Positions 1-64,000 of a stretch of DNA of 64,000 bases are shown in pieces. The position numbers were made by a program, and so were the translations under genes. The stretch's first letter is position 1, and each line of letters starts with the position of its first letter. Location: the NCBI RefSeq assembly GCF_000717595.1, contig NZ_JNZO01000034.1, positions 1 through 64,000 on the forward strand, read 5' to 3'. Below the pieces are notes generated by a model. The model worked only from the letters and a program-made list of their open reading frames with translations, was not told the origin of the DNA and searched no databases. The DNA is from Streptomyces flavochromogenes. Its GTDB lineage: Bacteria; Actinomycetota; Actinomycetes; Streptomycetales; Streptomycetaceae.

Positions 1-666
1 GCTCCCGCCCCCGCACCCCCCTTCACCTGGACCGCCGACTCCCACACCTGGGAGAACGGCTGCGGGCACATGTACCTCGTCGACCGCGCCCCGAGCGGCG
101 TGGCCCCGCCCCCGCCGCCGGCCGACGCCGCGCCGTGGGCGGGGGCGCACGGGGCGGTGCACGGCGGCGAGACGCTCGTCCGGATCTCCCTCCAGGGCAG
201 GTCGCCGTCGGCCTCCGTCGTGCTCCAGGCCCTCCATGTACGGGTCGTCGGCCGTACCGCGCCCCTCCCCTGGACCGCGTACCGGATGGACAACGGCTGC
301 GGCGGCGCCGTCACCCCGCGCCACTACGCCGTCGACCTCGACGCGTCGCGCCCGCTCGCCCGGCCGGTCGACGGCTACGACGCCTCCGGCTCCGAGGGCC
401 GGAGGATCCCCGCCGTCCCCTTCCCCTACACCGTGACCTCGTCCGATCCCGAGGAGCTGCTCGTCACCGCCGGGACGACGGGCTGCGACTGCCGCTGGTA
501 CCTGGAACTGGTGTGGAGCTCGGAGGGCCGCTCGGGCACGGTCCGGATCGCGGACTCGGCGGGGAGACCGTTCCGCACCAGCGGGATCAAGGGGCGGCCG
601 GTCCAGGAGTACGACGTGATCGGTAGGCGCTGGATCACAGGCGAGGGCTCTGGACAGAGCGGGTGA
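1..666 (+). CDS. C-terminal part of a Streptomyces helix-turn-helix/membrane regulator (truncated at window edge)
   Basis: The frame is open from base 1 and ends at TGA 664-666, so the N-terminus lies outside the window. The visible ~221 residues begin with a Pro/Ala-rich stretch and continue as a secreted-type beta-rich domain containing WENGCGH, MDNGCGG and GCDCRWYLELVWS. From memory, streptomycete proteins with an N-terminal XRE-type HTH, one membrane helix and this extracytoplasmic domain look like this. The HTH and membrane segment are not visible, so the family is inferred from the C-terminal pattern. The role is unknown. Four cysteines in the visible part could form disulfides outside the cell. 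Confidence 0.6.
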   Translation, partial: APAPAPPFTWTADSHTWENGCGHMYLVDRAPSGVAPPPPPADAAPWAGAHGAVHGGETLVRISLQGRSPSASVVLQALHVRVVGRTAPLPWTAYRMDNGCGGAVTPRHYAVDLDASRPLARPVDGYDASGSEGRRIPAVPFPYTVTSSDPEELLVTAGTTGCDCRWYLELVWSSEGRSGTVRIADSAGRPFRTSGIKGRPVQEYDVIGRRWITGEGSGQSG

Positions 667-759
667 CCGCTGGGTAACTTCGAGGAGCAAGGCTGAGCAA
701 GCGCTTAGACAAGCGCGAAGCGGACCAGGACCGGACACCGGACACGAAGGAGGCGGCTC

Positions 760-1917
760 GTGCGCCGTACCGTATTCAACGAGGACCACGAGGCGTTCCG
801 GGAGACCATCCGCGCCTTCATCGAGGCCGAGGTCGTCCCGGTCTACGACGAGTGGTTCGCGGCCGGCCAGGCGCCGCGCGAGTTCTACGAGAAGCTCGGC
901 GAGCTGGGCATCTTCGGCATCAACGTGCCCGAGGAGTTCGGCGGCGCGGGCCTGGACACCCACAAGTTCGAGGCCGTCCTCTACGAGGAGACCTCGCGCG
1001 CGGGCGTGCAGTTCGGCGGCTCCGGTGTCCACGTGCTGCTCGCCCTGCCCTACATCAAGATGCTCGCCACCGGTGACCAGAAGAAGCGCTACCTGCCGAA
1101 GTTCGTCACCGGCGAGGAGATGTGGGCCCTCGCGATGACCGAGCCGGGCACCGGCTCCGACGTCGCGGGCATGAAGACCACCGCCAAGCTCTCCGAGGAC
1201 GGCACGCACTACGTCCTCAACGGCGCCAAGACCTTCATCACCGGTGGCGTCCACGCCGACCGCGTGATCGTCTGCGCCCGTACGTCCGCCCCGACGGCCG
1301 AGGACCGCCGCTTCGGCATCTCCCTCTTCGCCGTGGACACCAAGTCCGAGGGCTACTCCATCGGCCGCAAGCTGGACAAGCTGGGCCTGCGCACCTCCGA
1401 CACGGCCGAGCTGGCCTTCGTCGACGTCAAGGTGCCCGTCGAGGACCTCCTCGGCGAGGAGGGCAAGGGCTTCTCCTACCTCGGTCACAACCTGGCCTCC
1501 GAGCGCTGGGGCATCGCCTTCGGCGCGTACGCGCAGGCCAAGGCCGCCGTGCGCTTCGCCAAGGAGTACGTGCAGGACCGCACCGTCTTCGGCAAGCCGG
1601 TCGCGCACTTCCAGAACACCAAGTTCGAGCTGGCCGCCTGCCAGGCCGAGGTCGACGCCGCCGAGGCCGTGGCCGACCGCGCCCTGGAGGCCCTGGACAC
1701 GGGCGAGCTGTCCCCGGCCGAGGCCGCGAGCGCCAAGCTCTTCTGCACCGAGGTCGCGCACCGCGTCATCGACCGCTGCCTCCAGCTGCACGGCGGCTAC
1801 GGCTACATGAACGAGTACCCGATCGCGCGTCTGTACGCCGACAACCGCGTCAACCGCATCTACGGCGGCACCAGCGAGATCATGAAGTCGATCATCGCCA
1901 AGTCGATGGGCCTGTAG
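760..1917 (+). CDS. acyl-CoA dehydrogenase
   Basis: FAD-dependent acyl-CoA dehydrogenase of 385 aa, the usual family length. It would oxidise an acyl-CoA to the 2-enoyl-CoA and pass electrons to electron-transfer flavoprotein in the cytoplasm. Visible signatures are the substrate/FAD-loop motif ALAMTEPGTGSDVAGMKT, FITGGVHADRVIV, and the C-terminal LHGGYGYMNEYPIARLY and IYGGTSEIMKSIIAKSMGL. The GTG start is supported by GAAGGAGG at 746-753, seven bases upstream. A thioesterase gene follows after 6 bp, so the two are probably co-transcribed. Substrate chain length cannot be read from sequence alone. Confidence 0.9.
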   Translation: MRRTVFNEDHEAFRETIRAFIEAEVVPVYDEWFAAGQAPREFYEKLGELGIFGINVPEEFGGAGLDTHKFEAVLYEETSRAGVQFGGSGVHVLLALPYIKMLATGDQKKRYLPKFVTGEEMWALAMTEPGTGSDVAGMKTTAKLSEDGTHYVLNGAKTFITGGVHADRVIVCARTSAPTAEDRRFGISLFAVDTKSEGYSIGRKLDKLGLRTSDTAELAFVDVKVPVEDLLGEEGKGFSYLGHNLASERWGIAFGAYAQAKAAVRFAKEYVQDRTVFGKPVAHFQNTKFELAACQAEVDAAEAVADRALEALDTGELSPAEAASAKLFCTEVAHRVIDRCLQLHGGYGYMNEYPIARLYADNRVNRIYGGTSEIMKSIIAKSMGL

Positions 1918-1923
1918 GTCCAG

Positions 1924-2793
1924 GTGCCCGACGCGCACAGCGCCCTGGATGGCCTGCTCGATCTGCTCGACCTGGAGCGGATCGAGCGGGACATCTTCCG
2001 GGGTGAGTCCCGCTCCGCGCTCGTCCCCCGCGTCTTCGGCGGCCAGGTGGCCGCCCAGGCGCTGGTGGCGGCCGGCAGGACCGTACCCGCAGACCGCCTG
2101 GCGCACTCGCTCCACGCGTACTTCCTGCGCCCCGGGGACCCGGGCGCGCCGATCGTCTACACGGTCGACCGCATCCGGGACGGACGCTCCTTCACCACCC
2201 GCCGGGTCGTCGCCGTCCAGCACGGGCAGCCGATCTTCCACCTCTCGGCGTCGTTCCAGACGTACGAGGAGGGGCTCGACCACCAGGCGGACATGCCGGC
2301 CGCACCGGACCCGGAGTCGCTCCCGACCCCGGCCGAGATGCTGCCCCGTCACCTCCCCCGCGAGGTCGCGGACCGGCTGATCGAGGCCAGGGCGGCCGTC
2401 GACCTCCGCTATGCCGAGGTCCCGCCGTGGGGCTCGGTCGGGGAGCCGCGCGAGCCGCGCTCGCAGGTCTGGTTCCGCACGAACGGCAAGCTGGCCGACG
2501 ACCCTCTCCTCCACGTCGTCCTCGCCACGTACGTCTCCGACATGACGCTGCTCGACTCCGTCCTGCTCGCGCACGGGCGGGGCGGCTGGGCCGTCGGGGA
2601 CGTCGTCGGGGCGTCCCTGGACCACGCGATGTGGTTCCACCGCCCCTTCCGGGCCGACGAATGGCTCCTGTACGACCAGGAGTCGCCGACCGCGTCCGGC
2701 GGGCGCGGCCTGGGCCAGGCCCGGATCTACACGCAGGACGGCAGGCTCGCGATCTCGGTCATCCAGGAGGGTGTCGTTCGCGTGCCGCGCTGA
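1924..2793 (+). CDS. acyl-CoA thioesterase II (TesB type)
   Basis: TesB-like double hot-dog thioesterase (289 aa) that hydrolyses acyl-CoA to free fatty acid and CoA. The N-terminal half has FRGESRSALVPRVFGGQVAAQAL and AHSLHAYFLRPGD; the C-terminal half has YVSDMTLLDSVL and SLDHAMWFHRPFRADEW, the conserved patterns of the two hot-dog repeats. The GTG start is 6 bp after the acyl-CoA dehydrogenase stop, consistent with one transcript and possibly translational coupling. Together the pair suggests control of intracellular acyl-CoA pools. Confidence 0.88.
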   Translation: MPDAHSALDGLLDLLDLERIERDIFRGESRSALVPRVFGGQVAAQALVAAGRTVPADRLAHSLHAYFLRPGDPGAPIVYTVDRIRDGRSFTTRRVVAVQHGQPIFHLSASFQTYEEGLDHQADMPAAPDPESLPTPAEMLPRHLPREVADRLIEARAAVDLRYAEVPPWGSVGEPREPRSQVWFRTNGKLADDPLLHVVLATYVSDMTLLDSVLLAHGRGGWAVGDVVGASLDHAMWFHRPFRADEWLLYDQESPTASGGRGLGQARIYTQDGRLAISVIQEGVVRVPR

Positions 2794-2817
2794 TGACCGG
2801 ACATAGCGTCCGATGTC

Positions 2818-3765
2818 ATGGCAGAGCAGTCGGGCAGCGGTGAGAGCACGTTCACGGTGATCGTGGCGGCGGTGGCGAATCTGGGGATCGCCGCCGCCAA
2901 GGCCGTCGCCGGTGTCATCAGCGGATCCAGCGCGATGCTGTCGGAGGCCGCCCACTCGGTCGCCGACACCGTCACCGAGGTCATGCTGCTCACCGCGCTG
3001 AAGCGGAGCGAGAAGCCGGCCGACGAGGACCACCCGGTGGGCTACGCGGGCGAACGATACGTGTGGGCGCTGCTCGCGGCCGTGGCGACCTTCGTGGGCG
3101 GCGCGGTCTTCTCCGTCTACGACGGCATCCACACCCTCACCCACGGCGAGGAGCTGGGCGACCCTCTGGTCTCGTACATCGTGCTCGGCGTCGCCTTCGT
3201 CCTGGAGGGCTACTCGCTCCGGACCGGCGTCCGGCAGATGCGGGCCGAGGCGGACCGGGCCGGGACCGCCTTCGCCCGCTACCTCCGCCTCACCCCCGAC
3301 ACCACGGTGAAGGCGGTGGTGATGGAGGACTCCGCCGCCCTGGCCGGCCTGATGCTCGCGGCGGGCGGCCTCCTCGGCGGCGAGATCACCGGCTCCGGCG
3401 TCTGGGACGGCATCGCGTCGATCCTCATCGGCGCGTTGCTCGTGTACGTGGCCTGGGTCCTGGGCCGTTCCAACGCCGAGCTCCTCATCGGCCGGCCGCT
3501 GCCGAAGCACGTGCGGGCCGAAGTCCGCGAGGAGCTGCTCTCCGTCCCGCACATCGTGGACGTCCTCGACCTGACGACCCTCATCCAGGGGCCGGACGAG
3601 GTCCTGATCGCGGCGAAGGTCGACTTCCGGGACGTGGCGTCGGCGGAGCAGGTGGAGTGGGCGTGCGAGGACGCGGAGTCGCAACTCCGCGAACGCTTCC
3701 CCCAGATCCGCCGTGTCTACCTGGACCCCACCCCGGCCCTGACCCAACACCGCCCCCGCACCTGA
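2818..3765 (+). CDS. cation diffusion facilitator (CDF) family transporter
   Basis: Membrane divalent-cation efflux protein of 315 aa. The first helix region (residues 10-30) leads into SSAMLSEAAHSVADTVTEV, the CDF site with its Ser-x3-Glu-x2-His-Ser-x2-Asp pattern. Further helices surround WALLAAVATFVGGAVFSVYD, YIVLGVAFVLEGYSL and a second metal-site helix (VVMEDSAALAGLMLA). The C-terminal ~90 residues form the cytoplasmic ferredoxin-like metal-sensing domain ending in RRVYLDPTP. Zn2+ or Fe2+ is the likely substrate, but this is not determined here. The gene starts 24 bp after the thioesterase stop and may be read from the same transcript. Confidence 0.88.
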   Translation: MAEQSGSGESTFTVIVAAVANLGIAAAKAVAGVISGSSAMLSEAAHSVADTVTEVMLLTALKRSEKPADEDHPVGYAGERYVWALLAAVATFVGGAVFSVYDGIHTLTHGEELGDPLVSYIVLGVAFVLEGYSLRTGVRQMRAEADRAGTAFARYLRLTPDTTVKAVVMEDSAALAGLMLAAGGLLGGEITGSGVWDGIASILIGALLVYVAWVLGRSNAELLIGRPLPKHVRAEVREELLSVPHIVDVLDLTTLIQGPDEVLIAAKVDFRDVASAEQVEWACEDAESQLRERFPQIRRVYLDPTPALTQHRPRT

Positions 3766-3817
3766 CGCGTCCGCGGGCCCGGCAGCAGCGGGCGCGGGGC
3801 CTGGAGGGGGCCTGGGA

Positions 3818-4591
3818 TCAGAGCAGGCCGGCCGCGTGCAGGGTGTAGGCCGTCATCGGTTCGTAGAAGCGCGGGTCCAGGACGTGGTCGTCCAGGGGGA
3901 TCGTGACCTGCATCGTGCCCTCGGCCTCGCCGATGAAGAGGGCGGGGTCGTTGCAGTCCGCGTATCCGACGGAGTCGATGCCCCGCTGACCGGCCCGTCC
4001 GGCCCACCCGTGGTCCGCGATCACCAGGTCGGGCCGTCCGTCCTCGCCGAGCGCGTCGAGGATCGCGTTCATCGGCTCCGGCGAGTGGGTGTGCCAGAGG
4101 CTCGCGCCCCGCTCGAAGACCGCGACGTCGGCGAACTGCACGACGTACCCCTCGTCGGCGACGAGCCCACCGGGGATCTTCACGATGTCGCAGCCCTGGG
4201 CGCGCAGCCCGGCCGCGACCCGGCTGTGCACGTCGATCAGCGCGCCGGGGTGGCCGGTCGCGAAGAGGACCCGCTCCTTGCCGGCGGCGGCCTTGCGCAG
4301 CCGGGCGGCCATCCGCTCCAGGCCGTCCACGGTGAGCTCGGGGTCGATGGTGTCCTGGCCGGCCCGGTGGGCCGGGTCGTCGATGACACCGCAGCGTTCG
4401 GCCATCACGGCGAGCACGTCCTGCTCGTCGGTCCAGCGGTCGCCGAGCTCCAGGCCGAGCCAGTAGTGCCGGTCGCCGTTGGCGAGCTTGCGGTAGTGGG
4501 AGAGGTTGTTGTCGCGCGGGGTGGCGACGTCTCCCGCGATCCGGGTGCGGACGAGGTGCTCGACAAGGGCGGGGCGGCTGAGTATCGGCAT
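3818..4591 (-). CDS. conserved actinobacterial protein, often annotated as phosphatase
   Basis: 257 aa cytoplasmic protein. Visible patterns: DVATPRDNNLSHYRKLANGD near the N-terminus, LFATGHPGALIDVHSR in the middle, and LVIADHGWAGRAGQRGIDSVGYADCNDPALF towards the C-terminus. I recognise it as a conserved streptomycete family usually called phosphatase, but I see no classical phosphatase signature, so the activity is unproven. The start chosen is the internal ATG (MPILS) at 4591; an ATG three codons upstream at 4600 is equally possible and neither has a good Shine-Dalgarno. It converges with the CDF gene, with only ~50 bp between stops. Confidence 0.65.
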   Translation of the reverse strand: MPILSRPALVEHLVRTRIAGDVATPRDNNLSHYRKLANGDRHYWLGLELGDRWTDEQDVLAVMAERCGVIDDPAHRAGQDTIDPELTVDGLERMAARLRKAAAGKERVLFATGHPGALIDVHSRVAAGLRAQGCDIVKIPGGLVADEGYVVQFADVAVFERGASLWHTHSPEPMNAILDALGEDGRPDLVIADHGWAGRAGQRGIDSVGYADCNDPALFIGEAEGTMQVTIPLDDHVLDPRFYEPMTAYTLHAAGLL

Positions 4592-4668
4592 GGGGCTCAT
4601 TCTGGACGACGGCCTGCCGTTGTGGGCAATCGTTCCGTCCCGTGGACCCGCCCGGAGCCGGACGCCAC

Positions 4669-5277
4669 TCAGCTCCGGAGCGCCCCGAAGGCCCCGTGGG
4701 CCAGGCGCCGGAGCAGCTCCTCCATGGTCCGGCGACCCACCGCGTCGAGGTGCGGCGTCGAGTTGAGCAGGCCGAACACCGCGTGGACCGCCGTCCGCGA
4801 TTCCGACTCCCCCGCGTCCGGGTACAGCTCCCGCACCACCGTCACCCACAGTTCCACGTACTGCCGCTGGAGCTGCCGTACCCGCTTGCGGTCCTCGTCC
4901 TTGAGGCGGTCGAGCTCGCGGTCGTGGAGGGTGATCAGCGGCCGGTCGTCGAGGGCGAAGTCGATGTGGCCGTCGATGAGGGCGCCGAGCAGGGCCTCGG
5001 GGTCGCCCGTGGTCTCGCCGACCCGCAGCCGGCCGCCGTCGAGGAGCCGCTCGCTGATGCCGACGAGGAGTTCGGCGAGCATCGCGTCCTTGCCGGGGAA
5101 GTGGCGGTAGAGGCCGGGGCCGCTGATGCCGACGGCGGCTCCTATCTCGTCCACGCCCACGCCGTGGAAGCCGCGCTCGGCGAAGAGGCGGGCGGCCTCC
5201 TTGAGGATCTGCTGGCGCCGCGTCGGGGCGTCGGTCCTGCCGGTGGCGGTCCGGGTCGTGGCCGAGGTCGTGGTCAT
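4669..5277 (-). CDS. accR: TetR-family repressor, AccR-like regulator of acyl-CoA carboxylase operon
   Basis: 202 aa TetR protein. The N-terminal HTH spans about residues 22-68 (RQQILKEAARLFAERGFHG, then VGISGPGLYRHFPGKDAML); the rest is a helical ligand domain. It is transcribed away from accD1, and the 87 bp between the start codons holds two palindromes of the form GTTAA-N6-TTAAC. From memory, S. avermitilis AccR uses that motif to repress the same accD1A1-hmgL-fadE4 operon and senses short-chain acyl-CoAs, so orthology is likely. The start is ATG 5277; a TTG at 5295 would add six residues. No strong Shine-Dalgarno is seen. Confidence 0.8.
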   Translation of the reverse strand: MTTTSATTRTATGRTDAPTRRQQILKEAARLFAERGFHGVGVDEIGAAVGISGPGLYRHFPGKDAMLAELLVGISERLLDGGRLRVGETTGDPEALLGALIDGHIDFALDDRPLITLHDRELDRLKDEDRKRVRQLQRQYVELWVTVVRELYPDAGESESRTAVHAVFGLLNSTPHLDAVGRRTMEELLRRLAHGAFGALRS

Positions 5278-5298
5278 GGATTCGATTCTAGACAACCC

Positions 5299-5316
5299 GG
5301 TTAGCGGTCGTTAACC
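5299..5316. promoter_or_regulatory. TetR (AccR-type) operator 1
   Basis: GGTTAGCGGTCGTTAACC, an 18-bp imperfect palindrome with half-sites GGTTA(G/A)CG. It lies 21 bp upstream of the repressor's own ATG, the position expected for autorepression. It matches the GTTAA-N6-TTAAC pattern with one mismatch. Confidence 0.72.
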
Positions 5317-5328
5317 TGAACGACATAC

Positions 5329-5344
5329 GTTAACGCTCATTAAC
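5329..5344. promoter_or_regulatory. TetR (AccR-type) operator 2
   Basis: GTTAACGCTCATTAAC, an exact GTTAA-N6-TTAAC palindrome 20 bp upstream of the accD1 ATG and just before its Shine-Dalgarno (AAGGGAG, 5350-5356). A bound TetR dimer here would block accD1 transcription. Confidence 0.78.
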
Positions 5345-5364
5345 CGAGCAAGGGAGCTCGAGGG

Positions 5365-6972
5365 ATGCAGCAGGCACCTGTGCTGGCGAGTGCGGCGGAT
5401 CCCGCCTCGCCGGCCTGGCAGGCGAACGAGGCGGCGCACCACGAGCTGGCGGCCGTCCTGCGCGCCAAGCTCGCGGCGGCGGCGCTGGGCGGCGGTGAGA
5501 AGTCCCGGGCCCGGCACACCGCGCGCGGGAAGCTGCTGCCGAGGGACCGGGTGGACACCCTCCTCGACCCCGGCTCCCCCTTCCTGGAGCTGGCGCCGCT
5601 CGCGGCGAACGGGATGTACGGCGACGCGGCCCCGGCGGCCGGGGTCATCGCGGGCATCGGCCGGGTCTCGGGCCGCGAGTGCGTGATCGTCGCCAACGAC
5701 GCGACGGTCAAGGGCGGCACGTACTACCCGATGACGGTGAAGAAGCACCTCCGGGCCCAGGAGGTGGCGCTGGAGAACCGTCTCCCCTGCCTCTACCTGG
5801 TCGACTCGGGCGGCGCGTTCCTGCCGATGCAGGACGAGGTCTTCCCCGACCGGGAGCACTTCGGCCGGATCTTCTACAACCAGGCCCGGATGTCCGGCGC
5901 GGGCATCCCGCAGATCGCGGCGGTCCTCGGCTCGTGCACGGCCGGTGGCGCGTACGTGCCGGCGATGAGCGACGAGGCCGTGATCGTACGGAACCAGGGC
6001 ACGATCTTCCTCGGCGGTCCGCCGCTGGTGAAGGCGGCGACCGGTGAGGTCGTGACGGCGGAGGAGCTGGGCGGCGGCGAGGTCCACTCGCGGATCTCCG
6101 GCGTCACCGACCACCTCGCCGAGGACGACGCCCACGCGCTGCGGATCGTGCGGAACATCGTCGCGACGCTCCCCGACCGCGGCCCGCTGCCCTGGTCGGT
6201 GGAGCCGGTCGAGGAGCCGAAGGTGGACCCGGCCGGGCTGTACGGCGCGGTGCCGGTGGACTCCCGTACCCCTTACGACGTGCGCGAGGTCATCGCCCGG
6301 GTGGTGGACGGCTCCCGTTTCCAGGAGTTCAAGTCCGAGTACGGGCAGACGCTGATCACCGGTTTCGCCCGGATCCACGGGCACCCGGTCGGCATCGTCG
6401 CCAACAACGGCATCCTGTTCGCCGAGTCCGCCCAGAAGGGCGCGCACTTCATCGAGCTGTGCGACCAGCGCGGCATCCCGCTGGTCTTCCTGCAGAACAT
6501 CACCGGCTTCATGGTCGGCAAGGCGTACGAGCACGGCGGCATCGCCAAGCACGGCGCCAAGATGGTGACGGCCGTGGCCACCACCCGGGTCCCGAAGCTG
6601 ACGGTCGTCGTCGGCGGCTCGTACGGCGCGGGCAACTACTCGATGTGCGGCCGGGCGTACTCGCCGCGCTTCCTGTGGATGTGGCCGAACGCCAAGATCT
6701 CGGTCATGGGCGGCGAGCAGGCCGCGTCCGTCCTCGCGACCGTCAAGCGCGACCAGCTCGGCGACGAGTGGAGCGCGGAGGACGAGGAGGCCTTCAAGGC
6801 CCCGATCCGCGAGCAGTACGAGACCCAGGGCAGCGCCTACTACGCGAGCGCCCGGCTCTGGGACGACGGCGTCATCGACCCGCTGGAGACCCGGCAGGTC
6901 CTCGGCCTCGCCCTGACCGCCTGTGCCAACGCGCCCCTGGGAGACCCCCAGTTCGGCGTCTTCCGGATGTGA
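5365..6972 (+). CDS. accD1: acyl-CoA carboxylase beta subunit (methylcrotonyl/propionyl-CoA carboxyltransferase)
   Basis: 535 aa biotin-dependent carboxyltransferase beta subunit, normal family length. It transfers CO2 from carboxybiotin to an acyl-CoA. The two crotonase-fold halves are visible: [18 protein letters not shown] and [20 protein letters not shown] in the first, [20 protein letters not shown] and [19 protein letters not shown] in the second. The similarity to MCC-type beta subunits, with HMG-CoA lyase and an acyl-CoA dehydrogenase downstream, points to 3-methylcrotonyl-CoA in leucine breakdown. Start ATG 5365 follows AAGGGAG with good spacing. It is first in a four-gene operon controlled by the adjacent TetR operators. 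Confidence 0.92.
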
Positions 6973-6988
6973 GGGTGTGAGGACGTCC

Positions 6989-8914
6989 ATGTTCGACACA
7001 GTGCTCGTCGCGAATCGCGGCGAGATCGCGGTCCGGGTCATCCGCACCCTGCGGGCGCTCGGTGTGCGTTCGGTCGCGGTCTACAGCGACGCGGACGCCG
7101 ATGCCCGGCACGTACGGGAGGCGGACACGGCGGTACGGATCGGCCCGCCGCCGGCCTCGGAGTCGTACCTGTCGGTGGAGGCGCTCCTCGACGCGGCCCG
7201 CCGGACGGGCGCGCAGGCGGTGCACCCCGGGTACGGCTTCCTCGCGGAGAACGCGGGGTTCGCGCAGGCGTGCGCGGACGCCGGGCTCGTCTTCATCGGC
7301 CCGCCCGCCTCGGCGATCTCCCTGATGGGCGACAAGATCAGGGCGAAGGAGACGGTGAAGGCGGCGGGTGTCCCCGTCGTCCCCGGCGCAGCCGATCCCG
7401 AACTGGAGGCCGCGGCACGCGAGTTGGGTGCCCCGGTGCTGCTCAAGCCGAGCGCGGGAGGCGGCGGCAAGGGCATGCGGCTGGTCCGCGACCTGTCGAC
7501 GCTGACGGAGGAGATCGCGTCCGCGCGTCGCGAGGCCCGCGCCTCCTTCGGTGACGACACGCTGCTGGTGGAGCGGTGGATCGACCGGCCCCGGCACATC
7601 GAGATCCAGGTCCTGGCGGACGCCCACGGAAACGTGATCCACCTGGGCGAGCGCGAGTGTTCGCTCCAGCGCCGCCACCAGAAGATCATCGAGGAGGCGC
7701 CGAGCGTCCTGCTGACCCCGGAGATCCGGGCGTCGATGGGCGCGGCGGCGGTCGAGGCGGCGCGCTCGTGCGGGTATGTGGGCGCGGGCACGGTCGAGTT
7801 CATCGTGCCGGGCGGCGACCCGTCCTCGTACTACTTCATGGAGATGAACACCCGCCTCCAGGTCGAGCACCCGGTCACCGAGCTGATCACGGGCGTGGAC
7901 CTGGTGGAGTGGCAGCTGAGGGTGGCGTCGGGCGAGCCGCTGCCCTTCACGCAGGAGGACATCACCCTCACGGGCTGGGCGATCGAGGCCCGGATCTGCG
8001 CGGAGGACCCCTCCCGCGGCTTCCTGCCCTCGGGCGGCACGGTCCTGGCCCTGAACGAGCCGGCCGGCGAAGGAGTCCGCACGGACTCGGGCCTCTCGGA
8101 GGGTACGGAGGTCTCGTCCCTCTACGACCCGATGCTGTCGAAGGTCATCGTCCACGCCGAGGACCGCCCGACGGCCCTGCGCCGCCTGCGCGCGGCCCTG
8201 GCGGACACGGTGACCCTGGGGGTCCCGACGAACGCGGGCTTCCTGCGTCGCCTGCTGGCCCACCCGGACGTCGTCTCCGGCGCCCTGGACACGGGCCTGG
8301 TGGAGCGGGACGCGGAGAGCCTGGTCCCGGAGGGCGTCCCGGAGGAGGTGTACGCGGCGGCGGCGGCCGTACGGCTCGCGGAGCTGGATCCGGCACCTCG
8401 GGGCGGCTGGACCGACCCGTTCTCGGTGCCCAGCGGCTGGCGCCTGGGCGGCAGCCCGGCTCCGCTCCCCTTCCCCGTACGGGCGGCGGGACTCGAAGCC
8501 GTCATGGCGGAGGCGCCGGCCGGCGCACGGGTCACGGACACCTCGGTGACGGTCACGGTGGACGGCATCGTCCACCGCTTCCACCGGGCCGGCCGCTGGC
8601 TGGGCCGCGACGGCGACTCCTGGCACGTCATGGACCATGACCCCGTCGCCGCCGCGCTCTCCGGCGCCCGCCACGGGGGCGCCGACACGCTCGCCGCTCC
8701 CATGCCGGGGACCGTGACCGTCGTCAAGGTGGCCGTCGGGGACGAGGTCGAGGCCGGGCAGAGTCTGCTGGTCGTCGAGGCGATGAAGATGGAGCACGTC
8801 ATCTCCGCCCCGCACGCCGGCACCGTCACCGAGCTGGACGTCACGCCCGGTTCGACCGTCGCCATGGACCAGATCCTGGCCGTGGTGACGCCCCGCGAGG
8901 AGGAGGACGCGTGA
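6989..8914 (+). CDS. accA1: acyl-CoA carboxylase alpha subunit: biotin carboxylase fused to biotin carrier
   Basis: 641 aa. Residues ~1-450 are biotin carboxylase: N-terminal [22 protein letters not shown]-grasp glycine loop [12 protein letters not shown], then [17 protein letters not shown] linker of ~110 residues leads to a C-terminal biotinyl domain in which Lys600 of EAMKMEH is the biotinylation site. It carboxylates biotin with ATP and bicarbonate and works with AccD1. Start ATG 6989 is chosen because it begins the conserved domain and follows GTGAGGA; an upstream in-frame start at 6923 lies inside accD1. The stop overlaps the hmgL start (GTGA, 8911-8914), so translation is coupled. Confidence 0.93.
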
Positions 8915-9840
8915 GCCTGCCGATGACCGTGGGGGACCCGTCCCTCCCCGCCCGGGTGCGGATCCACGAGGTCGGGGCCCGGGACGGGCTGCAGAACGAG
9001 AAGACGGCCGTCCCGACCGACGTGAAGGCCGAGTTCGTCCGGCGGCTCGCCGCCGCCGGGCTCGGCACGATCGAGGCGACCAGCTTCGTGCACCCCAAGT
9101 GGGTGCCCCAGCTGGCGGACGCGGAGGACCTGTTCCCGCTGGTCCGCGATCTGCCGGTCCGGCTCCCGGTGCTCGTGCCCAACGAGCGGGGTCTCGACCG
9201 CGCCCTCGCGCTCGGGGCCCGCGAGGTCGCCGTGTTCGCCTCGGCGACCGAGTCCTTCGCGAAGGCCAACCTGAACCGGACCGTGGACGAGGCGCTCGCG
9301 ATGTTCGCGCCGACCGTCACGCGGGCCATAGAGTCCGGGCTGAAGGTCCGCGGCTATCTGTCGATGTGCTTCGGCGACCCGTGGGAGGGCGCCGTCCCGA
9401 TCGAGCAGGTCGTCCGCGTCACCAAGGCCCTCGCCGAGATGGGCTGCGACGAGCTGAGCCTCGGGGACACGATCGGCGTCGCCACTCCCGGCCACGTCCA
9501 GGCGCTGCTGACGGCCCTGTACGAGGCCGGTGTCCCCGCCTCCCGTATCGCCGTGCACTTCCACGACACCTACGGCCAGGCCCTCTCCAACACGCTCGCC
9601 GCGCTCCGCCACGGAGTGACCACGGTCGACGCCTCCGCCGGCGGCCTCGGCGGCTGCCCCTACGCGAAGAGCGCGACCGGCAATCTCGCCACCGAGGATC
9701 TCGTGTGGATGCTCGACGGCCTCGGCATCGAGACCGGGGTCGATCTGGCCGCCCTCACCGCCACAAGCGTGTGGATGGCCGACCAGCTGGGCCGGCCCAG
9801 CCCCTCCCGTACCGTCCGCGCCCTCTCCCACAAGGAGTGA
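8911..9840 (+). CDS. hmgL: hydroxymethylglutaryl-CoA lyase
   Basis: 309 aa TIM-barrel lyase cleaving HMG-CoA to acetoacetate and acetyl-CoA, the last step of leucine catabolism. Visible: [16 protein letters not shown] with the catalytic Arg-Asp, [15 protein letters not shown], metal ligands in [12 protein letters not shown], and the cysteine-loop signature [15 protein letters not shown]. The GTG start overlaps the accA1 stop by four bases; GTG/ATG alternatives a few codons downstream are possible. Its place between the carboxylase and an acyl-CoA dehydrogenase supports a branched-chain acyl-CoA route. Confidence 0.93.
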
Positions 9841-9848
9841 CGTCCCCC

Positions 9849-11009
9849 ATGTCTCTCGACCACCGGCTCTCCGCCGAGCACGAGGAACTCCGCCGTACCG
9901 TCGAGGCGTTCGCCCACGACGTCGTGGCGCCGAAGATCGGCGACTACTACGAGCGGCACGAGTTCCCGTACGAGATCGTCCGTGAGATGGGCCGTATGGG
10001 CCTGTTCGGGCTGCCGTTCCCCGAGGAGTACGGCGGCATGGGCGGTGACTACCTGGCGCTCGGCATCGCCCTGGAGGAGCTGGCCCGGGTCGACTCCTCC
10101 GTCGCGATCACCCTGGAGGCGGGTGTCTCGCTCGGCGCGATGCCCGTGTACCTCTTCGGTACGGACGAGCAGAAGCGCGAGTGGCTGCCGAGGCTCTGTG
10201 CCGGCGAGCTGCTGGGGGCCTTCGGTCTCACCGAGCCGGGCGCCGGTTCGGACGCGGGCGGCACCCGTACGACGGCCGTGCGCGACGGCGACCACTGGGT
10301 CATCAACGGTTCGAAGTGCTTCATCACCAACTCCGGTACGGACATCACGGGTCTGGTGACGGTCACGGCGGTCACCGGCCGCAAGCCCGACGGCCGTCCG
10401 CTGATCTCCTCGATCATCGTCCCTTCCGGCACCCCCGGTTTCACCGTGGCCGCCCCCTACTCGAAGGTCGGCTGGAACGCCTCGGACACCCGTGAGCTGT
10501 CCTTCGACGACGTCCGCGTCCCGGTGGAGAACCTGCTCGGCGAGGAGGGCCGCGGCTACGCGCAGTTCCTGCGGATCCTCGACGAGGGCCGGGTCGCGAT
10601 CGCGGCGCTGGCGACGGGTCTGGCGCAGGGCTGTGTCGACGAGTCGGTGAAGTACGCGAAGGAACGTCACGCCTTCGGCCGGCCGATCGGCGACAACCAG
10701 GCCATCCAGTTCAAGATCGCCGACATGGAGATGCGGGCGCACATGGCCCGGATCGGCTGGCGGGACGCGGCCTCGCGGCTGGTCCTCGGCGAGACGTTCA
10801 AGAAGGAGGCGGCGATCGCGAAGCTGTACTCCTCGACGGTGGCCGTGGACAACGCCCGTGAGGCGACCCAGATCCACGGCGGCTACGGCTTCATGAACGA
10901 GTACCCGGTGGCCCGGATGTGGCGCGACTCGAAGATCCTGGAGATCGGCGAGGGCACGAGCGAGGTCCAGCGGATGCTGATCGCCCGGGAGTTGGGCCTG
11001 CAGGCCTGA
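9849..11009 (+). CDS. fadE4: acyl-CoA dehydrogenase (isovaleryl-CoA-type, leucine pathway)
   Basis: 386 aa FAD acyl-CoA dehydrogenase. Features: [54 protein letters not shown] and C-terminal [20 protein letters not shown] plus [20 protein letters not shown]. In this operon it most likely makes 3-methylcrotonyl-CoA from isovaleryl-CoA, the substrate of the carboxylase encoded upstream, although short straight-chain substrates are possible. Start ATG 9849 begins the conserved N-terminal domain; AAGGAG sits across the hmgL stop (9832-9837). It is last in the operon and a strong terminator follows. Confidence 0.9.
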
Positions 11010-11029
11010 CCCGGTCCGGTCCGCACGGA

Positions 11030-11060
11030 GGGTCCGCCGCCCCGAGGGGGTGGCGGACCC
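11030..11060 (+). terminator. intrinsic terminator of the acc-hmgL-fadE4 operon
   Basis: GGGTCCGCC (11030-11038) pairs with GGCGGACCC (11052-11060) around a 13-base loop, followed by TTCCCCCCTT. It starts 20 bp after the fadE4 stop and isolates the acyl-CoA operon from desF. Confidence 0.8.
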
Positions 11061-11081
11061 TTCCCCCCTTACCGGCTTATG

Positions 11082-11100
11082 TGAGGTTAGGCTAACCTAT
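11082..11100. promoter_or_regulatory. iron box (DmdR/IdeR operator) before desF
   Basis: TGAGGTTAGGCTAACCTAT, close to the actinobacterial iron-box consensus TTAGGTTAGGCTAACCTAA. It ends six bases before the desF ATG, so a repressor bound here would cover the promoter and possibly the start of the message. Confidence 0.9.
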
Positions 11101-11106
11101 GTTTTC

Positions 11107-11967
11107 ATGACGAACCCCGAGACCGCCCCCTTCCAGTTCTTCCACCTGCGGGTGGACCGGACCCGGCGGCTCGGCCCGTCCCTGGTCCGCGTCACCTTCA
11201 CCGGCGACGACCTGAAGAACTTCGCCGCCGGCGGCCGCGACCAGTCGCTCTCCCTCTTCCTGCCGCACCCCGGCCAGGACGCGCCCGCCCTGCCGCCGCT
11301 CGACAACCCGGACATGTACGCGATCCTCGGCGCCTGGCGCGCGATGCCCGACGACGTGCGGGCCGTGATGCGTTCGTACACCGTCCGCGAGCAGCGCACC
11401 GAGCAGGAGCACGCCGAGAACGCCGTCGACATCGACTTCGCGATCCACGAGGACGGCGGCCCCGCCTGCCGTTGGGCCTCCCGGGCCACCCCCGGCGACC
11501 GTGTGGTCGTCCTCGGCCCGGCGATCGCCGAGAACACCGGCGTCCGCTTCCAGCTGCCCGAGGACGCCGACTCCGTCCTGATCTGGGCGGACGAGACGGC
11601 CCTTCCGGCCGCCTCGGCGATCCTGGAGTGGCTGCCGGCCGGGATCCGCGCCCAGGTGTTCCTGGAGGTGCCGTACTCCGGCGACCGTACGGAGCTGGCG
11701 ACACAGGCGGACGCGACCGTCACCTGGCTCGTACGCGAGGAGGGGGCGCCGTCCGCCGTGGACGCGGTGCGCGGCGTCGAACTGCCCGGAGAGGCCCCGT
11801 ACGTCTGGATCGCGGGCGAGTCGGGCGCGGTGAAGGCGCTGCGCCGGCACTTCGTGCGGGACGGTGAACTCGACCGGCGCCGGGTGACGTTCGTCGGCTA
11901 CTGGCGCAAGGGCCTGTCCGAGGACGCGCTGCGCGAGGTCCCGGACGAGACGCAGGAAGAGGCATAA
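11107..11967 (+). CDS. desF: siderophore-interacting protein / ferric-siderophore reductase
   Basis: 286 aa cytoplasmic flavin/NAD(P)H protein of the SIP (ViuB-like) family, expected to reduce imported ferrioxamine and release Fe2+. FAD-binding signature RSYTVRE lies near residue 80 and the C-terminal GYWRKGLSEDALRE is typical. The start is ATG 11107: the ATG at 11099 is out of frame and reads only Met-Phe-Ser-stop. No Shine-Dalgarno precedes 11107, and the iron box is six bases upstream, so the message may be leaderless or coupled to that mini-frame. In S. coelicolor a ferrioxamine-binding lipoprotein gene (desE) is next to desF; none is present here. Confidence 0.88.
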   Translation: MTNPETAPFQFFHLRVDRTRRLGPSLVRVTFTGDDLKNFAAGGRDQSLSLFLPHPGQDAPALPPLDNPDMYAILGAWRAMPDDVRAVMRSYTVREQRTEQEHAENAVDIDFAIHEDGGPACRWASRATPGDRVVVLGPAIAENTGVRFQLPEDADSVLIWADETALPAASAILEWLPAGIRAQVFLEVPYSGDRTELATQADATVTWLVREEGAPSAVDAVRGVELPGEAPYVWIAGESGAVKALRRHFVRDGELDRRRVTFVGYWRKGLSEDALREVPDETQEEA

Positions 11968-12076
11968 CCCGGGACACACCAGCCCGGTGCACACCCCGCC
12001 ATAACCGGACAGTCCGGTCGATGGCGATCGTCAACTCCCGTGACACATGAGGGGCGAGGGTCGTTGCGGTGGAAAG

Positions 12077-12095
12077 TTAGGTTAGGCTAACCTTG
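12077..12095. promoter_or_regulatory. iron box (DmdR/IdeR operator) before desABCD
   Basis: TTAGGTTAGGCTAACCTTG, a near-perfect iron box 76 bp upstream of the desA ATG. The 109-bp stretch before it (11968-12076) shows no gene. Repression by iron-loaded DmdR1 is the known control of this operon in streptomycetes. Confidence 0.93.
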
Positions 12096-12171
12096 TTTTC
12101 ACCGCGTCGCCCCTCGCCCCTTTCCCCTGTCCGGAGGGCGCGACCGAGCCCCGTACCTGGAGGCCCCCCAC

Positions 12172-13611
12172 ATGCGCTCTCACCTGCTCAACGACGCCAC
12201 GGCGGAGAGCTACCGGCGCTCCGTCACCGAAGGAGTCGAGCGGGTGGCGGACAAACTCGCCGCGACGCGACGTCCGTTCACCGGAGTGACCCCCGCCGAG
12301 CTCGCCCCCGTCATCGACGCCGTCGACCTCGACCGTCCGCTCGGCGACTCCTCCGCCGCGCTCGACGAGCTGGAGAGCGTCTACCTCCGGGACGCCGTCT
12401 ACTTCCACCACCCCCGCTACCTGGGCCACCTCAACTGCCCGGTGGTCATCCCCGCCGTCCTCGGCGAGGCGGTGCTCTCGGCGGTCAACTCCTCCCTGGA
12501 CACCTGGGACCAGAGCGCCGGCGGCACCCTCATCGAGCGCAAGATCGTCGACTGGACCTGCGGCCGCATCGGCCTCGGCCCCGCCGCCGACGGCGTGTTC
12601 ACCAGCGGCGGTACGCAGTCCAACCTCCAGGCACTGCTCCTCGCCCGCGAGGAGGCGAAGACGACCGACCTGTCGAAGCTCCGGATCTTCTCCTCCGAGT
12701 GCAGCCACTTCAGCGTCCAGAAGTCGGCCACCCTCCTCGGCCTCGGCCAGGACGCCGTCGTCTCCATACCCGTCGACCGGAACAAGCGGATGCAGTCCGT
12801 CGTCCTCGCCGCCGAGCTGGAGGCCTGCCGCGCCGAGGGCCTCGTCCCGATGGCGATCGTCGCCACCGCCGGCACCACCGACTTCGGTTCCATCGACCCG
12901 CTGCCCGAGATCGCCGCCCTGGCCGACGAGTACGGCGCCTGGATGCACGTGGACGCCGCCTACGGCTGCGGACTGCTCGCCTCCCCGACCCGCCGCCACC
13001 TCCTGGACGGCATCGAGCGGGCCGACTCGGTCACCGTCGACTTCCACAAGTCCTTCTTCCAGCCGGTGAGTTCCTCCGCCGTCCTGGTCCGCGACGGGGC
13101 GACCCTGCGGCACGCGACCTACCACGCGGACTACCTCAACCCGCGCCGCACCATCGCGGAGCAGATCCCCAACCAGGTCGACAAGTCCCTCCAGACCACC
13201 CGCCGCTTCGACGCGCTCAAGCTGTGGATGACGCTGCGCGTGATGGGCGCCGACGGTGTGGGGCAGCTCTTCGACGAGGTCTGCGACCTGGCCGCCGAGG
13301 GCTTCGCGCTGCTCGCCGCCGACCCGCACTACGACGTCGTGGTCGAGCCGCAGATCTCCACCCTCGTCTACCGCTACATCCCGGAGAAGGTCACGTCCCC
13401 CGAGGACATCGACCGGGCCAACCTGCACGCCCGCAAGGCCCTCTTCGCCTCCGGCGAGGCCGTCGTCGCCGGCACCAAGGTCGACGGCCGCCAGTACCTC
13501 AAGTTCACCCTGCTCAACCCCGAGACCACCGCGGCCGACATCGCCGCCGTCCTCGATCTGATCGCCGGCTACGCCGAGCAGTACCTGGGAGAGACCCTTG
13601 TCCACGCCTGA
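12172..13611 (+). CDS. desA: lysine decarboxylase, desferrioxamine biosynthesis
   Basis: 479 aa PLP-dependent group II decarboxylase that converts L-lysine to cadaverine, the first step to desferrioxamines. Seen: [49 protein letters not shown] with the PLP-contact Asp, and the Schiff-base lysine in VDFHKSFFQ. Start ATG 12172 follows GGAGG at 12159-12163. The stop lies 14 bases inside desB. It is the first gene of desABCD and is placed behind an iron box. Confidence 0.95.
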
Positions 13612-14881
13612 GACGACCGAGATCCACGACTTCATCGGCATCGGACTCGGTCCGTTCAACCTCGGACTCGCCTGCCTGACGGAGCCGATCGACGAGCTGA
13701 ACGGCCTCTTCCTGGAGTCGAAGCCCGACTTCGAGTGGCACTCGGGGATGTTCCTGGAGGGCGCCCACCTCCAGACCCCGTTCATGTCGGACCTGGTCAC
13801 GATGGCCGACCCGACCTCGCCGTACTCCTTCCTGAACTACCTGAAGGACAAGGGCCGGCTGTACTCGTTCTACATCCGCGAGAACTTCTACCCGCTGCGG
13901 ACCGAGTACAACGACTACTGCCGCTGGGCCGCCGGACGCCTCTCCTCCGTCCGCTTCTCGACCACCGTCGCGACCGTGACGTTCGACGAGGGCGCCGAGG
14001 TGTACGTGGTGACCACCGAGGGCGGAGAGACGTTCCGCGCGCGTCGTCTGGTCCTCGGCACCGGCACCCCGGCCTACGTCCCCGAGACCTGCCGGGGCCT
14101 CGGCGGCGACCTGATCCACAACTCGCGCTACCTCCCGAACAAGGAGGAGCTCCAGAAGAAGAAGTCGATCACCCTGGTCGGCAGCGGCCAGAGCGCCGCC
14201 GAGATCTACTACGACCTCCTCGGCGAGATCGACGTCCACGGGTACAAGCTCAACTGGGTGACCCGCTCCCCGCGCTTCTTCCCGCTGGAGTACACCAAGC
14301 TCACCCTGGAGATGACCTCCCCGGAGTACGTGGACTACTTCCACGCCCTCCCCGAGCAGACCCGCTACCGCCTGGAGACCCAGCAGAAGGGCCTCTTCAA
14401 GGGCATCGACGGCGAGCTGATCGACGCCATCTTCGACCTGCTCTACCAGAAGAACCTGAACGGCCCCGTGCCCACCCGCCTCCTCACCAACTCCGCGCTG
14501 CACACCGCCGCGTACGAGGAGTCGACGGGCACGTACACCCTCGGCTTCCGCCAGGAGGAGCAGGAGAAGGACTTCACCCTGGACACCGAGGGCCTGATCC
14601 TCGCCACCGGGTACAAGTACGCCGTCCCCGCCTTCCTCGAGCCGGTCCGCGACCGCCTCAACTGGGACGGCCAGGGCCGCTTCGACGTGGCCCGCAACTA
14701 CGCGATCGACACGACGGGCCGCGGGGTGTTCCTGCAGAACGCCTCCGTGCACACCCACTCGATCACCTCGCCCGACCTCGGCATGGGGGCGTACCGCAAC
14801 GCGTACATCATCGGGGCGATGCTGGGCTACGAGTACTACCCCGTCGAGAAGACCATCGCTTTCCAGGAGTTCGCGGCATGA
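13598..14881 (+). CDS. desB: cadaverine N-hydroxylase (FAD/NADPH monooxygenase)
   Basis: 427 aa member of the lysine/ornithine N-monooxygenase family; hydroxylates cadaverine to N-hydroxycadaverine. FAD-binding motif [14 protein letters not shown] at residues ~10-24 and NADPH-binding [16 protein letters not shown] near residue 190 are clear; the C-terminal FAD segment is [17 protein letters not shown]. The start is TTG 13598, overlapping desA by 14 bases and preceded by GGGAGAG. A TTG start may hold down expression relative to DesA, which is inference. The stop overlaps desC by four bases (ATGA). Confidence 0.95.
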
Positions 14882-15408
14882 CCGTATCGATACGTCCCTT
14901 CGATCCCCTGAAGGACGCGGAGCTGATCCACCCCTGGGTCACCCACCCCAAGGCCGCCTTCTGGATGATGCAGGACGCCACGCCGCAGGACGTCGAGCGC
15001 GAGTACACGGCGATCACCGCCCACCCGCACCACGACGCCTTCATCGGCGAGGTCGACGGCGAGCCGGCCTTCCTCATGGAGCGGTACGACCCGTCGGAGC
15101 TGGAGCTGGTCGGGCTGTACGAGCCGCAGCCCGGTGACGTCGGCATGCACTTCCTCGTCGCGCCCACCGACACCCCCGTGCACGGCTTCACCCGCACCGT
15201 GATCACCGCCGTGATGGCGGAGCTGTTCGCCGACCCGGCGACCCTCCGGGTGGTCGTCGAGCCGGACGTGTCCAACAAGGCCGTCCACACGCTCAACGAG
15301 GCCGTCGGCTTCGTGCCGGAGCGCGAGATCCAGAAGCCGGAGAAGAAGGCTCTGCTGAGCTTCTGCACCCGGGAGCAGTTCCAGGCCGCTGTGGGAGTCG
15401 CCGTATGA
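14878..15408 (+). CDS. desC: N-hydroxycadaverine acyltransferase (GNAT)
   Basis: 176 aa GNAT-fold acyltransferase of the IucB/RhbD type; adds acetyl or succinyl from CoA to N-hydroxycadaverine. Seen: [20 protein letters not shown] at the N-terminus, [10 protein letters not shown] before the acyl-CoA helix, and [20 protein letters not shown]. The start ATG overlaps the desB stop (ATGA), and its own stop overlaps the desD start in the same way, so desB-C-D are translationally coupled. Confidence 0.93.
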
Positions 15409-17192
15409 GCACCATCGATGTGTCGAACCCCGTCGCGCACCTCACCCCCGAGCTCTGGGCGGACGCCAACCGCGCACTGATCCGCAAGGGGCTCGCGGAG
15501 TTCGCCCACGAGCGGCTCCTCGACCCGCGGGAGCTCGGCGAGAGCCGCTACGCGGTCCTGTCGGACGACGGCACCACCGAATACCGCTTCACCGCGGACC
15601 GGTACGCCCTCGACCACTGGCAGGTCTACGCCGAGTCGATCAGCCGCCACCGCGGTGACGAGCAGCTCCCGCTCGACGCGCTCCGGTTCATCACCGAGCT
15701 GCGCGGCGCCCTCGGCCTGAGCGACGAGGTCCTGCCCGTCTACCTGGAGGAGATCTCCTCCACGCTCGCCGGTACGGCGTTCAAGGCGACCAAGGAGCCG
15801 GTCACCTCCTCCGAGCTCACCCACGCCGGTTTCCAGGCGATCGAGACGGGGATGACCGAGGGCCACCCCTGCTTCGTCGCCAACAACGGCCGGCTCGGCT
15901 TCGGCGTGGACGAGTTCCGCGCGTACGCCCCCGAGGCGGCGAGCGAGATCCACCTGATCTGGCTGGCGGCGCGGCGCGACCGCACCACCTTCACGGCCGG
16001 CGCGGGCATCGACTACGAGGCCTTCGTCCGCGCGGAGCTGGGCGACGCGACGGTGGACGGCTTCGCGGCGACCCTGGCGGCCCGCGGCCTCGACCCGGCC
16101 GACTACCTCCTCATGCCGGCGCACCCCTGGCAGTGGTGGAACAAGCTGTCCGTCACCTTCGCGGCCGAGGTCGCGCAGCAGCGCCTGGTGTACCTGGGCG
16201 AGGGCGACGACACGTATCTGGCGCAGCAGTCGATCCGTACCTTCTTCAACACCTCCGACCCGGCCAAGCACTATGTGAAGACGGCCCTCTCCGTCCTCAA
16301 CATGGGCTTCATGCGGGGTCTTTCGGCCGCGTACATGGAGGCGACTCCGGCGATCAACGACTGGCTGCACACGCTGATCGAGTCGGACGCGACGTTCCGG
16401 TCGGCGCGCTTCTCGATCATCCGCGAGCGGGCGGCCGTCGGCTACCGGCACCTGGAGTACGAGGCCGCGACCGACCGCTACTCGCCGTACCGCAAGATGC
16501 TGGCGGCGCTCTGGCGCGAGTCCCCGGTGCCGACCCTCGCCGAGGGCGAGCGGCTCGCGACGATGGCGTCCCTCCTGCACGTGGACCACACGGGCGCGTC
16601 GTTCGCGGGTGCGCTGATCAAGGAGTCGGGCCTGGAGGCCCCGGTCTGGCTCCGCCAGTACCTGGACGCCTACCTGCTCCCGGTCCTGCACAGCTTCTAC
16701 GCGTACGACCTGGCGTTCATGCCGCACGGCGAGAACGTGATCCTGGTCCTCGACGAGCGCGGCGCGGTGTCGCGGGCGATCTTCAAGGACATCGCCGAGG
16801 AGATCGTCGTCATGGACCCGGCGGCGGTCCTGCCGCCGGCGGTGGAGCGGGTCCGGGCGGAGATCCCCGAGGACATGAAGCTCCTCTCGGTCTTCACGGA
16901 CGTCTTCGACTGCTTCTTCCGCTTCCTGGCGGCGACGCTCGCCACGGAGGGCGTCCTCGACGAGGACGGCTTCTGGCGGACGGTCGCGGAGTGCGTACGC
17001 GGCTACGAGCAGTCGAAGCCGGAACTGGCGGACCGGTTCGCGCAGTACGACATGTTCGCGGAGACCTTCGCCCTGTCGGCCCTGAACCGCCTCCAGCTCC
17101 GCAACAACAAGCAGATGGTCGACCTCTCCGACCCGTCGGCGGCCCTCCAGCTCGTCGGCGACCTGGTGAACCCGATCGCCCGCTTCGCCTGA
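15405..17192 (+). CDS. desD: NIS siderophore synthetase forming desferrioxamine
   Basis: 595 aa IucA/IucC-type NRPS-independent synthetase; ATP-dependent oligomerisation and cyclisation of N-hydroxy-N-succinylcadaverine to desferrioxamine E/B. Family landmarks: GHPCFVANNGRLGFGVDEFRA (ATP/substrate region), MPAHPWQWWN, QQSIRTFFNTSDPAKHYVKT and LDAYLLPVLHSFYAYDLAFMPHGENVILVLD. Length is normal. It ends the operon; a long perfect hairpin follows after 54 bp. Confidence 0.95.
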   Translation: MSTIDVSNPVAHLTPELWADANRALIRKGLAEFAHERLLDPRELGESRYAVLSDDGTTEYRFTADRYALDHWQVYAESISRHRGDEQLPLDALRFITELRGALGLSDEVLPVYLEEISSTLAGTAFKATKEPVTSSELTHAGFQAIETGMTEGHPCFVANNGRLGFGVDEFRAYAPEAASEIHLIWLAARRDRTTFTAGAGIDYEAFVRAELGDATVDGFAATLAARGLDPADYLLMPAHPWQWWNKLSVTFAAEVAQQRLVYLGEGDDTYLAQQSIRTFFNTSDPAKHYVKTALSVLNMGFMRGLSAAYMEATPAINDWLHTLIESDATFRSARFSIIRERAAVGYRHLEYEAATDRYSPYRKMLAALWRESPVPTLAEGERLATMASLLHVDHTGASFAGALIKESGLEAPVWLRQYLDAYLLPVLHSFYAYDLAFMPHGENVILVLDERGAVSRAIFKDIAEEIVVMDPAAVLPPAVERVRAEIPEDMKLLSVFTDVFDCFFRFLAATLATEGVLDEDGFWRTVAECVRGYEQSKPELADRFAQYDMFAETFALSALNRLQLRNNKQMVDLSDPSAALQLVGDLVNPIARFA

Positions 17193-17246
17193 CGGAGCGC
17201 GCCCGCCGGGCGACCCCGGCCACGCACCCCGCGTGACCCCGAGACC

Positions 17247-17291
17247 GGTGTGAGCCCCGGCGGAGTACGGTCCTCCGCCGGGGCTCACACC
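17247..17291 (+). terminator. terminator of the desABCD operon
   Basis: A 19-bp perfect stem, 17247-17265 pairing with 17273-17291 (arms GGTGTGAGCCCC.. and ..GGGGCTCACACC), with a 7-base loop. It is followed by CTGTTCTCCCC; there is no long T run, as usual in streptomycetes. Confidence 0.85.
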
Positions 17292-17403
17292 TGTTCTCCC
17301 CGAAGGGGCACCCGCACGGCGTGGAGCCTCACCCGGCTACGGCTCGGTCACGTCGCGGGAGAAACGGCCCGGAAGATCGAATCCGGCGCACAGGATGAGG
17401 GGC

Positions 17404-17952
17404 ATGAGTCGTCACTCCCTCCGCGCCGCCGCCCTCGGCACGCTCCTGCTCGCCGGTCTCGTCCCGCTCGTCGGCGGCTGCGCCGACCCCGGCGACGACC
17501 CGCGTGCGACGGCCTCCCGCGAGGGCATGCGGTACTGCCCGGGCCCCAACGAGCCGCCACTCGAACCGCAGACGCCGTGCATCTCGCAGGACCCCGCGCA
17601 GAAGTACGCGGAGAACCACGGCTACCGGCGTCAGATGGAGATCACCGAGGAGCAGCGCGCCGGGGCACGGGACAGGGCGGAAGCCCTCGCCAAGGCGCTG
17701 TGGCGCATCAAGGACGAGCCGGCCGGCGAGTCCGAGATCCGGGCGGCTGCCGCCGCCGCCCTCGGCCTGGCGCCGCACGAGCTGGAGTACCGGGAGGGCG
17801 CCCGGGGCGAGCGCCCCCAGAACATCGACGTCGGTGGCGGCGAGGGCAAGGTCTGCGTCAACGGCCGCATCGACGACCAGGGGCAGGCCACCGCCGAGGT
17901 CGCGGGCCGCACGATGGACGGAACGTGCCTGCCGGGCCTCGGAGGCCACTGA
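17404..17952 (+). CDS. secreted lipoprotein of unknown function
   Basis: 182 aa. Residues 1-25 form a signal peptide (MSRHSLRAAALGTLLLAGLV) ending at the lipobox-like Val-Gly-Gly-Cys, so the mature protein is likely lipid-anchored outside the membrane. The mature part is charged, with two cysteines early (YCPG, PCIS) and two late (VCVNG, TCLPG) that could pair. I recognise no catalytic family. The ATG at 17395 (three codons upstream) is an alternative start; neither has a well-placed Shine-Dalgarno. It converges with the GH20 gene with only 7 bp between stops. Confidence 0.7.
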   Translation: MSRHSLRAAALGTLLLAGLVPLVGGCADPGDDPRATASREGMRYCPGPNEPPLEPQTPCISQDPAQKYAENHGYRRQMEITEEQRAGARDRAEALAKALWRIKDEPAGESEIRAAAAAALGLAPHELEYREGARGERPQNIDVGGGEGKVCVNGRIDDQGQATAEVAGRTMDGTCLPGLGGH

Positions 17953-17959
17953 CGATCCG

Positions 17960-19594
17960 CTACTCCGCCGGCCAGGGCACCTCCGGGGACCGGTAGTAGT
18001 CGATGCCCAGGGCGTCGAACCTCGGGGCCTGTTCCGCGAGGCGGACCTTGTAGGTGTCCCAGTCGTGGGTCGCCGCCGGTGACCAGCCGAGTTCCGCCAG
18101 GCCCGGCAGGCGCGGGAAGGCCATGACGTCGAGGTCGTCCGTGGTGGCCAGGGTCTCCGTCCAGAGCGGGGCCTCGATGCCGCGGACGGTTTCCTCCGGG
18201 GCGCCCGCGAGGTAGGTGGCCGGGTTCCAGTCGTACGACGTGCGGACCTCCACGTAGCCCGCCCAGGCGAGGCCGAGCTTGGTGTCCTTCGTGTACTTCA
18301 TGTCGAGATACGTGCGGTCGGCCGGGGAGAGGATCAGGCCGGTGCCGTTCCGGGCGGCGGCCGCGACCCGCTCCTTCTCCTCCGTGGGGGTGCGGTCGAG
18401 GCCCCAGTACTGGACGAGTGCGCCGTCCGCCGGGGTCGTGCCGGTCAGCTGGTGCCAGCCGACGACCTTCTTCCCGTACTTCGCGACGACCGGCTGCACC
18501 TTGTCCATGAAGGTCACGTAGTCCGCGTGGCTGGTGGAGTGCGCCTCGTCGCCGCCGATGTGGATGTACCGGCCGGGGGTGAGCGCGGCGATCTCGCGGA
18601 TCACGTCGTCGACGAAGTCGTACGTGACGGGCTTCGGCACGCACAGGGAGCTGAAGCCGACCTTGACGCCGGTGTAGAGCGGCGGGGCGACGCCGTCGCA
18701 GTTGAGCTCGGCGTAGGAGGCGAGGGCGGCGTTGGTGTGGCCGGGGAGGTCGATCTCGGGAATCACCTCCTGGTAGCGGGAGGCGGCGTACCGGACGATC
18801 TCCTGGTACTGGTCCTTGGTGTAGAAGCCGCCGGGTCCGCCGCCGACCTCGGTGGAGCCGCCGTGGGTGGTGAGCCGGGGCCAGGAGTCGACGGCGATGC
18901 GCCAGCCCTGGTCGTCGGAGAGGTGCAGATGGAGGGTGTTGACCTTGTAGAGCGCGAGCTGGTCGATGTACCGCTTCACCTCGTCGACGGTGAAGAAGTG
19001 GCGGGAGACGTCGAGCATGGCGCCCCGGTAGGCGTACCGCGGGGTGTCGGTGATCGTGCCGCCGGCGATCTTCCAGGGCCCGTTCTGGACGCTCTTGCGT
19101 TCGACGGCGGAGGGCAGCTGCTGGCGCAGGGTCTGGACGCCGCGGAAGAGCCCGGCGGGTTCGCGCGCGGTGAGGACGACGCCGTCGGGGGCCGAGTGGA
19201 GCCGGTAGCCCTCGGCGCCGAGCGCGGTGTCGCCGGGGCTGAGGCGGAGCCGGATGCCGCCGCGGGCGGCGACGTCCTCGACGACGGGCAGCGGGAAGCC
19301 GGTGGCGGGGCGGAGCAGTCCGGCGAGGTAGCGGCCGAGCTCCTGGGTCTCGCGGTTCGTGCCGTCCACGCCGATGCGGGTGGTCCGGGTGAGGGTGTAG
19401 GGCTCGCCCTCGGGGGTGACGGAGGCGGGTACGGGCACGATGCGGCCGAGCGGGCGGACCTCGGGCTCGGCGGCGGCCGTGGCGTTCTTGCCGTCCGTCG
19501 TGCTGTCGGCGGCGGCCTCCCCGCAGCCGACACCGGCGGCGGCGACCAGGAGCAGGGATCCGATCAGGCGCGGAATCCTTCGGCGCTGTGTCAC
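17960..19594 (-). CDS. beta-N-acetylhexosaminidase (GH20), secreted lipoprotein
   Basis: 544 aa GH20 exo-hexosaminidase that releases GlcNAc from chitooligosaccharides. Residues 1-24 are a lipoprotein signal peptide with lipobox Ala-Gly-Val-Gly-Cys24. The N-terminal GH20b domain runs to about residue 180; the catalytic barrel begins at YRGAMLDVSRHFF. The catalytic pair is Asp349-Glu350 in YIHIGGDEAHS, the substrate-assisted mechanism of GH20. The GTG start has AAGGGGA just upstream. A DasR-type operator lies ~100 bp before the start, so induction by GlcNAc is likely. Confidence 0.93.
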   Translation of the reverse strand: MTQRRRIPRLIGSLLLVAAAGVGCGEAAADSTTDGKNATAAAEPEVRPLGRIVPVPASVTPEGEPYTLTRTTRIGVDGTNRETQELGRYLAGLLRPATGFPLPVVEDVAARGGIRLRLSPGDTALGAEGYRLHSAPDGVVLTAREPAGLFRGVQTLRQQLPSAVERKSVQNGPWKIAGGTITDTPRYAYRGAMLDVSRHFFTVDEVKRYIDQLALYKVNTLHLHLSDDQGWRIAVDSWPRLTTHGGSTEVGGGPGGFYTKDQYQEIVRYAASRYQEVIPEIDLPGHTNAALASYAELNCDGVAPPLYTGVKVGFSSLCVPKPVTYDFVDDVIREIAALTPGRYIHIGGDEAHSTSHADYVTFMDKVQPVVAKYGKKVVGWHQLTGTTPADGALVQYWGLDRTPTEEKERVAAAARNGTGLILSPADRTYLDMKYTKDTKLGLAWAGYVEVRTSYDWNPATYLAGAPEETVRGIEAPLWTETLATTDDLDVMAFPRLPGLAELGWSPAATHDWDTYKVRLAEQAPRFDALGIDYYRSPEVPWPAE

Positions 19595-19692
19595 AGGCTG
19601 GTCCCCTTCGGGCGTTGGATCAGGCGTTGGACGCGTCTGTCGAGTTCTATATCCGAACCGTCACCATGCGTACCGCCGAGGTATCCACGCGT

Positions 19693-19708
19693 CAAGGTCT
19701 GGACCAAT
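19693..19708. promoter_or_regulatory. DasR-responsive element upstream of the GH20 gene
   Basis: CAAGGTCTGGACCAAT, with the GGTC-N2-GACC core of the DasR consensus ACTGGTCTAGACCACT (11 of 16 match). It sits 99 bp upstream of the GH20 start. The same core appears before the GH18 chitinase and the AA10 gene in this window. Confidence 0.78.
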
Positions 19709-19798
19709 CACCCCGGATGACGGGTGGATCATGGCACGCCTGCCCGATATCGGGCAGGATTCTTGCGAATCGAGACAGGTACCCCCCAATATTCATGG

Positions 19799-20074
19799 GT
19801 GCTCGAACGCCGCCCGTCGCACGACGACCTCATCGACCACCTGGTCCGCAGCACCGCGCTCCAGCGCGGTGAGGCCGCCCGGGTGGTACTCGATGTGCTG
19901 GCGTACTTCGACGAGACGACCGAGGAGTTCGTCCGCCGCCGACACCGCGAACTGCAGTCCGGCGGGGCCGTGAACGCGGAGATCTTCGAACGGATCTCGG
20001 CGGAACTGCCACACCGGGCCGTGGCGCCGCCGGAGCTCTCGCTCCGGCAACTGCGCCGCATCGTCTACGGCTGA
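19799..20074 (+). CDS. small conserved streptomycete protein, unknown function
   Basis: 91 aa, cytoplasmic, without signal peptide or membrane segment. It is rich in charged helices (ARVVLDVLAYFDETTEEFVRRRHRELQ) and ends in ELSLRQLRRIVYG. The start is taken as GTG 19799 because it begins the well-formed sequence and no in-frame ATG lies nearby, though no Shine-Dalgarno is evident. It lies 53 bp upstream of glmS in the same direction and could share its transcript. I recognise it as a conserved genus-level family with no assigned role. Confidence 0.65.
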   Translation: MLERRPSHDDLIDHLVRSTALQRGEAARVVLDVLAYFDETTEEFVRRRHRELQSGGAVNAEIFERISAELPHRAVAPPELSLRQLRRIVYG

Positions 20075-20127
20075 GTCACGAACGAGCACGGCGAGCACGT
20101 TCACCAACCTGGAGGGGTTTCACCTTT

Positions 20128-21945
20128 ATGTGCGGAATTGTCGGTTACATCGGAAAGCGCGACGTCGCCCCGCTGCTCCTTGAGGGCCTGGCGCGTCTGG
20201 AGTACCGGGGATACGACTCGGCCGGCATGGTCGTCACCAGCCCGAAGGCCTCCGGCCTGAAGATGGTGAAGGCCAAGGGTCGTGTCCGTGACCTGGAGGC
20301 CCGTGTCCCCAAGCGCTTCACCGGTACCACCGGCATCGCCCACACCCGCTGGGCCACCCACGGCGCGCCGAGCGACATCAACTCGCACCCGCACATGGAC
20401 CCCGAGAACAAGGTCGCCGTCGTCCACAACGGCATCGTCGACAACGCCCAGGAGCTCCGCGCCAAGCTGGAGGCCGACGGCGTCGTCTTCGCCTCCGAGA
20501 CGGACACCGAGGTCATCACCCACCTCATCGCCCGCTCCCAGGCCACCACCCTCGAGGAGAAGGTCCGCGAGGCGCTCAAGGTCATCGAGGGCACCTACGG
20601 CATCGCCGTGATGCACGCCGACTTCAACGACCGCATCGTCGTGGCCCGCAACGGCTCGCCGGTCATCCTCGGCATCGGCGAGAAGGAGATGCTCGTCGCC
20701 TCCGACGTCGCCGCCCTGATCGCCCACACCCGCCAGGTCGTCACCCTCGACGACGGCGAGATGGCCACCCTGAAGGCCGACGACTTCCGCACGTACACGA
20801 CCTCGGGCGCGACCACCACCGCCACCCCGGAGACCGTGGAGTGGGAGGCCGCCTCGTACGACATGGGCGGTCACGACACGTTCATGCACAAGGAGATCTC
20901 CGAGCAGCCCGACGCGGTCGACCGCGTCCTGCGCGGCCGGATCGACGACCGCTTCTCCACCGTGCACCTGGGCGGCCTGAACCTGGACCCGCGCGAGGCC
21001 CGCACCATCCGCCGGATCAAGATCCTCGGCTGCGGCACCTCGTACCACGCCGGTCTCATCGGCGCCGGGCTCATCGAGTCCATGGCCCGCATCCCCGCCG
21101 ACGCCGAGCCGGCCTCGGAGTTCCGCTACCGCAACCCGGTCGTGGACCCCGACACCCTCTACATCGCCGTCTCCCAGTCCGGTGAGACCTACGACGTGCT
21201 CGCCGCCGTCCAGGAGCTGAAGCGCAAGGGCGCCCGCGTCCTCGGCGTGGTCAACGTGGTCGGCTCCGCCATCGCCCGCGAGGCCGACGGCGGCGTGTAC
21301 GTCCACGCCGGCCCCGAGGTCTGCGTCGTCTCCACCAAGTGCTTCACCAACACGGTCACCGCCTTCGCGCTGCTCGCCCTGCACCTGGGCCGCATCCGCG
21401 ACCTGTCCGTCACCGACGGCAAGCGGATCATCGAGGGCCTGCGCAAGCTGCCCGCGCAGATCCAGGAGATCCTCGAGACCGAGGACGAGATCAAGAAGAT
21501 CGCCGCGGAGTACGCCGGCGCCCAGTCGATGATGTTCATCGGCCGCGTCCGGGGCTACCCCGTCGCCCTCGAGGCCTCCCTGAAGCTCAAGGAGATCTCC
21601 TACATCCACGCCGAGGCCTACCCGGCCTCCGAGCTGAAGCACGGCCCGCTGGCCCTCATCGAGCCGGCCCTGCCGACGGTCGCGATCGTCCCCGACGACG
21701 ACCTGCTCGAGAAGAACCGCGCCGCCCTGGAGGAGATCAAGGCCCGCAGCGGCCGCATCCTCGCGGTCGCGCACCAGGAGCAGGCGAAGGCCGACCACAC
21801 CATCATCGTGCCGAAGAACGAGGACGAGCTGGACCCGATCCTGATGGGCATCCCGCTCCAGCTCCTCGCGTACCACACGGCGCTCGCCATGGGCCGCGAC
21901 ATCGACAAGCCGCGCAACCTGGCCAAGTCCGTCACGGTCGAGTAG
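20128..21945 (+). CDS. glmS: glutamine--fructose-6-phosphate aminotransferase
   Basis: 605 aa GlmS, which makes glucosamine-6-phosphate from fructose-6-phosphate and glutamine for peptidoglycan and amino-sugar synthesis. The N-terminal glutaminase domain starts directly with the catalytic Cys2 (MCGIVGYIGKRDVAP) and includes GIAHTRWATHGAPS. Two SIS domains follow: ILGCGTSYHAGLIGAGLIES with SQSGETYDVLAA, and MFIGRVRGYPVALEASLKLKE with the C-terminal PRNLAKSVTVE. The start has GGAGGGG at 20111-20117. No glmS ribozyme is seen upstream, as expected for actinobacteria. Proximity to the GH20 gene suggests linked GlcNAc metabolism. Confidence 0.95.
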   Translation: MCGIVGYIGKRDVAPLLLEGLARLEYRGYDSAGMVVTSPKASGLKMVKAKGRVRDLEARVPKRFTGTTGIAHTRWATHGAPSDINSHPHMDPENKVAVVHNGIVDNAQELRAKLEADGVVFASETDTEVITHLIARSQATTLEEKVREALKVIEGTYGIAVMHADFNDRIVVARNGSPVILGIGEKEMLVASDVAALIAHTRQVVTLDDGEMATLKADDFRTYTTSGATTTATPETVEWEAASYDMGGHDTFMHKEISEQPDAVDRVLRGRIDDRFSTVHLGGLNLDPREARTIRRIKILGCGTSYHAGLIGAGLIESMARIPADAEPASEFRYRNPVVDPDTLYIAVSQSGETYDVLAAVQELKRKGARVLGVVNVVGSAIAREADGGVYVHAGPEVCVVSTKCFTNTVTAFALLALHLGRIRDLSVTDGKRIIEGLRKLPAQIQEILETEDEIKKIAAEYAGAQSMMFIGRVRGYPVALEASLKLKEISYIHAEAYPASELKHGPLALIEPALPTVAIVPDDDLLEKNRAALEEIKARSGRILAVAHQEQAKADHTIIVPKNEDELDPILMGIPLQLLAYHTALAMGRDIDKPRNLAKSVTVE

Positions 21946-22015
21946 CGGCGACCTCGGGGCCTGTCCCCCCGAGCCGCGCCGCCGGGCCTGTCCCCCGGCG
22001 GTTCGACCGGACACG

Positions 22016-22058
22016 AAGCGGTCCCCCCGTGCATCCCAGGTGCACGGGGGGACCGCTT
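22016..22058 (+). terminator. glmS terminator
   Basis: An 18-bp perfect stem: AAGCGGTCCCCCCGTGCA (22016-22033) with its complement at 22041-22058, a 7-base loop, then TCTTTCGGGG. It lies 70 bp after the glmS stop. In the reverse direction it could also stop the converging transporter gene. Confidence 0.85.
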
Positions 22059-22148
22059 TCTTTCGGGGGCTCGTTCACCTCCCGGGGTGCGACGGTCGGC
22101 GGCCGTGCGCCCCTCCGGTTCACTCGCCAGGGCCTGGAGGCGCCCCGG

Positions 22149-22712
22149 TCAGCTCGCCGCGGCCGCGCTGCGGTTCGCCCGGCCGAGCGCGGTCGGCCAG
22201 CCGGCCACCGCCGCCGTGGCGCCGTACCAGGCGACCAGACCCGCGACGGCCGCCACCCAGCCGCCCGCCTTCGCGAGCCCGCCGTTGTCGGCGAGCGCCC
22301 CGATGCCGAGCAGCAGGAGCGCGACGAACAACAGCCCGTACACGCCCTGTCCGAACAGTCCGCTGCCCGAGGCGGCCAGCGTCAGCGTGAGCGCCAGGAG
22401 CGCCCACAGGAGCAGGAAGACGCCCACGGCGTCGGCGGACGCCCCGCCGCCGGCCGCGGTGCCCCAGGTGAACCAGAAGGCGCCGAGCGCCGCGAACGCC
22501 GTGCCCTCACCCTTGTCGCCCGCACGGAGGGCGAGCAGACCGACGAGGAAGAGCGTCACCCCGCCGACCCAGGTGGCGAGGCCCGCGGCATCCGCTGCCG
22601 CGACGTTGTCGATGACACCGGTGCCGCCCAGGCCGAAGGCCAGCAGGGTCAGTCCGAGTGCGAGGTGGCCGAGAGTGGAAGTGGTGTTTCCCGCGGCGAC
22701 TTCGTTGTTCAC
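22149..22712 (-). CDS. GPR1/FUN34/YaaH-family acetate/succinate-type transporter
   Basis: 187 aa integral membrane protein with about six hydrophobic segments (LALGLTLLAFGLGGTGVI, GGVTLFLVGLLAL, FAALGAFWFTWGTA, VGVFLLLWALLALTLTLAA, GVYGLLFVALLLLGIGAL, AGGWVAAVAGLVAWYGATAAVAG). The size, the N-terminal helix motif and the FWFTWG motif match the YaaH/SatP family, which moves acetate and related monocarboxylates. It is transcribed alone and converges with glmS. The substrate here is inference from the family. Confidence 0.8.
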   Translation of the reverse strand: MNNEVAAGNTTSTLGHLALGLTLLAFGLGGTGVIDNVAAADAAGLATWVGGVTLFLVGLLALRAGDKGEGTAFAALGAFWFTWGTAAGGGASADAVGVFLLLWALLALTLTLAASGSGLFGQGVYGLLFVALLLLGIGALADNGGLAKAGGWVAAVAGLVAWYGATAAVAGWPTALGRANRSAAAAS

Positions 22713-22861
22713 GGCGGGCTCCCTTCAAGTGCGCAGGTGTACTGCGTGAGCTGCTGTGTTCCAGTGACCCTTATATGCCCTTCACAAGCGCACAATTCAC
22801 CTGAGGAAGGCCGAAATTATGGCGGGATGACGGCAGTTGAGGGTGAGACCTGACGGGTCGT

Positions 22862-22955
22862 ACGGGACGGAAGGGTTCCCGTACGCGACGGAAGGCGTTG
22901 TCCCGTACGCGCCGAAGGGGTTTCTCGTACGCGCCGAACGGGTTCTCGTACGCCC
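22862..22955. repeat. degenerate ~22-bp tandem repeat with CGTACG(C) cores
   Basis: About four and a half imperfect copies of a unit like CGTACGCGCCGAAGGGGTTT, varying from 20 to 24 bp, between the transporter start and the universal-stress-protein stop. Each copy begins with the palindrome CGTACG. The last copy runs into the stop codon of the stress-protein gene. The upstream 22713-22861 shows no gene. Confidence 0.7.
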
Positions 22956-23476
22956 TACGGGATGACGATCACGGGCCGCTGGGCGCGGCGCGCGAGACGG
23001 CCGGCCACCGAGCCGAAGATCCGGCCGACGATCCCGTGCGTGGAGCCGACCACGATCGCGTCGGCCGAGTACTCCCGGCCGACCTCCTCCAGCTCGTGGC
23101 AGATGTCGCCGCCGCGCTCGACGAGGATCCAGGGCACCTCGGAGAGGTGCTCGGCGCAGGCCAGCTCAAGACCGAGGACCTCGGTCCGGTGATCGGGCAC
23201 GTCGACGAAGACGGGGGGCTCGCAGCCGGCCCACACCGTGGTGGGCAGCCTGTTGGCCACGTGCACGATGATCAGGCCCGATCCGGAACGCCTGGCCATG
23301 CCGATGGCGTACGCGAGGGCGCGCTCACTGGACGTGGAGCCGTCGAAGCCGACGACGACGCCGTGCCGGAAGGCCGGGTCGCAGGCGTGACGTGGCTGTT
23401 CGACCGCGAGGGGGTCGACCGTGGAATCGGCGACGCGCTTGCGGTCCGCGGGTTCGGGGAATTCGTGACCGGCCAT
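22955..23476 (-). CDS. universal stress protein (UspA domain)
   Basis: 173 aa with one UspA domain: VVVGFDGSTSSERALAYAI at residues ~37-55, IIVHVAN, and the ATP-binding loop VVGSTHGIVGRIFGSVAGRL followed by RRAQRPVIVIP. The conserved G-x2-G-x9-G(S/T) pattern is present, so it may bind ATP. An N-terminal tail of ~35 residues precedes the domain. The start is taken as ATG 23476 (MAGHEF); a longer frame to 23590 has no better signal. It is transcribed divergently from the next gene. Confidence 0.82.
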   Translation of the reverse strand: MAGHEFPEPADRKRVADSTVDPLAVEQPRHACDPAFRHGVVVGFDGSTSSERALAYAIGMARRSGSGLIIVHVANRLPTTVWAGCEPPVFVDVPDHRTEVLGLELACAEHLSEVPWILVERGGDICHELEEVGREYSADAIVVGSTHGIVGRIFGSVAGRLARRAQRPVIVIP

Positions 23477-23820
23477 CGGTGTCTCGGCGAAGAGAGTCCT
23501 CGTGGGAAGGGACGGGGAACGGAGGGGACGGAACAACGGGTGGCGGCGGAGCTGTGTCCGGGAATCATCTTCCCAAGCCCATACCCCCAAGGGTACGGCG
23601 ACACTCCTCTCCTGCCCAGAGCCCGCCGTGCCACTCCCCGGCGTGCGCCCCGCTCGCGCGCGGCGTTCCAGGGAGCATGCACGAGCGGCTCGGGATCTGG
23701 CAATGCCGGTTGTGCCCTACAGGTGTCCGTACGGGGGCCAAACGGACGTCGCCGAGAGTGACCGTAACGTTCCGCTTCTCGTTGCCACAGGTCCAGCCCA
23801 CCGTCGCAGGGAGACCGCCC
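23477..23820. other. intergenic region, divergent promoters
   Basis: 344 bp between the divergent universal-stress and small membrane protein genes. It must hold both promoters. I see no convincing gene, palindrome or known operator. Confidence 0.5.
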
Positions 23821-24297
23821 GTGCACGCACCATCGACCGCCGCCGGCCAGACCCCCACAGCCCCCGCCGCCCCGCGCGCCACCGCGCTCGGAGGGCCCCG
23901 CGCCCGCCGCCGGGCGCCCGTCCTCCGCCCGGCCGCCGCGACCGACCCGGATCCGGGCAACGGGCGGGGAGCGTCGGGAACGGTCCCGCGCGCGGAGGCC
24001 GACGCGGGTGCGGGGGCCGGCGCGGGGACGGGTGCGACTGCGGGTGCGGGGACGGGTGCGGGAGTCGGCGGGGCCGCCTCGGACCCGACCGGTGACGTCG
24101 TCCGCTGGGCGGTCTTCTGCTGCGTACTGGTCCCGGTGGTCCTGCTCGTCTACGGCAGCTCCCTCGGCGGCGCCGCCGGGACCGCGCTCGGCCTCGCCTC
24201 GGTGACGGCGGCCTGCCGGGTGCTGCTGCGCCGCTCGGAGCGGGGGATGCGGAGCGAGGGCGTCCGCGGCAGGCGGCGCGGCTGGGACGCCCCCTAG
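23821..24297 (+). CDS. small membrane protein with low-complexity N-terminus
   Basis: 158 aa. Residues ~1-95 are Ala/Pro/Gly/Thr-rich and disordered, including an alternating Gly-Ala/Gly-Thr run (about residues 62-80). Residues ~100-145 form two hydrophobic helices (WAVFCCVLVPVVLLVYG; AGTALGLASVTAACRVLL), followed by a basic tail RRSERGMRSEGVRGRRRGW, so both ends are probably cytoplasmic. GTG start 23821 has AGGGAGA at 23808-23814. No function is recognised. It lies directly upstream of the adpA control region. Confidence 0.7.
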   Translation: MHAPSTAAGQTPTAPAAPRATALGGPRARRRAPVLRPAAATDPDPGNGRGASGTVPRAEADAGAGAGAGTGATAGAGTGAGVGGAASDPTGDVVRWAVFCCVLVPVVLLVYGSSLGGAAGTALGLASVTAACRVLLRRSERGMRSEGVRGRRRGWDAP

Positions 24298-24363
24298 TTT
24301 TCCGGGGGTGCAAATCGGCCCGAAACGGGGCGCCCATCGGGCCCGCCCCTCGTGGAGTTGACA

Positions 24364-24381
24364 GGTTCGTACACGCGAACC
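24364..24381. promoter_or_regulatory. inverted repeat upstream of adpA, possible operator
   Basis: GGTTCG-TACACG-CGAACC: exact 6-bp arms separated by 6 bp, about 360 bp before the adpA start. The binding factor is not identified; a gamma-butyrolactone-receptor or autoregulatory site is possible but unproven. Confidence 0.4.
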
Positions 24382-24517
24382 CATATGTTTTCAGCCAACT
24401 TCCATCCGTCGGCGAGTCCTTGGCGGAACGGTTGGCCAACCCTGGCTCCGACACCCGGAAATGCCTTGCCCCAAGGGCTCGCACCCCCCGCGTACGGGGG
24501 CGTTCGCCACCCTGCCC

Positions 24518-24544
24518 CTTCCCCCGGGGGCCTCCCGGGGGAAG
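24518..24544 (+). other. hairpin in the adpA leader
   Basis: CTTCCCCCGGG (24518-24528) and CCCGGGGGAAG (24534-24544) form an 11-bp perfect stem with a 5-base loop, ~195 bp before adpA. It could be the end of the upstream transcript, a structured mRNA leader or an RNase site. Confidence 0.5.
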
Positions 24545-24739
24545 ACTTCGCGATCGATCGCTTCACGCCAAGTGGCCTTGTCGACAATCCACCGGATGGA
24601 GAACTTGTCACGCCGGCGCCACGGGACGCAGTAGATTCGATCATGGGTACCGAAGACTGGGGTCTCGTGCAAAACCGAGGGGAAACGTGCAGGAGCGACA
24701 CGACCAGGGAGACGCGAACACCGAGGGGGGCTTAGCGTC

Positions 24740-25909
24740 ATGAGCCAGGACTCCACCGCACCGGAGGCCGCACGGAAGCTGACCGGGCGCCGCCGTCGCG
24801 AAGTCGTCGCGGTGCTGCTGTTCAGCGGCGGCCCCATCTTCGAGAGCTCCATCCCGCTCTCCGTGTTCGGCATCGACCGGCAGGACGCCGGAGTGCCCCG
24901 CTACCGACTGCTCGTCTGTGCGGGCGAGGACGGACCGCTGCGGACCACCGGTGGACTCGAACTGACCGCGCCGTACGGCCTGGAGGCGATCAGCAGAGCG
25001 GGCACCGTCGTCGTGCCGGCCTGGCGGTCGATCACCTCGCCGCCACCGCCGGAGGCGCTCGAAGCACTGCGCCGTGCCCACGAGGAGGGCGCGCGGATCG
25101 TCGGTCTGTGCACCGGGGCGTTCGTCCTCGCCGCGGCCGGCCTGCTCGACGGCCGCCCGGCGACGACGCACTGGATGTACGCGCCGACGCTCGCCAAGCG
25201 CTACCCGTCGGTCCACGTGGACCCCCGGGAGCTCTTCGTCGACGACGGGGACGTGCTGACCTCCGCGGGCACGGCGGCCGGAATCGATCTGTGTCTGCAC
25301 ATCGTGCGGACCGACCACGGCACGGAGGCCGCGGGCGCCCTGGCGCGCCGGCTGGTCGTCCCGCCGCGGCGCAGCGGCGGTCAGGAGCGCTACCTCGACA
25401 GGTCTTTACCTGAGGAGATCGGCGCCGACCCGCTGGCCGAGGTCGTCGCCTGGGCGCTGGAGCACCTCCACGAGCAGTTCGACGTGGAGACCCTGGCTGC
25501 CCGCGCGTACATGTCACGGCGGACCTTCGACCGCCGGTTCCGCTCGCTGACCGGTTCGGCCCCCCTGCAGTGGCTGATCACCCAGCGGGTGCTGCAGGCG
25601 CAGCGGCTGCTGGAGACCTCCGACTACTCGGTCGACGAGGTCGCGGGCAGGTGCGGTTTCCGCTCGCCGGTGGCGCTGCGCGGTCACTTCCGGAGGCAGC
25701 TCGGCTCCTCGCCGGCCGCCTACCGGGCGGCGTACCGTGCGCGGCGACCGCAGGGCGATACCGCCACCGCGGTGCTCGACCCGGTCGTGCCCGCCCAGGT
25801 CGGGGCCGGAATCCGGCGCCCGGCGTCCCCGCTGGACCAGGGGAAGCCGCAGTCCGACGCCTACGCTCCGGGGCGCCCCTCGCTCCCGGGCCAGCGCAGC
25901 GCGCCGTAG
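24740..25909 (+). CDS. adpA: AraC-family developmental master regulator AdpA (BldH)
   Basis: 389 aa. Residues ~20-210 are the DJ-1/ThiJ/PfpI-like dimerisation domain (VVAVLLFSGGPIFESSIPLSVF; GLCTGAFVLAAAGLLDGR). Residues ~225-330 are the AraC/XylS DNA-binding domain with two HTHs (TLAARAYMSRRTFDRRFRS; VDEVAGRCGFRSPVALRGHFRRQ). Between them, Leu223 is encoded by TTA (25406-25408), the rare codon read by the bldA tRNA, so translation should be development-dependent, as known for adpA. The C-terminal ~60 residues are disordered. AdpA activates aerial growth and secondary metabolism genes. The oligoribonuclease gene follows, the usual neighbour. Confidence 0.95.
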   Translation: MSQDSTAPEAARKLTGRRRREVVAVLLFSGGPIFESSIPLSVFGIDRQDAGVPRYRLLVCAGEDGPLRTTGGLELTAPYGLEAISRAGTVVVPAWRSITSPPPPEALEALRRAHEEGARIVGLCTGAFVLAAAGLLDGRPATTHWMYAPTLAKRYPSVHVDPRELFVDDGDVLTSAGTAAGIDLCLHIVRTDHGTEAAGALARRLVVPPRRSGGQERYLDRSLPEEIGADPLAEVVAWALEHLHEQFDVETLAARAYMSRRTFDRRFRSLTGSAPLQWLITQRVLQAQRLLETSDYSVDEVAGRCGFRSPVALRGHFRRQLGSSPAAYRAAYRARRPQGDTATAVLDPVVPAQVGAGIRRPASPLDQGKPQSDAYAPGRPSLPGQRSAP

Positions 25910-26154
25910 GAGAAGACCGCCGCCGCCACAAGCGGCGCGACGCAGGAACGACGGGCCTTCGGGGACATCTCCCCCGGGGGCCCGTCGGCGTGCGCCCCGG
26001 CACTCCGTTCCTCCCGTGTCCGGCCCGCCGAAGCCCCGCGCCGGCCGCCGGTGCCCTGGATCTGCGCCGGCCGCCGCCGCCCGTGCGGGCACGACGCGGG
26101 CCCGGCGGCGACTCGGCCCGCTCCGACACGGGGAAGAGCCCCTAAGGTGGACGC

Positions 26155-26757
26155 ATGAACGATCGCATGGTGTGGATCGACTGCGAGATGACCGGGCTCT
26201 CGCTGACGGACGACGCACTCATCGAGGTGGCCGCACTGGTCACCGACTCGGAACTGAACGTGCTCGGCGACGGGGTGGACATCGTGATCCGTCCGCCGGA
26301 CACGGCCCTGGAGACCATGCCCGAGATCGTGCGCCAGATGCACACGACCTCGGGGCTGCTCGACGCGCTCGCCGACGGCACGACGCTCGCCGACGCGGAG
26401 GCCCAGGTCCTCGCGTACATCCGCGAGCACGTCAAGGAGCCCGGCAAGGCGCCCCTGTGCGGAAACTCGGTCTCCACGGACCGCGGCTTCCTCGCCCGGG
26501 ACATGCCCGCCCTGGAGAGCCACCTGCACTACCGGATCGTCGATGTCTCCTCGGTCAAGGAGCTGGCCCGCCGCTGGTACCCGAGGGCGTACTTCAACAG
26601 TCCGGAGAAGAACGGCAACCACCGGGCGCTCGCCGACATCCGCGAGTCCATCGCGGAGCTGCGCTACTACCGCGAGGCGGTCTTCGTCCCGCAGCCCGGC
26701 CCCGACTCGGAGACCGCGAAGCAGATCGCGGCCCGGCACGTCGTACCCGCCGAATAA
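26155..26757 (+). CDS. ornA: oligoribonuclease
   Basis: 200 aa DEDDh 3'-5' exonuclease that degrades 2-5-mer RNAs and pGpG. The acidic motifs are WIDCEMTGL (ExoI), [16 protein letters not shown] (ExoII) and [11 protein letters not shown] (ExoIII with the catalytic His and Asp). The length is typical. It lies 245 bp downstream of adpA; the gap (25910-26154) shows no other gene. In streptomycetes ornA affects growth and development, and it would also clear the pGpG produced by c-di-GMP phosphodiesterases such as the cdgA product. Confidence 0.95.
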
Positions 26758-26875
26758 TCCCCTTCGCGCAGGGCCGCTCGTGCCCGCACATCAATGCGGG
26801 CGCGAGCACCCTCCAGGACCCTGTAGACTTCTTCTCGGCCGGTCAGGGAAACCTTCGGGAAAACCGCCGGTCATG

Positions 26876-26948
26876 GTGGGTATAGCTCAGATGGTAGAGC
26901 ACCTGGTTGTGGTCCAGGATGTCGCGGGTTCGAGTCCCGTTACTCACC
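26876..26948 (+). tRNA. tRNA-His (anticodon GTG)
   Basis: Cloverleaf visible: acceptor GTGGGTA/TACTCAC, D-arm TAGCTCAGATGGTAGAGCA, anticodon arm CCTGG-TTGTGGT-CCAGG and T-arm GCGGG-TTCGAGT-CCCGT. The base at 26875 is G, which gives the extra G-1 that pairs with the C73 discriminator, the hallmark of tRNA-His. CCA is not encoded. It lies 118 bp after ornA. Confidence 0.95.
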
Positions 26949-26956
26949 CTGTCGGT

Positions 26957-26989
26957 TCAGGCCCCGGTTCGTTTCGAACCGGGGCCTGA
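26957..26989. terminator. bidirectional terminator between tRNA-His and the GH10 gene
   Basis: CAGGCCCCGGTTCG (26958-26971) pairs perfectly with CGAACCGGGGCCTG (26975-26988) around a TTT loop; an outer T-A pair extends it. It is placed to stop both the tRNA transcript and the converging xylanase transcript. Confidence 0.82.
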
Positions 26990-27014
26990 GTCGTTCCCGG
27001 CCCACGGCCCCTGG

Positions 27015-28355
27015 CTACGTTCCCGGTGTGCAGGTGAGGTCCGGGGGCGGGTTGGTGCCGGTCCAGGTGCCGTTGAAGCCGAAGGCGGTCGAGCCGGCCG
27101 CGGGGAGCGCCGCGTTGTACGCGAGGTGGGTGGCCGTCACCTCCGCCGCGGTCTGCGTCACCGTCGCGTTCCACGCCTGGGTCACCCGCTGGCCCGCGGG
27201 CTGGGTCCAGCGGACGGTCCAGCCGTTCAGCGGGGTCGTACCCGTGTTCCGGAGGGTGACCTGGGCCGTGAAGCCGCCCGTCCACTGACTGGTGACGGCG
27301 TATGTGACGGAACACACACCCGGGGTGGGTGGGGTCGCCGGGGCGAGGGTCTCGGCGATCCCGGCGTACGCGGGCTTGGGCTGGAGGTTCTCGTCGTACG
27401 GCGTCGCCGCGCCCTGGCCCGGGAAGAAGTCCGGGATCCAGGAGTCGGAGTCGGTGAAGCCCCAGACGGTGACGCCCGCGCAGCGGGTGACGGCGAGGCA
27501 GGCGCGCAGGACGGAGGCGTAGTCCGCCTTCTGCTGGGCGAGCTTCGCGGCCGTGGCCGGCAGGGTCGTCCTGATGTCGAGTTCGGTGATCGCCACGTCC
27601 ACGCCGAGCTCGGCGAAGCGGCGCAGGTTCGCCTCCAGGGAGGCGGGGACCTGCCCGAGGACCAGATGGGCCTGGAAGCCGACCCCGTCCACCGGGACGC
27701 CCTGTGCGAGGAGCCGCTTCACCAGGGCGTACATGCCGTCGCTCTTCGCTCCGACGGCGTCGGTCGAGTAGTCGTTGAGGTAGAGCTTCGCGGCCGGGTC
27801 TGCGGCGCGGGCCGCGCGGAAGGCGTCCGCGATGTACGACTCGCCGAGGGCCGCGCCCCAGAGGGACGGGCGCAGGGTGCCGTCCTCGGCGAGCGGTTCG
27901 TTGACGACGTCCCAGTGGTCGATCCGGCCCTTGTAGCGGCCGGCCTCCGCGGTGACGTGGTCGGTCATGAGGGTGCGCAGCTGGGCGGCGGTCCAGCTGC
28001 CGCCGGTGAGCCAGCCGGGGAGCTGGCTGTGCCAGACGAGGGTGTGGCCGCGCACCCGCTGGCCGTGGGCCTCGGCGAAGGCGACGACGCGGTCGGCGCC
28101 GGTCCAGTCGTGGGTGCCCCTGGTGGGCTCCACGGAGTCCCACTTCATCTCGTTGCCGGGGGTGAGTGAGCCGAACTGGGCCCCGGCGACGTCCGCGTAT
28201 CCGCCGGTGAGCCTCCCGGCGGTGACGGCGCTGCCGAGGTAGACGCCGTGCGCCTCGGCGAGGTCCCGCAGCGGGGTGTCGGCGGCGGAGGCGGGGCCGG
28301 CGGTGGTGAGGACGGCGGCGAGCAGGGCCGCGCCGGTGATCAGGCGACGGAGCAT
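27015..28355 (-). CDS. secreted endo-1,4-beta-xylanase (GH10) with C-terminal CBM2
   Basis: 446 aa. Signal peptide 1-24 (ending ASA). The GH10 barrel covers ~25-335 with acid/base Glu153 in DHWDVVNEPL and nucleophile Glu258 in VAITELDIR. After a short Pro/Thr linker a CBM2 module runs from ~345 to 446 (CSVTYAVTSQWTGGFTAQVT ... GFNGTWTGTNPPP), which binds cellulose or xylan. The ATG at 28355 has GGAGGG upstream and overlaps the 3' end of the GH74 gene by 16 bp, so the two are translationally coupled. Transcription from the CebR-type promoter before GH74 is inferred. Confidence 0.93.
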   Translation of the reverse strand: MLRRLITGAALLAAVLTTAGPASAADTPLRDLAEAHGVYLGSAVTAGRLTGGYADVAGAQFGSLTPGNEMKWDSVEPTRGTHDWTGADRVVAFAEAHGQRVRGHTLVWHSQLPGWLTGGSWTAAQLRTLMTDHVTAEAGRYKGRIDHWDVVNEPLAEDGTLRPSLWGAALGESYIADAFRAARAADPAAKLYLNDYSTDAVGAKSDGMYALVKRLLAQGVPVDGVGFQAHLVLGQVPASLEANLRRFAELGVDVAITELDIRTTLPATAAKLAQQKADYASVLRACLAVTRCAGVTVWGFTDSDSWIPDFFPGQGAATPYDENLQPKPAYAGIAETLAPATPPTPGVCSVTYAVTSQWTGGFTAQVTLRNTGTTPLNGWTVRWTQPAGQRVTQAWNATVTQTAAEVTATHLAYNAALPAAGSTAFGFNGTWTGTNPPPDLTCTPGT

Positions 28356-30997
28356 GTCGTCCCTCCGAGGGTGAAGGCGGCCGGTACGGGGTTGGTGCCG
28401 GTCCAGGTGCCGGTGAAGCCGAAGGAGGCGGAGGCGCCGGCGGCGACGGAGCCGTTCCAGCCGGCGTTCCGGGAGGTGACGGCGGTGCCGGACTGGGTCG
28501 GGGCCGCGTTCCACATCTGGCCGATCCGCTGCCCGGCGGGGTACTCCCAGCCGAGGGCCCAGCCGGTCCAGGCGGTGGTGGAGGTGTTGGTGAGGGTGAC
28601 GTCGGCCTGGAAGCCGCCCTGCCACTGGTTGGTGACCTTGTAGGCGACCTTGCAGGCGCCTCCGGCCGGGGGTGTGCCCGGGTCGGTGCCGCCGTCGCCG
28701 CCGCCGGTCTCGCTCGTGTCGCCGTAGACGATGCCGCGGCCGTTGGTGGAGACGTACACGCGGCCGTAGACACGCGGGTCGCCGGTGATCGCACCGCCGG
28801 TCCAGCCCCACTGGTGGGCGTCGTCGTTGACGCGGACCCAGCTCGTGCCCGCGTCGGTGGAGCGGAAGATGCCGCGTACGCCGCCGATCTTCGCGCTGGT
28901 GAAGAGGGTGGGGTACGCGGCTCCCGGGGCGGCCTTGCCGAAGCCGACGGTGTCGGCCTGCTCGACGCCGGAGACCCTGGTGAAGGTGGCGCCGCCGTCG
29001 GTGGAGTGCCAGAGGCCGTAGGCGGCGTCGGGGGCGCCGCCGGAGAGCCAGATGTCGCCCTTCCTGCCGGGGACGGCCTTGAAGCGGGCGTCGCCCTTGG
29101 CGGGGAGGCCGCCGGCGCGGGCGGTGAAGGTCGCGCCGCCGTCCGTACTGGCGTAGAAGGTGCCGTCCTTGAAGCCGTAGAAGGTCTTCGGGTCGACGCG
29201 GTCGGACTCGACCGTGGCACCGGCGGGGATGCCCGTGGAGGCGGTCCAGGCGCCTCCGGTGCCGGTGTGGACTCCGGTGCCGTCCGGGCTCCAGACGAAC
29301 CGGCCGCCGTCGGCGGAGACGGCGACGGTGCCGCCGCCGGTGACGCCCGAAGGTTCCTGTCCTGCGGACCAGTTGGCGCCGTTGTCGGTGGAGAAGGCGA
29401 CGCGCGGGCCGCCGTCGAGGTGACCGGCCCGCACGACGGAGTCCGGCTTGGTCTCCGCGAAGTCGACGCTGGTGGTGGAGGTGAAGTCGGGGCCGGTGAA
29501 CATCATCGAGGGGACCGTGGTGAGGTCCGTGTGCCGGAAGCCGCCGATGTCGCCGAGGGCGCTGATCAGCGGGGCGCCGGAGGGCGGCGAGGCGAGGTCG
29601 AGGACCGCGGTCTCCTCAAGTCCCTTCACCATGGGGCGGATGGTGAAGTTCGTGCCCGTGTCCCACTTGGCGAGCTCGGTGGTGCCGTAGATCGTGGCCC
29701 CGGTGCCGTACATCATGCGGTTCGAGTCGAAGGGGTCGATCTCCAGGGCCTCGGTCATCCAGCCGAGCTTCGGGGTCTGTTCGGGCGGGGCCGGGTCGTC
29801 GCCCCAGGTCAGCCAGGGCACGGAGGAGACGTCCATCGTGTAGCGGTTGGCGCGGTTCGGGTACGAGGTGTAGTCCCAGGCCCTGGTCCAGCTGCCGCCG
29901 CTGTCGGTGGAGCGGAAGATCTGGGTGTCGGGGTACCAGGAGCTGTAGCCGGAGACCATGACGGTGCCGGGGTGCTGCCGGTCGACGGTGAGGCCGCCGA
30001 AGCCGTAGTAGGTGTCGGCCTCGGCGACGGGGCTGATGTCCGTCCAGGTGCCGGTGGCGGTGGCGTACCGCCAGACCTGGCCCCTGCCGCCGTCGTACGG
30101 GCCGGCGGTGTCGCTGTACGCGAGGTAGAGGTAGCCGTTCTCGGCGTCGAGGACGCCCTTGTGGGCGAGGTACCCGGTGGGCTGGCCGGGGAGCCGGGTC
30201 CAGGTGGCGCCCGCGTCGGTGGAGCGGTAGACGGCGTTCTGCTTGTCGGCGACGCCGACGTAGACGGTGCTGGTGGCGCTGCCCGCCGTACCGGTGGACT
30301 CGTCGAAGGTCACCCAGACGATGCCCTGTTCGTCGGAGTTGTAGCCGCTGGTGTCGGTCGGGTCCTGCTGGTGGTTGCCGGGGTTGGTGAAGGAGGTGAC
30401 CTTCGACCAGGTGACGCCGGAGTCGGTGGAGCGCCAGAGGCCGTTGCCGCTGGGGGTGCCGAGGTAGAGGACGCTGTTCCGGTGCGGGTCGACGGCGAGG
30501 CGTTCTCCCATCCCGCGGCCCGGCATGTTGCCGCCGAGCTTGAAGGGGAGGTCGGTGCGCTGCCAGGTGGCACCGCGGTCGGCGGAGCGGAGGACGGCGC
30601 CGTTGCCGGGGTCCCAGTCGTTCGTGTACGTGCCGACGGCGGCGTACACCCGGTCGGGGTCCACGCCGTCGGAGGCGAGGCCGACGACACCGGTGTGGCC
30701 CCAGTGGTCCCAGTCGACGGAGTCGAGAAGCGGGGTCCAGGAGGCGGTGGCCTGGTTCCAGCGGTAGGCGCCGCCGATGTCGGTGCGGGCGTAGACGAGG
30801 TTCTTCTCGGTCCGGTTGAAGACGATGCCGGGGACGAAGCCGCCGCCGTCGATCCGGACGTTCCTCCAGGTGTACGAGGAGGCGGCCGCGGCGGCTTCCG
30901 GTGGGGCGGCCGTGGCCGGTGCCGCTCCGGTGAGGGGGGCCGCCAGGAGACCGGCGGTGAGGGCGAGCCCCGCGAGGACATGTCGTGTGCTGCGCAT
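28340..30997 (-). CDS. secreted xyloglucanase (GH74) with C-terminal CBM2
   Basis: 885 aa. Signal peptide ~1-32 (LAGLALTAGLLAAPLTGAAPATA). The GH74 double seven-bladed propeller covers ~40-750, with repeated BNR-like turns such as SADRGATWQRTDLP, STDSGVTWSKVTS and STDGGATFTARAG, and FVPGIVFNRTEKNLVYARTDIGGAYRW at the start. A Gly/Thr-rich linker and a CBM2 (ACKVAYKVTNQWQGGFQADV ... GFTGTWTGTNPVPA) end the protein. It cleaves xyloglucan endo- or reducing-end-wise. It is first in a two-gene unit with the GH10 gene. A perfect CebR box lies 24 bp upstream of the ATG. Confidence 0.93.
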   Translation of the reverse strand: MRSTRHVLAGLALTAGLLAAPLTGAAPATAAPPEAAAAASSYTWRNVRIDGGGFVPGIVFNRTEKNLVYARTDIGGAYRWNQATASWTPLLDSVDWDHWGHTGVVGLASDGVDPDRVYAAVGTYTNDWDPGNGAVLRSADRGATWQRTDLPFKLGGNMPGRGMGERLAVDPHRNSVLYLGTPSGNGLWRSTDSGVTWSKVTSFTNPGNHQQDPTDTSGYNSDEQGIVWVTFDESTGTAGSATSTVYVGVADKQNAVYRSTDAGATWTRLPGQPTGYLAHKGVLDAENGYLYLAYSDTAGPYDGGRGQVWRYATATGTWTDISPVAEADTYYGFGGLTVDRQHPGTVMVSGYSSWYPDTQIFRSTDSGGSWTRAWDYTSYPNRANRYTMDVSSVPWLTWGDDPAPPEQTPKLGWMTEALEIDPFDSNRMMYGTGATIYGTTELAKWDTGTNFTIRPMVKGLEETAVLDLASPPSGAPLISALGDIGGFRHTDLTTVPSMMFTGPDFTSTTSVDFAETKPDSVVRAGHLDGGPRVAFSTDNGANWSAGQEPSGVTGGGTVAVSADGGRFVWSPDGTGVHTGTGGAWTASTGIPAGATVESDRVDPKTFYGFKDGTFYASTDGGATFTARAGGLPAKGDARFKAVPGRKGDIWLSGGAPDAAYGLWHSTDGGATFTRVSGVEQADTVGFGKAAPGAAYPTLFTSAKIGGVRGIFRSTDAGTSWVRVNDDAHQWGWTGGAITGDPRVYGRVYVSTNGRGIVYGDTSETGGGDGGTDPGTPPAGGACKVAYKVTNQWQGGFQADVTLTNTSTTAWTGWALGWEYPAGQRIGQMWNAAPTQSGTAVTSRNAGWNGSVAAGASASFGFTGTWTGTNPVPAAFTLGGTTCSVA

Positions 30998-31020
30998 GGG
31001 GGATCCCGTCGAAGATTGAA

Positions 31021-31034
31021 TGGGAGCGCTCCCA
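31021..31034. promoter_or_regulatory. CebR-type operator (cellobiose control)
   Basis: TGGGAGCGCTCCCA, a perfect 14-bp palindrome identical to the CebR consensus of streptomycetes. It lies 24 bp upstream of the GH74 start codon, placing GH74 and the coupled GH10 under cello-oligosaccharide induction. Confidence 0.92.
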
Positions 31035-31161
31035 CTATTGAGCCGGTGTCAGAACACGGTCAAGGTCCGGGAATCGTCGAAGACGTTCGACGGGGGTCGA
31101 GCCGCCGCGGAGCCCCGTACGCGATCGAGCGCTTCGCCCGACGGCGCGCGGACACAGGGGT

Positions 31162-31205
31162 GCGCGCCCCGGCCGGGAGGTGGGGTGTCTCCGGCCGGGG
31201 CGCGC
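31162..31205 (-). terminator. terminator downstream of the CBM2-GH18 chitinase
   Basis: GCGCGCCCCGGCCGG (31162-31176) pairs with CCGGCCGGGGCGCGC (31191-31205), a 15-bp perfect stem with a 14-base loop, ~50 bp beyond the chitinase stop. It separates that gene from the CebR promoter. The remaining 31035-31161 shows nothing notable. Confidence 0.7.
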
Positions 31206-31255
31206 GGTGTGGGGGGCGCGATGGCTCCTGGGTGCGGACCGACTGGTCCAAGCAC

Positions 31256-32776
31256 CTACTTGTAGGCGGCGAAGGCCTTCGTGAAGGCCAGCGGCTGCTG
31301 GAGGATCGAGGAGCAGGTGGCGTCGGCGCGGTTGACGGCGCCGTCCGGGCACTGCTTGTCCCGGGTCGAGGACCACATCGAGAGCCAGCCGATGCCCTTG
31401 GACTTCGCGAACTCGACGAGCTGGGTGGCGTCGTCGACCTTGAAGATCTCGCTCAGGACGTCGTTGACGCCGATCATCGGGGTGACGGCGACGGCCTTCC
31501 AGGCCGCCGCGTCGGAGAGCCCGAGGACCCCCTTGATCTGTGCCTGGGTCGCGGTCGCGGCCTGGATGGCGTACGTGCCCATGTCGCCGCTGTAGGCCGG
31601 CCCGTAGTCCATCGCCATGATGTTGACGGCGTCGATGCGGACCCCGTTGCGCTTGGCGTCGGCGAGCAGGTCGACGCCCGGCTGGGTCAGGCCCTCGGGC
31701 ATGACCGGCAGGGTGAAGGAGACGTTCAGCCCGGGGTGGGACTTCTGGAGCTGGGCGATCGCCTGCGAGCGGCGGGTGTTGGCGGCGGTGTCCGGCAGGG
31801 CCGCGCCCTCGACGTCGAAGTCGACCTTGGTCAGCTTGTACTGATCGATGACCTTGCCGTACGCGGCGGCCAGCGCCGAGGACGAGGAGCAGTTCAGGGC
31901 CAGCTCGTGCCCGGCGGCGCCGCCGAAGGAGACCCGGACGTCGCCGCCCTTGGCGCGCAGGGCGCCTATCTGGGCGGCCACCTTGTCGTTCGCCAGGTCC
32001 GTGACCCCGCCCCACAGCGGGGCGCAGGAGCCGCCGGAGGTGATGAAGGCGAGGTTGAACTCCTTCACGCCGGTGGCGTCGGCGGTCGCGAGGAGGTCGT
32101 ACGCCGGGTAGAGCGAGGTGTCGACGTAGGGGGCGTACCCGGCGGCGGTGACGGGCCCGCCGGTCGCGGTCGCCGTGGGCGTCGGGGTGGGGGTGGCCGT
32201 GGGCTTCGGGGGCACCGTGGTGGTGGCGGTGGGGGTCGGCCTGGGGCTCGTGGTGGCCGTGGCGGTGGCCGTCGGCTTCGGGGTCGACGTGGGAGAGGGG
32301 GCGGTCGTGGTGGGGCGGCCGCTGGGGGTGGGGGTGGCGCCTCCGGCGGAGCAGGCCGCCTTGTTGATCAGGCAGTTCGAGGGGTCGCCGGCCTGTCCGG
32401 CGGCGGAGGTGACGAAGCCGACGGTGACGGACTGGCCGGGCGCGAGCCGCTTGTTCCAGTCGGCGGGCTTCACGGTGACGTGGCCGCCGGAGACGGTGTG
32501 CTCGCCGTTCCAGAGGGAGCCGATGGTCGTGCCGGCCGGGAGGTCGAACTCCAGGGTCCAGTCGGACTGTGCGGCCGAGGTCTCGTTGGTGACGACGTAC
32601 TGCCCGGTGTAGCCACCGGTCCAGGAGCTGGTCCTGGTGTACGCGGCGCCGACCGCGGCGGCCTGGGCCGTACCCGTGAGCGCGAACGCGGCGCCGCCGA
32701 CGACCGCGGCGGCGACGACCGCCCCGACGACCTTGGTCCTGGTGCTCGCCCTGCGCCGGTGCGAACTGGTGCCCAT
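31256..32776 (-). CDS. secreted GH18 chitinase with N-terminal CBM2
   Basis: 506 aa. Signal peptide ~1-39 (twin-basic N-terminus, hydrophobic VVGAVVAAAVVGGAAFAL, ending TAQA). CBM2 spans ~43-140; a Pro/Thr/Ala linker of ~65 residues (PTATATATT-type) follows. The GH18 domain covers ~210-506 with catalytic motif DFDVEG (Glu323). The motif differs from the common DGxDxDxE form and is typical of the shorter ChiD-like GH18 subgroup. Transcribed alone; I see no DasR site directly upstream, unlike the other chitinase here. Confidence 0.92.
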   Translation of the reverse strand: MGTSSHRRRASTRTKVVGAVVAAAVVGGAAFALTGTAQAAAVGAAYTRTSSWTGGYTGQYVVTNETSAAQSDWTLEFDLPAGTTIGSLWNGEHTVSGGHVTVKPADWNKRLAPGQSVTVGFVTSAAGQAGDPSNCLINKAACSAGGATPTPSGRPTTTAPSPTSTPKPTATATATTSPRPTPTATTTVPPKPTATPTPTPTATATGGPVTAAGYAPYVDTSLYPAYDLLATADATGVKEFNLAFITSGGSCAPLWGGVTDLANDKVAAQIGALRAKGGDVRVSFGGAAGHELALNCSSSSALAAAYGKVIDQYKLTKVDFDVEGAALPDTAANTRRSQAIAQLQKSHPGLNVSFTLPVMPEGLTQPGVDLLADAKRNGVRIDAVNIMAMDYGPAYSGDMGTYAIQAATATQAQIKGVLGLSDAAAWKAVAVTPMIGVNDVLSEIFKVDDATQLVEFAKSKGIGWLSMWSSTRDKQCPDGAVNRADATCSSILQQPLAFTKAFAAYK

Positions 32777-33027
32777 CGCGTGCCTGCCTCTGCGTGCTGG
32801 GGGGTGGGGAAGGGGTGCGGCAGCAAGCTAGCGACTGGAGAACGGACAAACCGGCGTCCGGGGACACCGGTGGGGATCCTTAGGCTCCGCTTAAGGAAGG
32901 CATCGGAACCACGAAAGGTTGGGAGCGGCCGGCCCCGGGCCGGGGCGTGGGCCCGGCGGGAAGTGCGGCCGACGCGGGACCGGGCGGGCGGGCCCGCGCC
33001 TGCCCGGCGGGCGGCCGACGCCGACAG
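32777..33027. other. intergenic region upstream of the CBM2-GH18 gene
   Basis: About 250 bp before the 35-bp repeats. It holds the chitinase promoter region. CTTAGGCTCCGCTTAAGG (32879-32896) has weak dyad symmetry around the CTTA/TAAG ends. No gene and no DasR or CebR consensus is seen. Confidence 0.45.
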
Positions 33028-33150
33028 CCCTCGGCGACCCGGTGGTGGTCCGGTACCGTCAACCCTCGGCGACCCGGCGGTGGTCCGGTGCCGTCAGCCC
33101 TCGGCGGCCCGGCGGTGGTCCGGTGCCGTCAGCCCTCGGCGGCCCGGCGG
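33028..33150. repeat. 35-bp tandem repeat at the 3' end of the histidine kinase gene
   Basis: Three near-identical 35-bp units (33028-33062, 33063-33097, 33098-33132) beginning CCCTCGGCG(A/G)CCCGG, with a partial fourth copy to ~33150. Units differ at three or four positions. The kinase stop codon (33129-33131) lies at the end of the third unit, so the repeat appears to have grown from the last codons of the gene into the downstream DNA. Confidence 0.85.
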
Positions 33151-34538
33151 GTGCCGGTTCCCCCGCGCCGGCGGCGGGCCGGGCGGTGACCGCGGCGGCC
33201 GGTCGCGCCGCCCGTACGGCGCCCGTCGAGGCCGATCCAGATCCGGACCTCCGTACCGCCCAGCACCGAGTGCCCGATGCGGACGTCGCCGCCGGTGGTC
33301 TCCGCCATCCGCCGCACGATGTCCAGGCCGAGGCCCGTGGAGCCGTCCCGGGCCCCGCTGTTGCCCCGGGCGAGGGCGGCGGCCGGGTCGGCGATGCCGG
33401 GGCCCGCGTCGGAGACGAGGACGATGACGGCGTCCTCGCCGTTGTGGACGTCGATCGAGAAGGCCGTGCCCTCGGAGGTGTGCCGGAAGACGTTGCCGAG
33501 CAACGCGTCGAGCGCGGCGACGAGTTCGGGGCGGGCGACCGGGATGCGGACCGGGCGCTCGACGCCCGCGACCCGCACCCGGCGGCCCTCGTCCTCGGCG
33601 AGCGCCGACCAGAACTCCATGCGCTCGCGCACCACTTCGGCGGCGTCGCAGCCCGCGCCGGGTCCGGTCGCCTGCGTCTGCGGCTTCGCGTCCCGGGCGG
33701 TCCTGATGATGATGTCGACCTCGCGCTCCAGCTGCTCGACGGCCGCGCGGGTCTGCTCGGCGGCCGGGCCCGAGCCCAGCGAGGCCGCGTTCAGCCGGAG
33801 CACGGTGAGCGGGGTGCGGAGCCGGTGGGAGAGGTCGGCTGCCAGTTCCCGTTCGTTGGCGAGGAGCTGGACGACCTGGTCGGCCATCGAGTTGAACGCG
33901 ACGGCGGCCGACTTGAGTTCGGGCGGCCCCTCCTCGGGGACGCGTGCGCCGAGCCTGCCCTCGCCGAGCTCGTGGGCGGCGCCCGCGAGCCGCTGCGCGG
34001 GCTGGACCATCCGGACGCCGAGCCGGTCGGCGACGGCGACGGAGCCGACGATCAGGGCGATGCCGACCCCGGCGAGGACCAGCCACGCGGTGGCGACACC
34101 GTTGGACACCTCGCCCTCGGGGACGAAGAGTTCGACGACGGCGACCTCGCCGCTGCTGAGCGCGGTGGGCTGGAGCAGCGCGAAGCCGCCCGGCACCTCG
34201 GCGATGGACGCCCGGCCGAGCCGGCGGGTGGCGGAGAGCTCCTCCTCGCCGGCCCGCCGCGTGCCGATCTCCAGGCCCGGGTCGCCGGGTTCGGCGGCCG
34301 GTACATGGACAGCGAGCCGCCCGGCGGCCCCGTCCTCGGTGGTGGCGACGGCCTTGTCGAGCTCGTCACGGTCGGTGGTGATGGCGAGTACGGGGGCGAG
34401 ACCCGCGGCCCGCCGTTCGGCGTTGGAGAACGCCCGGTCGCGGGCCATCTCCTTGACGACGAGCCCGAGGGGTACGGCGAAGGCGACGACGACCATGGCG
34501 GTGACGGCGAGCGACACCTTGACGAGCGCCCATCTCAC
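33129..34538 (-). CDS. sensor histidine kinase (OmpR-type partner)
   Basis: 469 aa. TM1 at ~5-28, an extracytoplasmic sensor of ~115 residues, TM2 at ~150-170, HAMP to ~225, then HisKA with phospho-acceptor His238 in DLSHRLRTPL. In the ATPase domain the N-box is LLGNVFRHTSEG, with G1 VSDAGPGIADP and G2 GSTGLGLDIVRR. The C-terminal ~30 residues are Arg/Gly-rich and run into a 35-bp tandem repeat. The GTG start overlaps the response regulator stop (GTGA), giving translational coupling. The signal is unknown. Confidence 0.9.
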   Translation of the reverse strand: MRWALVKVSLAVTAMVVVAFAVPLGLVVKEMARDRAFSNAERRAAGLAPVLAITTDRDELDKAVATTEDGAAGRLAVHVPAAEPGDPGLEIGTRRAGEEELSATRRLGRASIAEVPGGFALLQPTALSSGEVAVVELFVPEGEVSNGVATAWLVLAGVGIALIVGSVAVADRLGVRMVQPAQRLAGAAHELGEGRLGARVPEEGPPELKSAAVAFNSMADQVVQLLANERELAADLSHRLRTPLTVLRLNAASLGSGPAAEQTRAAVEQLEREVDIIIRTARDAKPQTQATGPGAGCDAAEVVRERMEFWSALAEDEGRRVRVAGVERPVRIPVARPELVAALDALLGNVFRHTSEGTAFSIDVHNGEDAVIVLVSDAGPGIADPAAALARGNSGARDGSTGLGLDIVRRMAETTGGDVRIGHSVLGGTEVRIWIGLDGRRTGGATGRRGHRPARRRRGGTGTRRAAEG

Positions 34539-35236
34539 GGCTGCGGCTCCCGGGGCGGCTCCAGCTTCACGCCGACGCCGCGCAGGGTGTGCAGATAGCG
34601 GGGCCGGGCGGCCGTCTCGCCCAATTTCCGCCGCAGCCATGACAGATGTACGTCGATGGTCTGGTCGTCCCCGTACGACTGCTGCCACACCTCGGCGAGC
34701 AGCTCCTTGCGCGGGACGACGACCCCGGGCCGCCCCGCGAGGAAGGCGAGCAGGTCGAACTCGCGCCGGGTCAGGTCCAGGGGCGCCCCGTCGAGTTCCG
34801 CCTGGCGGCGCAGCGGGTCGACGGTGAGCCCGCCGACCCGGATCACCCGCGGCGGCGGTGCCTCGCCCGTGGCGGACCGGGCCCGGCGCAGGACGGCGGC
34901 CATCCGGGCCGAGAGGTGGTCGACCGAGAACGGCTTCACGAGGTAGTCGTCGGCGCCCGCGTGGAGGAGCCGTACGATCTCCGCCTCGTCGTCCCGGGCG
35001 GTCGCGATGATCACCGGTACGTCGGTGATCCCGCGCAGCATCTTGAGCGCCTCCGACCCGTCCAGATCGGGCAGTCCGAGGTCCAGGATGACCACGTCGA
35101 ACCTGAAATGGGCGACCTCGCGCAACGCCTCCAGAGCCGTACCGACGCTCCGTACCGTGTGGGAGGCCTCGGAAAGCCGGCGGATGAGGGCGGAGCGCAC
35201 GAACTGGTCGTCCTCGACCACGAGCACACTTGCCAT
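34535..35236 (-). CDS. OmpR-family response regulator
   Basis: 233 aa. Receiver domain residues 1-118 with acidic pocket Glu8-Asp9-Asp10, phosphorylation site Asp52 (VVILDLGLPDLDG) and conserved Lys in YLVKPF. The winged-helix DNA-binding domain covers ~130-225 (LDLTRREFDLLAFLAGRPG ... TIDVHLSWLRRKLG ... LHTLRGVGVKLE). ATG 35236 (MASVLVVEDD) is the start by domain fit. It is first in the two-gene unit; targets are unknown. Confidence 0.92.
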   Translation of the reverse strand: MASVLVVEDDQFVRSALIRRLSEASHTVRSVGTALEALREVAHFRFDVVILDLGLPDLDGSEALKMLRGITDVPVIIATARDDEAEIVRLLHAGADDYLVKPFSVDHLSARMAAVLRRARSATGEAPPPRVIRVGGLTVDPLRRQAELDGAPLDLTRREFDLLAFLAGRPGVVVPRKELLAEVWQQSYGDDQTIDVHLSWLRRKLGETAARPRYLHTLRGVGVKLEPPREPQP

Positions 35237-35314
35237 GGGCCGCACCGTACGCCATTCGGGGGAAGGTGAGGCAAGGAGCACCCTGCGGTGAGGGCGGGGA
35301 GGGTGTGGTGCAGT

Positions 35315-35893
35315 ATGGCCCGGATGCGAAGAGGACTCGTTCACGCCCTGGCCTGGTCGCTCGCCACCGGCGCGGCGGTCACGCTCTCCTGGTGGGGAGT
35401 GCACACGGTCCTGTCCGGGACGGTGTACGACCCGCCGCGCGCGCTGCCTCTCCCGGCGGGCAGCGCGGGTGAGACGGACGCGGCCGGCAGCGGTCCGCTG
35501 TCCTCGTCGACCCACCGGCCCGAGACCGTCGAACCCACCGCGGCCGTCACGAGGAAGCCGACGCCGAGCGGTGACCGTCCGACCCCGGCCGCCCCCTCCA
35601 CGACGCCCGCGCGGACGGCGAGGCCGACGACGCAGGCGCCTCCCGTCACCACGCCGCCCTCCGACTCGAACGTGAAGACCTACACGGTGGACGGCGGGCG
35701 GGTCACCTTCGACCTGGGCGAGCACTCGGCCGAGCTGGTCTCGGCGATCCCCGCCTCGGGCTGGCAGATGCAGGTGTGGAAGCAGCCGACCTGGATCCGG
35801 GTCACGTTCACGGCGAACGGCCGTGAACTGTCCGTCTTCTGCGTCTGGCACGACACCGCGCCCCGCGTGGAGATCGACGACCGTACGGTCTGA
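35315..35893 (+). CDS. membrane-anchored secreted protein of unknown function
   Basis: 192 aa. One N-terminal hydrophobic segment (residues ~8-28, LVHALAWSLATGAAVTLSWWGV) acts as signal anchor. A disordered Pro/Thr/Ala region of ~75 residues follows, then a compact C-terminal domain of ~70 residues (VKTYTVDGGRVTFDLGEHSAELVSAIPASGWQ ... VFCVWHDTAPRVEIDD). ATG 35315 is preceded by GGGGAGGG. It is divergent from the two-component genes, so it may be a target or sensor accessory; that is inference. Confidence 0.72.
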   Translation: MARMRRGLVHALAWSLATGAAVTLSWWGVHTVLSGTVYDPPRALPLPAGSAGETDAAGSGPLSSSTHRPETVEPTAAVTRKPTPSGDRPTPAAPSTTPARTARPTTQAPPVTTPPSDSNVKTYTVDGGRVTFDLGEHSAELVSAIPASGWQMQVWKQPTWIRVTFTANGRELSVFCVWHDTAPRVEIDDRTV

Positions 35894-35918
35894 CCGGGCG
35901 CTCCGGGCGATCGGCCGG

Positions 35919-36785
35919 TCAGCGGAAGGCGGACGCGGGCGGCACAGGTGAGGGCTTGGCGCTCGCGTCGGAGACCGGCGCCGCTCCCCCGGCGAAGTCG
36001 GCGAGCGCCCGCCCGTGTTCGACCCGGCCCGGGTGCGGGTCGGTGGCGACCCGGCGGGTCAGCTCGGCCACCGGCAGTTCCCGGTCGGAGGCGAGCAGCA
36101 CCGCGTTGCCGAAGCGGCGGCCCCGCAGCACCGTCGGGTCGGCGGCGAGCGCCAGCTCGGGGAAGACGGCCGCGGCGGTGGCGATCTGCCCGCGGAGATG
36201 GGTCAGCGGCGGGCCGTCGGCCAGGTTCGCGGCGTAGAAGCCGCCGGGCCGCAGCGCCCGCCGTACCTCGGCGAGGAACTCGGTGCTGGTCAGATGCGCC
36301 GGGGTGCGGGCCCCGCTGAACACATCGGCGATGACGAGGTCGGCCCAGCCGTCCTGGACCTTGGCGAGCCCGGCGCGGGCGTCGGTGGAGCGGACCCGGA
36401 TCCGGGCCCCGGCGTCGAGCGGCAGCTCCCGGCGGACGAGCTGCACGAGGAGCCCGTCGAGTTCCACGATCTGCTGCGTGGAGCGGGGCCGGGTCGCGGC
36501 GACGTACCGGGCGAGGGTGAACGCGCCGCCGCCGAGGTGGACGACCTGCAGCGGCCGGTTCGGCGGGGCGACGAGGTCGGCGATGTGGCCGAGGCGCCGC
36601 TGGTACTCGAAGGTGAGGTGGGCCGGGTCGTCGAGGTCCACATGGGACTGCGGGGCGCCGTCGATGAGCAGGGTCCAGGCGCGGGGGCGCTCCCGGTCGG
36701 GTATGAGTTCGGCGAGCCCGCCGTCGACGGTCTCGACGACGGAGGCGGCGGACGCCGCCCGGTCGCGCTGTTTGTTCCTGGCCAC
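35919..36785 (-). CDS. spermidine-synthase-like methyltransferase-fold protein
   Basis: 288 aa with the spermine/spermidine synthase (Rossmann) fold: SHVDLDDPAHLTFEYQRRLG near residue 50, nucleotide-binding VVHLGGGAFTLARYVAATRP, acidic IVELDGLLVQLVRRELPL and DLVIADVFSGARTPAHLTS. The usual fold is present but true polyamine specificity cannot be assigned; many actinobacterial copies are called fused or spermidine synthase-like without proof. A C-terminal tail of ~20 residues is disordered. It converges with the preceding secreted protein gene. Confidence 0.8.
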   Translation of the reverse strand: MARNKQRDRAASAASVVETVDGGLAELIPDRERPRAWTLLIDGAPQSHVDLDDPAHLTFEYQRRLGHIADLVAPPNRPLQVVHLGGGAFTLARYVAATRPRSTQQIVELDGLLVQLVRRELPLDAGARIRVRSTDARAGLAKVQDGWADLVIADVFSGARTPAHLTSTEFLAEVRRALRPGGFYAANLADGPPLTHLRGQIATAAAVFPELALAADPTVLRGRRFGNAVLLASDRELPVAELTRRVATDPHPGRVEHGRALADFAGGAAPVSDASAKPSPVPPASAFR

Positions 36786-36863
36786 GGGCCCATTATCGGG
36801 GCATTCGCCCCGGCCCCGCCCGACGGCCCCCGGGCCGTGGCGACGGGACCCCGGCGGCCGGCG

Positions 36864-37349
36864 TCAGTGGCAGCCGTCCGCCGCCTCGATGAGCCGCGCC
36901 GCCTCGCCGAGCGCCTCGCGCAGGACGACGGGGTCGGTGACGGGGTCGGTGTCGCCGGGGGGCAGCAGCCAGCCGGCGGGGCGGGGCGCGTCCCCGGCGG
37001 GTTCGGGCAGCTCCGGCAGCTCGGGGAGGCGCAGGCCCCGGCCCGAGGTCCGGGTACACGCGCTGCCGGGCATGTCCCAGGCGGCGGCCGTGCCGGGCGG
37101 GACGAGGAAGCCGAGGGTGTCGCAGGTGCCGTCGTGGACGACGGGGCCCACGGCGGGGACGGCGCCGCGCCGCAGGATGTCGACGGCCTCGAGACCCTGC
37201 CGGACCGGCACGGTCACGAGGTCCCAGGGCTCGGCGGGCTGCGGGGCCGCGGCCGGAACCGGACCGCGGTCCTGGGGGGTGGTCTGGGACGCGCGGACGT
37301 CCGGGGCGGGCGCCTGGCGCGTGGCCGACTGGGAACCGATCTCCGACAT
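36864..37349 (-). CDS. conserved hypothetical protein
   Basis: 161 aa, cytoplasmic. The N-terminal ~45 residues are disordered. The core reads VPVRQGLEAVDILRRGAVPA, GTCDTLGFLVPPGTAAAWDMPGSACT and WLLPPGDTDPVTDPVVLREALGEAARLIEAADGCH. ATG 37349 follows GGAGGGG, a good ribosome-binding site. I recognise the pattern from other streptomycetes but know no function. It is divergent from the TPR regulator gene. Confidence 0.65.
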   Translation of the reverse strand: MSEIGSQSATRQAPAPDVRASQTTPQDRGPVPAAAPQPAEPWDLVTVPVRQGLEAVDILRRGAVPAVGPVVHDGTCDTLGFLVPPGTAAAWDMPGSACTRTSGRGLRLPELPELPEPAGDAPRPAGWLLPPGDTDPVTDPVVLREALGEAARLIEAADGCH

Positions 37350-37572
37350 GGGACCCCTCCTCGCTCCTGAGGAGACACGTTCCGTCTCTCCCTTACGGTT
37401 CAACGCCCGTGCGCGTCAACGGCTACGGCGCCATGCCGCCGCAAAGGATGGCAGTTCATGGCAGATCACAGGCGAGATATCCGATTTGTAGCCAAACTCT
37501 GCGTACGCATCCGGTCACAGCAGGTACGTTCTTGCCGCCGGACCACCCGGCAGCACAGGAGAGGGCTCGGCC

Positions 37573-38859
37573 ATGGCGATGTCACGGGCAGTTCCCAATC
37601 TCGCCTTCCGCCGGCTCCGCGGACAGCACTCGCCGGCGGAGTTCGCCGCGGCGGTCCGCCGGGCGGCGCGGGAGATCGGCGAACAGGTCGCGTGCGACGC
37701 CCGCTACATCGGGCGCGTGGAAGCGGGCGAGATCCGTTGCCCCAACTACGCGTACGAGCGGGTCTTCCTGCACATGTTCCCCGGTCTGGGTCTCTCCGAC
37801 CTGGGCTTCTCCGCGCGGGAGACGGTGCGCGGCCGGCGGCAGCCGGTCGCGGCCGGGGCTCCGGCTCCCGCGGCACCACCGACCCGGAACGATGAGGAGA
37901 GCGACGTGCTGCGTCGCGCATTCATGACGAGCGGCTCCGCCACCCTGGCGGCCGCCTCGCTGGGACTCGGCGGCCCCGCCGTCGCGATCCCCGCCCCCCG
38001 CGGCACCCACCGGATCGGCGACGCCGAGGTGCGGGCCGTCGAGGACGCCGTACGGCAGATCCGTCTGCTCGACGACCGGCACGGCGCCGACGGGCTCTAC
38101 AAGGTCGCCGCCCACCCGCTCCGGGCCGCGTACGCGCTGCTCGACACGGGCACCATGACCCGCCGCTCCACCGAGGACCGGCTGCACGCGGGCGCGGGCG
38201 AGCTCTCCCTCTCGGTGGGCTGGCTGGCCCACGACTCGGGCCGGCACGACGACGCCCGCTCGCACTACGCCGAGGCCCTCGCCACCGCGCGCGTGTCGGG
38301 GAACGCGGCCCTGGAGGCGCACGCGTTCTGCAACACGTCCTTCCTCGCCCGGGACACCGGCCGGTTCCGCGAGGCGGTGCGGGCGGCGCAGGCCGGCCTG
38401 CGGGCCGCTCAGCCGCTGGACTCGGCACGGCTGCTGTCGCTGCTCTCGCTGCGGGAGGCGGCCGCGTGGGCCGGGCTCGGCGACCGGTCGGCCTGCGAGC
38501 AGGCCCTCGGCCGCGCCCACGGCTTCTTCGACCGGGGCGCGACGGACGACGACCCCGAGTGGATGTCGTTCTTCGGGGAGCCGGAGCGGGAGGCCCTGGA
38601 GGCCCAGTGCTGGTCGGCCCTGGGCGACTGGGGCCGGGCCGCCCGGCACTCCCAGCGGGCCACGGTCCTGCAGAACCCGCACTTCGCGCGGAACCTGGCG
38701 CTCTACCGCGCCCATCTCGCCAAGAACCTGGCGCACGCGGGCCGCCCGGACGAGGCCGCCGCGGAGGCGAAGCGGGTCGTGGACTCCCTGGAGGGCATCG
38801 CCTCGGCCCGGATCCGCGGGATGCTCGTCGACACCCGCCGGGCCCTCGCCGCGTACTGA
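37573..38859 (+). CDS. XRE-like/TPR regulatory protein
   Basis: 428 aa. The N-terminal ~75 residues resemble a degenerate helix-turn-helix (HSPAEFAAAVRRAAREIG ... ARYIGRVEAGEIRCPNYAYERVF). Residues ~115-140 are hydrophobic (MTSGSATLAAASLGLGGPAVA). From ~155 to the end is a TPR-type helical array (GELSLSVGWLAHDSGRHDDARSHYAEAL; LEAHAFCNTSFLARDTGRF; WSALGDWGRAARHSQRATVLQNP). This arrangement is common in streptomycete regulators related to NsdA or quorum-type RRNPP proteins. ATG 37573 has AGGAGAGG upstream. Its ligand and targets are unknown. Confidence 0.75.
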   Translation: MAMSRAVPNLAFRRLRGQHSPAEFAAAVRRAAREIGEQVACDARYIGRVEAGEIRCPNYAYERVFLHMFPGLGLSDLGFSARETVRGRRQPVAAGAPAPAAPPTRNDEESDVLRRAFMTSGSATLAAASLGLGGPAVAIPAPRGTHRIGDAEVRAVEDAVRQIRLLDDRHGADGLYKVAAHPLRAAYALLDTGTMTRRSTEDRLHAGAGELSLSVGWLAHDSGRHDDARSHYAEALATARVSGNAALEAHAFCNTSFLARDTGRFREAVRAAQAGLRAAQPLDSARLLSLLSLREAAAWAGLGDRSACEQALGRAHGFFDRGATDDDPEWMSFFGEPEREALEAQCWSALGDWGRAARHSQRATVLQNPHFARNLALYRAHLAKNLAHAGRPDEAAAEAKRVVDSLEGIASARIRGMLVDTRRALAAY

Positions 38860-38900
38860 CCGACGGCCGGGAGGCCGCTGCTCCAGGGGCCCGGTGCCGC

Positions 38901-39494
38901 CTACTCCAGGTGCCCGGTGTCGTTCCAGCGCTCGACCGCGGGGGCGCCGTACGCCCAGCCCAGGACGGACAGGCTCGTCGGGTCGAGGCGGATGCGGGAG
39001 GCGAAGGAGACGTCCTCACCCAGCCAGCGGGCGCCGATCGACCGCAGGATGTGGCCGTGGGCGAAGACCAGGACGTCCCGGTCGGCCGAGCGGGCCCAGT
39101 TCACGATCTCGTCGGCTCGGTCCGACAGCTGCGCCAGGGTCTCTCCGTCCGGCACTCCGTCGCGCCAGATGAACCAGCCCGGCCGGATGTCCTGGATCTG
39201 CGGCGGGGTCAGCCCCTCGTACGCCCCGTAGTCCCACTCCATCAGCGCGTCCCAGGGCTCCGCCCGCTCGGCGAAGCCGGCGATCTCGCAGGTCTCGCTC
39301 GCGCGGACCAGGGGGCTGGTGCGCACCTCCACACCGGGCAGCCCCTGCCAGGGGCCGCGGTGGAGACGCTCGCCCAGGAGCTTCGCGCCGCGCCGCCCCT
39401 CGTCGAGCAGCGGGATGTCGGTCCTGCCGGTGTGCCGGCCGAGAAGCGACCACTCGGTCTGGCCGTGCCGGGCGAGCAGGATGCGCGGTGCCAT
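38901..39494 (-). CDS. histidine phosphatase family protein
   Basis: 197 aa phosphoglycerate-mutase-like phosphatase. The catalytic [11 protein letters not shown] (His phospho-acceptor in the RHG motif) is at residues ~5-15; the second half has [19 protein letters not shown] with the second catalytic His, and [16 protein letters not shown] carries the acidic residue. ATG 39494 is chosen because it begins immediately before the RHG motif and follows GGAGAT. The substrate is unknown. Confidence 0.88.
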
Positions 39495-39637
39495 GGGAAG
39501 GATCTCCAGGGGTTCACGGTGCGGGCGTGCCTCTTCCATCATCGCCCACGTGGATTCGGGGTGACGTCCGGGCAACCCCCGGGCGGCATCCGGCGTCCCC
39601 TCCCCCGGGGCGATCACCGGTTGGGGGACCTTTTCGT

Positions 39638-40477
39638 ATGCGCAAGCCACGCTGGTGGGCCGAACTGGCGCTGATCGCGGTCGTGTACGCGGCCTACTCG
39701 GGCGGCCGGCTGCTCGTCCGGGGCGACGAGGCCGCGGCCGTCGAGCACGGCCTGGCGATCCTGCGCCTGGAACGGCTCCTCGGGATCGACGCCGAGCACC
39801 CGCTGAACCGGCTGTTCACGGACGTGCCCGCCCTCGGGATCCCGGCGGACTTCGCGTACGCCTCGCTGCACTATCTCGTCACCCCGGCGATCCTGATCTG
39901 GCTCTTCCGCCGCCGCCCCGCCCACTACCGGGCCGCCCGCACCTGGCTGATGCTCTCCACCCTGCTCGGTCTGGTCGGCTTCACCCTGCTGCCCACGTGC
40001 CCGCCCCGGCTGCTCGACCCGGCGTACGGCTTCACCGACACGATGGCGTACTTCAGCGCGTACGGCTGGTGGGGCGGCGAGGCCAGCGCGCCGCGCGGGC
40101 TCGGCGGTCTCACGAACCAGTACGCGGCCATGCCCAGCCTGCACGTCGGCTGGGCGCTGTGGTGCGGGGTGATGCTCTGGCGGTACGGGCGGACCCCCGT
40201 CACGAAGGCGCTGGGGGTGGCGTATCCCCTGGTCACGACGGTGGTCGTGATGGGGACGGCCAACCACTATCTGCTCGACGCGGTCGCCGGCGCGGCCGTG
40301 ATGGGTGCCGGTCTGCTCCTCGCCCCGCACGCGCTGCGGCTCGCCCGGACACTGCGCGGGACGGCGGAAGCGCCCCCGGTTGTCAGTGGCGGATGCGAGA
40401 CTTCCACGGGTGAGCGCATCCCCGGACAGCGGTCTGTCCCGACCTCAGCAGACGACACGTCGAAAGCTGCTCGCTGA
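39638..40477 (+). CDS. PAP2-family membrane phosphatase (Aur1/Ipt1-like)
   Basis: 279 aa integral membrane protein with about six helices. PAP2 motifs: [41 protein letters not shown] (PSLH signature) and [18 protein letters not shown] (H-x-x-x-D signature). These match the PAP2_3/inositol-phosphotransferase-like group that acts on lipid phosphates. ATG 39638 has GGGGGAC upstream. The C-terminal ~25 residues are disordered, and their coding DNA overlaps the start of the nuclease gene by 68 bp. Confidence 0.85.
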
Positions 40478-41561
40478 GCTGCGCGGACCGGCCACTCCGC
40501 CGCGTCCGCTGGACGCGCGGGCCCTCGCGGCGCTGGCCGCCAACCCCGGCTGCCGGCGCCGGGCCCTGCTCGACGGCGCGGGGGTCGACAAGTCCGCGCT
40601 GGCCGCGAAGCTCGGCTCGCCGGCGCCGTTCGGGCAGTCCCAGTTCGCGATCGTCCGGGGCAACTCCTTCGAGGCGAAGGTCAAGGCGGACGGCGGCCGC
40701 GAGCTGCTGCGCCTGATCGGCGTCGAGGAGCCGGGCACGGTGTCCGTGCCCGAGCTCGCGGCCGCCGGACCCGAGGGGCGGGTGGCGCGCACGGCCCTCG
40801 CCCTGCGGGAGGCCACCGCGGCGGGGGCGTGGACGCTGCTCGACCACCCGCTGCTCGCCCTGGAGGTGGCGGGTTCGCCGGTGTACCTGGAGCCGGACGC
40901 GGTGGTGGTCCGTCCCGACGGCGGGTGGACGGTCGTGGAGATCAAGTCCTTCCCGATGGTCGACGGCGCGGCCGACGCCTCGAAGGTCGGGGCGGCGGCC
41001 CGGCAGGCCGCCGTGTACGTGCTCGCGCTCGAACGGGTGGCGGCGGTGACCGAGGGCGCCCGGGTCGCCCGGTCGGTGCTGCTCGTCTGCCCGAAGGACT
41101 TCTCCAACCTGCCGACGGCCTCCGTCGTCGACGTGCGCAAGCAGCGTGCGGTCACCCGGCGCCAGCTCGACCGGCTGACCCGGATCGACGAGATCGCGGC
41201 CGCCCTGCCGGAGGGCGTCAGCTTCGATGTGGCGGAGCGCTCGGCCGAGGAGCTGACGGCCGCCGTGGAGTGCGTGCCCCATCAGTACGCGCCGGAGTGC
41301 CTGGCCGCCTGCGAGCTGGCCTTCCACTGCCGGTCGCGGGCCCGGCAGGCGGACGCGGTGGAGACCCTGGGCCGTTCGGTACGGGGCGAGCTGGGCGGCC
41401 TGACGACGGTCGGCGCGGTCCTCGCGGCGGCGCGGGGCGAGGAGGGCGACCCGGAGGACCCGGCGGTGGCGGCTCTGCGCAGGGCGCGGGCGCTGCGGCA
41501 GGAGGCGCTGGAATCGGCGCCCGCCCGTACGCCTCGGGAGCAGGTCGAATGCCCCTGCTGA
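40410..41561 (+). CDS. RecB/Cas4-like PD-(D/E)XK nuclease with four-cysteine (Fe-S) signature
   Basis: 383 aa. Not a characterised family to my knowledge, but the full Cas4/AddB/Dna2 nuclease pattern is readable. It runs: Cys48 in NPGCRRRALLDG; a GNSFEAKV motif at ~84-91; Asp163 in YLEPDAVVV; Glu177-x-Lys179 in VVEIKS; QxxxY in RQAAVYVLAL (Gln199, Tyr203); then Cys288, Cys297, Cys301 and Cys307. One early and three or four late cysteines are the arrangement that holds a 4Fe-4S cluster in this superfamily. GTG 40410 is the only suitable start; it lies inside the PAP2 gene. It heads a three-gene unit with an unknown protein and an SF1 helicase. Confidence 0.72.
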   Translation: MSASPDSGLSRPQQTTRRKLLAELRGPATPPRPLDARALAALAANPGCRRRALLDGAGVDKSALAAKLGSPAPFGQSQFAIVRGNSFEAKVKADGGRELLRLIGVEEPGTVSVPELAAAGPEGRVARTALALREATAAGAWTLLDHPLLALEVAGSPVYLEPDAVVVRPDGGWTVVEIKSFPMVDGAADASKVGAAARQAAVYVLALERVAAVTEGARVARSVLLVCPKDFSNLPTASVVDVRKQRAVTRRQLDRLTRIDEIAAALPEGVSFDVAERSAEELTAAVECVPHQYAPECLAACELAFHCRSRARQADAVETLGRSVRGELGGLTTVGAVLAAARGEEGDPEDPAVAALRRARALRQEALESAPARTPREQVECPC

Positions 41562-41598
41562 CGCCCGTTTCCCGTACCGCGCCCCGGGAGGGCCTCGC

Positions 41599-43188
41599 AT
41601 GTCGCTGATCTCCACCCTCGCCCGCATGGAGGCCGTCGAGTCCGGCCGTGCGCAGCCCCTCGCGACCGTCCGGCACCGGCGGGTCTCCGAGCGGCCGCTC
41701 GTCCTGGTGCCGCTGACCACGGCCGGTGAGGCGGGCGCCCCGCTGGGCGCGCTCGTCGGCACCGACCCGGAGGAGCCGCGGCTCCTGGTGGTGGCCCAGC
41801 CCCGGGACCGGGACCTGCGGTTCGCGTTCCTCGCCGACCTGGCGGAGGAGGTCCTGCCGTACATCGACTCCTTCACGGAGGCCGTCGAGGCGGCGGAGAA
41901 GAGCGAGGTCGACCCCGAGACCGGCAAGAAGGTGAAGGTCGAGGTCGAGCTGTGCGCGGACGCGCCGCAGCTGATCGTGCCGAGCCGGGCGGGCATCGAG
42001 TACGTCCGGCTGCTCGGGCGGTCGACGCGGTTCCGGCGGACCGCCGAGCAGGACCCGGAGACGCCGTTCCCCGCGCCGCCGCGCGTCCCGCTCCTCGGGC
42101 GCTGGCTGACGCACTTCGGCGACCGGGCCCGGGTGCCCGGCTCCTCGCTGCTGCTGTCGGCGACCGATCTCCTCAACCGGCACTGGGCGACCGGCCAGTC
42201 CTCCCTGGAGGACCAGCACCTGGGCGCGCTGCTCGCGTGGATCGATCCCCGCGACGGTGAGCCGGGCGCCGAGGCGGCGCTGCGGGCCGAGGCCGGGCGG
42301 GACTCCGAGGGGCAGTTGCTGTGCCCGCCGGCCGGTCCGGCCACCGATCCCGCCTTCGACAACCGGCTCCTCGCGCCGGCGATCGAGCGGTACGACCGGG
42401 CCCGGCAGGCCGTCGGCGCCGCCGAGGACGGCGAGGCGGCCGAGCGCGGACTCGGCGAACTGCACCGGGCCGAGCGGGAGCTGCGCCGCCTGGTCGTCTC
42501 GCAGATGAAGCCGACGTGGGACGCGGTGTGGCGGGCGATCGGCCTGCTGCGGGAACTGCCGGAGGGGGCCAGGGTCGAGGACCGCTGGACCCGCGACCGC
42601 TGGTCCTTCACCGCCCACCGGGACCGGGTCACCTCCGGTGAGCCGCCGCAGCCGCGCCGGGACGACGCCGTGACGGCGGCCCGGAAGCTCGCCGCGCGCG
42701 AGCAGGCGCAGGGTCAGCTGGAGGCGCAGGAGGCCCTCGACGATCCGCTGGTGCTCGCCGGACGGCGGCTGTCGGGCGAGGCGTTCACGGCCGAGGTGGT
42801 CGAGGTGACGATGGCGTGGACGGAGTCCAAGCGGCCCGCGCCGCGCCCGCTCCTCACGGTCCGCACCGAGGACCGGCCGCATCTGGGCGAGAAGGTGAAG
42901 GTGTACCGCTCGCTCGAAGGGAAGCCGCAGTCGGCGGAGTTCGTGCGGTACGAGGAGGACGGGGCGCTGCTGCTGCGCCTCCTCGACAAGATGGGCCGCT
43001 CGAAGGAGCCCGCGGAGGGTTCGGTGCCGGAGAAGGGCGAGCGGATCGCCTGGACGCTGTTCGAGCACGACCAGCGGGTCGGGCCGCAGCTGCCGGAGGC
43101 GGAGGAGACGCCCTGGACGCACGGCGGTCCTCCCCGGGCCGACGTCGTGGAACTGCCCGACGCCGTGACCGCGGAGGATGTGCTGTGA
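41599..43188 (+). CDS. unrecognised 529-aa protein of the nuclease/helicase unit
   Basis: I do not recognise this family. It is acidic, cytoplasmic and has no signal peptide. The N-terminal half has VSERPLVLVPLTTAGEAGAP and a segment EEVLPYIDSFTEAVEAAEKSEVDPETGKKVK. The middle (~275-340) is helical and may be a coiled coil (AERGLGELHRAERELRRLVVSQ). The C-terminal ~120 residues (FTAEVVEVTMAWTESKRPAPRPLLTVRT ... KVKVYRSLEGKPQSAEFVRYEEDG) look like a small beta-barrel, reminiscent of the OB/1B modules of Dna2/UPF1-type helicases. It starts after GGGAGGG, 37 bp behind the nuclease, and overlaps the helicase start by four bases. A DNA-binding bridge between nuclease and helicase is inferred. Confidence 0.7.
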   Translation: MSLISTLARMEAVESGRAQPLATVRHRRVSERPLVLVPLTTAGEAGAPLGALVGTDPEEPRLLVVAQPRDRDLRFAFLADLAEEVLPYIDSFTEAVEAAEKSEVDPETGKKVKVEVELCADAPQLIVPSRAGIEYVRLLGRSTRFRRTAEQDPETPFPAPPRVPLLGRWLTHFGDRARVPGSSLLLSATDLLNRHWATGQSSLEDQHLGALLAWIDPRDGEPGAEAALRAEAGRDSEGQLLCPPAGPATDPAFDNRLLAPAIERYDRARQAVGAAEDGEAAERGLGELHRAERELRRLVVSQMKPTWDAVWRAIGLLRELPEGARVEDRWTRDRWSFTAHRDRVTSGEPPQPRRDDAVTAARKLAAREQAQGQLEAQEALDDPLVLAGRRLSGEAFTAEVVEVTMAWTESKRPAPRPLLTVRTEDRPHLGEKVKVYRSLEGKPQSAEFVRYEEDGALLLRLLDKMGRSKEPAEGSVPEKGERIAWTLFEHDQRVGPQLPEAEETPWTHGGPPRADVVELPDAVTAEDVL

Positions 43189-44555
43189 CCGTGTTCGACC
43201 TCTCGACGCCGCCCGTCGGCGACGCGGCGCCCTTCGATCCCTCGGCCGCCGCGGGCCAGGCGACGGCCGACATCCTCGCGGCCACCCTGCACGGCACCGC
43301 CCGCGGTGTCGTCGTGGACTCCCCGCCGGGTGCGGGGAAGTCGACGCTCGTGGTGCGGGCCGCGCTCGAACTGGCCGCGGCCGGACGCCCCCTGATGGTG
43401 GTGGCCCAGACGAACGCGCAGGTGGACGATCTGGTGCTGCGGCTCGCCGAGAAGGAGCCGGACCTGGAGGTCGGCCGGCTGCACTCCAACGACAGCGACC
43501 CGTACGACAAGGCGCTCGACGACCTGGAGAACGTAAGGAAGTCGGCGAAGGCCGGTGAGCTGACCGGGCTTCCGGTCGTGCTCTCCACGGCCGCCAAGTG
43601 GGCGCACGTGAAGAACGTCGAGCCGTGGGCGCATGCGATCGTCGACGAGGCGTACCAGATGCGTTCGGACGCGCTGCTCGCCGTGGCGGGGCTCTTCGAG
43701 CGGGCGCTGTTCGTGGGCGACCCCGGTCAGTTGGACCCGTTCTCGGTGGTGGGCGCCGAGCAGTGGGCGGGACTCTCGTACGACCCGTCGGCGAGCGCGG
43801 TCTCCACCCTGCTCGCGCACAATCCGGAACTGCCGCAGCACCGGCTGCCGGTGTCCTGGCGGCTGCCCGCCTCGGCGGCGCCGCTGGTCTCGGACGCTTT
43901 CTACCCGTTCACGCCGTTCCGCAGCGGCACCGGGCACGGGGACCGGAAGCTGTCCTTCACGGTCGCGTCGGACGGTTCGGGCCCCGACCGGGTCCTCGAC
44001 GAGGCGGCGGAATCGGGCTGGGGCCTGCTCGAACTGCCCGCCCGGCACACCCCCCGCACCGACCCGGAGGCGGTCGGCGCGGTCGCCGTCGTGGTGCGCC
44101 GGCTTCTCGACCGGGGCGGCGCCGCGGTCTCGGAGCGTTCGGAGACCCCCGTGCCCCTGACGCCCGACCGGGTCGCGGTCGGCACCGCCCACCGCGACCA
44201 GGCGGCGGCGGTCCGGGCGGCCCTCGCCGAACTGGGCGTCACGGGCGTGACGGTGGACACCGCGAACCGGCTCCAGGGGCGTGAGTACGACGTGACCGTC
44301 GTCCTCCATCCGCTGTCCGGGCGCCCCGACGCGACCGCCTTCCACCTGGAGACGGGCCGGCTGTGCGTGCTCGCGTCCCGGCACCGGCACGCGTGCATCG
44401 TGGTCTGCCGGGCGGGCGTCACGGGCCTGCTCGACGCGCACCCGTCGACCGAGCCGGTCCAGCTGGGCGTCGCCGTGTCGTTCCCGGACGGCTGGGAGGC
44501 GAACCACGCGGTCCTCTCCCACCTGGAGGAACACCGGGTCGCCTGGACGCCCTGA
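43185..44555 (+). CDS. superfamily 1 (Dna2/UPF1-like) helicase
   Basis: 456 aa, only the core RecA-like domains. Walker A VDSPPGAGKSTLVV (Lys52); motif Ia MVVAQTNAQVDDLV; motif II IVDEAYQM (Asp154-Glu155); motif III LFVGDPGQLDPF; motif IV LPVSWRLPASAAPL; then AVGTAHRDQAAAVRAAL; motif V VDTANRLQGREYDVTVV; motif VI LASRHRHACIVV. This is the SF1B pattern of Dna2/UPF1 helicases rather than UvrD. The GTG start overlaps the preceding stop (GTGA), so translation is coupled and a complex of the three products is likely. The 1B/stalk insertions of Dna2 are missing from this chain. Confidence 0.8.
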   Translation: MTVFDLSTPPVGDAAPFDPSAAAGQATADILAATLHGTARGVVVDSPPGAGKSTLVVRAALELAAAGRPLMVVAQTNAQVDDLVLRLAEKEPDLEVGRLHSNDSDPYDKALDDLENVRKSAKAGELTGLPVVLSTAAKWAHVKNVEPWAHAIVDEAYQMRSDALLAVAGLFERALFVGDPGQLDPFSVVGAEQWAGLSYDPSASAVSTLLAHNPELPQHRLPVSWRLPASAAPLVSDAFYPFTPFRSGTGHGDRKLSFTVASDGSGPDRVLDEAAESGWGLLELPARHTPRTDPEAVGAVAVVVRRLLDRGGAAVSERSETPVPLTPDRVAVGTAHRDQAAAVRAALAELGVTGVTVDTANRLQGREYDVTVVLHPLSGRPDATAFHLETGRLCVLASRHRHACIVVCRAGVTGLLDAHPSTEPVQLGVAVSFPDGWEANHAVLSHLEEHRVAWTP

Positions 44556-44610
44556 ACTCTCCGGGGCGCCCCGAGTTCCACGGTCGCCGCCGCCGAGGCC
44601 GCCGTGAGTT

Positions 44611-45255
44611 CTACGGGGTGCCCGAGTTCCGCAGGGCCGGTTCCGCCGCCAGGGTGAGGAGTTCGTCGACCGACCACTGGTCGTAGATGTGCTCGCCGTA
44701 CTTCACGGCGGCGACCCGGCCGTCGGACGTGATCAGGAAGTCGGCGGGGAGGCCCAGGCGACCGGCCGGCTGCTCGCCGGCCGGCAGCCGGCCCCTGCCC
44801 CGGAGCAGCTCCCAGGCGTCGCGGAGCACGCCCCTGGCGATCGCGGGCCAGCCGCGCGGGTCGAGCAGGGCCCGGCGGTGGGACTCCACTCCGAACTCGG
44901 CGTACAGCTCCTTGTCGGGGTCCGCGACGACGGCGAACGGCAGGTGGGCCACGTGCTCGCGGAGCTCGTCGGCGGGCGAGTGGAAGAACACGACCTCGCG
45001 GATCCCGGCGCGCTCGATCTCGTCGTGGCGTCGGGCCACCGAGCGCAGATGGAGATTGCAGACGGGGCAGCCCGCGAAGCGCCGGAACTGCACGTGGGTG
45101 GTCCGTCCGGGGTCGGGGAGGGTCAGCGCGGGACCGATCACCGGGGTGAGGGCGCGGCTGGGCACGAGGTCGCCGGGGGCCGGCCGGGTGCGGCGCGGGG
45201 GCGCGGGGGGCATCGCGGGCGAGGTCGCTGAAGAGGCCGTCTGGGGCATGCGCAT
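44611..45255 (-). CDS. thioredoxin-fold redoxin (peroxiredoxin-like, AhpC/TSA_2 type)
   Basis: 214 aa. The redox-active CPVC is in FRRFAGCPVCNLHLRSV at residues ~59-75; FAVVADPDKELYAEFGVES and FLITSDGRVAAVKYGEHIYDQW follow, the pattern of the AhpC/TSA-2 group. Probably reduces peroxides or quinone-type oxidants in the cytoplasm. ATG 45255 follows GAGGATGG; an ATG two codons on is possible. It is divergent from a TetR gene over 71 bp containing two 18-bp direct repeats, so the TetR product probably represses it. Confidence 0.8.
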   Translation of the reverse strand: MRMPQTASSATSPAMPPAPPRRTRPAPGDLVPSRALTPVIGPALTLPDPGRTTHVQFRRFAGCPVCNLHLRSVARRHDEIERAGIREVVFFHSPADELREHVAHLPFAVVADPDKELYAEFGVESHRRALLDPRGWPAIARGVLRDAWELLRGRGRLPAGEQPAGRLGLPADFLITSDGRVAAVKYGEHIYDQWSVDELLTLAAEPALRNSGTP

Positions 45256-45268
45256 GGGACACCATCCT

Positions 45269-45313
45269 CGTAGGCGTACGGCGTACTCCTACTAGCGTAG
45301 GCGTAGGGCGTAC
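45269..45313. promoter_or_regulatory. paired 18-bp direct repeats, likely TetR operators
   Basis: CGTAGGCGTACGGCGTAC (45269-45286) and CGTAGGCGTAGGGCGTAC (45296-45313) differ at one base and start 27 bp apart. They fill most of the divergent promoter between the redoxin and the TetR regulator, with the second ending 13 bp before the regulator ATG. Confidence 0.7.
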
Positions 45314-45326
45314 GCTGTCAACCGTC

Positions 45327-45941
45327 ATGCCACGACCCCGCTCCCTCACCCCCGACCGGCTGGCCGCCGCCGCCCTCGCCGTCATCGACCGCGACGGACT
45401 CGCCGCCCTCTCGATGCGCACCGTCGCCAGGGAACTCGGCATGAGCCCCATGGGGCTCTACCGCTACGTGTCCGACCGCGAGGAGCTGGAGGGGCTCGTG
45501 GTCGACCGCGTCCTGGGCGACCTCGACACCACCCCGCCCGCCGCGGACGCGCCCTGGCGGGACCGGATCGAGACCATGGTCGGGCGACTGCGCGACGCCG
45601 TCGTCCGCCACCCGGAGGCCATCCAGCTGACCCTCACCCACCGGCACCGCGCACCCGGCGGACTGCTCTGGTCGGAGACCGTCCTCGGCATCCTGGCCGA
45701 GGCCGGCATCGACGGAACGCGGCGGGTCGTCGCCCTGCGCGCGCTCCACGGGTACGTCACCGGGGCCATCCGGCTCGAACACCTCGGGCCGCTGGCCGGA
45801 ACCGGCACCTCGGCCATCGCCGCGCTGCCCGAGGACCGGTTCCCGTATCTGACGCAGACCGCGCGGACGGCCGGCGAGGTCGGCCCCGACCAGGAGTTCT
45901 TCGGCGGCCTGCGGCTGCTGCTGCGCGGCCTCGACGGCTGA
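45327..45941 (+). CDS. TetR/AcrR-family regulator
   Basis: 204 aa. HTH at ~8-52 (LAAAALAVIDRDGLAALSMRTVARELGMSPMGLYRYVSDREELE). The C-terminal domain is of the TetR_C tetracycline-repressor type (LRDAVVRHPEAIQLTLTHR; RALHGYVTGAIRLEHLG). ATG 45327 has no Shine-Dalgarno and lies 13 bp after a presumed operator, so the message may have a very short leader. It probably controls itself and the divergent redoxin gene; the inducer is unknown. Confidence 0.85.
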   Translation: MPRPRSLTPDRLAAAALAVIDRDGLAALSMRTVARELGMSPMGLYRYVSDREELEGLVVDRVLGDLDTTPPAADAPWRDRIETMVGRLRDAVVRHPEAIQLTLTHRHRAPGGLLWSETVLGILAEAGIDGTRRVVALRALHGYVTGAIRLEHLGPLAGTGTSAIAALPEDRFPYLTQTARTAGEVGPDQEFFGGLRLLLRGLDG

Positions 45942-46085
45942 CCACGGCCCGGCCCCCGACGCCCTCTTGCGGGGCGCGGGACAATGGGAGACGGCCCGGG
46001 GTTCCGGGCCGCCCGTGTGCGAGGAGCCGGTGCGCGACGCGCCGGTGCGTGCAGCGTGAACGTGAGCGTGAAGAGGAGAGCGACG

Positions 46086-46442
46086 ATGGCGGAACCCGCG
46101 GAGCGGAGCGGACAGCGGCGGCTCAGGCCGGCACCGCTGGTCTTCGAGCCTGCCGAGGCGACCGCCGACCCGGAGCACTTCTTCGACCTGGAGTCGATAG
46201 AGGATCCGCGGGAGCTGCTGTCCCGCGCGACGGAGCTGACGCTGGCGTTCCGCGCGGCGACGGACCGGGCGACCGAGTTCCAGGCGATCGCGGCGGCGCA
46301 GCTGGCGGATCCGCGCCGGTTCGACCGCCTGACGCCGGCGGACGTCGCCGAGCGGGCGCAGTGGACCGAGGACTACGCACGGAAGATGATCGAGTTCGGC
46401 CGCGACCTGATCAGGACGAACGGCAGGCCGGCGGAGGACTGA
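46086..46442 (+). CDS. small conserved hypothetical protein
   Basis: 118 aa, charged, cytoplasmic. The core is DPEHFFDLESIEDPRELLSR, ELTLAFRAATDRATEFQAIAA and VAERAQWTEDYARKMIEFGRDL, largely helical. ATG 46086 has AAGAGGAGAG just upstream, which decides the start over earlier in-frame codons. No recognised domain. It is followed by a terminator. Confidence 0.7.
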   Translation: MAEPAERSGQRRLRPAPLVFEPAEATADPEHFFDLESIEDPRELLSRATELTLAFRAATDRATEFQAIAAAQLADPRRFDRLTPADVAERAQWTEDYARKMIEFGRDLIRTNGRPAED

Positions 46443-46458
46443 GCCGCTCGGCGGTGTC

Positions 46459-46498
46459 GAGCCCTCCGGCGGGCCCACGCGGGCCGCCCGGAGGGCTC
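46459..46498 (+). terminator. terminator after the 118-aa hypothetical gene
   Basis: GAGCCCTCCGGCGGGCCC (46459-46476) folds back on GGGCCGCCCGGAGGGCTC (46481-46498) with one slipped position and an ACGC loop, 17 bp after the stop. Confidence 0.75.
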
Positions 46499-46524
46499 CG
46501 TCACGGGTGGCCGAAAAAGCACAC

Positions 46525-46538
46525 CTGGCATATGCCGG
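46525..46538. promoter_or_regulatory. CTGGCATATGCC palindrome upstream of the PrimPol-like gene
   Basis: CTGGCATATGCCGG, with a perfect 10-bp core GGCATATGCC, 90 bp before the downstream ATG. The same core occurs at 54474-54483 before the IclR gene. A shared regulator is possible but unidentified. Confidence 0.45.
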
Positions 46539-46627
46539 GAGGGCACGATACTCCTCACCCTCCCGCTCTGTCCGGAATTCCGTGAACTCTCGGCGACCGA
46601 TCTGTGACAGCCGGTAGACCTGGACAC

Positions 46628-47254
46628 ATGACGACGTGGACGCGCGACGAGACCCAGCACGACATCTTCCGGTTCCTCCGGGAGGGCGACGAGGGGCGTC
46701 ACCAGACCGCCCGGGTGACCGCCGACGGTGCCTCCTGGCTCGCCTCCGCCACCGGAAGCCGGGAAGCCGCGCTGACCCGCTGGGAGTCCCGGCCGGACTC
46801 CCCCGCGGCGCTGCCCTGCGGGGCCGTCTTCGACGTCGTCAACGTGGACCCGGTCTTCGGGCGCCGCATGCTGGACCGGCTGTGGGAGGAGGGGCCCGGC
46901 TCGGGGCCCGTCGCGGTGCACCGGGGCCGGATGATGCTGTTCGCCGCGCCGGGCACGGCCCAGCGGCTGCCGGCCCTGCTCGACTGGGAGGAGTGGGGTG
47001 ATGCCGTCCCCCGGCCGCTCTGTCATGGCATCGGGGACGCGGTGACCGTGCCGCCACTGGTGCCGTCCGGTCCCGCAGGACCCCGCTGGGTGGTGGCGCC
47101 CGACACCCGGAACCCCTGGCTGCCCGGGCCGGAGGTCGTGCTCTGGGCCTGCGTGCGGGCCGTCCGGGCGGCTTCCGCCGCCGACGTGCGGGTATCGATT
47201 TTTCCTCCCGCCGATCCGGGTGCTAATGTCTACGACGTCAGCAGGCGCCGCTAG
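46628..47254 (+). CDS. PrimPol-N-terminal-like hypothetical protein
   Basis: 208 aa. ASWLASATGSREAALTRWESRP, DVVNVDPVFGRRMLDRLWEEGPG, RMMLFAAPGTAQRLPALLDWEEWG and LCHGIGDAVTVPPLVPSG resemble the stand-alone N-terminal bifunctional primase/polymerase-like proteins of streptomycetes, but I see no clear catalytic triad, so activity is doubtful. ATG 46628 is taken; a GTG eight codons upstream is possible. The stop codon TAG (47252-47254) lies inside the tRNA-Lys acceptor region, and the last codons overlap the tRNA promoter. Confidence 0.65.
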   Translation: MTTWTRDETQHDIFRFLREGDEGRHQTARVTADGASWLASATGSREAALTRWESRPDSPAALPCGAVFDVVNVDPVFGRRMLDRLWEEGPGSGPVAVHRGRMMLFAAPGTAQRLPALLDWEEWGDAVPRPLCHGIGDAVTVPPLVPSGPAGPRWVVAPDTRNPWLPGPEVVLWACVRAVRAASAADVRVSIFPPADPGANVYDVSRRR

Positions 47255-47318
47255 CTCAGTTGGTTAGAGCAGCTGACTCTTAATCAGCGGGTCCGGGGTT
47301 CGAGTCCCTGGCGGCGCA
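47245..47318 (+). tRNA. tRNA-Lys (anticodon CTT), copy 1
   Basis: 74 nt. Acceptor GCGCCGC/GCGGCGC, D-arm TAGCTCAGTTGGTTAGAGCA, anticodon stem-loop GCTGA-CTCTTAA-TCAGC (CTT), T-arm with GGTTCGAGTCC, discriminator A; CCA not encoded. A -10-like TAATGT lies at 47224-47229. The first ten bases are also the 3' end of the upstream coding sequence. Identical in sequence to copy 2. Confidence 0.96.
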
Positions 47319-47324
47319 CCGACA

Positions 47325-47358
47325 GAAGAAGCCCCTCGCGCAAGCGAGGGGCTTCTTC
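47325..47358 (+). terminator. tRNA-Lys copy 1 terminator
   Basis: GAAGAAGCCCCTCGC (47325-47339), GCAA loop, GCGAGGGGCTTCTTC (47344-47358): a 15-bp perfect stem six bases after the tRNA, followed by GTGTTCCC. Nearly the same hairpin follows tRNA-Lys copy 2. Confidence 0.85.
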
Positions 47359-47401
47359 GTGTTCCCGGCGCGTTCCCGGTGCTGTTCCCGGTCCCGGCCG
47401 C

Positions 47402-48652
47402 TCAGTCGACGGCGGGCGGCGTGATCCTGACCGTCCAGGCACCCGTCCCGGTGCGTTCCGTGACCTCCACCCGTACCCCCGTCCCGGGCACGGTGAACGT
47501 CTCGCCCTCCTCCAGCGGGGCGTCCGCCAGCGGCGGGTAGACCGAGCGCTCCCAGCAGGCCTCGGTACGCGGGTGCGCGTCGACGACCTCGACGGGGCCG
47601 TCGCCGGAGGCCGCGCTGCCCCGGACCCGGTAGACGAGGACACCCTCGGTGCAGGTCTCGGCGTTGTTCCCGGCGCTGCCCCGGGCCTCGACCGCGAGGA
47701 CGCTGTCGGGGCCCGTGCGGACCACGGCGAGCCGGGTGCCGAGGCTTGCGCCGGGCGCCGGCTGGGTGTCGGTCGGTTCCAGGCTCACCATCCGGGGACC
47801 CGTCCCCTGGACGCAGGCGATCTGGGCGCTGGAGAGCCAGCCGAGCTTCCACTTGTGCCAGCCGAAGAGGTCCGGGGAGAGCCCGAACTGGCTGCCCATG
47901 ACGTCCCAGTCACCCACATGGGTGTCCCAGTCGCCCTTGCCGTCCGCAGGACGGTGGTAGAGGTCGGGCAGGTCGAAGACGTGCCCGGTCTCGTGGGCCA
48001 GGACGTTCCGGTCGGGCGGATGCCGCTCGAAGACGGTGACGACCCGCTTGATCTCGGTGCCGTCGACCTCCATCGGCTTCTCGAGGTTCACGACCTTGGT
48101 CGCGTCGGAGTCCACGCCGGGCGCGTCCGGGTCGGCGACCAGGTAGACGATGTCGTACCGGGAGAAGTCGACGCTCGCGTCGGCGGCGCCGATCGCGTCC
48201 CGGAGGTAGGCGGCGCGCTGCCCGGCGTCCCAGTCACGCCGTATGTCGTACGCGCTCGACTCCTTCGGCATCGGGGTCCAGACGCGCTGGGGGTGCGGGC
48301 GCAGGAGGAAGCGCCCGTAGGAGGCGCGGGTGAAGTACTCGCTGGTGGCGGGGAAGTGGTCGGCGGCCAGTTCGGCCGGATCGGTGAGCGGCTCGGAGTC
48401 CGGGAACGACAGGAAGATCATGACCGCGTCGAGGGTGTGGTCGGGGCGCGGATACGACCTGTTCCAGGTGTCGAGCCCGAGCGAGTGATGGGCCGCGGTA
48501 CGGGGCAGGGCGCAGGGACTCCCCGCGGGGGCGCCGACGGCGGGGCCGGCGACGAGCCCGGTGGCGGCCAGGGCGGCGAACGAGGTGAGGGCCGCCGCGC
48601 CGGCGCGGAGCCGCGAGCGGTCCACTCCCCCGGGTGGCTGCTGACCCCTCAC
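47402..48652 (-). CDS. secreted M6-family zinc metalloprotease
   Basis: 416 aa. Signal peptide ~1-40 (LTSFAALAATGLVAGPAVGA). Zn site His220-Glu221-x2-His224 in LAHETGHVFDLPDLY, as in M6/immune-inhibitor-A-like metalloproteases; FGWHKWKLGWLSSAQI follows, also typical of the family. The C-terminal ~110 residues form a beta-rich domain (VEVVDAHPRTEACWERSVYPP ...). The GTG start at 48652 is chosen for GGAGG six bases upstream; in-frame alternatives exist on both sides. Transcribed divergently from cdgA. Confidence 0.85.
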   Translation of the reverse strand: MRGQQPPGGVDRSRLRAGAAALTSFAALAATGLVAGPAVGAPAGSPCALPRTAAHHSLGLDTWNRSYPRPDHTLDAVMIFLSFPDSEPLTDPAELAADHFPATSEYFTRASYGRFLLRPHPQRVWTPMPKESSAYDIRRDWDAGQRAAYLRDAIGAADASVDFSRYDIVYLVADPDAPGVDSDATKVVNLEKPMEVDGTEIKRVVTVFERHPPDRNVLAHETGHVFDLPDLYHRPADGKGDWDTHVGDWDVMGSQFGLSPDLFGWHKWKLGWLSSAQIACVQGTGPRMVSLEPTDTQPAPGASLGTRLAVVRTGPDSVLAVEARGSAGNNAETCTEGVLVYRVRGSAASGDGPVEVVDAHPRTEACWERSVYPPLADAPLEEGETFTVPGTGVRVEVTERTGTGAWTVRITPPAVD

Positions 48653-49008
48653 GTGGACCTCCGGATCGGGAATGCGGGACACTCCACCCACCTTGTGACG
48701 ATTTGCGGCGTTTCGCACGTTTCCGCTGCCCCGGTCGGGTGAGGGTGCGCCACGCGGTCGACGCGACACGAGCGCGCTTCAGCTCACGGAAAGTCACATT
48801 CGGTCACGTCGGCATCGACCCGTGTCAGACCCGCGCAGAAACGATCGGGCGGGGTGGGGCGGTGGCCGGTCTCACAGCGGCGGCCACTCCCCGCCGGCGC
48901 CTCGAAGCTGGAAGGCTCCCCCGTACGGGCTCTATGATCGGCACACTCTTCCTTGGCCGACCGTCCCGACCACATGTGACCGGCCCGACTGCACTACGGG
49001 AGCGAGCG
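48653..49008. other. divergent promoter region of the M6 protease and cdgA
   Basis: 356 bp. CTCACGGAAAGTCAC at 48783-48797 has the TnAC-N5-GTnA spacing of BldD boxes but misses two central consensus bases. No gene is evident. Confidence 0.4.
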
Positions 49009-50964
49009 GTGAGCGGAACCCCCGAAGGACCGGTGCACCCAGAGCCGCCGGAGACGCGCGCGGCGGAATCCGCACTCACGGAGCGTCACCCCCCGTACGG
49101 CGCCGAGCCACGTGTCGGCTGCTCCCCCTCCGAACTCCGGGACTACCGCGCCGCGTTCCGCGTCGCCCAGCTCGCCATGGCCGTCATCGACCAGGACGGC
49201 GTCGTCGTCGCGGCCAACGACTCCTTCGGCACCCTCCTCGGTGCCGAGCCCGAGGCGCTCCGGGAGCAGGCCGCCGCCGACCTCGTCGACCTCGCGTCCG
49301 ACGGGCGCACCTGGCACGCGTACCGCGAGGTGCTGCGCGGCAGGCGCTCCCGCTTCCGCTGCACCCGCCGCCTCAAGCACGCCGACGGGCGCTCACTGTG
49401 GGCCGAGGTCACCGTCGCCCCCGTGCCCGACAGCCGGCGCGTTCTGCTGTCGATCGCGGACATCAGCGACCGGCGCGAGCTCCAGGCGCGGCTGCGGCAC
49501 CTCCAGATGCACGACCCGGTCACCCGGCTGCCCAACCGCGCCCTGTTCTTCGAGCGCCTCTCGGCGGCTCTGGAGGCCTCGGCGCAGGACGCGGCGGACG
49601 TCGCGAGCGCCGCGGCCATCGCGGGCACCGCGAGCGCCTCGGCCCCCGCCGCCACGAGGGGCGCGGCGTGCCCGGGCGGGACGGTCAGTTCGTCGTACGA
49701 GTCGTACGGGTATGGCAGAACAGGGCGGATCGGTCTCTGCTACCTCGATCTCGACGGATTCAAGGCCGTCAACGACACCCTCGGCCACCGCGTCGGCGAC
49801 CGGCTCCTCGCCGCCGTCGCCGCACGCCTCACGGAGTGCGCGGACAGCGACGGATACACCCGCAGCGGCGGCCATCTCGTGGCGCGGCTCGGCGGTGACG
49901 AGTTCGCGATCCTGGTCGAGGAGTCCACCGGCACGGAGCAACTCGCCGATCTGGCCCGCTCGGTGCTGTGCGCGCTCCAGAGGCCCTTCGACCTGGGCGG
50001 CCAGCGGCTCTCGGTCTCCGCCTCGATCGGTGTGGTCGAGCGCTCCGGGTCCGGCACGACGGCGACGGCCCTGATGCAGGACGCCGACACCACGCTGTAC
50101 TGGGCGAAGGCGGACGGCAAGGCCCGCTGGACCCGCTTCGACCCGGAGCGCAACGCGCACCGGATGACCCGGCAGGCGCTCTCCTCCACCCTGCGCCCGG
50201 CCGTGGAGCGCGGGGAGTTCGCCCTGGAGTACCAGCCGCTGGTGGATCTGGCGGACGGCGCGGTGCGCGGGGTGGAGGCGCTGGTGCGCTGGAACCACCC
50301 GCAGTTCGGCGTCCTTCCGCCGAATCGGTTCGTCGGGATCGCCGAGGAGGACGGCTCCATCGTGGAGCTCGGCCGCTGGGTGCTGCGCACGGCCTGCCGG
50401 CAGGCCCGCCAGTGGCAGAAGGACCATCCGCGCGAGCGTCCGATCTTCGTCAGCGTCAACGTGGCGGTGCGTCAGGTCTGGGACTCCGACCTGGTCGCCG
50501 ACGTGGCCGGCATCCTCGCGGAGACGGGGCTCGCCCCGCACCTGCTCCAGCTGGAGCTCACCGAGTCGGCCGTGATGGGATCCGCCGGCCGGCCGCTCCA
50601 GGCGCTCCAGGCGCTCAGCGACATGGGGGTGCGGATCGCGATCGACGACTTCGGCACCGGCTACTCGAACCTGGCCTATCTGAGCCGGCTGCCGGTCTCC
50701 GTGCTCAAGCTGGACGGCTCCTTCGTCCGCGGCTTCCAGGACGAGGAGCACGCCAACCCGGCCGACGAGCTGATCGTCGAGGCGCTGGTGCAGCTGGCGC
50801 ACCGGCTGGGGCTGACGGTCACGGCAGAGTGCGTCGAGACCTCGGGGCAGGCGAGCCGGCTGCGCAGGATCGGCTGCGACACGGGGCAGGGCTGGCTGTA
50901 CTCGCGGGCGGTGACGCCGGAGCGTATCGCGGAGCTGATCGGCACGGAGCCGCTGCCCGTCTGA
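49009..50964 (+). CDS. cdgA: PAS-GGDEF-EAL c-di-GMP turnover protein, CdgA-like
   Basis: 651 aa. PAS domain at ~48-160 (FRVAQLAMAVIDQDGVVVAANDSF). The GGDEF domain follows with intact GGDEF (295-299) in VARLGGDEFAILVEE. The EAL domain (~390-645) has intact Glu423-Ala-Leu425 in GVEALVRWNHP, LELTESAVM, IDDFGTGYSNLAYLSRLPV and ECVETSGQ. Both catalytic motifs are complete, so it could make or break c-di-GMP. In streptomycetes CdgA is a BldD target affecting development. GTG 49009 has GGGAG upstream. A ~55-residue Ala/Ser/Gly-rich insertion sits near residues 188-243 before the GGDEF core. Confidence 0.88.
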   Translation: MSGTPEGPVHPEPPETRAAESALTERHPPYGAEPRVGCSPSELRDYRAAFRVAQLAMAVIDQDGVVVAANDSFGTLLGAEPEALREQAAADLVDLASDGRTWHAYREVLRGRRSRFRCTRRLKHADGRSLWAEVTVAPVPDSRRVLLSIADISDRRELQARLRHLQMHDPVTRLPNRALFFERLSAALEASAQDAADVASAAAIAGTASASAPAATRGAACPGGTVSSSYESYGYGRTGRIGLCYLDLDGFKAVNDTLGHRVGDRLLAAVAARLTECADSDGYTRSGGHLVARLGGDEFAILVEESTGTEQLADLARSVLCALQRPFDLGGQRLSVSASIGVVERSGSGTTATALMQDADTTLYWAKADGKARWTRFDPERNAHRMTRQALSSTLRPAVERGEFALEYQPLVDLADGAVRGVEALVRWNHPQFGVLPPNRFVGIAEEDGSIVELGRWVLRTACRQARQWQKDHPRERPIFVSVNVAVRQVWDSDLVADVAGILAETGLAPHLLQLELTESAVMGSAGRPLQALQALSDMGVRIAIDDFGTGYSNLAYLSRLPVSVLKLDGSFVRGFQDEEHANPADELIVEALVQLAHRLGLTVTAECVETSGQASRLRRIGCDTGQGWLYSRAVTPERIAELIGTEPLPV

Positions 50965-51041
50965 GGCCCGTACGTCGCGCGTACGGGCCCCGGAGTCGGT
51001 GCCGTCTCCGGCCGGGGGCATGGAACTGCCCCCGGCCGGAG
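50965..51041. terminator. double hairpin between converging cdgA and GH18 chitinase
   Basis: Hairpin 1: GGCCCGTACG (50965-50974) with CGTACGGGCC (50980-50989), starting right after the cdgA stop. Hairpin 2: CTCCGGCCGGGGGCA (51006-51020) with TGCCCCCGGCCGGAG (51027-51041). The pair can serve both converging genes. Confidence 0.8.
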
Positions 51042-51110
51042 GGACATTCCGGGCGGGGGCAGTGGTTCATGCGGGGTTCAGCGGGTCACCCGAGGTTCCC
51101 CGGAGCGGCC

Positions 51111-52805
<1,695 letters not shown>

Positions 52806-52887
52806 GTGCGGCCTCCATCGGGGGGAGTGCGGGGGTGGTGCCGTACAGGAGCTGGAGCAGTGATAACCGGCACGTGAACAGTGCGTC

Positions 52888-52920
52888 AATGGTCTGAACC
52901 AGATTGAGGACTAGACCAAT
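52888..52920. promoter_or_regulatory. two DasR-type sites upstream of the GH18 chitinase
   Basis: AATGGTCTGAACCAGA (52888-52903; GGTC-N4-ACC core, 11 of 16 match) and, on the other strand, ATTGGTCTAGTCCTCA (52905-52920; 12 of 16). Adjacent dre-like sites before chitinase promoters are known in streptomycetes. The rest of 52806-53102 holds no gene. Confidence 0.78.
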
Positions 52921-53102
52921 TCGAGGGAGAAAGGCCTCGTCAGAGGCGCGCAGCATAAAACGGAACCGCCCGCCACCATCGGTGACGAGCGGTTTAAGGT
53001 TCACTTAGGGGTGGGGCGGGGACGGATCCGTGCAGGAACCAACCGGCCTTCGGGACCAGGGTTTTTACCCGGCCGCCCCCGGCCCGGAACAGGTGTCGCG
53101 AC

Positions 53103-54176
53103 CTACTCCTCCGGGAGCTCGGGGAGTTCGTACGCGTCCGCGATGAGCTCGTAGCTCCGCAGCCGCGCCTCCCCGCCGTGCGCGTTGGCCGTGATCATCA
53201 GCTCGTCCGCGCCCGTCCGCTTCCTGAGGTCGTCCAGGCCGGTGCGGACCTCGTCGGGGGTGCCGTACACGATGTTCGCCAGCCAGTCGTTCACGAACTC
53301 CCGCTCGGCGGGGCTGTACCCGTACGCCTCCGCCTCCTCCGGCGTCGGCACGAGACCGGGCCGGCCGGTGCGCAGCCGCAGCATCGCGAGGGCGCCGGAG
53401 AGGACCTGACGGCGGGCCTGCGCCGCCTCGTCGGCGGCGAGCGCCGAGACGCCGATCATCGCGTACGGCGCGTCGAGCACCCCGGAGGGCCGGAAGGACT
53501 CCCGGTAGAGGTCGAGCGCCGGGATCGTGTTCCTGGCCGAGAAGTGATGGGCGAACGCGAAGGGCAGCCCCAGCAGGCCGGCGAGGCGCGCGCTGAAACC
53601 GGACGAGCCGAGCAGCCAGATCGGCGGCCGGCCCTTCGGGCCCTGCACCGGGCCCGGCACGGCGTGGATCCGGGCGTACCGGTGGCCGTCCGGGAAGTCG
53701 TCGTCCAGGAACCGGGTCAGCTCGGCGAGCTGCTCCGGGAAGTCGTCGGCGCCCTCGTTCAGCGTGGCGGTGCGGCGCAGTGCCGCCGCGGTCGCCCCGT
53801 CGGTGCCGGGCGCCCGCCCGAGGCCGAGGTCGATCCGTCCCGGGGCGAAGGCCTCCAGGGTGCCGAACTGCTCGGCGATGACCAGCGGGGCGTGGTTGGG
53901 CAGCATGACGCCGCCCGAGCCGAGGCGGATGCGCCGGGTGTGGGCGGCGAGGTGGGCGAGGATCACCGCCGGGGACGAGGAGGCGACGCCGGGCATGGAG
54001 TGGTGTTCGGCCACCCAGTGCCGGTGGAAGCCGCGCCGCTCGGCGAGCCTGCTCAGCTCGACGCTGGTGGCGAGCGCCTGGGTCGCGGTCCTGCCGCTGC
54101 CGACGGTCACCAGGTCCAGCACGGACAGCGGCACGGGCGCGGAGCCCCGCGCCTCTCCTCGAATAGCGTCGGTCAC
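53103..54176 (-). CDS. LLM-class flavin-dependent oxidoreductase (luciferase-like)
   Basis: 357 aa TIM-barrel F420/FMN-type luciferase-like monooxygenase. Landmarks: RRGFHRHWVAEHHSMPGVASSSP, IRLGSGGVMLPNHAPLVIAEQFGTL and RIDLGLGRAPGTD at the N-terminus, typical of the alkanal-monooxygenase-like subgroup; IWLLGSSGFSARLAGLLGLPFAFAHHF in the second half. The substrate is unknown. GTG 54176 is preceded by AGGAGGG. Transcribed divergently from the IclR gene over 434 bp. Confidence 0.88.
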   Translation of the reverse strand: MTDAIRGEARGSAPVPLSVLDLVTVGSGRTATQALATSVELSRLAERRGFHRHWVAEHHSMPGVASSSPAVILAHLAAHTRRIRLGSGGVMLPNHAPLVIAEQFGTLEAFAPGRIDLGLGRAPGTDGATAAALRRTATLNEGADDFPEQLAELTRFLDDDFPDGHRYARIHAVPGPVQGPKGRPPIWLLGSSGFSARLAGLLGLPFAFAHHFSARNTIPALDLYRESFRPSGVLDAPYAMIGVSALAADEAAQARRQVLSGALAMLRLRTGRPGLVPTPEEAEAYGYSPAEREFVNDWLANIVYGTPDEVRTGLDDLRKRTGADELMITANAHGGEARLRSYELIADAYELPELPEE

Positions 54177-54610
54177 CTTCGGGACCCTCCTCGGCACACG
54201 TACGGACTCATGAACGACTCATGGATCGGCTGAACGACCCGTGGATCGGCGTGGACTCGATGACAACAGGAGGGTGTCTCCGTTTATTCCGGCGGTTCCG
54301 CGCGGGCTTTCCGATGCTTCTCGGCCACTCCATGGGGCCGGAAGGCGGCCGGAACGACCGCTACCGCGTCCGTTTCCCCATAAAAAATCTCACGTTCTCC
54401 CAGGGCCGAACGCATGGGCGAATCCCCTCACGCACGGCCCTGACCTGAGACTCTCCGGGCCACTCATGACCTGGGCATATGCCAGAGTGGTGCGTCCAAG
54501 GCCAGGGCCCGGATGCTCCGCATCATTCTCGCCAACAGCCGCCCCGTAAACGGCGCTTGGCGGCTATCGTGGTACGAAAGCTTGCGGTCACAACCTGGTA
54601 GGGGGAAACC
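54177..54610. other. divergent control region of the LLM oxidoreductase and IclR genes
   Basis: 434 bp without a gene. A 20-bp tandem duplication lies at 54211-54230/54231-54250 (TGAACGACTCATGGATCGGC, second copy with two changes). The palindrome at 54471-54485 is listed separately. Local AT-rich stretch CCCCATAAAAAATCTCACG at 54376-54394. Confidence 0.6.
54471..54485. promoter_or_regulatory. CTGGGCATATGCCAG palindrome upstream of the IclR gene
   Basis: Core GGCATATGCC is perfect; the arms CTGG/CCAG are offset by one base. It lies 125 bp before the IclR start and is a candidate operator. The same core is found at 46527-46536. Confidence 0.5.
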
Positions 54611-55369
54611 GTGGCGCTGAAGCCCGAGCCCACCGCGCCGTTCCACTCGGTGCAATACGCCTTGCGCGTCCTCGAGACGATCTCACGGCACGGTGGCGGA
54701 GTGACAGACGTCCAGATCGCGCGCGAAGCCGGCCTGCCCGTGGCCCACCTCTCCTCACTGCTCCTCATGCTCCGCCGTGAGGGGTACGTCGAGCAGGTCG
54801 CCGACGGCGCGTACGTGATCGGGGACTCCCTCGTCCTCCTCGGCTCCGGCATGACCCGCCGGGAAGCCCTGGAGGCGAAGCTCCAGGAGACCCTGACCGA
54901 GCTGCGCGACTCCGTCGGCGCGGCGGTCTACATCAGCCGGTACATCGACGGCGAGGTGAAGATCACCCAGTTCGCCGACGGTCCGCGTACGCCCAAGGTC
55001 AACGAGTGGGTCGACTTCCGCTCGGCCGCGCACGCCAGCGCGGTCGGCAAGTGCCTGCTCACCCAGCTCGACCAGAACGGACGCCGGGACCACCTGTCCC
55101 GGCACAAGATCGCCCGGCTGACCTCCCGGACGATCACCAACGAGCGGATCCTCTTCTCCAAGCTGGACAGCCAGCCGCCGACCGTCCCGGTGCTCGACCT
55201 CCAGGAGTACGCGGTGGGCACGGTCTGCGCGGCCGTTCCCCTGACGGCCGGCTCCGCCGTGGGCTGCCTGGCCCTCTCCCTGCCGATCGAGCACGCCCAC
55301 CGGCTGCGCGCGGCGGCGGACACGCTGAACCGGCGGGCGGCGCCGGTGGTCATGGCGCTGGCGATCTGA
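54611..55369 (+). CDS. IclR-family transcriptional regulator
   Basis: 252 aa. Winged HTH at ~12-70 (QYALRVLETISRHGGGVTDVQIAREAGLPVAHLSSLLLMLRREGYV). The effector-binding GAF-like domain covers ~85-250 (AAVYISRYIDGEVKITQFADGPR; RSAAHASAVGKCLLTQL; EYAVGTVCAAVPLTAGSAVGCLALSLP). GTG 54611 follows GGGGGA. A palindrome upstream suggests autoregulation, and the divergent flavin oxidoreductase may be its target. Confidence 0.88.
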   Translation: MALKPEPTAPFHSVQYALRVLETISRHGGGVTDVQIAREAGLPVAHLSSLLLMLRREGYVEQVADGAYVIGDSLVLLGSGMTRREALEAKLQETLTELRDSVGAAVYISRYIDGEVKITQFADGPRTPKVNEWVDFRSAAHASAVGKCLLTQLDQNGRRDHLSRHKIARLTSRTITNERILFSKLDSQPPTVPVLDLQEYAVGTVCAAVPLTAGSAVGCLALSLPIEHAHRLRAAADTLNRRAAPVVMALAI

Positions 55370-55497
55370 GAGACCCCGGGCCCCGGGAAGCCGAGGAGAC
55401 ACGCGGCATCCGGGGCATTCGGGGGTCCCGACGGCGCGGCCGCGCGGGCTGGTCATGAGCACCCCGCGGGACCGGGTAGTATTTTCTCTGTCAGCAG

Positions 55498-55571
55498 GCG
55501 CCGCTAGCTCAGTTGGTTAGAGCAGCTGACTCTTAATCAGCGGGTCCGGGGTTCGAGTCCCTGGCGGCGCA
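55498..55571 (+). tRNA. tRNA-Lys (anticodon CTT), copy 2
   Basis: Identical over 74 nt to copy 1 at 47245-47318. A -10-like TAGTAT lies at 55477-55482, the same 16-base distance to the tRNA as in copy 1, and both are preceded by GTCAGCAG. Confidence 0.96.
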
Positions 55572-55577
55572 CAGACG

Positions 55578-55611
55578 GAAGAAGCCCCTCGCGGAAGCGG
55601 GGGGCTTCTTC
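55578..55611 (+). terminator. tRNA-Lys copy 2 terminator
   Basis: GAAGAAGCCCCTCGC (55578-55592) with GCGGGGGGCTTCTTC (55597-55611), GGAA loop; like the copy-1 hairpin with two changes. Confidence 0.82.
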
Positions 55612-55631
55612 GTGTTCGCTGTGGACCAGGC

Positions 55632-55688
55632 GGTGTGGTGCCGCTCGGGCCGGACCAGCCGAGGGCCCGGCCCGAGCGGCACCACACC
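55632..55688 (-). terminator. terminator of the NarL-type two-component operon
   Basis: A 22-bp perfect stem (55632-55653 with 55667-55688; arms begin GGTGTGGTGCCGCTC) and 13-base loop, immediately next to the response-regulator stop codon at 55690. Confidence 0.88.
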
Positions 55689-55689
55689 C

Positions 55690-56352
55690 CTAGGCCCGGA
55701 GGTAGGTCAGGACGGCGAGGACCCGGCGGTGGGTGTCCTCGGCCGGGGGCAGATCCAGCTTCGCCAGGATGTTGCCGATGTGCTTGCCGACGGCGGCCTC
55801 GGTCACGACCAGGCGGCGGGCGATCGCACCGTTCGAATGGCCCTCCGCGACCAGGCCCAGGACCTCGCGCTCGCGCGGGGTCAGCGCCTCCAGCGGATCG
55901 CGGTGCCGGCGCAGCAGCTGCCGTACGACCTCGGGGTCGACGACCGTCCCGCCGTCCGCGACCCGGGCGAGCGCGTCGAGGAACTCCTCCACCTGACCGA
56001 CCCTGTCCTTGAGCAGATAGCCGACGCCGGTGCCGTCGCCCGCGTCGAGCAGATCGGCGGCGTAGCTGCGCTGCACGTACTGGCTGAGGACGAGGACCGG
56101 CAGGGCGGGGCGCTCGGCGCGGAGCGCGACGGCGGCGCGCAGCCCCTCGTCCTGGAAACCGGGCGGCATCCGGACGTCGGTCACGACGACGTCCGGATCG
56201 TGGGCGGTGACCGCCTCGCGCAGCGCGTCGGCGTCCTCGACGGCGGCGACGACCTCGTGGCCGAAGCGGGCCAGGAGCCCGATCAGCCCCTCCCGGAGGA
56301 GGACGCTGTCCTCGGCGAGGACGACGCGGAGCGTTCGCTCAGTGCGGGGCAT
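55690..56352 (-). CDS. NarL/FixJ-family response regulator
   Basis: 220 aa. Receiver domain 1-125 with acidic pocket (LAEDS), phosphorylation site Asp59 in VVVTDVRMPP and Lys in YLLKDRV. The LuxR-type HTH is at ~155-215 (LTPREREVLGLVAEGHSNGAIARRLVVTEAAVGKHIGNILAKL). ATG 56352 lies 70 bp inside the kinase 3' end, so translation is coupled. Target genes unknown. Confidence 0.9.
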   Translation of the reverse strand: MPRTERTLRVVLAEDSVLLREGLIGLLARFGHEVVAAVEDADALREAVTAHDPDVVVTDVRMPPGFQDEGLRAAVALRAERPALPVLVLSQYVQRSYAADLLDAGDGTGVGYLLKDRVGQVEEFLDALARVADGGTVVDPEVVRQLLRRHRDPLEALTPREREVLGLVAEGHSNGAIARRLVVTEAAVGKHIGNILAKLDLPPAEDTHRRVLAVLTYLRA

Positions 56353-57587
56353 GGGATCTCCACTCGGAGGAGGGTCGGCCCGCCCGGCGGGCTCATGATC
56401 GTCAGTGTGCCATCGAGGACGGCGATCCGGTCGGCCAGGCCGGTGAGGCCGGTGCCCCCGGCCGGGTCGGCGGCGCCGCGCCCGTCGTCCTCGACGTCGA
56501 TCCGTAGGACACCGCCGGTGTGCCGGGCGGTGATCGAGGCCCGGCTCGCCCCGCTGTGCTTGCCGATGTTGGCGAGGGCCTCGCACCCGGCGAAGTAGCC
56601 GGCGCTCTCGACGGCCTCCGGCAGCCGGGGCAGTTCGACGTCCGTGGCGACGGGCACGGCGGACCGGTCGGCGGCGTCGGCGAGGGCCGGGCCGAGTCCG
56701 TAGTCGGCGAGGACCTGCGGGTGGATGCCGTGGATGAGTTCGCGCAGCTCGGTCAGGACCTGCCCGGCCTCCGCGTGCGCCTTCGCGAGCTGGTCGGCGA
56801 GCGGTCCGCCCGGCGGGGCGTCGAGGCGGGCGAGCCCGAGGGTCATCGTGAGGGCGACCAGGCGCTGCTGGGCGCCGTCGTGCAGATCGCGCTCGATCCG
56901 GCGCCGCTCGGCCTCGAAGGCGTCGACGAGCCGGGCGCGGGAGGCGATGACCGCGCCGATCGCGCCCTGCTGCCCGGACTCCCGGGGGGTGAGCAGGGCG
57001 CGGACGAGGGCGGCGCGGGCGCCGGCGACGGCGGCGAGCGGATAGGCGAGGGCGACGAGGAGCACGGCGCCGAGGAGGGCCGCGGCGAAAGCCTCCGGAT
57101 AGGAGGTGACCAGGTACGCCTTGACGACCTTGGCCTCCTGGCCGTCCACGGCCAGCTGGACAGGGGCGCCGAGGAGCAGGACGGGCAGGCCGATGCCGAC
57201 GGCGACCGCGAGGAGGTCGAGCGGCCACAGGACGGTGGCGAGGAGCAGGGCGTACGCGAGCTCCCGCCAGGTCGCCTGCTCCCCCGCCCGGAGCCGGAGC
57301 CAGGCGGCGAGGCCGGGTGCGGCGGGGACGCGGTGCGGGTCGGGGGCGGGGTCGAGGTCGACGAGGCGGAGGCGGCGGCGCTCGATGCCGCCGAGGGCGA
57401 GGCCGGAGAGGAGGAGCGGGGGCAGCCCGACGAGCAGGAGGGAGAACAGCCCGAGCAGCACGAACACGGCGCAGACGGCGCCCCCGAGGAGCGCGCCGGT
57501 CGCCAGGTACGCGGCGGCCCGCCAGGGCCATGGCCCGAGGGGGAACCGGGGCCGGGTGAGCGCCTGCCAGGGCGTACGGGGGTTCAT
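56283..57587 (-). CDS. NarL-type sensor histidine kinase (HisKA_3)
   Basis: 434 aa membrane kinase. Hydrophobic segments at ~24-66, ~111-142 and ~168-192 give about five helices with little extracytoplasmic sequence. HisKA_3 dimerisation domain with phospho-acceptor His236 in IERDLHDGAQQRLVALTM; the HATPase domain has CEALANIGKHSGASRAS and DVEDDGRGAADPAGGTGLTGLADRI. It heads the operon with the LuxR-type regulator. The signal is unknown; this membrane layout fits intramembrane or cell-envelope sensing. Confidence 0.88.
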   Translation of the reverse strand: MNPRTPWQALTRPRFPLGPWPWRAAAYLATGALLGGAVCAVFVLLGLFSLLLVGLPPLLLSGLALGGIERRRLRLVDLDPAPDPHRVPAAPGLAAWLRLRAGEQATWRELAYALLLATVLWPLDLLAVAVGIGLPVLLLGAPVQLAVDGQEAKVVKAYLVTSYPEAFAAALLGAVLLVALAYPLAAVAGARAALVRALLTPRESGQQGAIGAVIASRARLVDAFEAERRRIERDLHDGAQQRLVALTMTLGLARLDAPPGGPLADQLAKAHAEAGQVLTELRELIHGIHPQVLADYGLGPALADAADRSAVPVATDVELPRLPEAVESAGYFAGCEALANIGKHSGASRASITARHTGGVLRIDVEDDGRGAADPAGGTGLTGLADRIAVLDGTLTIMSPPGGPTLLRVEIPCPALSERSASSSPRTASSSGRG

Positions 57588-57767
57588 GCGGCCCCACGTT
57601 AGGCCCGTCGGCCCGGGCGGCGCGATGGTGCTGGAGGGTGGGGCGGAGGTGGGGGTGGACCCACCACCGGCGACGCCAGGCCTCCGTACTCATGACGGCG
57701 ACCCGCCTCGGCGTTCCCGCCCGGTCCTGATCCGGCCGGGTCCGGCCTCCTCCCGCCTGGTCGACGC

Positions 57768-59441
57768 TCAGCGATCCGTGAACTCCGGTATCCGGCCGTG
57801 GCGCGCGTACTCCGCCCGGAGGGTGGCGGCGGCCGCGGGAGTCAGGGGCTCGTACGGGGCTCCCTGCGTCGGGCGCCACCAGACCGGGTCCTCGCAGAGG
57901 AAGGACGCGCGACGGAGGGCCACCCGGTGGATCTTGTTCGTCGCCGTGAGGGGAAGCTCGGGCGTCACCCGGACGAAGCGCGGCGGCATCTTCGTCCCCA
58001 GGTCCTGCTGCGCCGCGAGGAACGCCGCGAACTCCGCCGGATCGAAGACCGCCCCTTCCCGCAGCGCCAGCGCCGCCATCACCTGGTCCCCCGCCACCGG
58101 GTCCGGTATCGCGTAGACCGCGACCCCCGCGGCCGGCTCCCAGCGGGCCAGGATGTGTTCGATCATCGCCGCCGCCAGGTTCTCGCTGTCGACCCGCAGC
58201 CGGTCGTCCGTACGGCCCGCGAAGTAGAGGTAGCCGTCCGCGTCCCGGTAGAAGAGGTCGCCCGTCCAGTACCAGCCGTCGCGCAGCCGCGCAGCCTCCG
58301 CCTCCGGGTTGCGCCAGTAGCCCTCGAAGGCGCTGCGGCCCCGGTTGACGAGTTCTCCGACCGCCTCGGCGGCGTTGAGGAGGCGGCCCGTGGGGGAGAA
58401 ACGGGCCGCCTCGCACTCCCGGCCCGTCTCCGCGTCCACCACCACCAGGTCGTCGGTCGGTGCCGCCCGGCCCACCGCGCCCGTCGGTGTGTCCGGCGTC
58501 CGCTGGATCGACGCGCCTCCCTCCGAGGAGCCGTACCCCTCCACGAGCGGCACGCCGAAGCGCTCCCTGAAGCGCGCCGCGTCCACCGCCCCCGCCTCCG
58601 TGCCGAACCCGAGGCGGAGCCGGTGCACGTGGTCCTCGGCGGTGGGCGGGGTCGCCAGGAGGTACTGCACCGCCCGGCCGACATAGGTGAAGTAGGTGGC
58701 GTCGAAGCCCCGTACGTCCGAGAGGAAGCGGGAGGCCGAGAAGCGGGCTCTCAGCGCCACCCCCGCCCCGGCGGCCAGCGCCGGCGCCCAGTCCGCGATC
58801 ACCGCGTTCCCGTGGAACATCGGCATGCAGATGTAGTGGACGTCGTCCCGCCCGACGGAGAAGTGGGCCGCGAGCGAGGCACCGGCCGCCGCCAGTCGGC
58901 CCTGGCTGCAGAGTGCCGCCTTCGGCGCGCCCGTCGAACCGGACGTGAAGGAGAGCAGGAAGCGACTGTCGGGGCGCACGGGGCCGAGGCGCGCGTCGCC
59001 CGGCCGGGCGGACCCGTACGGACCGAGGAGTTCCCGGTACGCGTCGGTGTCCGTGACCAGGATCCGCACACCGGGCAGCGGGAGACCGTCGAGGAGCGGC
59101 AGATGGGCGCGCTGGGTGACCAGGACCCGGCACGCGGTGTGCCGGATGTCCCGGGCGAGTTCGGCGCCGCGCCGGGTGGGGTTGATCCCGGCGACGGCGG
59201 CCCCCGCGAGGGCCGCCGCGCCGAGCCAGAGCGGGTACTCCGGCGTGTTGTCGAGCAGGATGCCGAGGTGCGGCTCGCCCCCCGGCCGGGGTGGCATCAG
59301 GTCCACGAGCAGTGCGGCCCGCGCGGCGGCGCCGGCGGCGACCTGGTGGTGGGTGAGGGTGTGGTGCTCGTCCCTCAGCCCGATCCGGTGGTCGCCCCAC
59401 TGGCGCCGTACGAGTTCCGCGACGGTGTCCGCACCCCTCAT
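57768..59441 (-). CDS. AMP-dependent acyl-CoA synthetase/ligase
   Basis: 557 aa ANL-family enzyme activating a carboxylic acid to acyl-AMP and acyl-CoA. P-loop LSFTSGSTGAPKAA at ~164-176; LVEGYGSSEGGASI is the A5 motif; GYWRNPEAEAARLRDGWYWTGDLFYRDADGYLYFAGRTDDRLR gives A7-A8 with the hinge; the usual C-terminal lysine is in LTATNKIHR. Similar to FadD17-type mycobacterial/streptomycete ligases; the acid is unknown. It is transcribed alone; 57588-57767 before the kinase start holds no gene. Confidence 0.88.
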   Translation of the reverse strand: MRGADTVAELVRRQWGDHRIGLRDEHHTLTHHQVAAGAAARAALLVDLMPPRPGGEPHLGILLDNTPEYPLWLGAAALAGAAVAGINPTRRGAELARDIRHTACRVLVTQRAHLPLLDGLPLPGVRILVTDTDAYRELLGPYGSARPGDARLGPVRPDSRFLLSFTSGSTGAPKAALCSQGRLAAAGASLAAHFSVGRDDVHYICMPMFHGNAVIADWAPALAAGAGVALRARFSASRFLSDVRGFDATYFTYVGRAVQYLLATPPTAEDHVHRLRLGFGTEAGAVDAARFRERFGVPLVEGYGSSEGGASIQRTPDTPTGAVGRAAPTDDLVVVDAETGRECEAARFSPTGRLLNAAEAVGELVNRGRSAFEGYWRNPEAEAARLRDGWYWTGDLFYRDADGYLYFAGRTDDRLRVDSENLAAAMIEHILARWEPAAGVAVYAIPDPVAGDQVMAALALREGAVFDPAEFAAFLAAQQDLGTKMPPRFVRVTPELPLTATNKIHRVALRRASFLCEDPVWWRPTQGAPYEPLTPAAAATLRAEYARHGRIPEFTDR

Positions 59442-59493
59442 GGGCCGGACTGTAACTGACGTTCCATCAGAAATGAACGCCCGGGAACGGCCG

Positions 59494-59522
59494 CTCGGTG
59501 ACCGTCAGGAACGGTCACCGAG
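59494..59522. terminator. hairpin between the acyl-CoA ligase start and the AA10 stop
   Basis: CTCGGTGACCGT (59494-59505), CAGGA loop, ACGGTCACCGAG (59511-59522): a 12-bp perfect stem 12 bp beyond the AA10 stop, placed to terminate that transcript. Confidence 0.78.
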
Positions 59523-59533
59523 TGGCCCGGGTT

Positions 59534-60127
59534 TCAGAACTTGACGTCCGAGCACGCGTAGAACGCGTTCGCCGTGTCCGCGATCGTCCACACCGCCAGG
59601 ATCAGATGGCGGCCGGTCTTGCCCGCCGGGATCGTCCCGGAGTGCGAGAGGGTCGCCGGCGGCTGCTGGTTGTTGTAGGGGACGGTCAGGAACGGCTGGG
59701 GGTCCAGCATGGCCCGGGTCAGCTTCTGGGTCCCGTCCCAGCCGTTCTTGGTGATGTAGTACTTGAAGTCGGTGGTGCGGTGCCGGGCCGTGAACTGCCA
59801 GCGGAAGCTGTAGCTCTGACCCGCCGAGAGCTGCGTCGCGGGCCACGCGCCGCCCCGCGGGTCGTCCAGCTGGGCGAACTGCGTGAGCCCGGCGGAACAG
59901 ATCTTGCCGTCGGCGGGGCCGGCGGCGGGGAAGCCCTTGAGGCCCTCGACCGACTGGGGCTCCCACTGTATGGAGCCGCAGTTGGTCACGGTGCCGTTGG
60001 CGCAGAGCTTCTGGCGGCTGATCGGCGAGTCGGTGTAGCCGTGACTGCCGGCACTACCGGTGGCGAAGAGGGTGACGCCGGCGACGCCGAGCGCCACCAC
60101 CGCCGCCCCGACTGACTTTTTGCGCAT
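59534..60127 (-). CDS. secreted lytic polysaccharide monooxygenase, AA10 (chitin-active)
   Basis: 197 aa. Signal peptide 1-28 (VGAAVVALGVAGVTLFATGSAGS) so that the mature protein begins with His29, the N-terminal copper ligand. The second copper-brace ligand is His116 (QFTARHRTTDF); the AA10 core ends with FYACSDVKF. Four cysteines can form two disulfides. It oxidatively cleaves chitin together with GH18 enzymes. ATG 60127 is the start. A DasR-type palindrome lies 75 bp upstream. No CBM is attached. Confidence 0.92.
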   Translation of the reverse strand: MRKKSVGAAVVALGVAGVTLFATGSAGSHGYTDSPISRQKLCANGTVTNCGSIQWEPQSVEGLKGFPAAGPADGKICSAGLTQFAQLDDPRGGAWPATQLSAGQSYSFRWQFTARHRTTDFKYYITKNGWDGTQKLTRAMLDPQPFLTVPYNNQQPPATLSHSGTIPAGKTGRHLILAVWTIADTANAFYACSDVKF

Positions 60128-60201
60128 GCTTCGCTCCAGGAGAACGTGGGGGAGTTCCGTTGGGCCGTGCGCGCACGCGTGCGGTGGTACGTCGTACCGA
60201 T

Positions 60202-60217
60202 TTTGGTCTGGACCAAG
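60202..60217. promoter_or_regulatory. DasR-type operator upstream of the AA10 gene
   Basis: TTTGGTCTGGACCAAG, with a near-perfect 14-bp palindrome TTGGTC-TG-GACCAA. It lies 75 bp before the AA10 start and matches the DasR core. Confidence 0.85.
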
Positions 60218-60255
60218 TACCAAGGTATGGACGGAAGTTGAACATGTCCATCCCT

Positions 60256-62754
60256 TCACGCCCCCTCTACAGGACCCGTCCGACCCGTGTAGAACGCCAC
60301 CGTCAGGTCCTTGACCAGCGCCTTGCGCTCGTAGTCGTCGAGCTCCACCAGACCACGACTGGTCAGCCGGTGGACCACGTCGTCCACCGCGTCCACCACC
60401 GAGGTGAGCACGCTGTCCCGGTGCTTCGCGTCGATCGCCGCGATCCGGCGCCGGCGCATCGCCGCCGCCACGTCCGGCGCGTACTCGATCCGCGTCGGCT
60501 GCGCCGAGAACACGTCCACACCCACCGGAGCGCACTCCGCCGACAGCATCCGCGTCAGCGCCTCACCGACGGCCTCCGCGTCCCGGAGCGTCGGGGCGTC
60601 CTCGTGGAAGGCGTCCGCGGGAAGCTGCGACAGCACCCGGGCCATGGCCGCCTCCACCTGCTCCCGCAGGTAGTCCTCGTGCCCGTCGACGCCGAGCTCC
60701 GCCCGTACGGTGTCCCGCACCCGCCACACCACGAGCACGGTGACATCGAGCGCGGTGCCCTTGGCGTCCACCGCCGACAGCGGCTCACTGCGCCAGTGCC
60801 GCAGCCGGACGTCGACGCGGCGCCGCAGCAGGAGCGGGCTGACCCAGACCAGACCGGTACGGCGGACCGTGCCGCGGTAGTCGCCGAACAGGGTCAGCAC
60901 CCAGGCGTAGCCGACCCGGCCCCGGCCGAGCCCGCCGAGCGCGAACAGGGCGAGGACGACGCCGAGCGCGAGGAGCGCCCACTGGCCGAGATGGATCCCG
61001 TTGTACGGCCGTTCCGGCAGCCGCAGCATCCGGGCCGCCTCCCCGGGCACCGCCCCGGCCCACCACACGACCGCCGCGCACGCGGAGAGCGCCAGGGCCC
61101 CGCCGACGACCCCGACCCATCCGGGCAGCACCGGCCCGGGGCGCTCGACGAGAGCGGGGTCGGCGGTGGGGGCGGGGCGGGAGGCGGAGGCCTGGGCCTG
61201 GGCCTGGGCCTGGGCCTGGGCCTGGGCAGGAGTGGAGGCGGAGGCAGGGGTCTTGGCGGTGGCAGAGGCCTTGACGGCCTGAGTCTTGGAGGCCTGGGTC
61301 TTGGAGGCCTGGGTCTTGGGCTGAGCCTTGGACTGGGCCCTGGACGGCGCGTCGAGCCGCGCGTTTAGCTGTGCGTCGAACTTCACGTGCGGCGGGGACT
61401 TCGGCTTCCGCTTGGACTTGTCCCGACTCGCGGCCTCGGTCCCGGCGGCGTCCGCCTGGGCCTGGGCCTGGGCCTGGGCCTGGACCTTCGACGGGCCCGG
61501 GATGGCGGGACCCGGGCCCGTCCGGGACGGGGTGGGCGCGGCCATGGCGACCGTGTCGGGACCGCCGTCGTCCTCCCCGGTCGCGAAGGGCACGGCGTTC
61601 TCCGGCTGGTCGCGGAAGAGGAGGTGCACCGGGATCGATCCGGTGGTCTCGGCCCCGATCACGTTCTTCCGCCGCGCGACCCGCACGACGGCGGCGACGG
61701 GCACGGCGACGGCACCGACTCCGGCACCGGCGATCCGCCCGAAGTCGGGAGCGGTGCCGCGCTCGGCGGGAAGGTCGGGCCTGGGATCGGCGCCGGGGAC
61801 AGCGACGGGGACCGGCGAAGGACCGCCGGACCGCACGGTGACGGCCGCCTTCGAGGTGGAGGAAGAGGCGGGGCGGGCATGCCTGCCCGCGCCGGAGGAG
61901 GCGGTGCCGGGGTAGGCGGGTACGACGGGTTGGACCCGGGAGACCACCGGGGCGGTTCCGGGGGTGGCTCCCGGGGCGGTCGGCGCACCCGTCGTCGTAC
62001 CGGAAGCGGACGCGCCCGGGAGCGCGGAACCGGACGGGAGCGCGGAACCGGAGGGACGGACCGGTGACGTGCCTGCCGGGCCCGTCGGGGCGTCCGGCCT
62101 CGTCGCCGCCTCCGCCGCCGCGCCGCCTCTCGCGCCCGGCTCGGGCCACACCGGGACCCTGCCCCGCGAGGTCCCCTGCTCCCGCACGGCCGGGGCCGCC
62201 CCGGCGGCGGCCGAGGCCGACGGCGTCGGCACGCTCTCCCCCGGCTCCGTAGGCGTCTTCGACTCCGTCGGCGCCTCCCGTCGGTCCGGCGTGCCGCCCG
62301 GCCCGCCGTCCACGACCCCACGCGCAACGTCCGGGGCGGAGGCCGGCGCGTCACCCCCGGCCGGTGCCGGTGCCGGTGCCGATGTCGATGCCGATGCCGA
62401 TGCCGATGTCGATGCCGATGCCGGGGAGGATGCCGGTGCGGCACCGGCCGCCGCCACCGCCCCCGCCGCCACACCCTCCGGCGTCCGCGCGCCGCCCTCC
62501 GCCGATGCGCCGGCCACCGCCGCGCCCTCCCCCGCCTTCATCGGCTCCGCCGCGCCCTCCTTCGGCTCCGTCGGCTCCGTCGGCTCCTCCCGCTCCACCG
62601 GCGTCACCCGTCGGGTCGGCGGAGTGCCCGGGGGTGCGCCCTGGGGAGGGGACGTGCGCGGAAGGGTGCCGTCCGTCAGGCGGCGGGCCGTGCGGGCCGC
62701 GTCACGTGAGGCCGCCGCGCCGGAATCCGCGGGGTTCGGGGTCGATGCCGTCAT
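60256..62754 (-). CDS. SPFH/Band-7 protein with ~500-residue repetitive N-terminal extension
   Basis: 832 aa. Residues 1-~540 are low-complexity and disordered, rich in Ala/Pro/Ser/Thr/Gly, with runs such as (Ala-Gln)6, (Ala-Gln)4 and Lys-Thr-Gln-Ala-Ser repeats. Two membrane helices (LPGWVGVVGGALALSACAAVVWWAG; LGQWALLALGVVLALFALGGLG) follow, then an SPFH domain of ~200 residues (RRTGLVWVSPLLLRRRVDVRLRHW; LDVTVLVVWRVRDTVRAELGVDG; VDVFSAQPTRIEYAPDVAAAMRRRRIAAIDAKHRDSVL). Stomatin-like proteins organise membrane microdomains. ATG 62754 follows GAGGTGG. The disordered region is far larger than in normal SPFH proteins. Confidence 0.85.
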   Translation of the reverse strand: MTASTPNPADSGAAASRDAARTARRLTDGTLPRTSPPQGAPPGTPPTRRVTPVEREEPTEPTEPKEGAAEPMKAGEGAAVAGASAEGGARTPEGVAAGAVAAAGAAPASSPASASTSASASASTSAPAPAPAGGDAPASAPDVARGVVDGGPGGTPDRREAPTESKTPTEPGESVPTPSASAAAGAAPAVREQGTSRGRVPVWPEPGARGGAAAEAATRPDAPTGPAGTSPVRPSGSALPSGSALPGASASGTTTGAPTAPGATPGTAPVVSRVQPVVPAYPGTASSGAGRHARPASSSTSKAAVTVRSGGPSPVPVAVPGADPRPDLPAERGTAPDFGRIAGAGVGAVAVPVAAVVRVARRKNVIGAETTGSIPVHLLFRDQPENAVPFATGEDDGGPDTVAMAAPTPSRTGPGPAIPGPSKVQAQAQAQAQADAAGTEAASRDKSKRKPKSPPHVKFDAQLNARLDAPSRAQSKAQPKTQASKTQASKTQAVKASATAKTPASASTPAQAQAQAQAQAQASASRPAPTADPALVERPGPVLPGWVGVVGGALALSACAAVVWWAGAVPGEAARMLRLPERPYNGIHLGQWALLALGVVLALFALGGLGRGRVGYAWVLTLFGDYRGTVRRTGLVWVSPLLLRRRVDVRLRHWRSEPLSAVDAKGTALDVTVLVVWRVRDTVRAELGVDGHEDYLREQVEAAMARVLSQLPADAFHEDAPTLRDAEAVGEALTRMLSAECAPVGVDVFSAQPTRIEYAPDVAAAMRRRRIAAIDAKHRDSVLTSVVDAVDDVVHRLTSRGLVELDDYERKALVKDLTVAFYTGRTGPVEGA
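61189..61224. repeat. GGCCTG hexanucleotide repeat (six units)
   Basis: Six perfect GGCCTG units, encoding Gln-Ala dipeptides on the minus strand within the SPFH gene. Hexamer steps keep the frame, so slippage would change the dipeptide number. Confidence 0.9.
61276..61320. repeat. 15-bp tandem repeat encoding Lys-Thr-Gln-Ala-Ser
   Basis: Three copies of GGCCTGGGTCTTGGA with single-base variation. Confidence 0.85.
61453..61482. repeat. GGCCTG hexanucleotide repeat, second tract
   Basis: Five units (the first one CGCCTG), encoding a second Gln-Ala run in the SPFH gene. Confidence 0.88.
62362..62424. repeat. GATGCC/GGTGCC hexanucleotide repeat
   Basis: About ten hexamers of the form G(A/G)TG(C/T)C, encoding an Ala-Ser/Thr run near residues 110-130 of the SPFH protein. 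Confidence 0.85.
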
Positions 62755-62779
62755 TCGGGTCCACCTCATGCTCTCGGGG

Positions 62780-64000
62780 TCATCGGAACAAGCGCCGCCA
62801 GGTCTCCGGGCCCGGGTAGCCGTCGGCGGCCGCGCCGCGCCAGCCCTGGGCCCGCTGGAACGCCTCGACGTTGCGGCGGTCCGCCTCCGTCCAGCGCGGA
62901 CCGGGTCCCGACAGGTAGTGCTTGCCGAAGCCCCGCTTCACCAGTTGTTTGCCCAGCTTCTCCACATATGCGTTGGATTGGCCCGGACGGAAGGAGCCAC
63001 GCCCGGGAAATCCCGTCGCATTCGAACTCGACCCGCTCGAACCACTCGAACCGCCGATGCTCCTGCCCTTGCCCGACACCAGGAGCTTCCACGTGTCCGG
63101 GCCGGGCAGGCCGTCCGCCTCCTTGCCCTTCCAGCCCTGCGCCAGCTGGAACGCCCGGGTCGCGCGCCGGTCCGCGTCTCCCCACTTCGGGCCGGGTCCC
63201 TTGCTGTAGTACTTCTTGCCGCCGCGGTCGACGAGGAGCCGCCCGAGCTGGGTGATGTACGCGTTGTTCGCGCCGGGGCCGAACATCGCCACGCCGGGGT
63301 ACGGCGTCGCCGTGGGCGTCGCCCCGCTGCCGGTGGTGCCGGTGCCGCCCTCACCGCTCACCACTCCCTTGTAGCGGTAGGCCACGTACCGGCTGGAGTT
63401 CTCCCAGTACGCCATCGGCGTCGCCTGTTTCCGCGTACGCGGCTTGGTCTGCTCGTACGCGACGTAGGACGTGTGGGTGTAGTCGGTCCAGCCGCCGAAG
63501 ATCGTGACGTGGGAGCCGCGCGTCGGGTTGGCCGGGTTGTGGAAGAGCAGGATGTCGCCGGGCTGGAGCTCGGTGCGGTCGACACGGTCCGCGAAGCGGT
63601 CGAGACTGCCGGTCCACTCGTTGCCGCGGAGGTTCCAGGCCATCGAGATGTAGCCGGAGCAGTCCTGGCGATAGCCGTCCGACCAGTACTTCTCCATGGA
63701 GTACGGAACCTGGGCGGTCACCCACAGCTTGGCGCGGTTGATGATCTCCGCCCGGGTCGACTTCCGCAGGGTGCCGATCGAGACCTGACCGGTCGTCGGA
63801 GTCGAGTCCGGGGAGGGCTGACCGCCGGGACCAGGCGCTCCGTGCAGCGGCCCCCGGCCGCCCTGCGGGGTGTCGGCCTCGGGATTGGCGGCCCGCGCGG
63901 ATTCGTCCGCCGGCTCCGCGAGGCCCGCCGGGGTGAACGGAACCGAGGGCGGCGGGAGGGCCGTCGCCACGGAGGCCCCGCCACCACCGAGGACCACGCC
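62780..64000 (-). CDS. NlpC/P60-like cell-wall hydrolase with two PG-binding repeats (truncated at window edge)
   Basis: The frame is open to the window edge; ~406 residues are visible and the start is outside. It begins within a hydrophobic segment (GGGGASVATALPPPSV), probably the end of a signal peptide. The catalytic domain has Cys in GYRQDCSGYISMAWNL and His in RGSHVTIFGGW, the NlpC/P60 endopeptidase pattern. Two related C-terminal repeats (NAYITQLGRLLVDRG ... AFQLAQGWKG; NAYVEKLGKQLVKRG ... AFQRAQGWRG) are the peptidoglycan-binding modules found in streptomycete secreted proteins. It probably cleaves stem-peptide cross-links. Confidence 0.85.
   Translation of the reverse strand, partial: GVVLGGGGASVATALPPPSVPFTPAGLAEPADESARAANPEADTPQGGRGPLHGAPGPGGQPSPDSTPTTGQVSIGTLRKSTRAEIINRAKLWVTAQVPYSMEKYWSDGYRQDCSGYISMAWNLRGNEWTGSLDRFADRVDRTELQPGDILLFHNPANPTRGSHVTIFGGWTDYTHTSYVAYEQTKPRTRKQATPMAYWENSSRYVAYRYKGVVSGEGGTGTTGSGATPTATPYPGVAMFGPGANNAYITQLGRLLVDRGGKKYYSKGPGPKWGDADRRATRAFQLAQGWKGKEADGLPGPDTWKLLVSGKGRSIGGSSGSSGSSSNATGFPGRGSFRPGQSNAYVEKLGKQLVKRGFGKHYLSGPGPRWTEADRRNVEAFQRAQGWRGAAADGYPGPETWRRLFR

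Follow-up and report, generated by a model that had tools for sequence, protein, structure and literature searches.

A nuclease-helicase unit of Streptomyces as a candidate Dna2/TM0106-like machine divided among three proteins

Three neighbouring genes of Streptomyces flavochromogenes probably encode one Dna2/TM0106-like DNA-end-processing machine with its chain split among three proteins, a machine that would be damage-inducible in the core genome and recruited by defence islands (probability roughly 0.6). This reading draws on gene content, conservation, co-occurrence, a promoter motif, gene association and predicted folds. The sequence analysed, called the window, is the 64,000-nucleotide stretch at positions 1 to 64,000 of contig NZ_JNZO01000034.1 (GCF_000717595.1, forward strand). 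An earlier note on this DNA had suggested a split Dna2-like system. The idea holds in that gene 2 matches no unrelated enzyme family, the genes co-occur, and the cysteine tetrad and ExK residues are conserved; it is amended in that TM0106-type enzymes offer a closer template and the relatives are tied to defence islands. The three genes were verified at the coordinates then proposed (Table 1), as was the 4-nt GTGA overlap between the stop of gene 2 and the start of gene 3 (43185-43188).

Table 1. Features of the three-gene unit in the window.
Feature	Position	Strand	Description
RecA-NDp / PafBC-type promoter element TTGTCAGTG-N8-GAGACT	40380..40402	+	Ends 7 nt upstream of gene 1 GTG
Gene 1	40410..41561	+	383 aa from GTG 40410; predicted Cas4/Dna2-type Fe-S PD-(D/E)XK nuclease
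Gene 2 (P0002)	41599..43188	+	529 aa; no sequence family
Gene 3 (P0003)	43185..44555	+	456 aa; SF1B (Upf1/IGHMBP2/DNA2-like) helicase core

The observation is not due to chance, since gene-2 relatives (E ≤ 0.001) make up 3,678 of 7,999 candidates that were scored, and the nuclease precedes gene 2 in 79/80 loci of the contig profile scan, which covered the best 80 of 594 relatives in a ranking biased to an accessory copy, with frequencies that are not population rates. The remaining locus starts inside the unit. Among 199 Streptomyces genomes, 184 carry all three genes, ten have none and five have a part, in agreement with the co-occurrence expected earlier. Gene 2 itself was found in 187 of the 199 (core and accessory copies pooled). 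In Micromonospora-type genomes, the helicase gene lies apart from genes 1 and 2. Where the helicase is not adjacent to gene 2, it is present elsewhere in 15/15 genomes tested, which represent 14 of the 25 loci without a nearby helicase, plus G224.

Judged by its motifs, gene 1 is a PD-(D/E)XK nuclease with a Cas4/Dna2-type cysteine tetrad and a predicted Fe-S cluster. Residues are numbered on P0001, the 418-aa reading of this gene from 40305. From 123 loci, 115 were aligned (those with an internal stop, truncation or unsuitable length were dropped), and 103 remained without duplicate fetches. Cys83, Cys332, Cys336 and Cys342, one N-terminal and three C-terminal, are present in 103/103 of these distinct loci. 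The catalytic set D...ExK...QxxxY is nearly as constant, with Asp198 in 102, Glu212 and Lys214 in 101 each, and Gln234 and Tyr238 in all 103. The earlier note had counted the same cysteines as 48, 297, 301 and 307, and this part of its motif set stands together with the ExK set (101-103/103). Its fifth cysteine, Cys288 (P0001 Cys323), is a Cys in only 4/103 loci and is ruled out as a cluster ligand. The match to Pfam PDDEXK_1 is weak (E 0.0038, under the family cut-off), and no match to the Pfam Dna2 nuclease was obtained at E ≤ 1. Searched against the PDB, the single sequence gave no match; the alignment returned three proteins, two of them engineered repeats and the third a weak viral match, which were judged to be composition artefacts.

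Gene 3 passes the Pfam cut-offs for both AAA_11 (E 3e-12) and AAA_12 (E 5e-7). Its relatives in the PDB are SMUBP-2/IGHMBP2 (E 1.9e-8) and DNA2 (E 1.3e-7). For PLuB, a weak NCBIfam helicase match, no account was found among the literature matches listed. Of 99 helicase loci, 98 could be aligned, giving 84 without duplicate fetches. The Walker A pattern occurs in all 84, preceded by a median of 39 and a maximum of 87 residues, and the chain has no 1B barrel of its own ahead of it. The description of this protein as a bare SF1B core, with about 40 residues before Walker A, is thereby upheld.

Gene 2 had been reported as unrecognised, and it remains so in Pfam (best E 0.13), NCBIfam, PADLOC and PHROGs (none at E ≤ 1 in the last three). 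No match to an unrelated enzyme family appeared, and its alignment reached only E 1.1 against PDB sequences. The predicted model, which is confident, contains a C-terminal beta-barrel (residues ~376-489) where an OB-like end had been suspected. This barrel is closest to the 1B domain of IGHMBP2, SETX and Sen1, with other barrels within one Z unit of the best score. As modelled, it is of the kind that could stand in for the helicase domain missing from gene 3. The fold predicted for the N-terminal half (~31-383) resembles the exonuclease region of family-B polymerases. Its first strand does not show the usual DxE pair, so this domain is probably structural or ssDNA-handling. A PWTH motif close to the C-terminus is nearly invariant.

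We infer that the three proteins form a complex with the following order of action. Gene 3 would be the SF1B motor that unwinds DNA, with the 5'->3' polarity of its family. Gene 2 would dock on gene 3 and give the 1B barrel in trans to grip the DNA, and would also bring the polymerase-exonuclease-like domain. The gene 1 nuclease, stabilised by its predicted Fe-S cluster, would cleave the unwound strand. A motor split from its barrel would allow the role of 1B to be tested by omitting one subunit. It is quite unlikely that the operon merely groups three DNA-metabolism proteins without a joint machine, the helicase working barrel-less and gene 2 serving as an unrelated scaffold whose six-stranded barrel is generic. 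Such independence would suit the failure of gene 2 to match any helicase or RNase H family at the level of sequence, the close scores of other barrels, and the distant helicase gene of Micromonospora-type genomes. However, the non-adjacent helicase is kept in every one of the 15 genomes, and the domain order resembles that of single-chain enzymes.

Those enzymes are of the TM0106 type (TIGR03491 + AAA_11/AAA_12). They carry a Cas4/RecB-like nuclease, an RNase H-like domain, a linker or barrel region and an SF1B helicase in a single chain of about 1100-1200 aa, an order that the three-protein unit would share. Cut after the nuclease and after the barrel, such a chain would correspond to the unit. 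Seven single-chain proteins were compared, drawn from ten stretches with L209-L211 left out; L172, a helicase without nuclease or RNase_H_2, was also set aside. RNase_H_2 and AAA_11/AAA_12 are present in 7/7, a cysteine triplet pattern in 6/7 and PDDEXK_1 (E ≤ 0.001) in 4/7, and the TM0106 model was passed by all five proteins scanned. The order of nuclease and helicase in the unit matches this type, whereas the parts of gene 2 match at fold level only. Genes 1 (P0001) and 2 have no NCBIfam family at E ≤ 1, which sets them outside TIGR03491, and neither matches RNase_H_2 at E ≤ 1. Profile comparisons of the unit with the single-chain template were not significant and gave no support for homology, so that the evidence for this reading comes from fold, order and context.

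Eukaryotic DNA2 is laid out as an Fe-S PD-(D/E)XK nuclease, a 1B barrel and an SF1B helicase. The unit would have the same part order and gene 3 is related to DNA2 in sequence, but the unit is made of three chains. To our knowledge, DNA2 has no polymerase-exonuclease-like part; the TM0106-type enzyme is the closer single-chain template because gene 2 has such an N-terminal half. Bacteria may thus have in the unit a hitherto unrecognised equivalent of this key eukaryotic DNA-end-processing enzyme. If so, Actinobacteria would possess a damage-inducible Dna2 counterpart that annotation overlooks, since it is spread over three chains of which the central one belongs to no family. IGHMBP2 and other Upf1-like SF1B helicases resemble gene 3 by sequence and the gene 2 barrel by fold; in the unit, the barrel and the motor belong to different proteins and a nuclease partner is added. 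Upf1-like helicases, IGHMBP2, SETX and Sen1 act on RNA or R-loops. As no helicases are closer in sequence and barrel fold than IGHMBP2, SETX and Sen1, an RNA-directed enzyme clearing R-loops or RNA at stalled forks was considered. This is very improbable: gene 3 is closely related to DNA2 as well, its partner is a nuclease of Cas4/Dna2 type, and DNA is the substrate of the neighbouring SbcCD and Wadjet. AdnAB, AddAB and RecBCD also join a helicase to a RecB-like nuclease for end resection, in some cases with an Fe-S cluster. Their motors are UvrD-like SF1A, and gene 3 matches no UvrD family in Pfam at E ≤ 1, which excludes membership.

The window copy sits in a core synteny that is shared among the ten core loci compared. 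It also carries a putative DNA-damage-type promoter element, which supports the GTG start of gene 1 by ending 7 nt upstream of it. The RecA-NDp (PafBC) consensus is TTGTCRGTG-N8-TANNNT. Against it, the -35 part and the spacing fit in 16/19 Streptomyces core loci with a gene-1 match, while none of these 16 has the first T of the -10. The same element precedes the unit in these 16; the other three are L009 and L011, which are truncated, and L036, which carries TTCTCGGTG. The twentieth core locus, L012, has no gene-1 match and is outside this count. Genome-wide, the element has 56 sites against one for the reversed control. RecA-NDp promoters in S. coelicolor are described in PMC5087735. Synteny and promoter fit the housekeeping role proposed earlier for this copy. 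The Streptomyces unit would be a vertically inherited, DNA-damage-inducible housekeeping complex that resects broken or stalled ends.

Relatives of the unit are also strongly tied to defence islands. Among the best 80 of 594 relatives, SbcCD adjoins the unit in two arrangements. Of 23 relatives with SbcCD alongside, 19 have a Wadjet system of type I, II or III next to them as well, and these belong to two or more separate lineages. The gene-2 tree was built by a quick method from 109 rows (126 loci, 125 aligned, 110 without duplicate fetches, then without L012 and L062), with long branches flagged. In one clade Wadjet adjoins 18/19 loci; with full flanks, again within the best 80 of 594, the count is 14/15 in this clade versus 2/65 outside. 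L089 has a type III-like Wadjet (27-34% identity). Type II Wadjet is found in L099 and, at the edge of the stretch examined, in L046, one of the flagged long branches. In these accessory lineages, the unit and SbcCD (Mre11-Rad50) beside Wadjet would probably degrade the linear DNA that Wadjet cutting produces. We propose tentatively that the unit is a three-subunit bacterial Dna2, with a 1B barrel from another protein and an Fe-S nuclease, and with SbcCD the unrecognised clean-up arm of Wadjet on linear DNA after plasmid cutting, a proposal slightly strengthened by L099 and L046. If true, this is a bacterial parallel of Mre11-Rad50 and Dna2 resection, used for immunity. The recurrent company of SbcCD and Wadjet offers a concrete, testable candidate for the fate of plasmid DNA after Wadjet cleavage.

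The same neighbours raise the alternative that the unit is primarily an anti-phage or anti-plasmid defence, its core copy being a domesticated relative kept for immunity and not for repair. Besides the three Wadjet types beside accessory copies, Shango genes lie immediately upstream of the unit in L108, pPIWI_RE island genes occur in L042, a GmrSD-like gene is inserted in L064 and L067, and two copies are on named Streptomyces plasmids. This alternative is nevertheless unlikely, given the core synteny, the damage-type promoter and the wide presence of gene 2 in Streptomyces. Moreover, no gene-2 relative was found in phage records, and a pattern-limited scan of viral contigs gave 13 pattern matches, none confirmed. 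A likeness to Hachiman had been mentioned in the earlier note. In the abstract of PMC12278908, the HamA nuclease and HamB helicase are described as a complex responding to DNA damage. The unit would be a nuclease-helicase system like Hachiman but differs in having three proteins and a core-genome copy; genes 1-3 match neither HamA (DUF1837) nor HamB in PADLOC at E ≤ 1, so that the likeness does not extend to membership. Literature on Wadjet, SbcCD, Dna2/Cas4 and Actinobacteria gave no account of the unit among the matches listed, nor did an excerpt of PMC10586767.

A fourth, accessory protein is encoded upstream of the nuclease at some loci. Three of the four copies scanned have no Pfam match and the other matches FliJ (E 0.0036); the model of the protein resembles coiled-coil hairpins, and Foldseek gave nothing for it at E ≤ 0.001. 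As a search that found it in 5/8 other genomes did not find it in the window's genome, it does not belong to the core unit.

The unit is read as a split Dna2/TM0106-like complex of the core genome that would resect ends when DNA is damaged. What is shown are its conservation, co-occurrence and gene associations, the promoter motif and the predicted folds. In the proposed assembly, with its putative activities, order of action and induction by damage, gene 3 would be the motor, gene 2 an adaptor combining a barrel with a pseudo-exonuclease-like part, and gene 1 the Fe-S nuclease. The GTGA overlap of genes 2 and 3 described in the earlier note is present (Table). The best named relatives of gene 2 are from Streptomyces.

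In an alignment of distinct loci, Cys83, Cys332, Cys336 and Cys342 of gene 1 are each conserved in 103/103, as are Gln234 and Tyr238 of the catalytic set; Asp198 is kept in 102/103, and Glu212 and Lys214 in 101/103. Cas4/Dna2-type nucleases have a one-plus-three cysteine layout and a D/ExK/QxxxY set, the same as in gene 1. The nuclease motifs and the Cys48, Cys297, Cys301 and Cys307 first noticed in the sequence thus stand (101-103/103), while Cys288, also proposed at that time, is a cysteine in only 4/103 loci and was dropped. Gene 3 had been described as a bare SF1B core, a picture borne out by its AAA_11 and AAA_12 matches and by a Walker A pattern that is present in 84/84 distinct loci and preceded by a median of 39 residues. 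Its PDB relatives are IGHMBP2/SMUBP-2 and DNA2. These helicases have their 1B barrel N-terminal to Walker A, and the gene 2 barrel model matches residues 32-139 of IGHMBP2, fitting a 1B position before Walker A.

The triad follows the part order of the single-chain TM0106-type enzymes, for gene 2 at the level of predicted fold, with breaks behind the nuclease and the barrel. Actinobacterial single-chain proteins were found with an IGHMBP2-family model and re-fetched as ten stretches, of which seven were used. RNase_H_2, AAA_11 and AAA_12 are present in all seven, preceded by PDDEXK_1 (E <= 0.001) in four, one of the remaining three being truncated at its start. The RNase_H_2 to helicase spacing is about 220 residues, and all five proteins scanned passed TIGR03491, the TM0106 family model. 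Profile comparison left homology of the triad to these proteins unconfirmed (1.6% for gene 2, 1.3% for gene 1), and the claim is therefore architectural rather than a family assignment. When gene 2 was compared piecewise, the barrel region was the best of seven for the C-terminal piece, at 1.5%, and the N-terminal piece gave 0.1% with the RNase_H_2 region.

Among 199 Streptomyces genomes, gene 2 was found in 187 (E <= 1e-3), the helicase in 188 (E <= 1e-60) and the nuclease in 186 (E <= 1e-20). All three are present in 184; 10 have none and 5 have a part. Chance independence would leave 0.04 genomes without any of the three, against 10 seen, a null that is not fair because a single deletion or assembly gap takes out neighbouring genes together. 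Four of the 10 (G353, G431, G465 and G495) are assemblies of 50-140 contigs with a completeness of 98% or more; the remaining six are in 480-1,770 contigs. Of the five partial genomes, G010 is 93% complete in 2 contigs, and the other four are drafts with 630-1,420. The unit is better supported by genomes that keep the genes apart than by joint absence. In loci from named genomes (the best 80 of 594 relatives, a ranking that leans to an accessory copy and gives no population rates), the nuclease adjoins gene 2 in 79/80 and a helicase lies within the stretch in 55/80. A helicase relative with 63-66% identity was found elsewhere in 15/15 genomes searched, those of 14 of the 25 loci without a nearby helicase plus G224, where it is about 36 kb away. 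In the phylum sample, gene 2 occurs in 11/296 genomes, nine of them from the window's genus, the window genome included.

A RecA-NDp-type element precedes the unit in 16/19 Streptomyces core loci. The exceptions are L009 and L011, both truncated, and L036, which has a diverged version; a twentieth locus, L012, was without a gene-1 hit and was left out of this count. The consensus T at the first -10 position occurs in 0/16 element-bearing loci. Two papers describe RecA-NDp promoters in S. coelicolor, recA among them (PMC5087735), and link PafBC to the RecA-NDp motif (PMC8223512). A third (PMC9380542) reports, from an initial search, that the PafBC motif of M. smegmatis seems not to be conserved in S. 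venezuelae, which conflicts with the motif finding here and has to be weighed against it. The window genome holds 56 such sites versus 1 for the reversed pattern, a strong over-representation. A script looked for the next gene at 30 of the 56 (L142-L171): nine had no reading frame by the criteria used, and at seven the start codon comes exactly 7 nt after the element. Ten of the remaining downstream genes were scanned: four gave no match and six were recognised, as RuvC, a DinB-type polymerase, DnaX, a WGR protein, a macro-domain protein and an L-PSP protein.

The gene-2 tree (109 rows, L012 and L062 left out) holds one starred clade of 19 loci, 18 of which have Wadjet genes within the fetched stretch; L058 has none within its stretch. 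There are at least 6 changes of Wadjet type inside the clade, and at least 5 in the side of the unit that it occupies. SbcC and SbcD lie divergently upstream in 18/19 loci, as fragments in L027, and are absent in L051. For loci flanked by 6 kb or more on each side, the stretch contains Wadjet in 14/15 within the clade versus 2/65 outside (L089 and L099; Fisher p about 1e-12, with related loci not independent). In L099, from Micromonospora, one strand carries the nuclease, gene 2, helicase, SbcD and SbcC, followed by a type II JetA and a JetC2-like match. With an identity of only 29-31% between its SbcCD and the other kind, this locus looks like a second recruitment. At the stretch edge of L046, also outside the clade, lies a type II JetA; this long-branch row has divergent SbcCD and, as a further defence neighbour, a type IIG enzyme. 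With L062 included, 23 loci bear SbcCD and 19 have Wadjet beside it, the others being L058, L062, L081 and L108. The association should not be over-read, because DUF2397 was found somewhere in 4/6 genomes searched, including those of L058 and L062, there on other contigs. Wadjet cleaves circular and not linear DNA, according to PMC10586767. In the Wadjet lineages, the unit, coupled to SbcCD, would probably degrade the linear product of Wadjet. JetA is closely preceded by a perfect TTGTCAGTG-N8-TANNNT in 6/8 type I loci, which suggests that type I Wadjet may itself be DNA-damage-inducible.

Positions of the unit, its promoter element and the Wadjet-associated features
Feature	Locus and position	Remark
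Genes 1-3	window, 40410-44555	all in the same direction
Gene 1 start	window, GTG at 40410	P0001 is a longer reading from 40305; residue numbers are those of the earlier note + 35
Gene 2 end / gene 3 start	window, 43185-43188	GTGA overlap
RecA-NDp-type element	window, ends 7 nt before gene 1 GTG	TTGTCAGTG-N8-GAGACT
Perfect RecA-NDp-type elements before JetA	L026 14931, L047 12932, L048 12918, L050 6742, L051 12926, L052 12925	
Type I JetABCD	L026, L027, L047-L052	starred clade
Another type I Wadjet form	L059-L061	starred clade
Type II Wadjet	L039, L054, L057	starred clade
Type III Wadjet	L053, L055, L056, L063	starred clade
Type II JetA	L099, 17709-19138	DUF2397, broken frame
Type III-like Wadjet set	L089, 18385-21151	

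Other defence neighbours occur. In Amycolatopsis pretoriensis (L108, 75-7955), the unit is immediately preceded by the Shango genes SngA-SngC. A GmrSD-like gene (PADLOC HEC-05) separates gene 2 from the helicase in L064 (11577-13919) and L067 (11579-13915). Two accessory copies, each a second copy in a Streptomyces genome (L042, 1034-7273, and L045), have their own nuclease without His181, Glu212 and Lys214. A scan of L042 recognised, beside the copy, genes of the pPIWI_RE three-gene island and a PDDEXK_1 nuclease distinct from that of the unit; L045 has relatives of these neighbours by clustering. In Amycolatopsis iheyensis (L062, 9635-11230), a single frame covers most of gene 2 together with the nuclease's N-terminal part, as though fused by a deletion. 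The fourth protein, encoded upstream of the nuclease in accessory loci, has no copy in the window genome or in ten core Streptomyces loci compared, and most neighbours are common to all ten. Within the window, the genes at 12172-17192 resemble by eye a desferrioxamine-type siderophore cluster.
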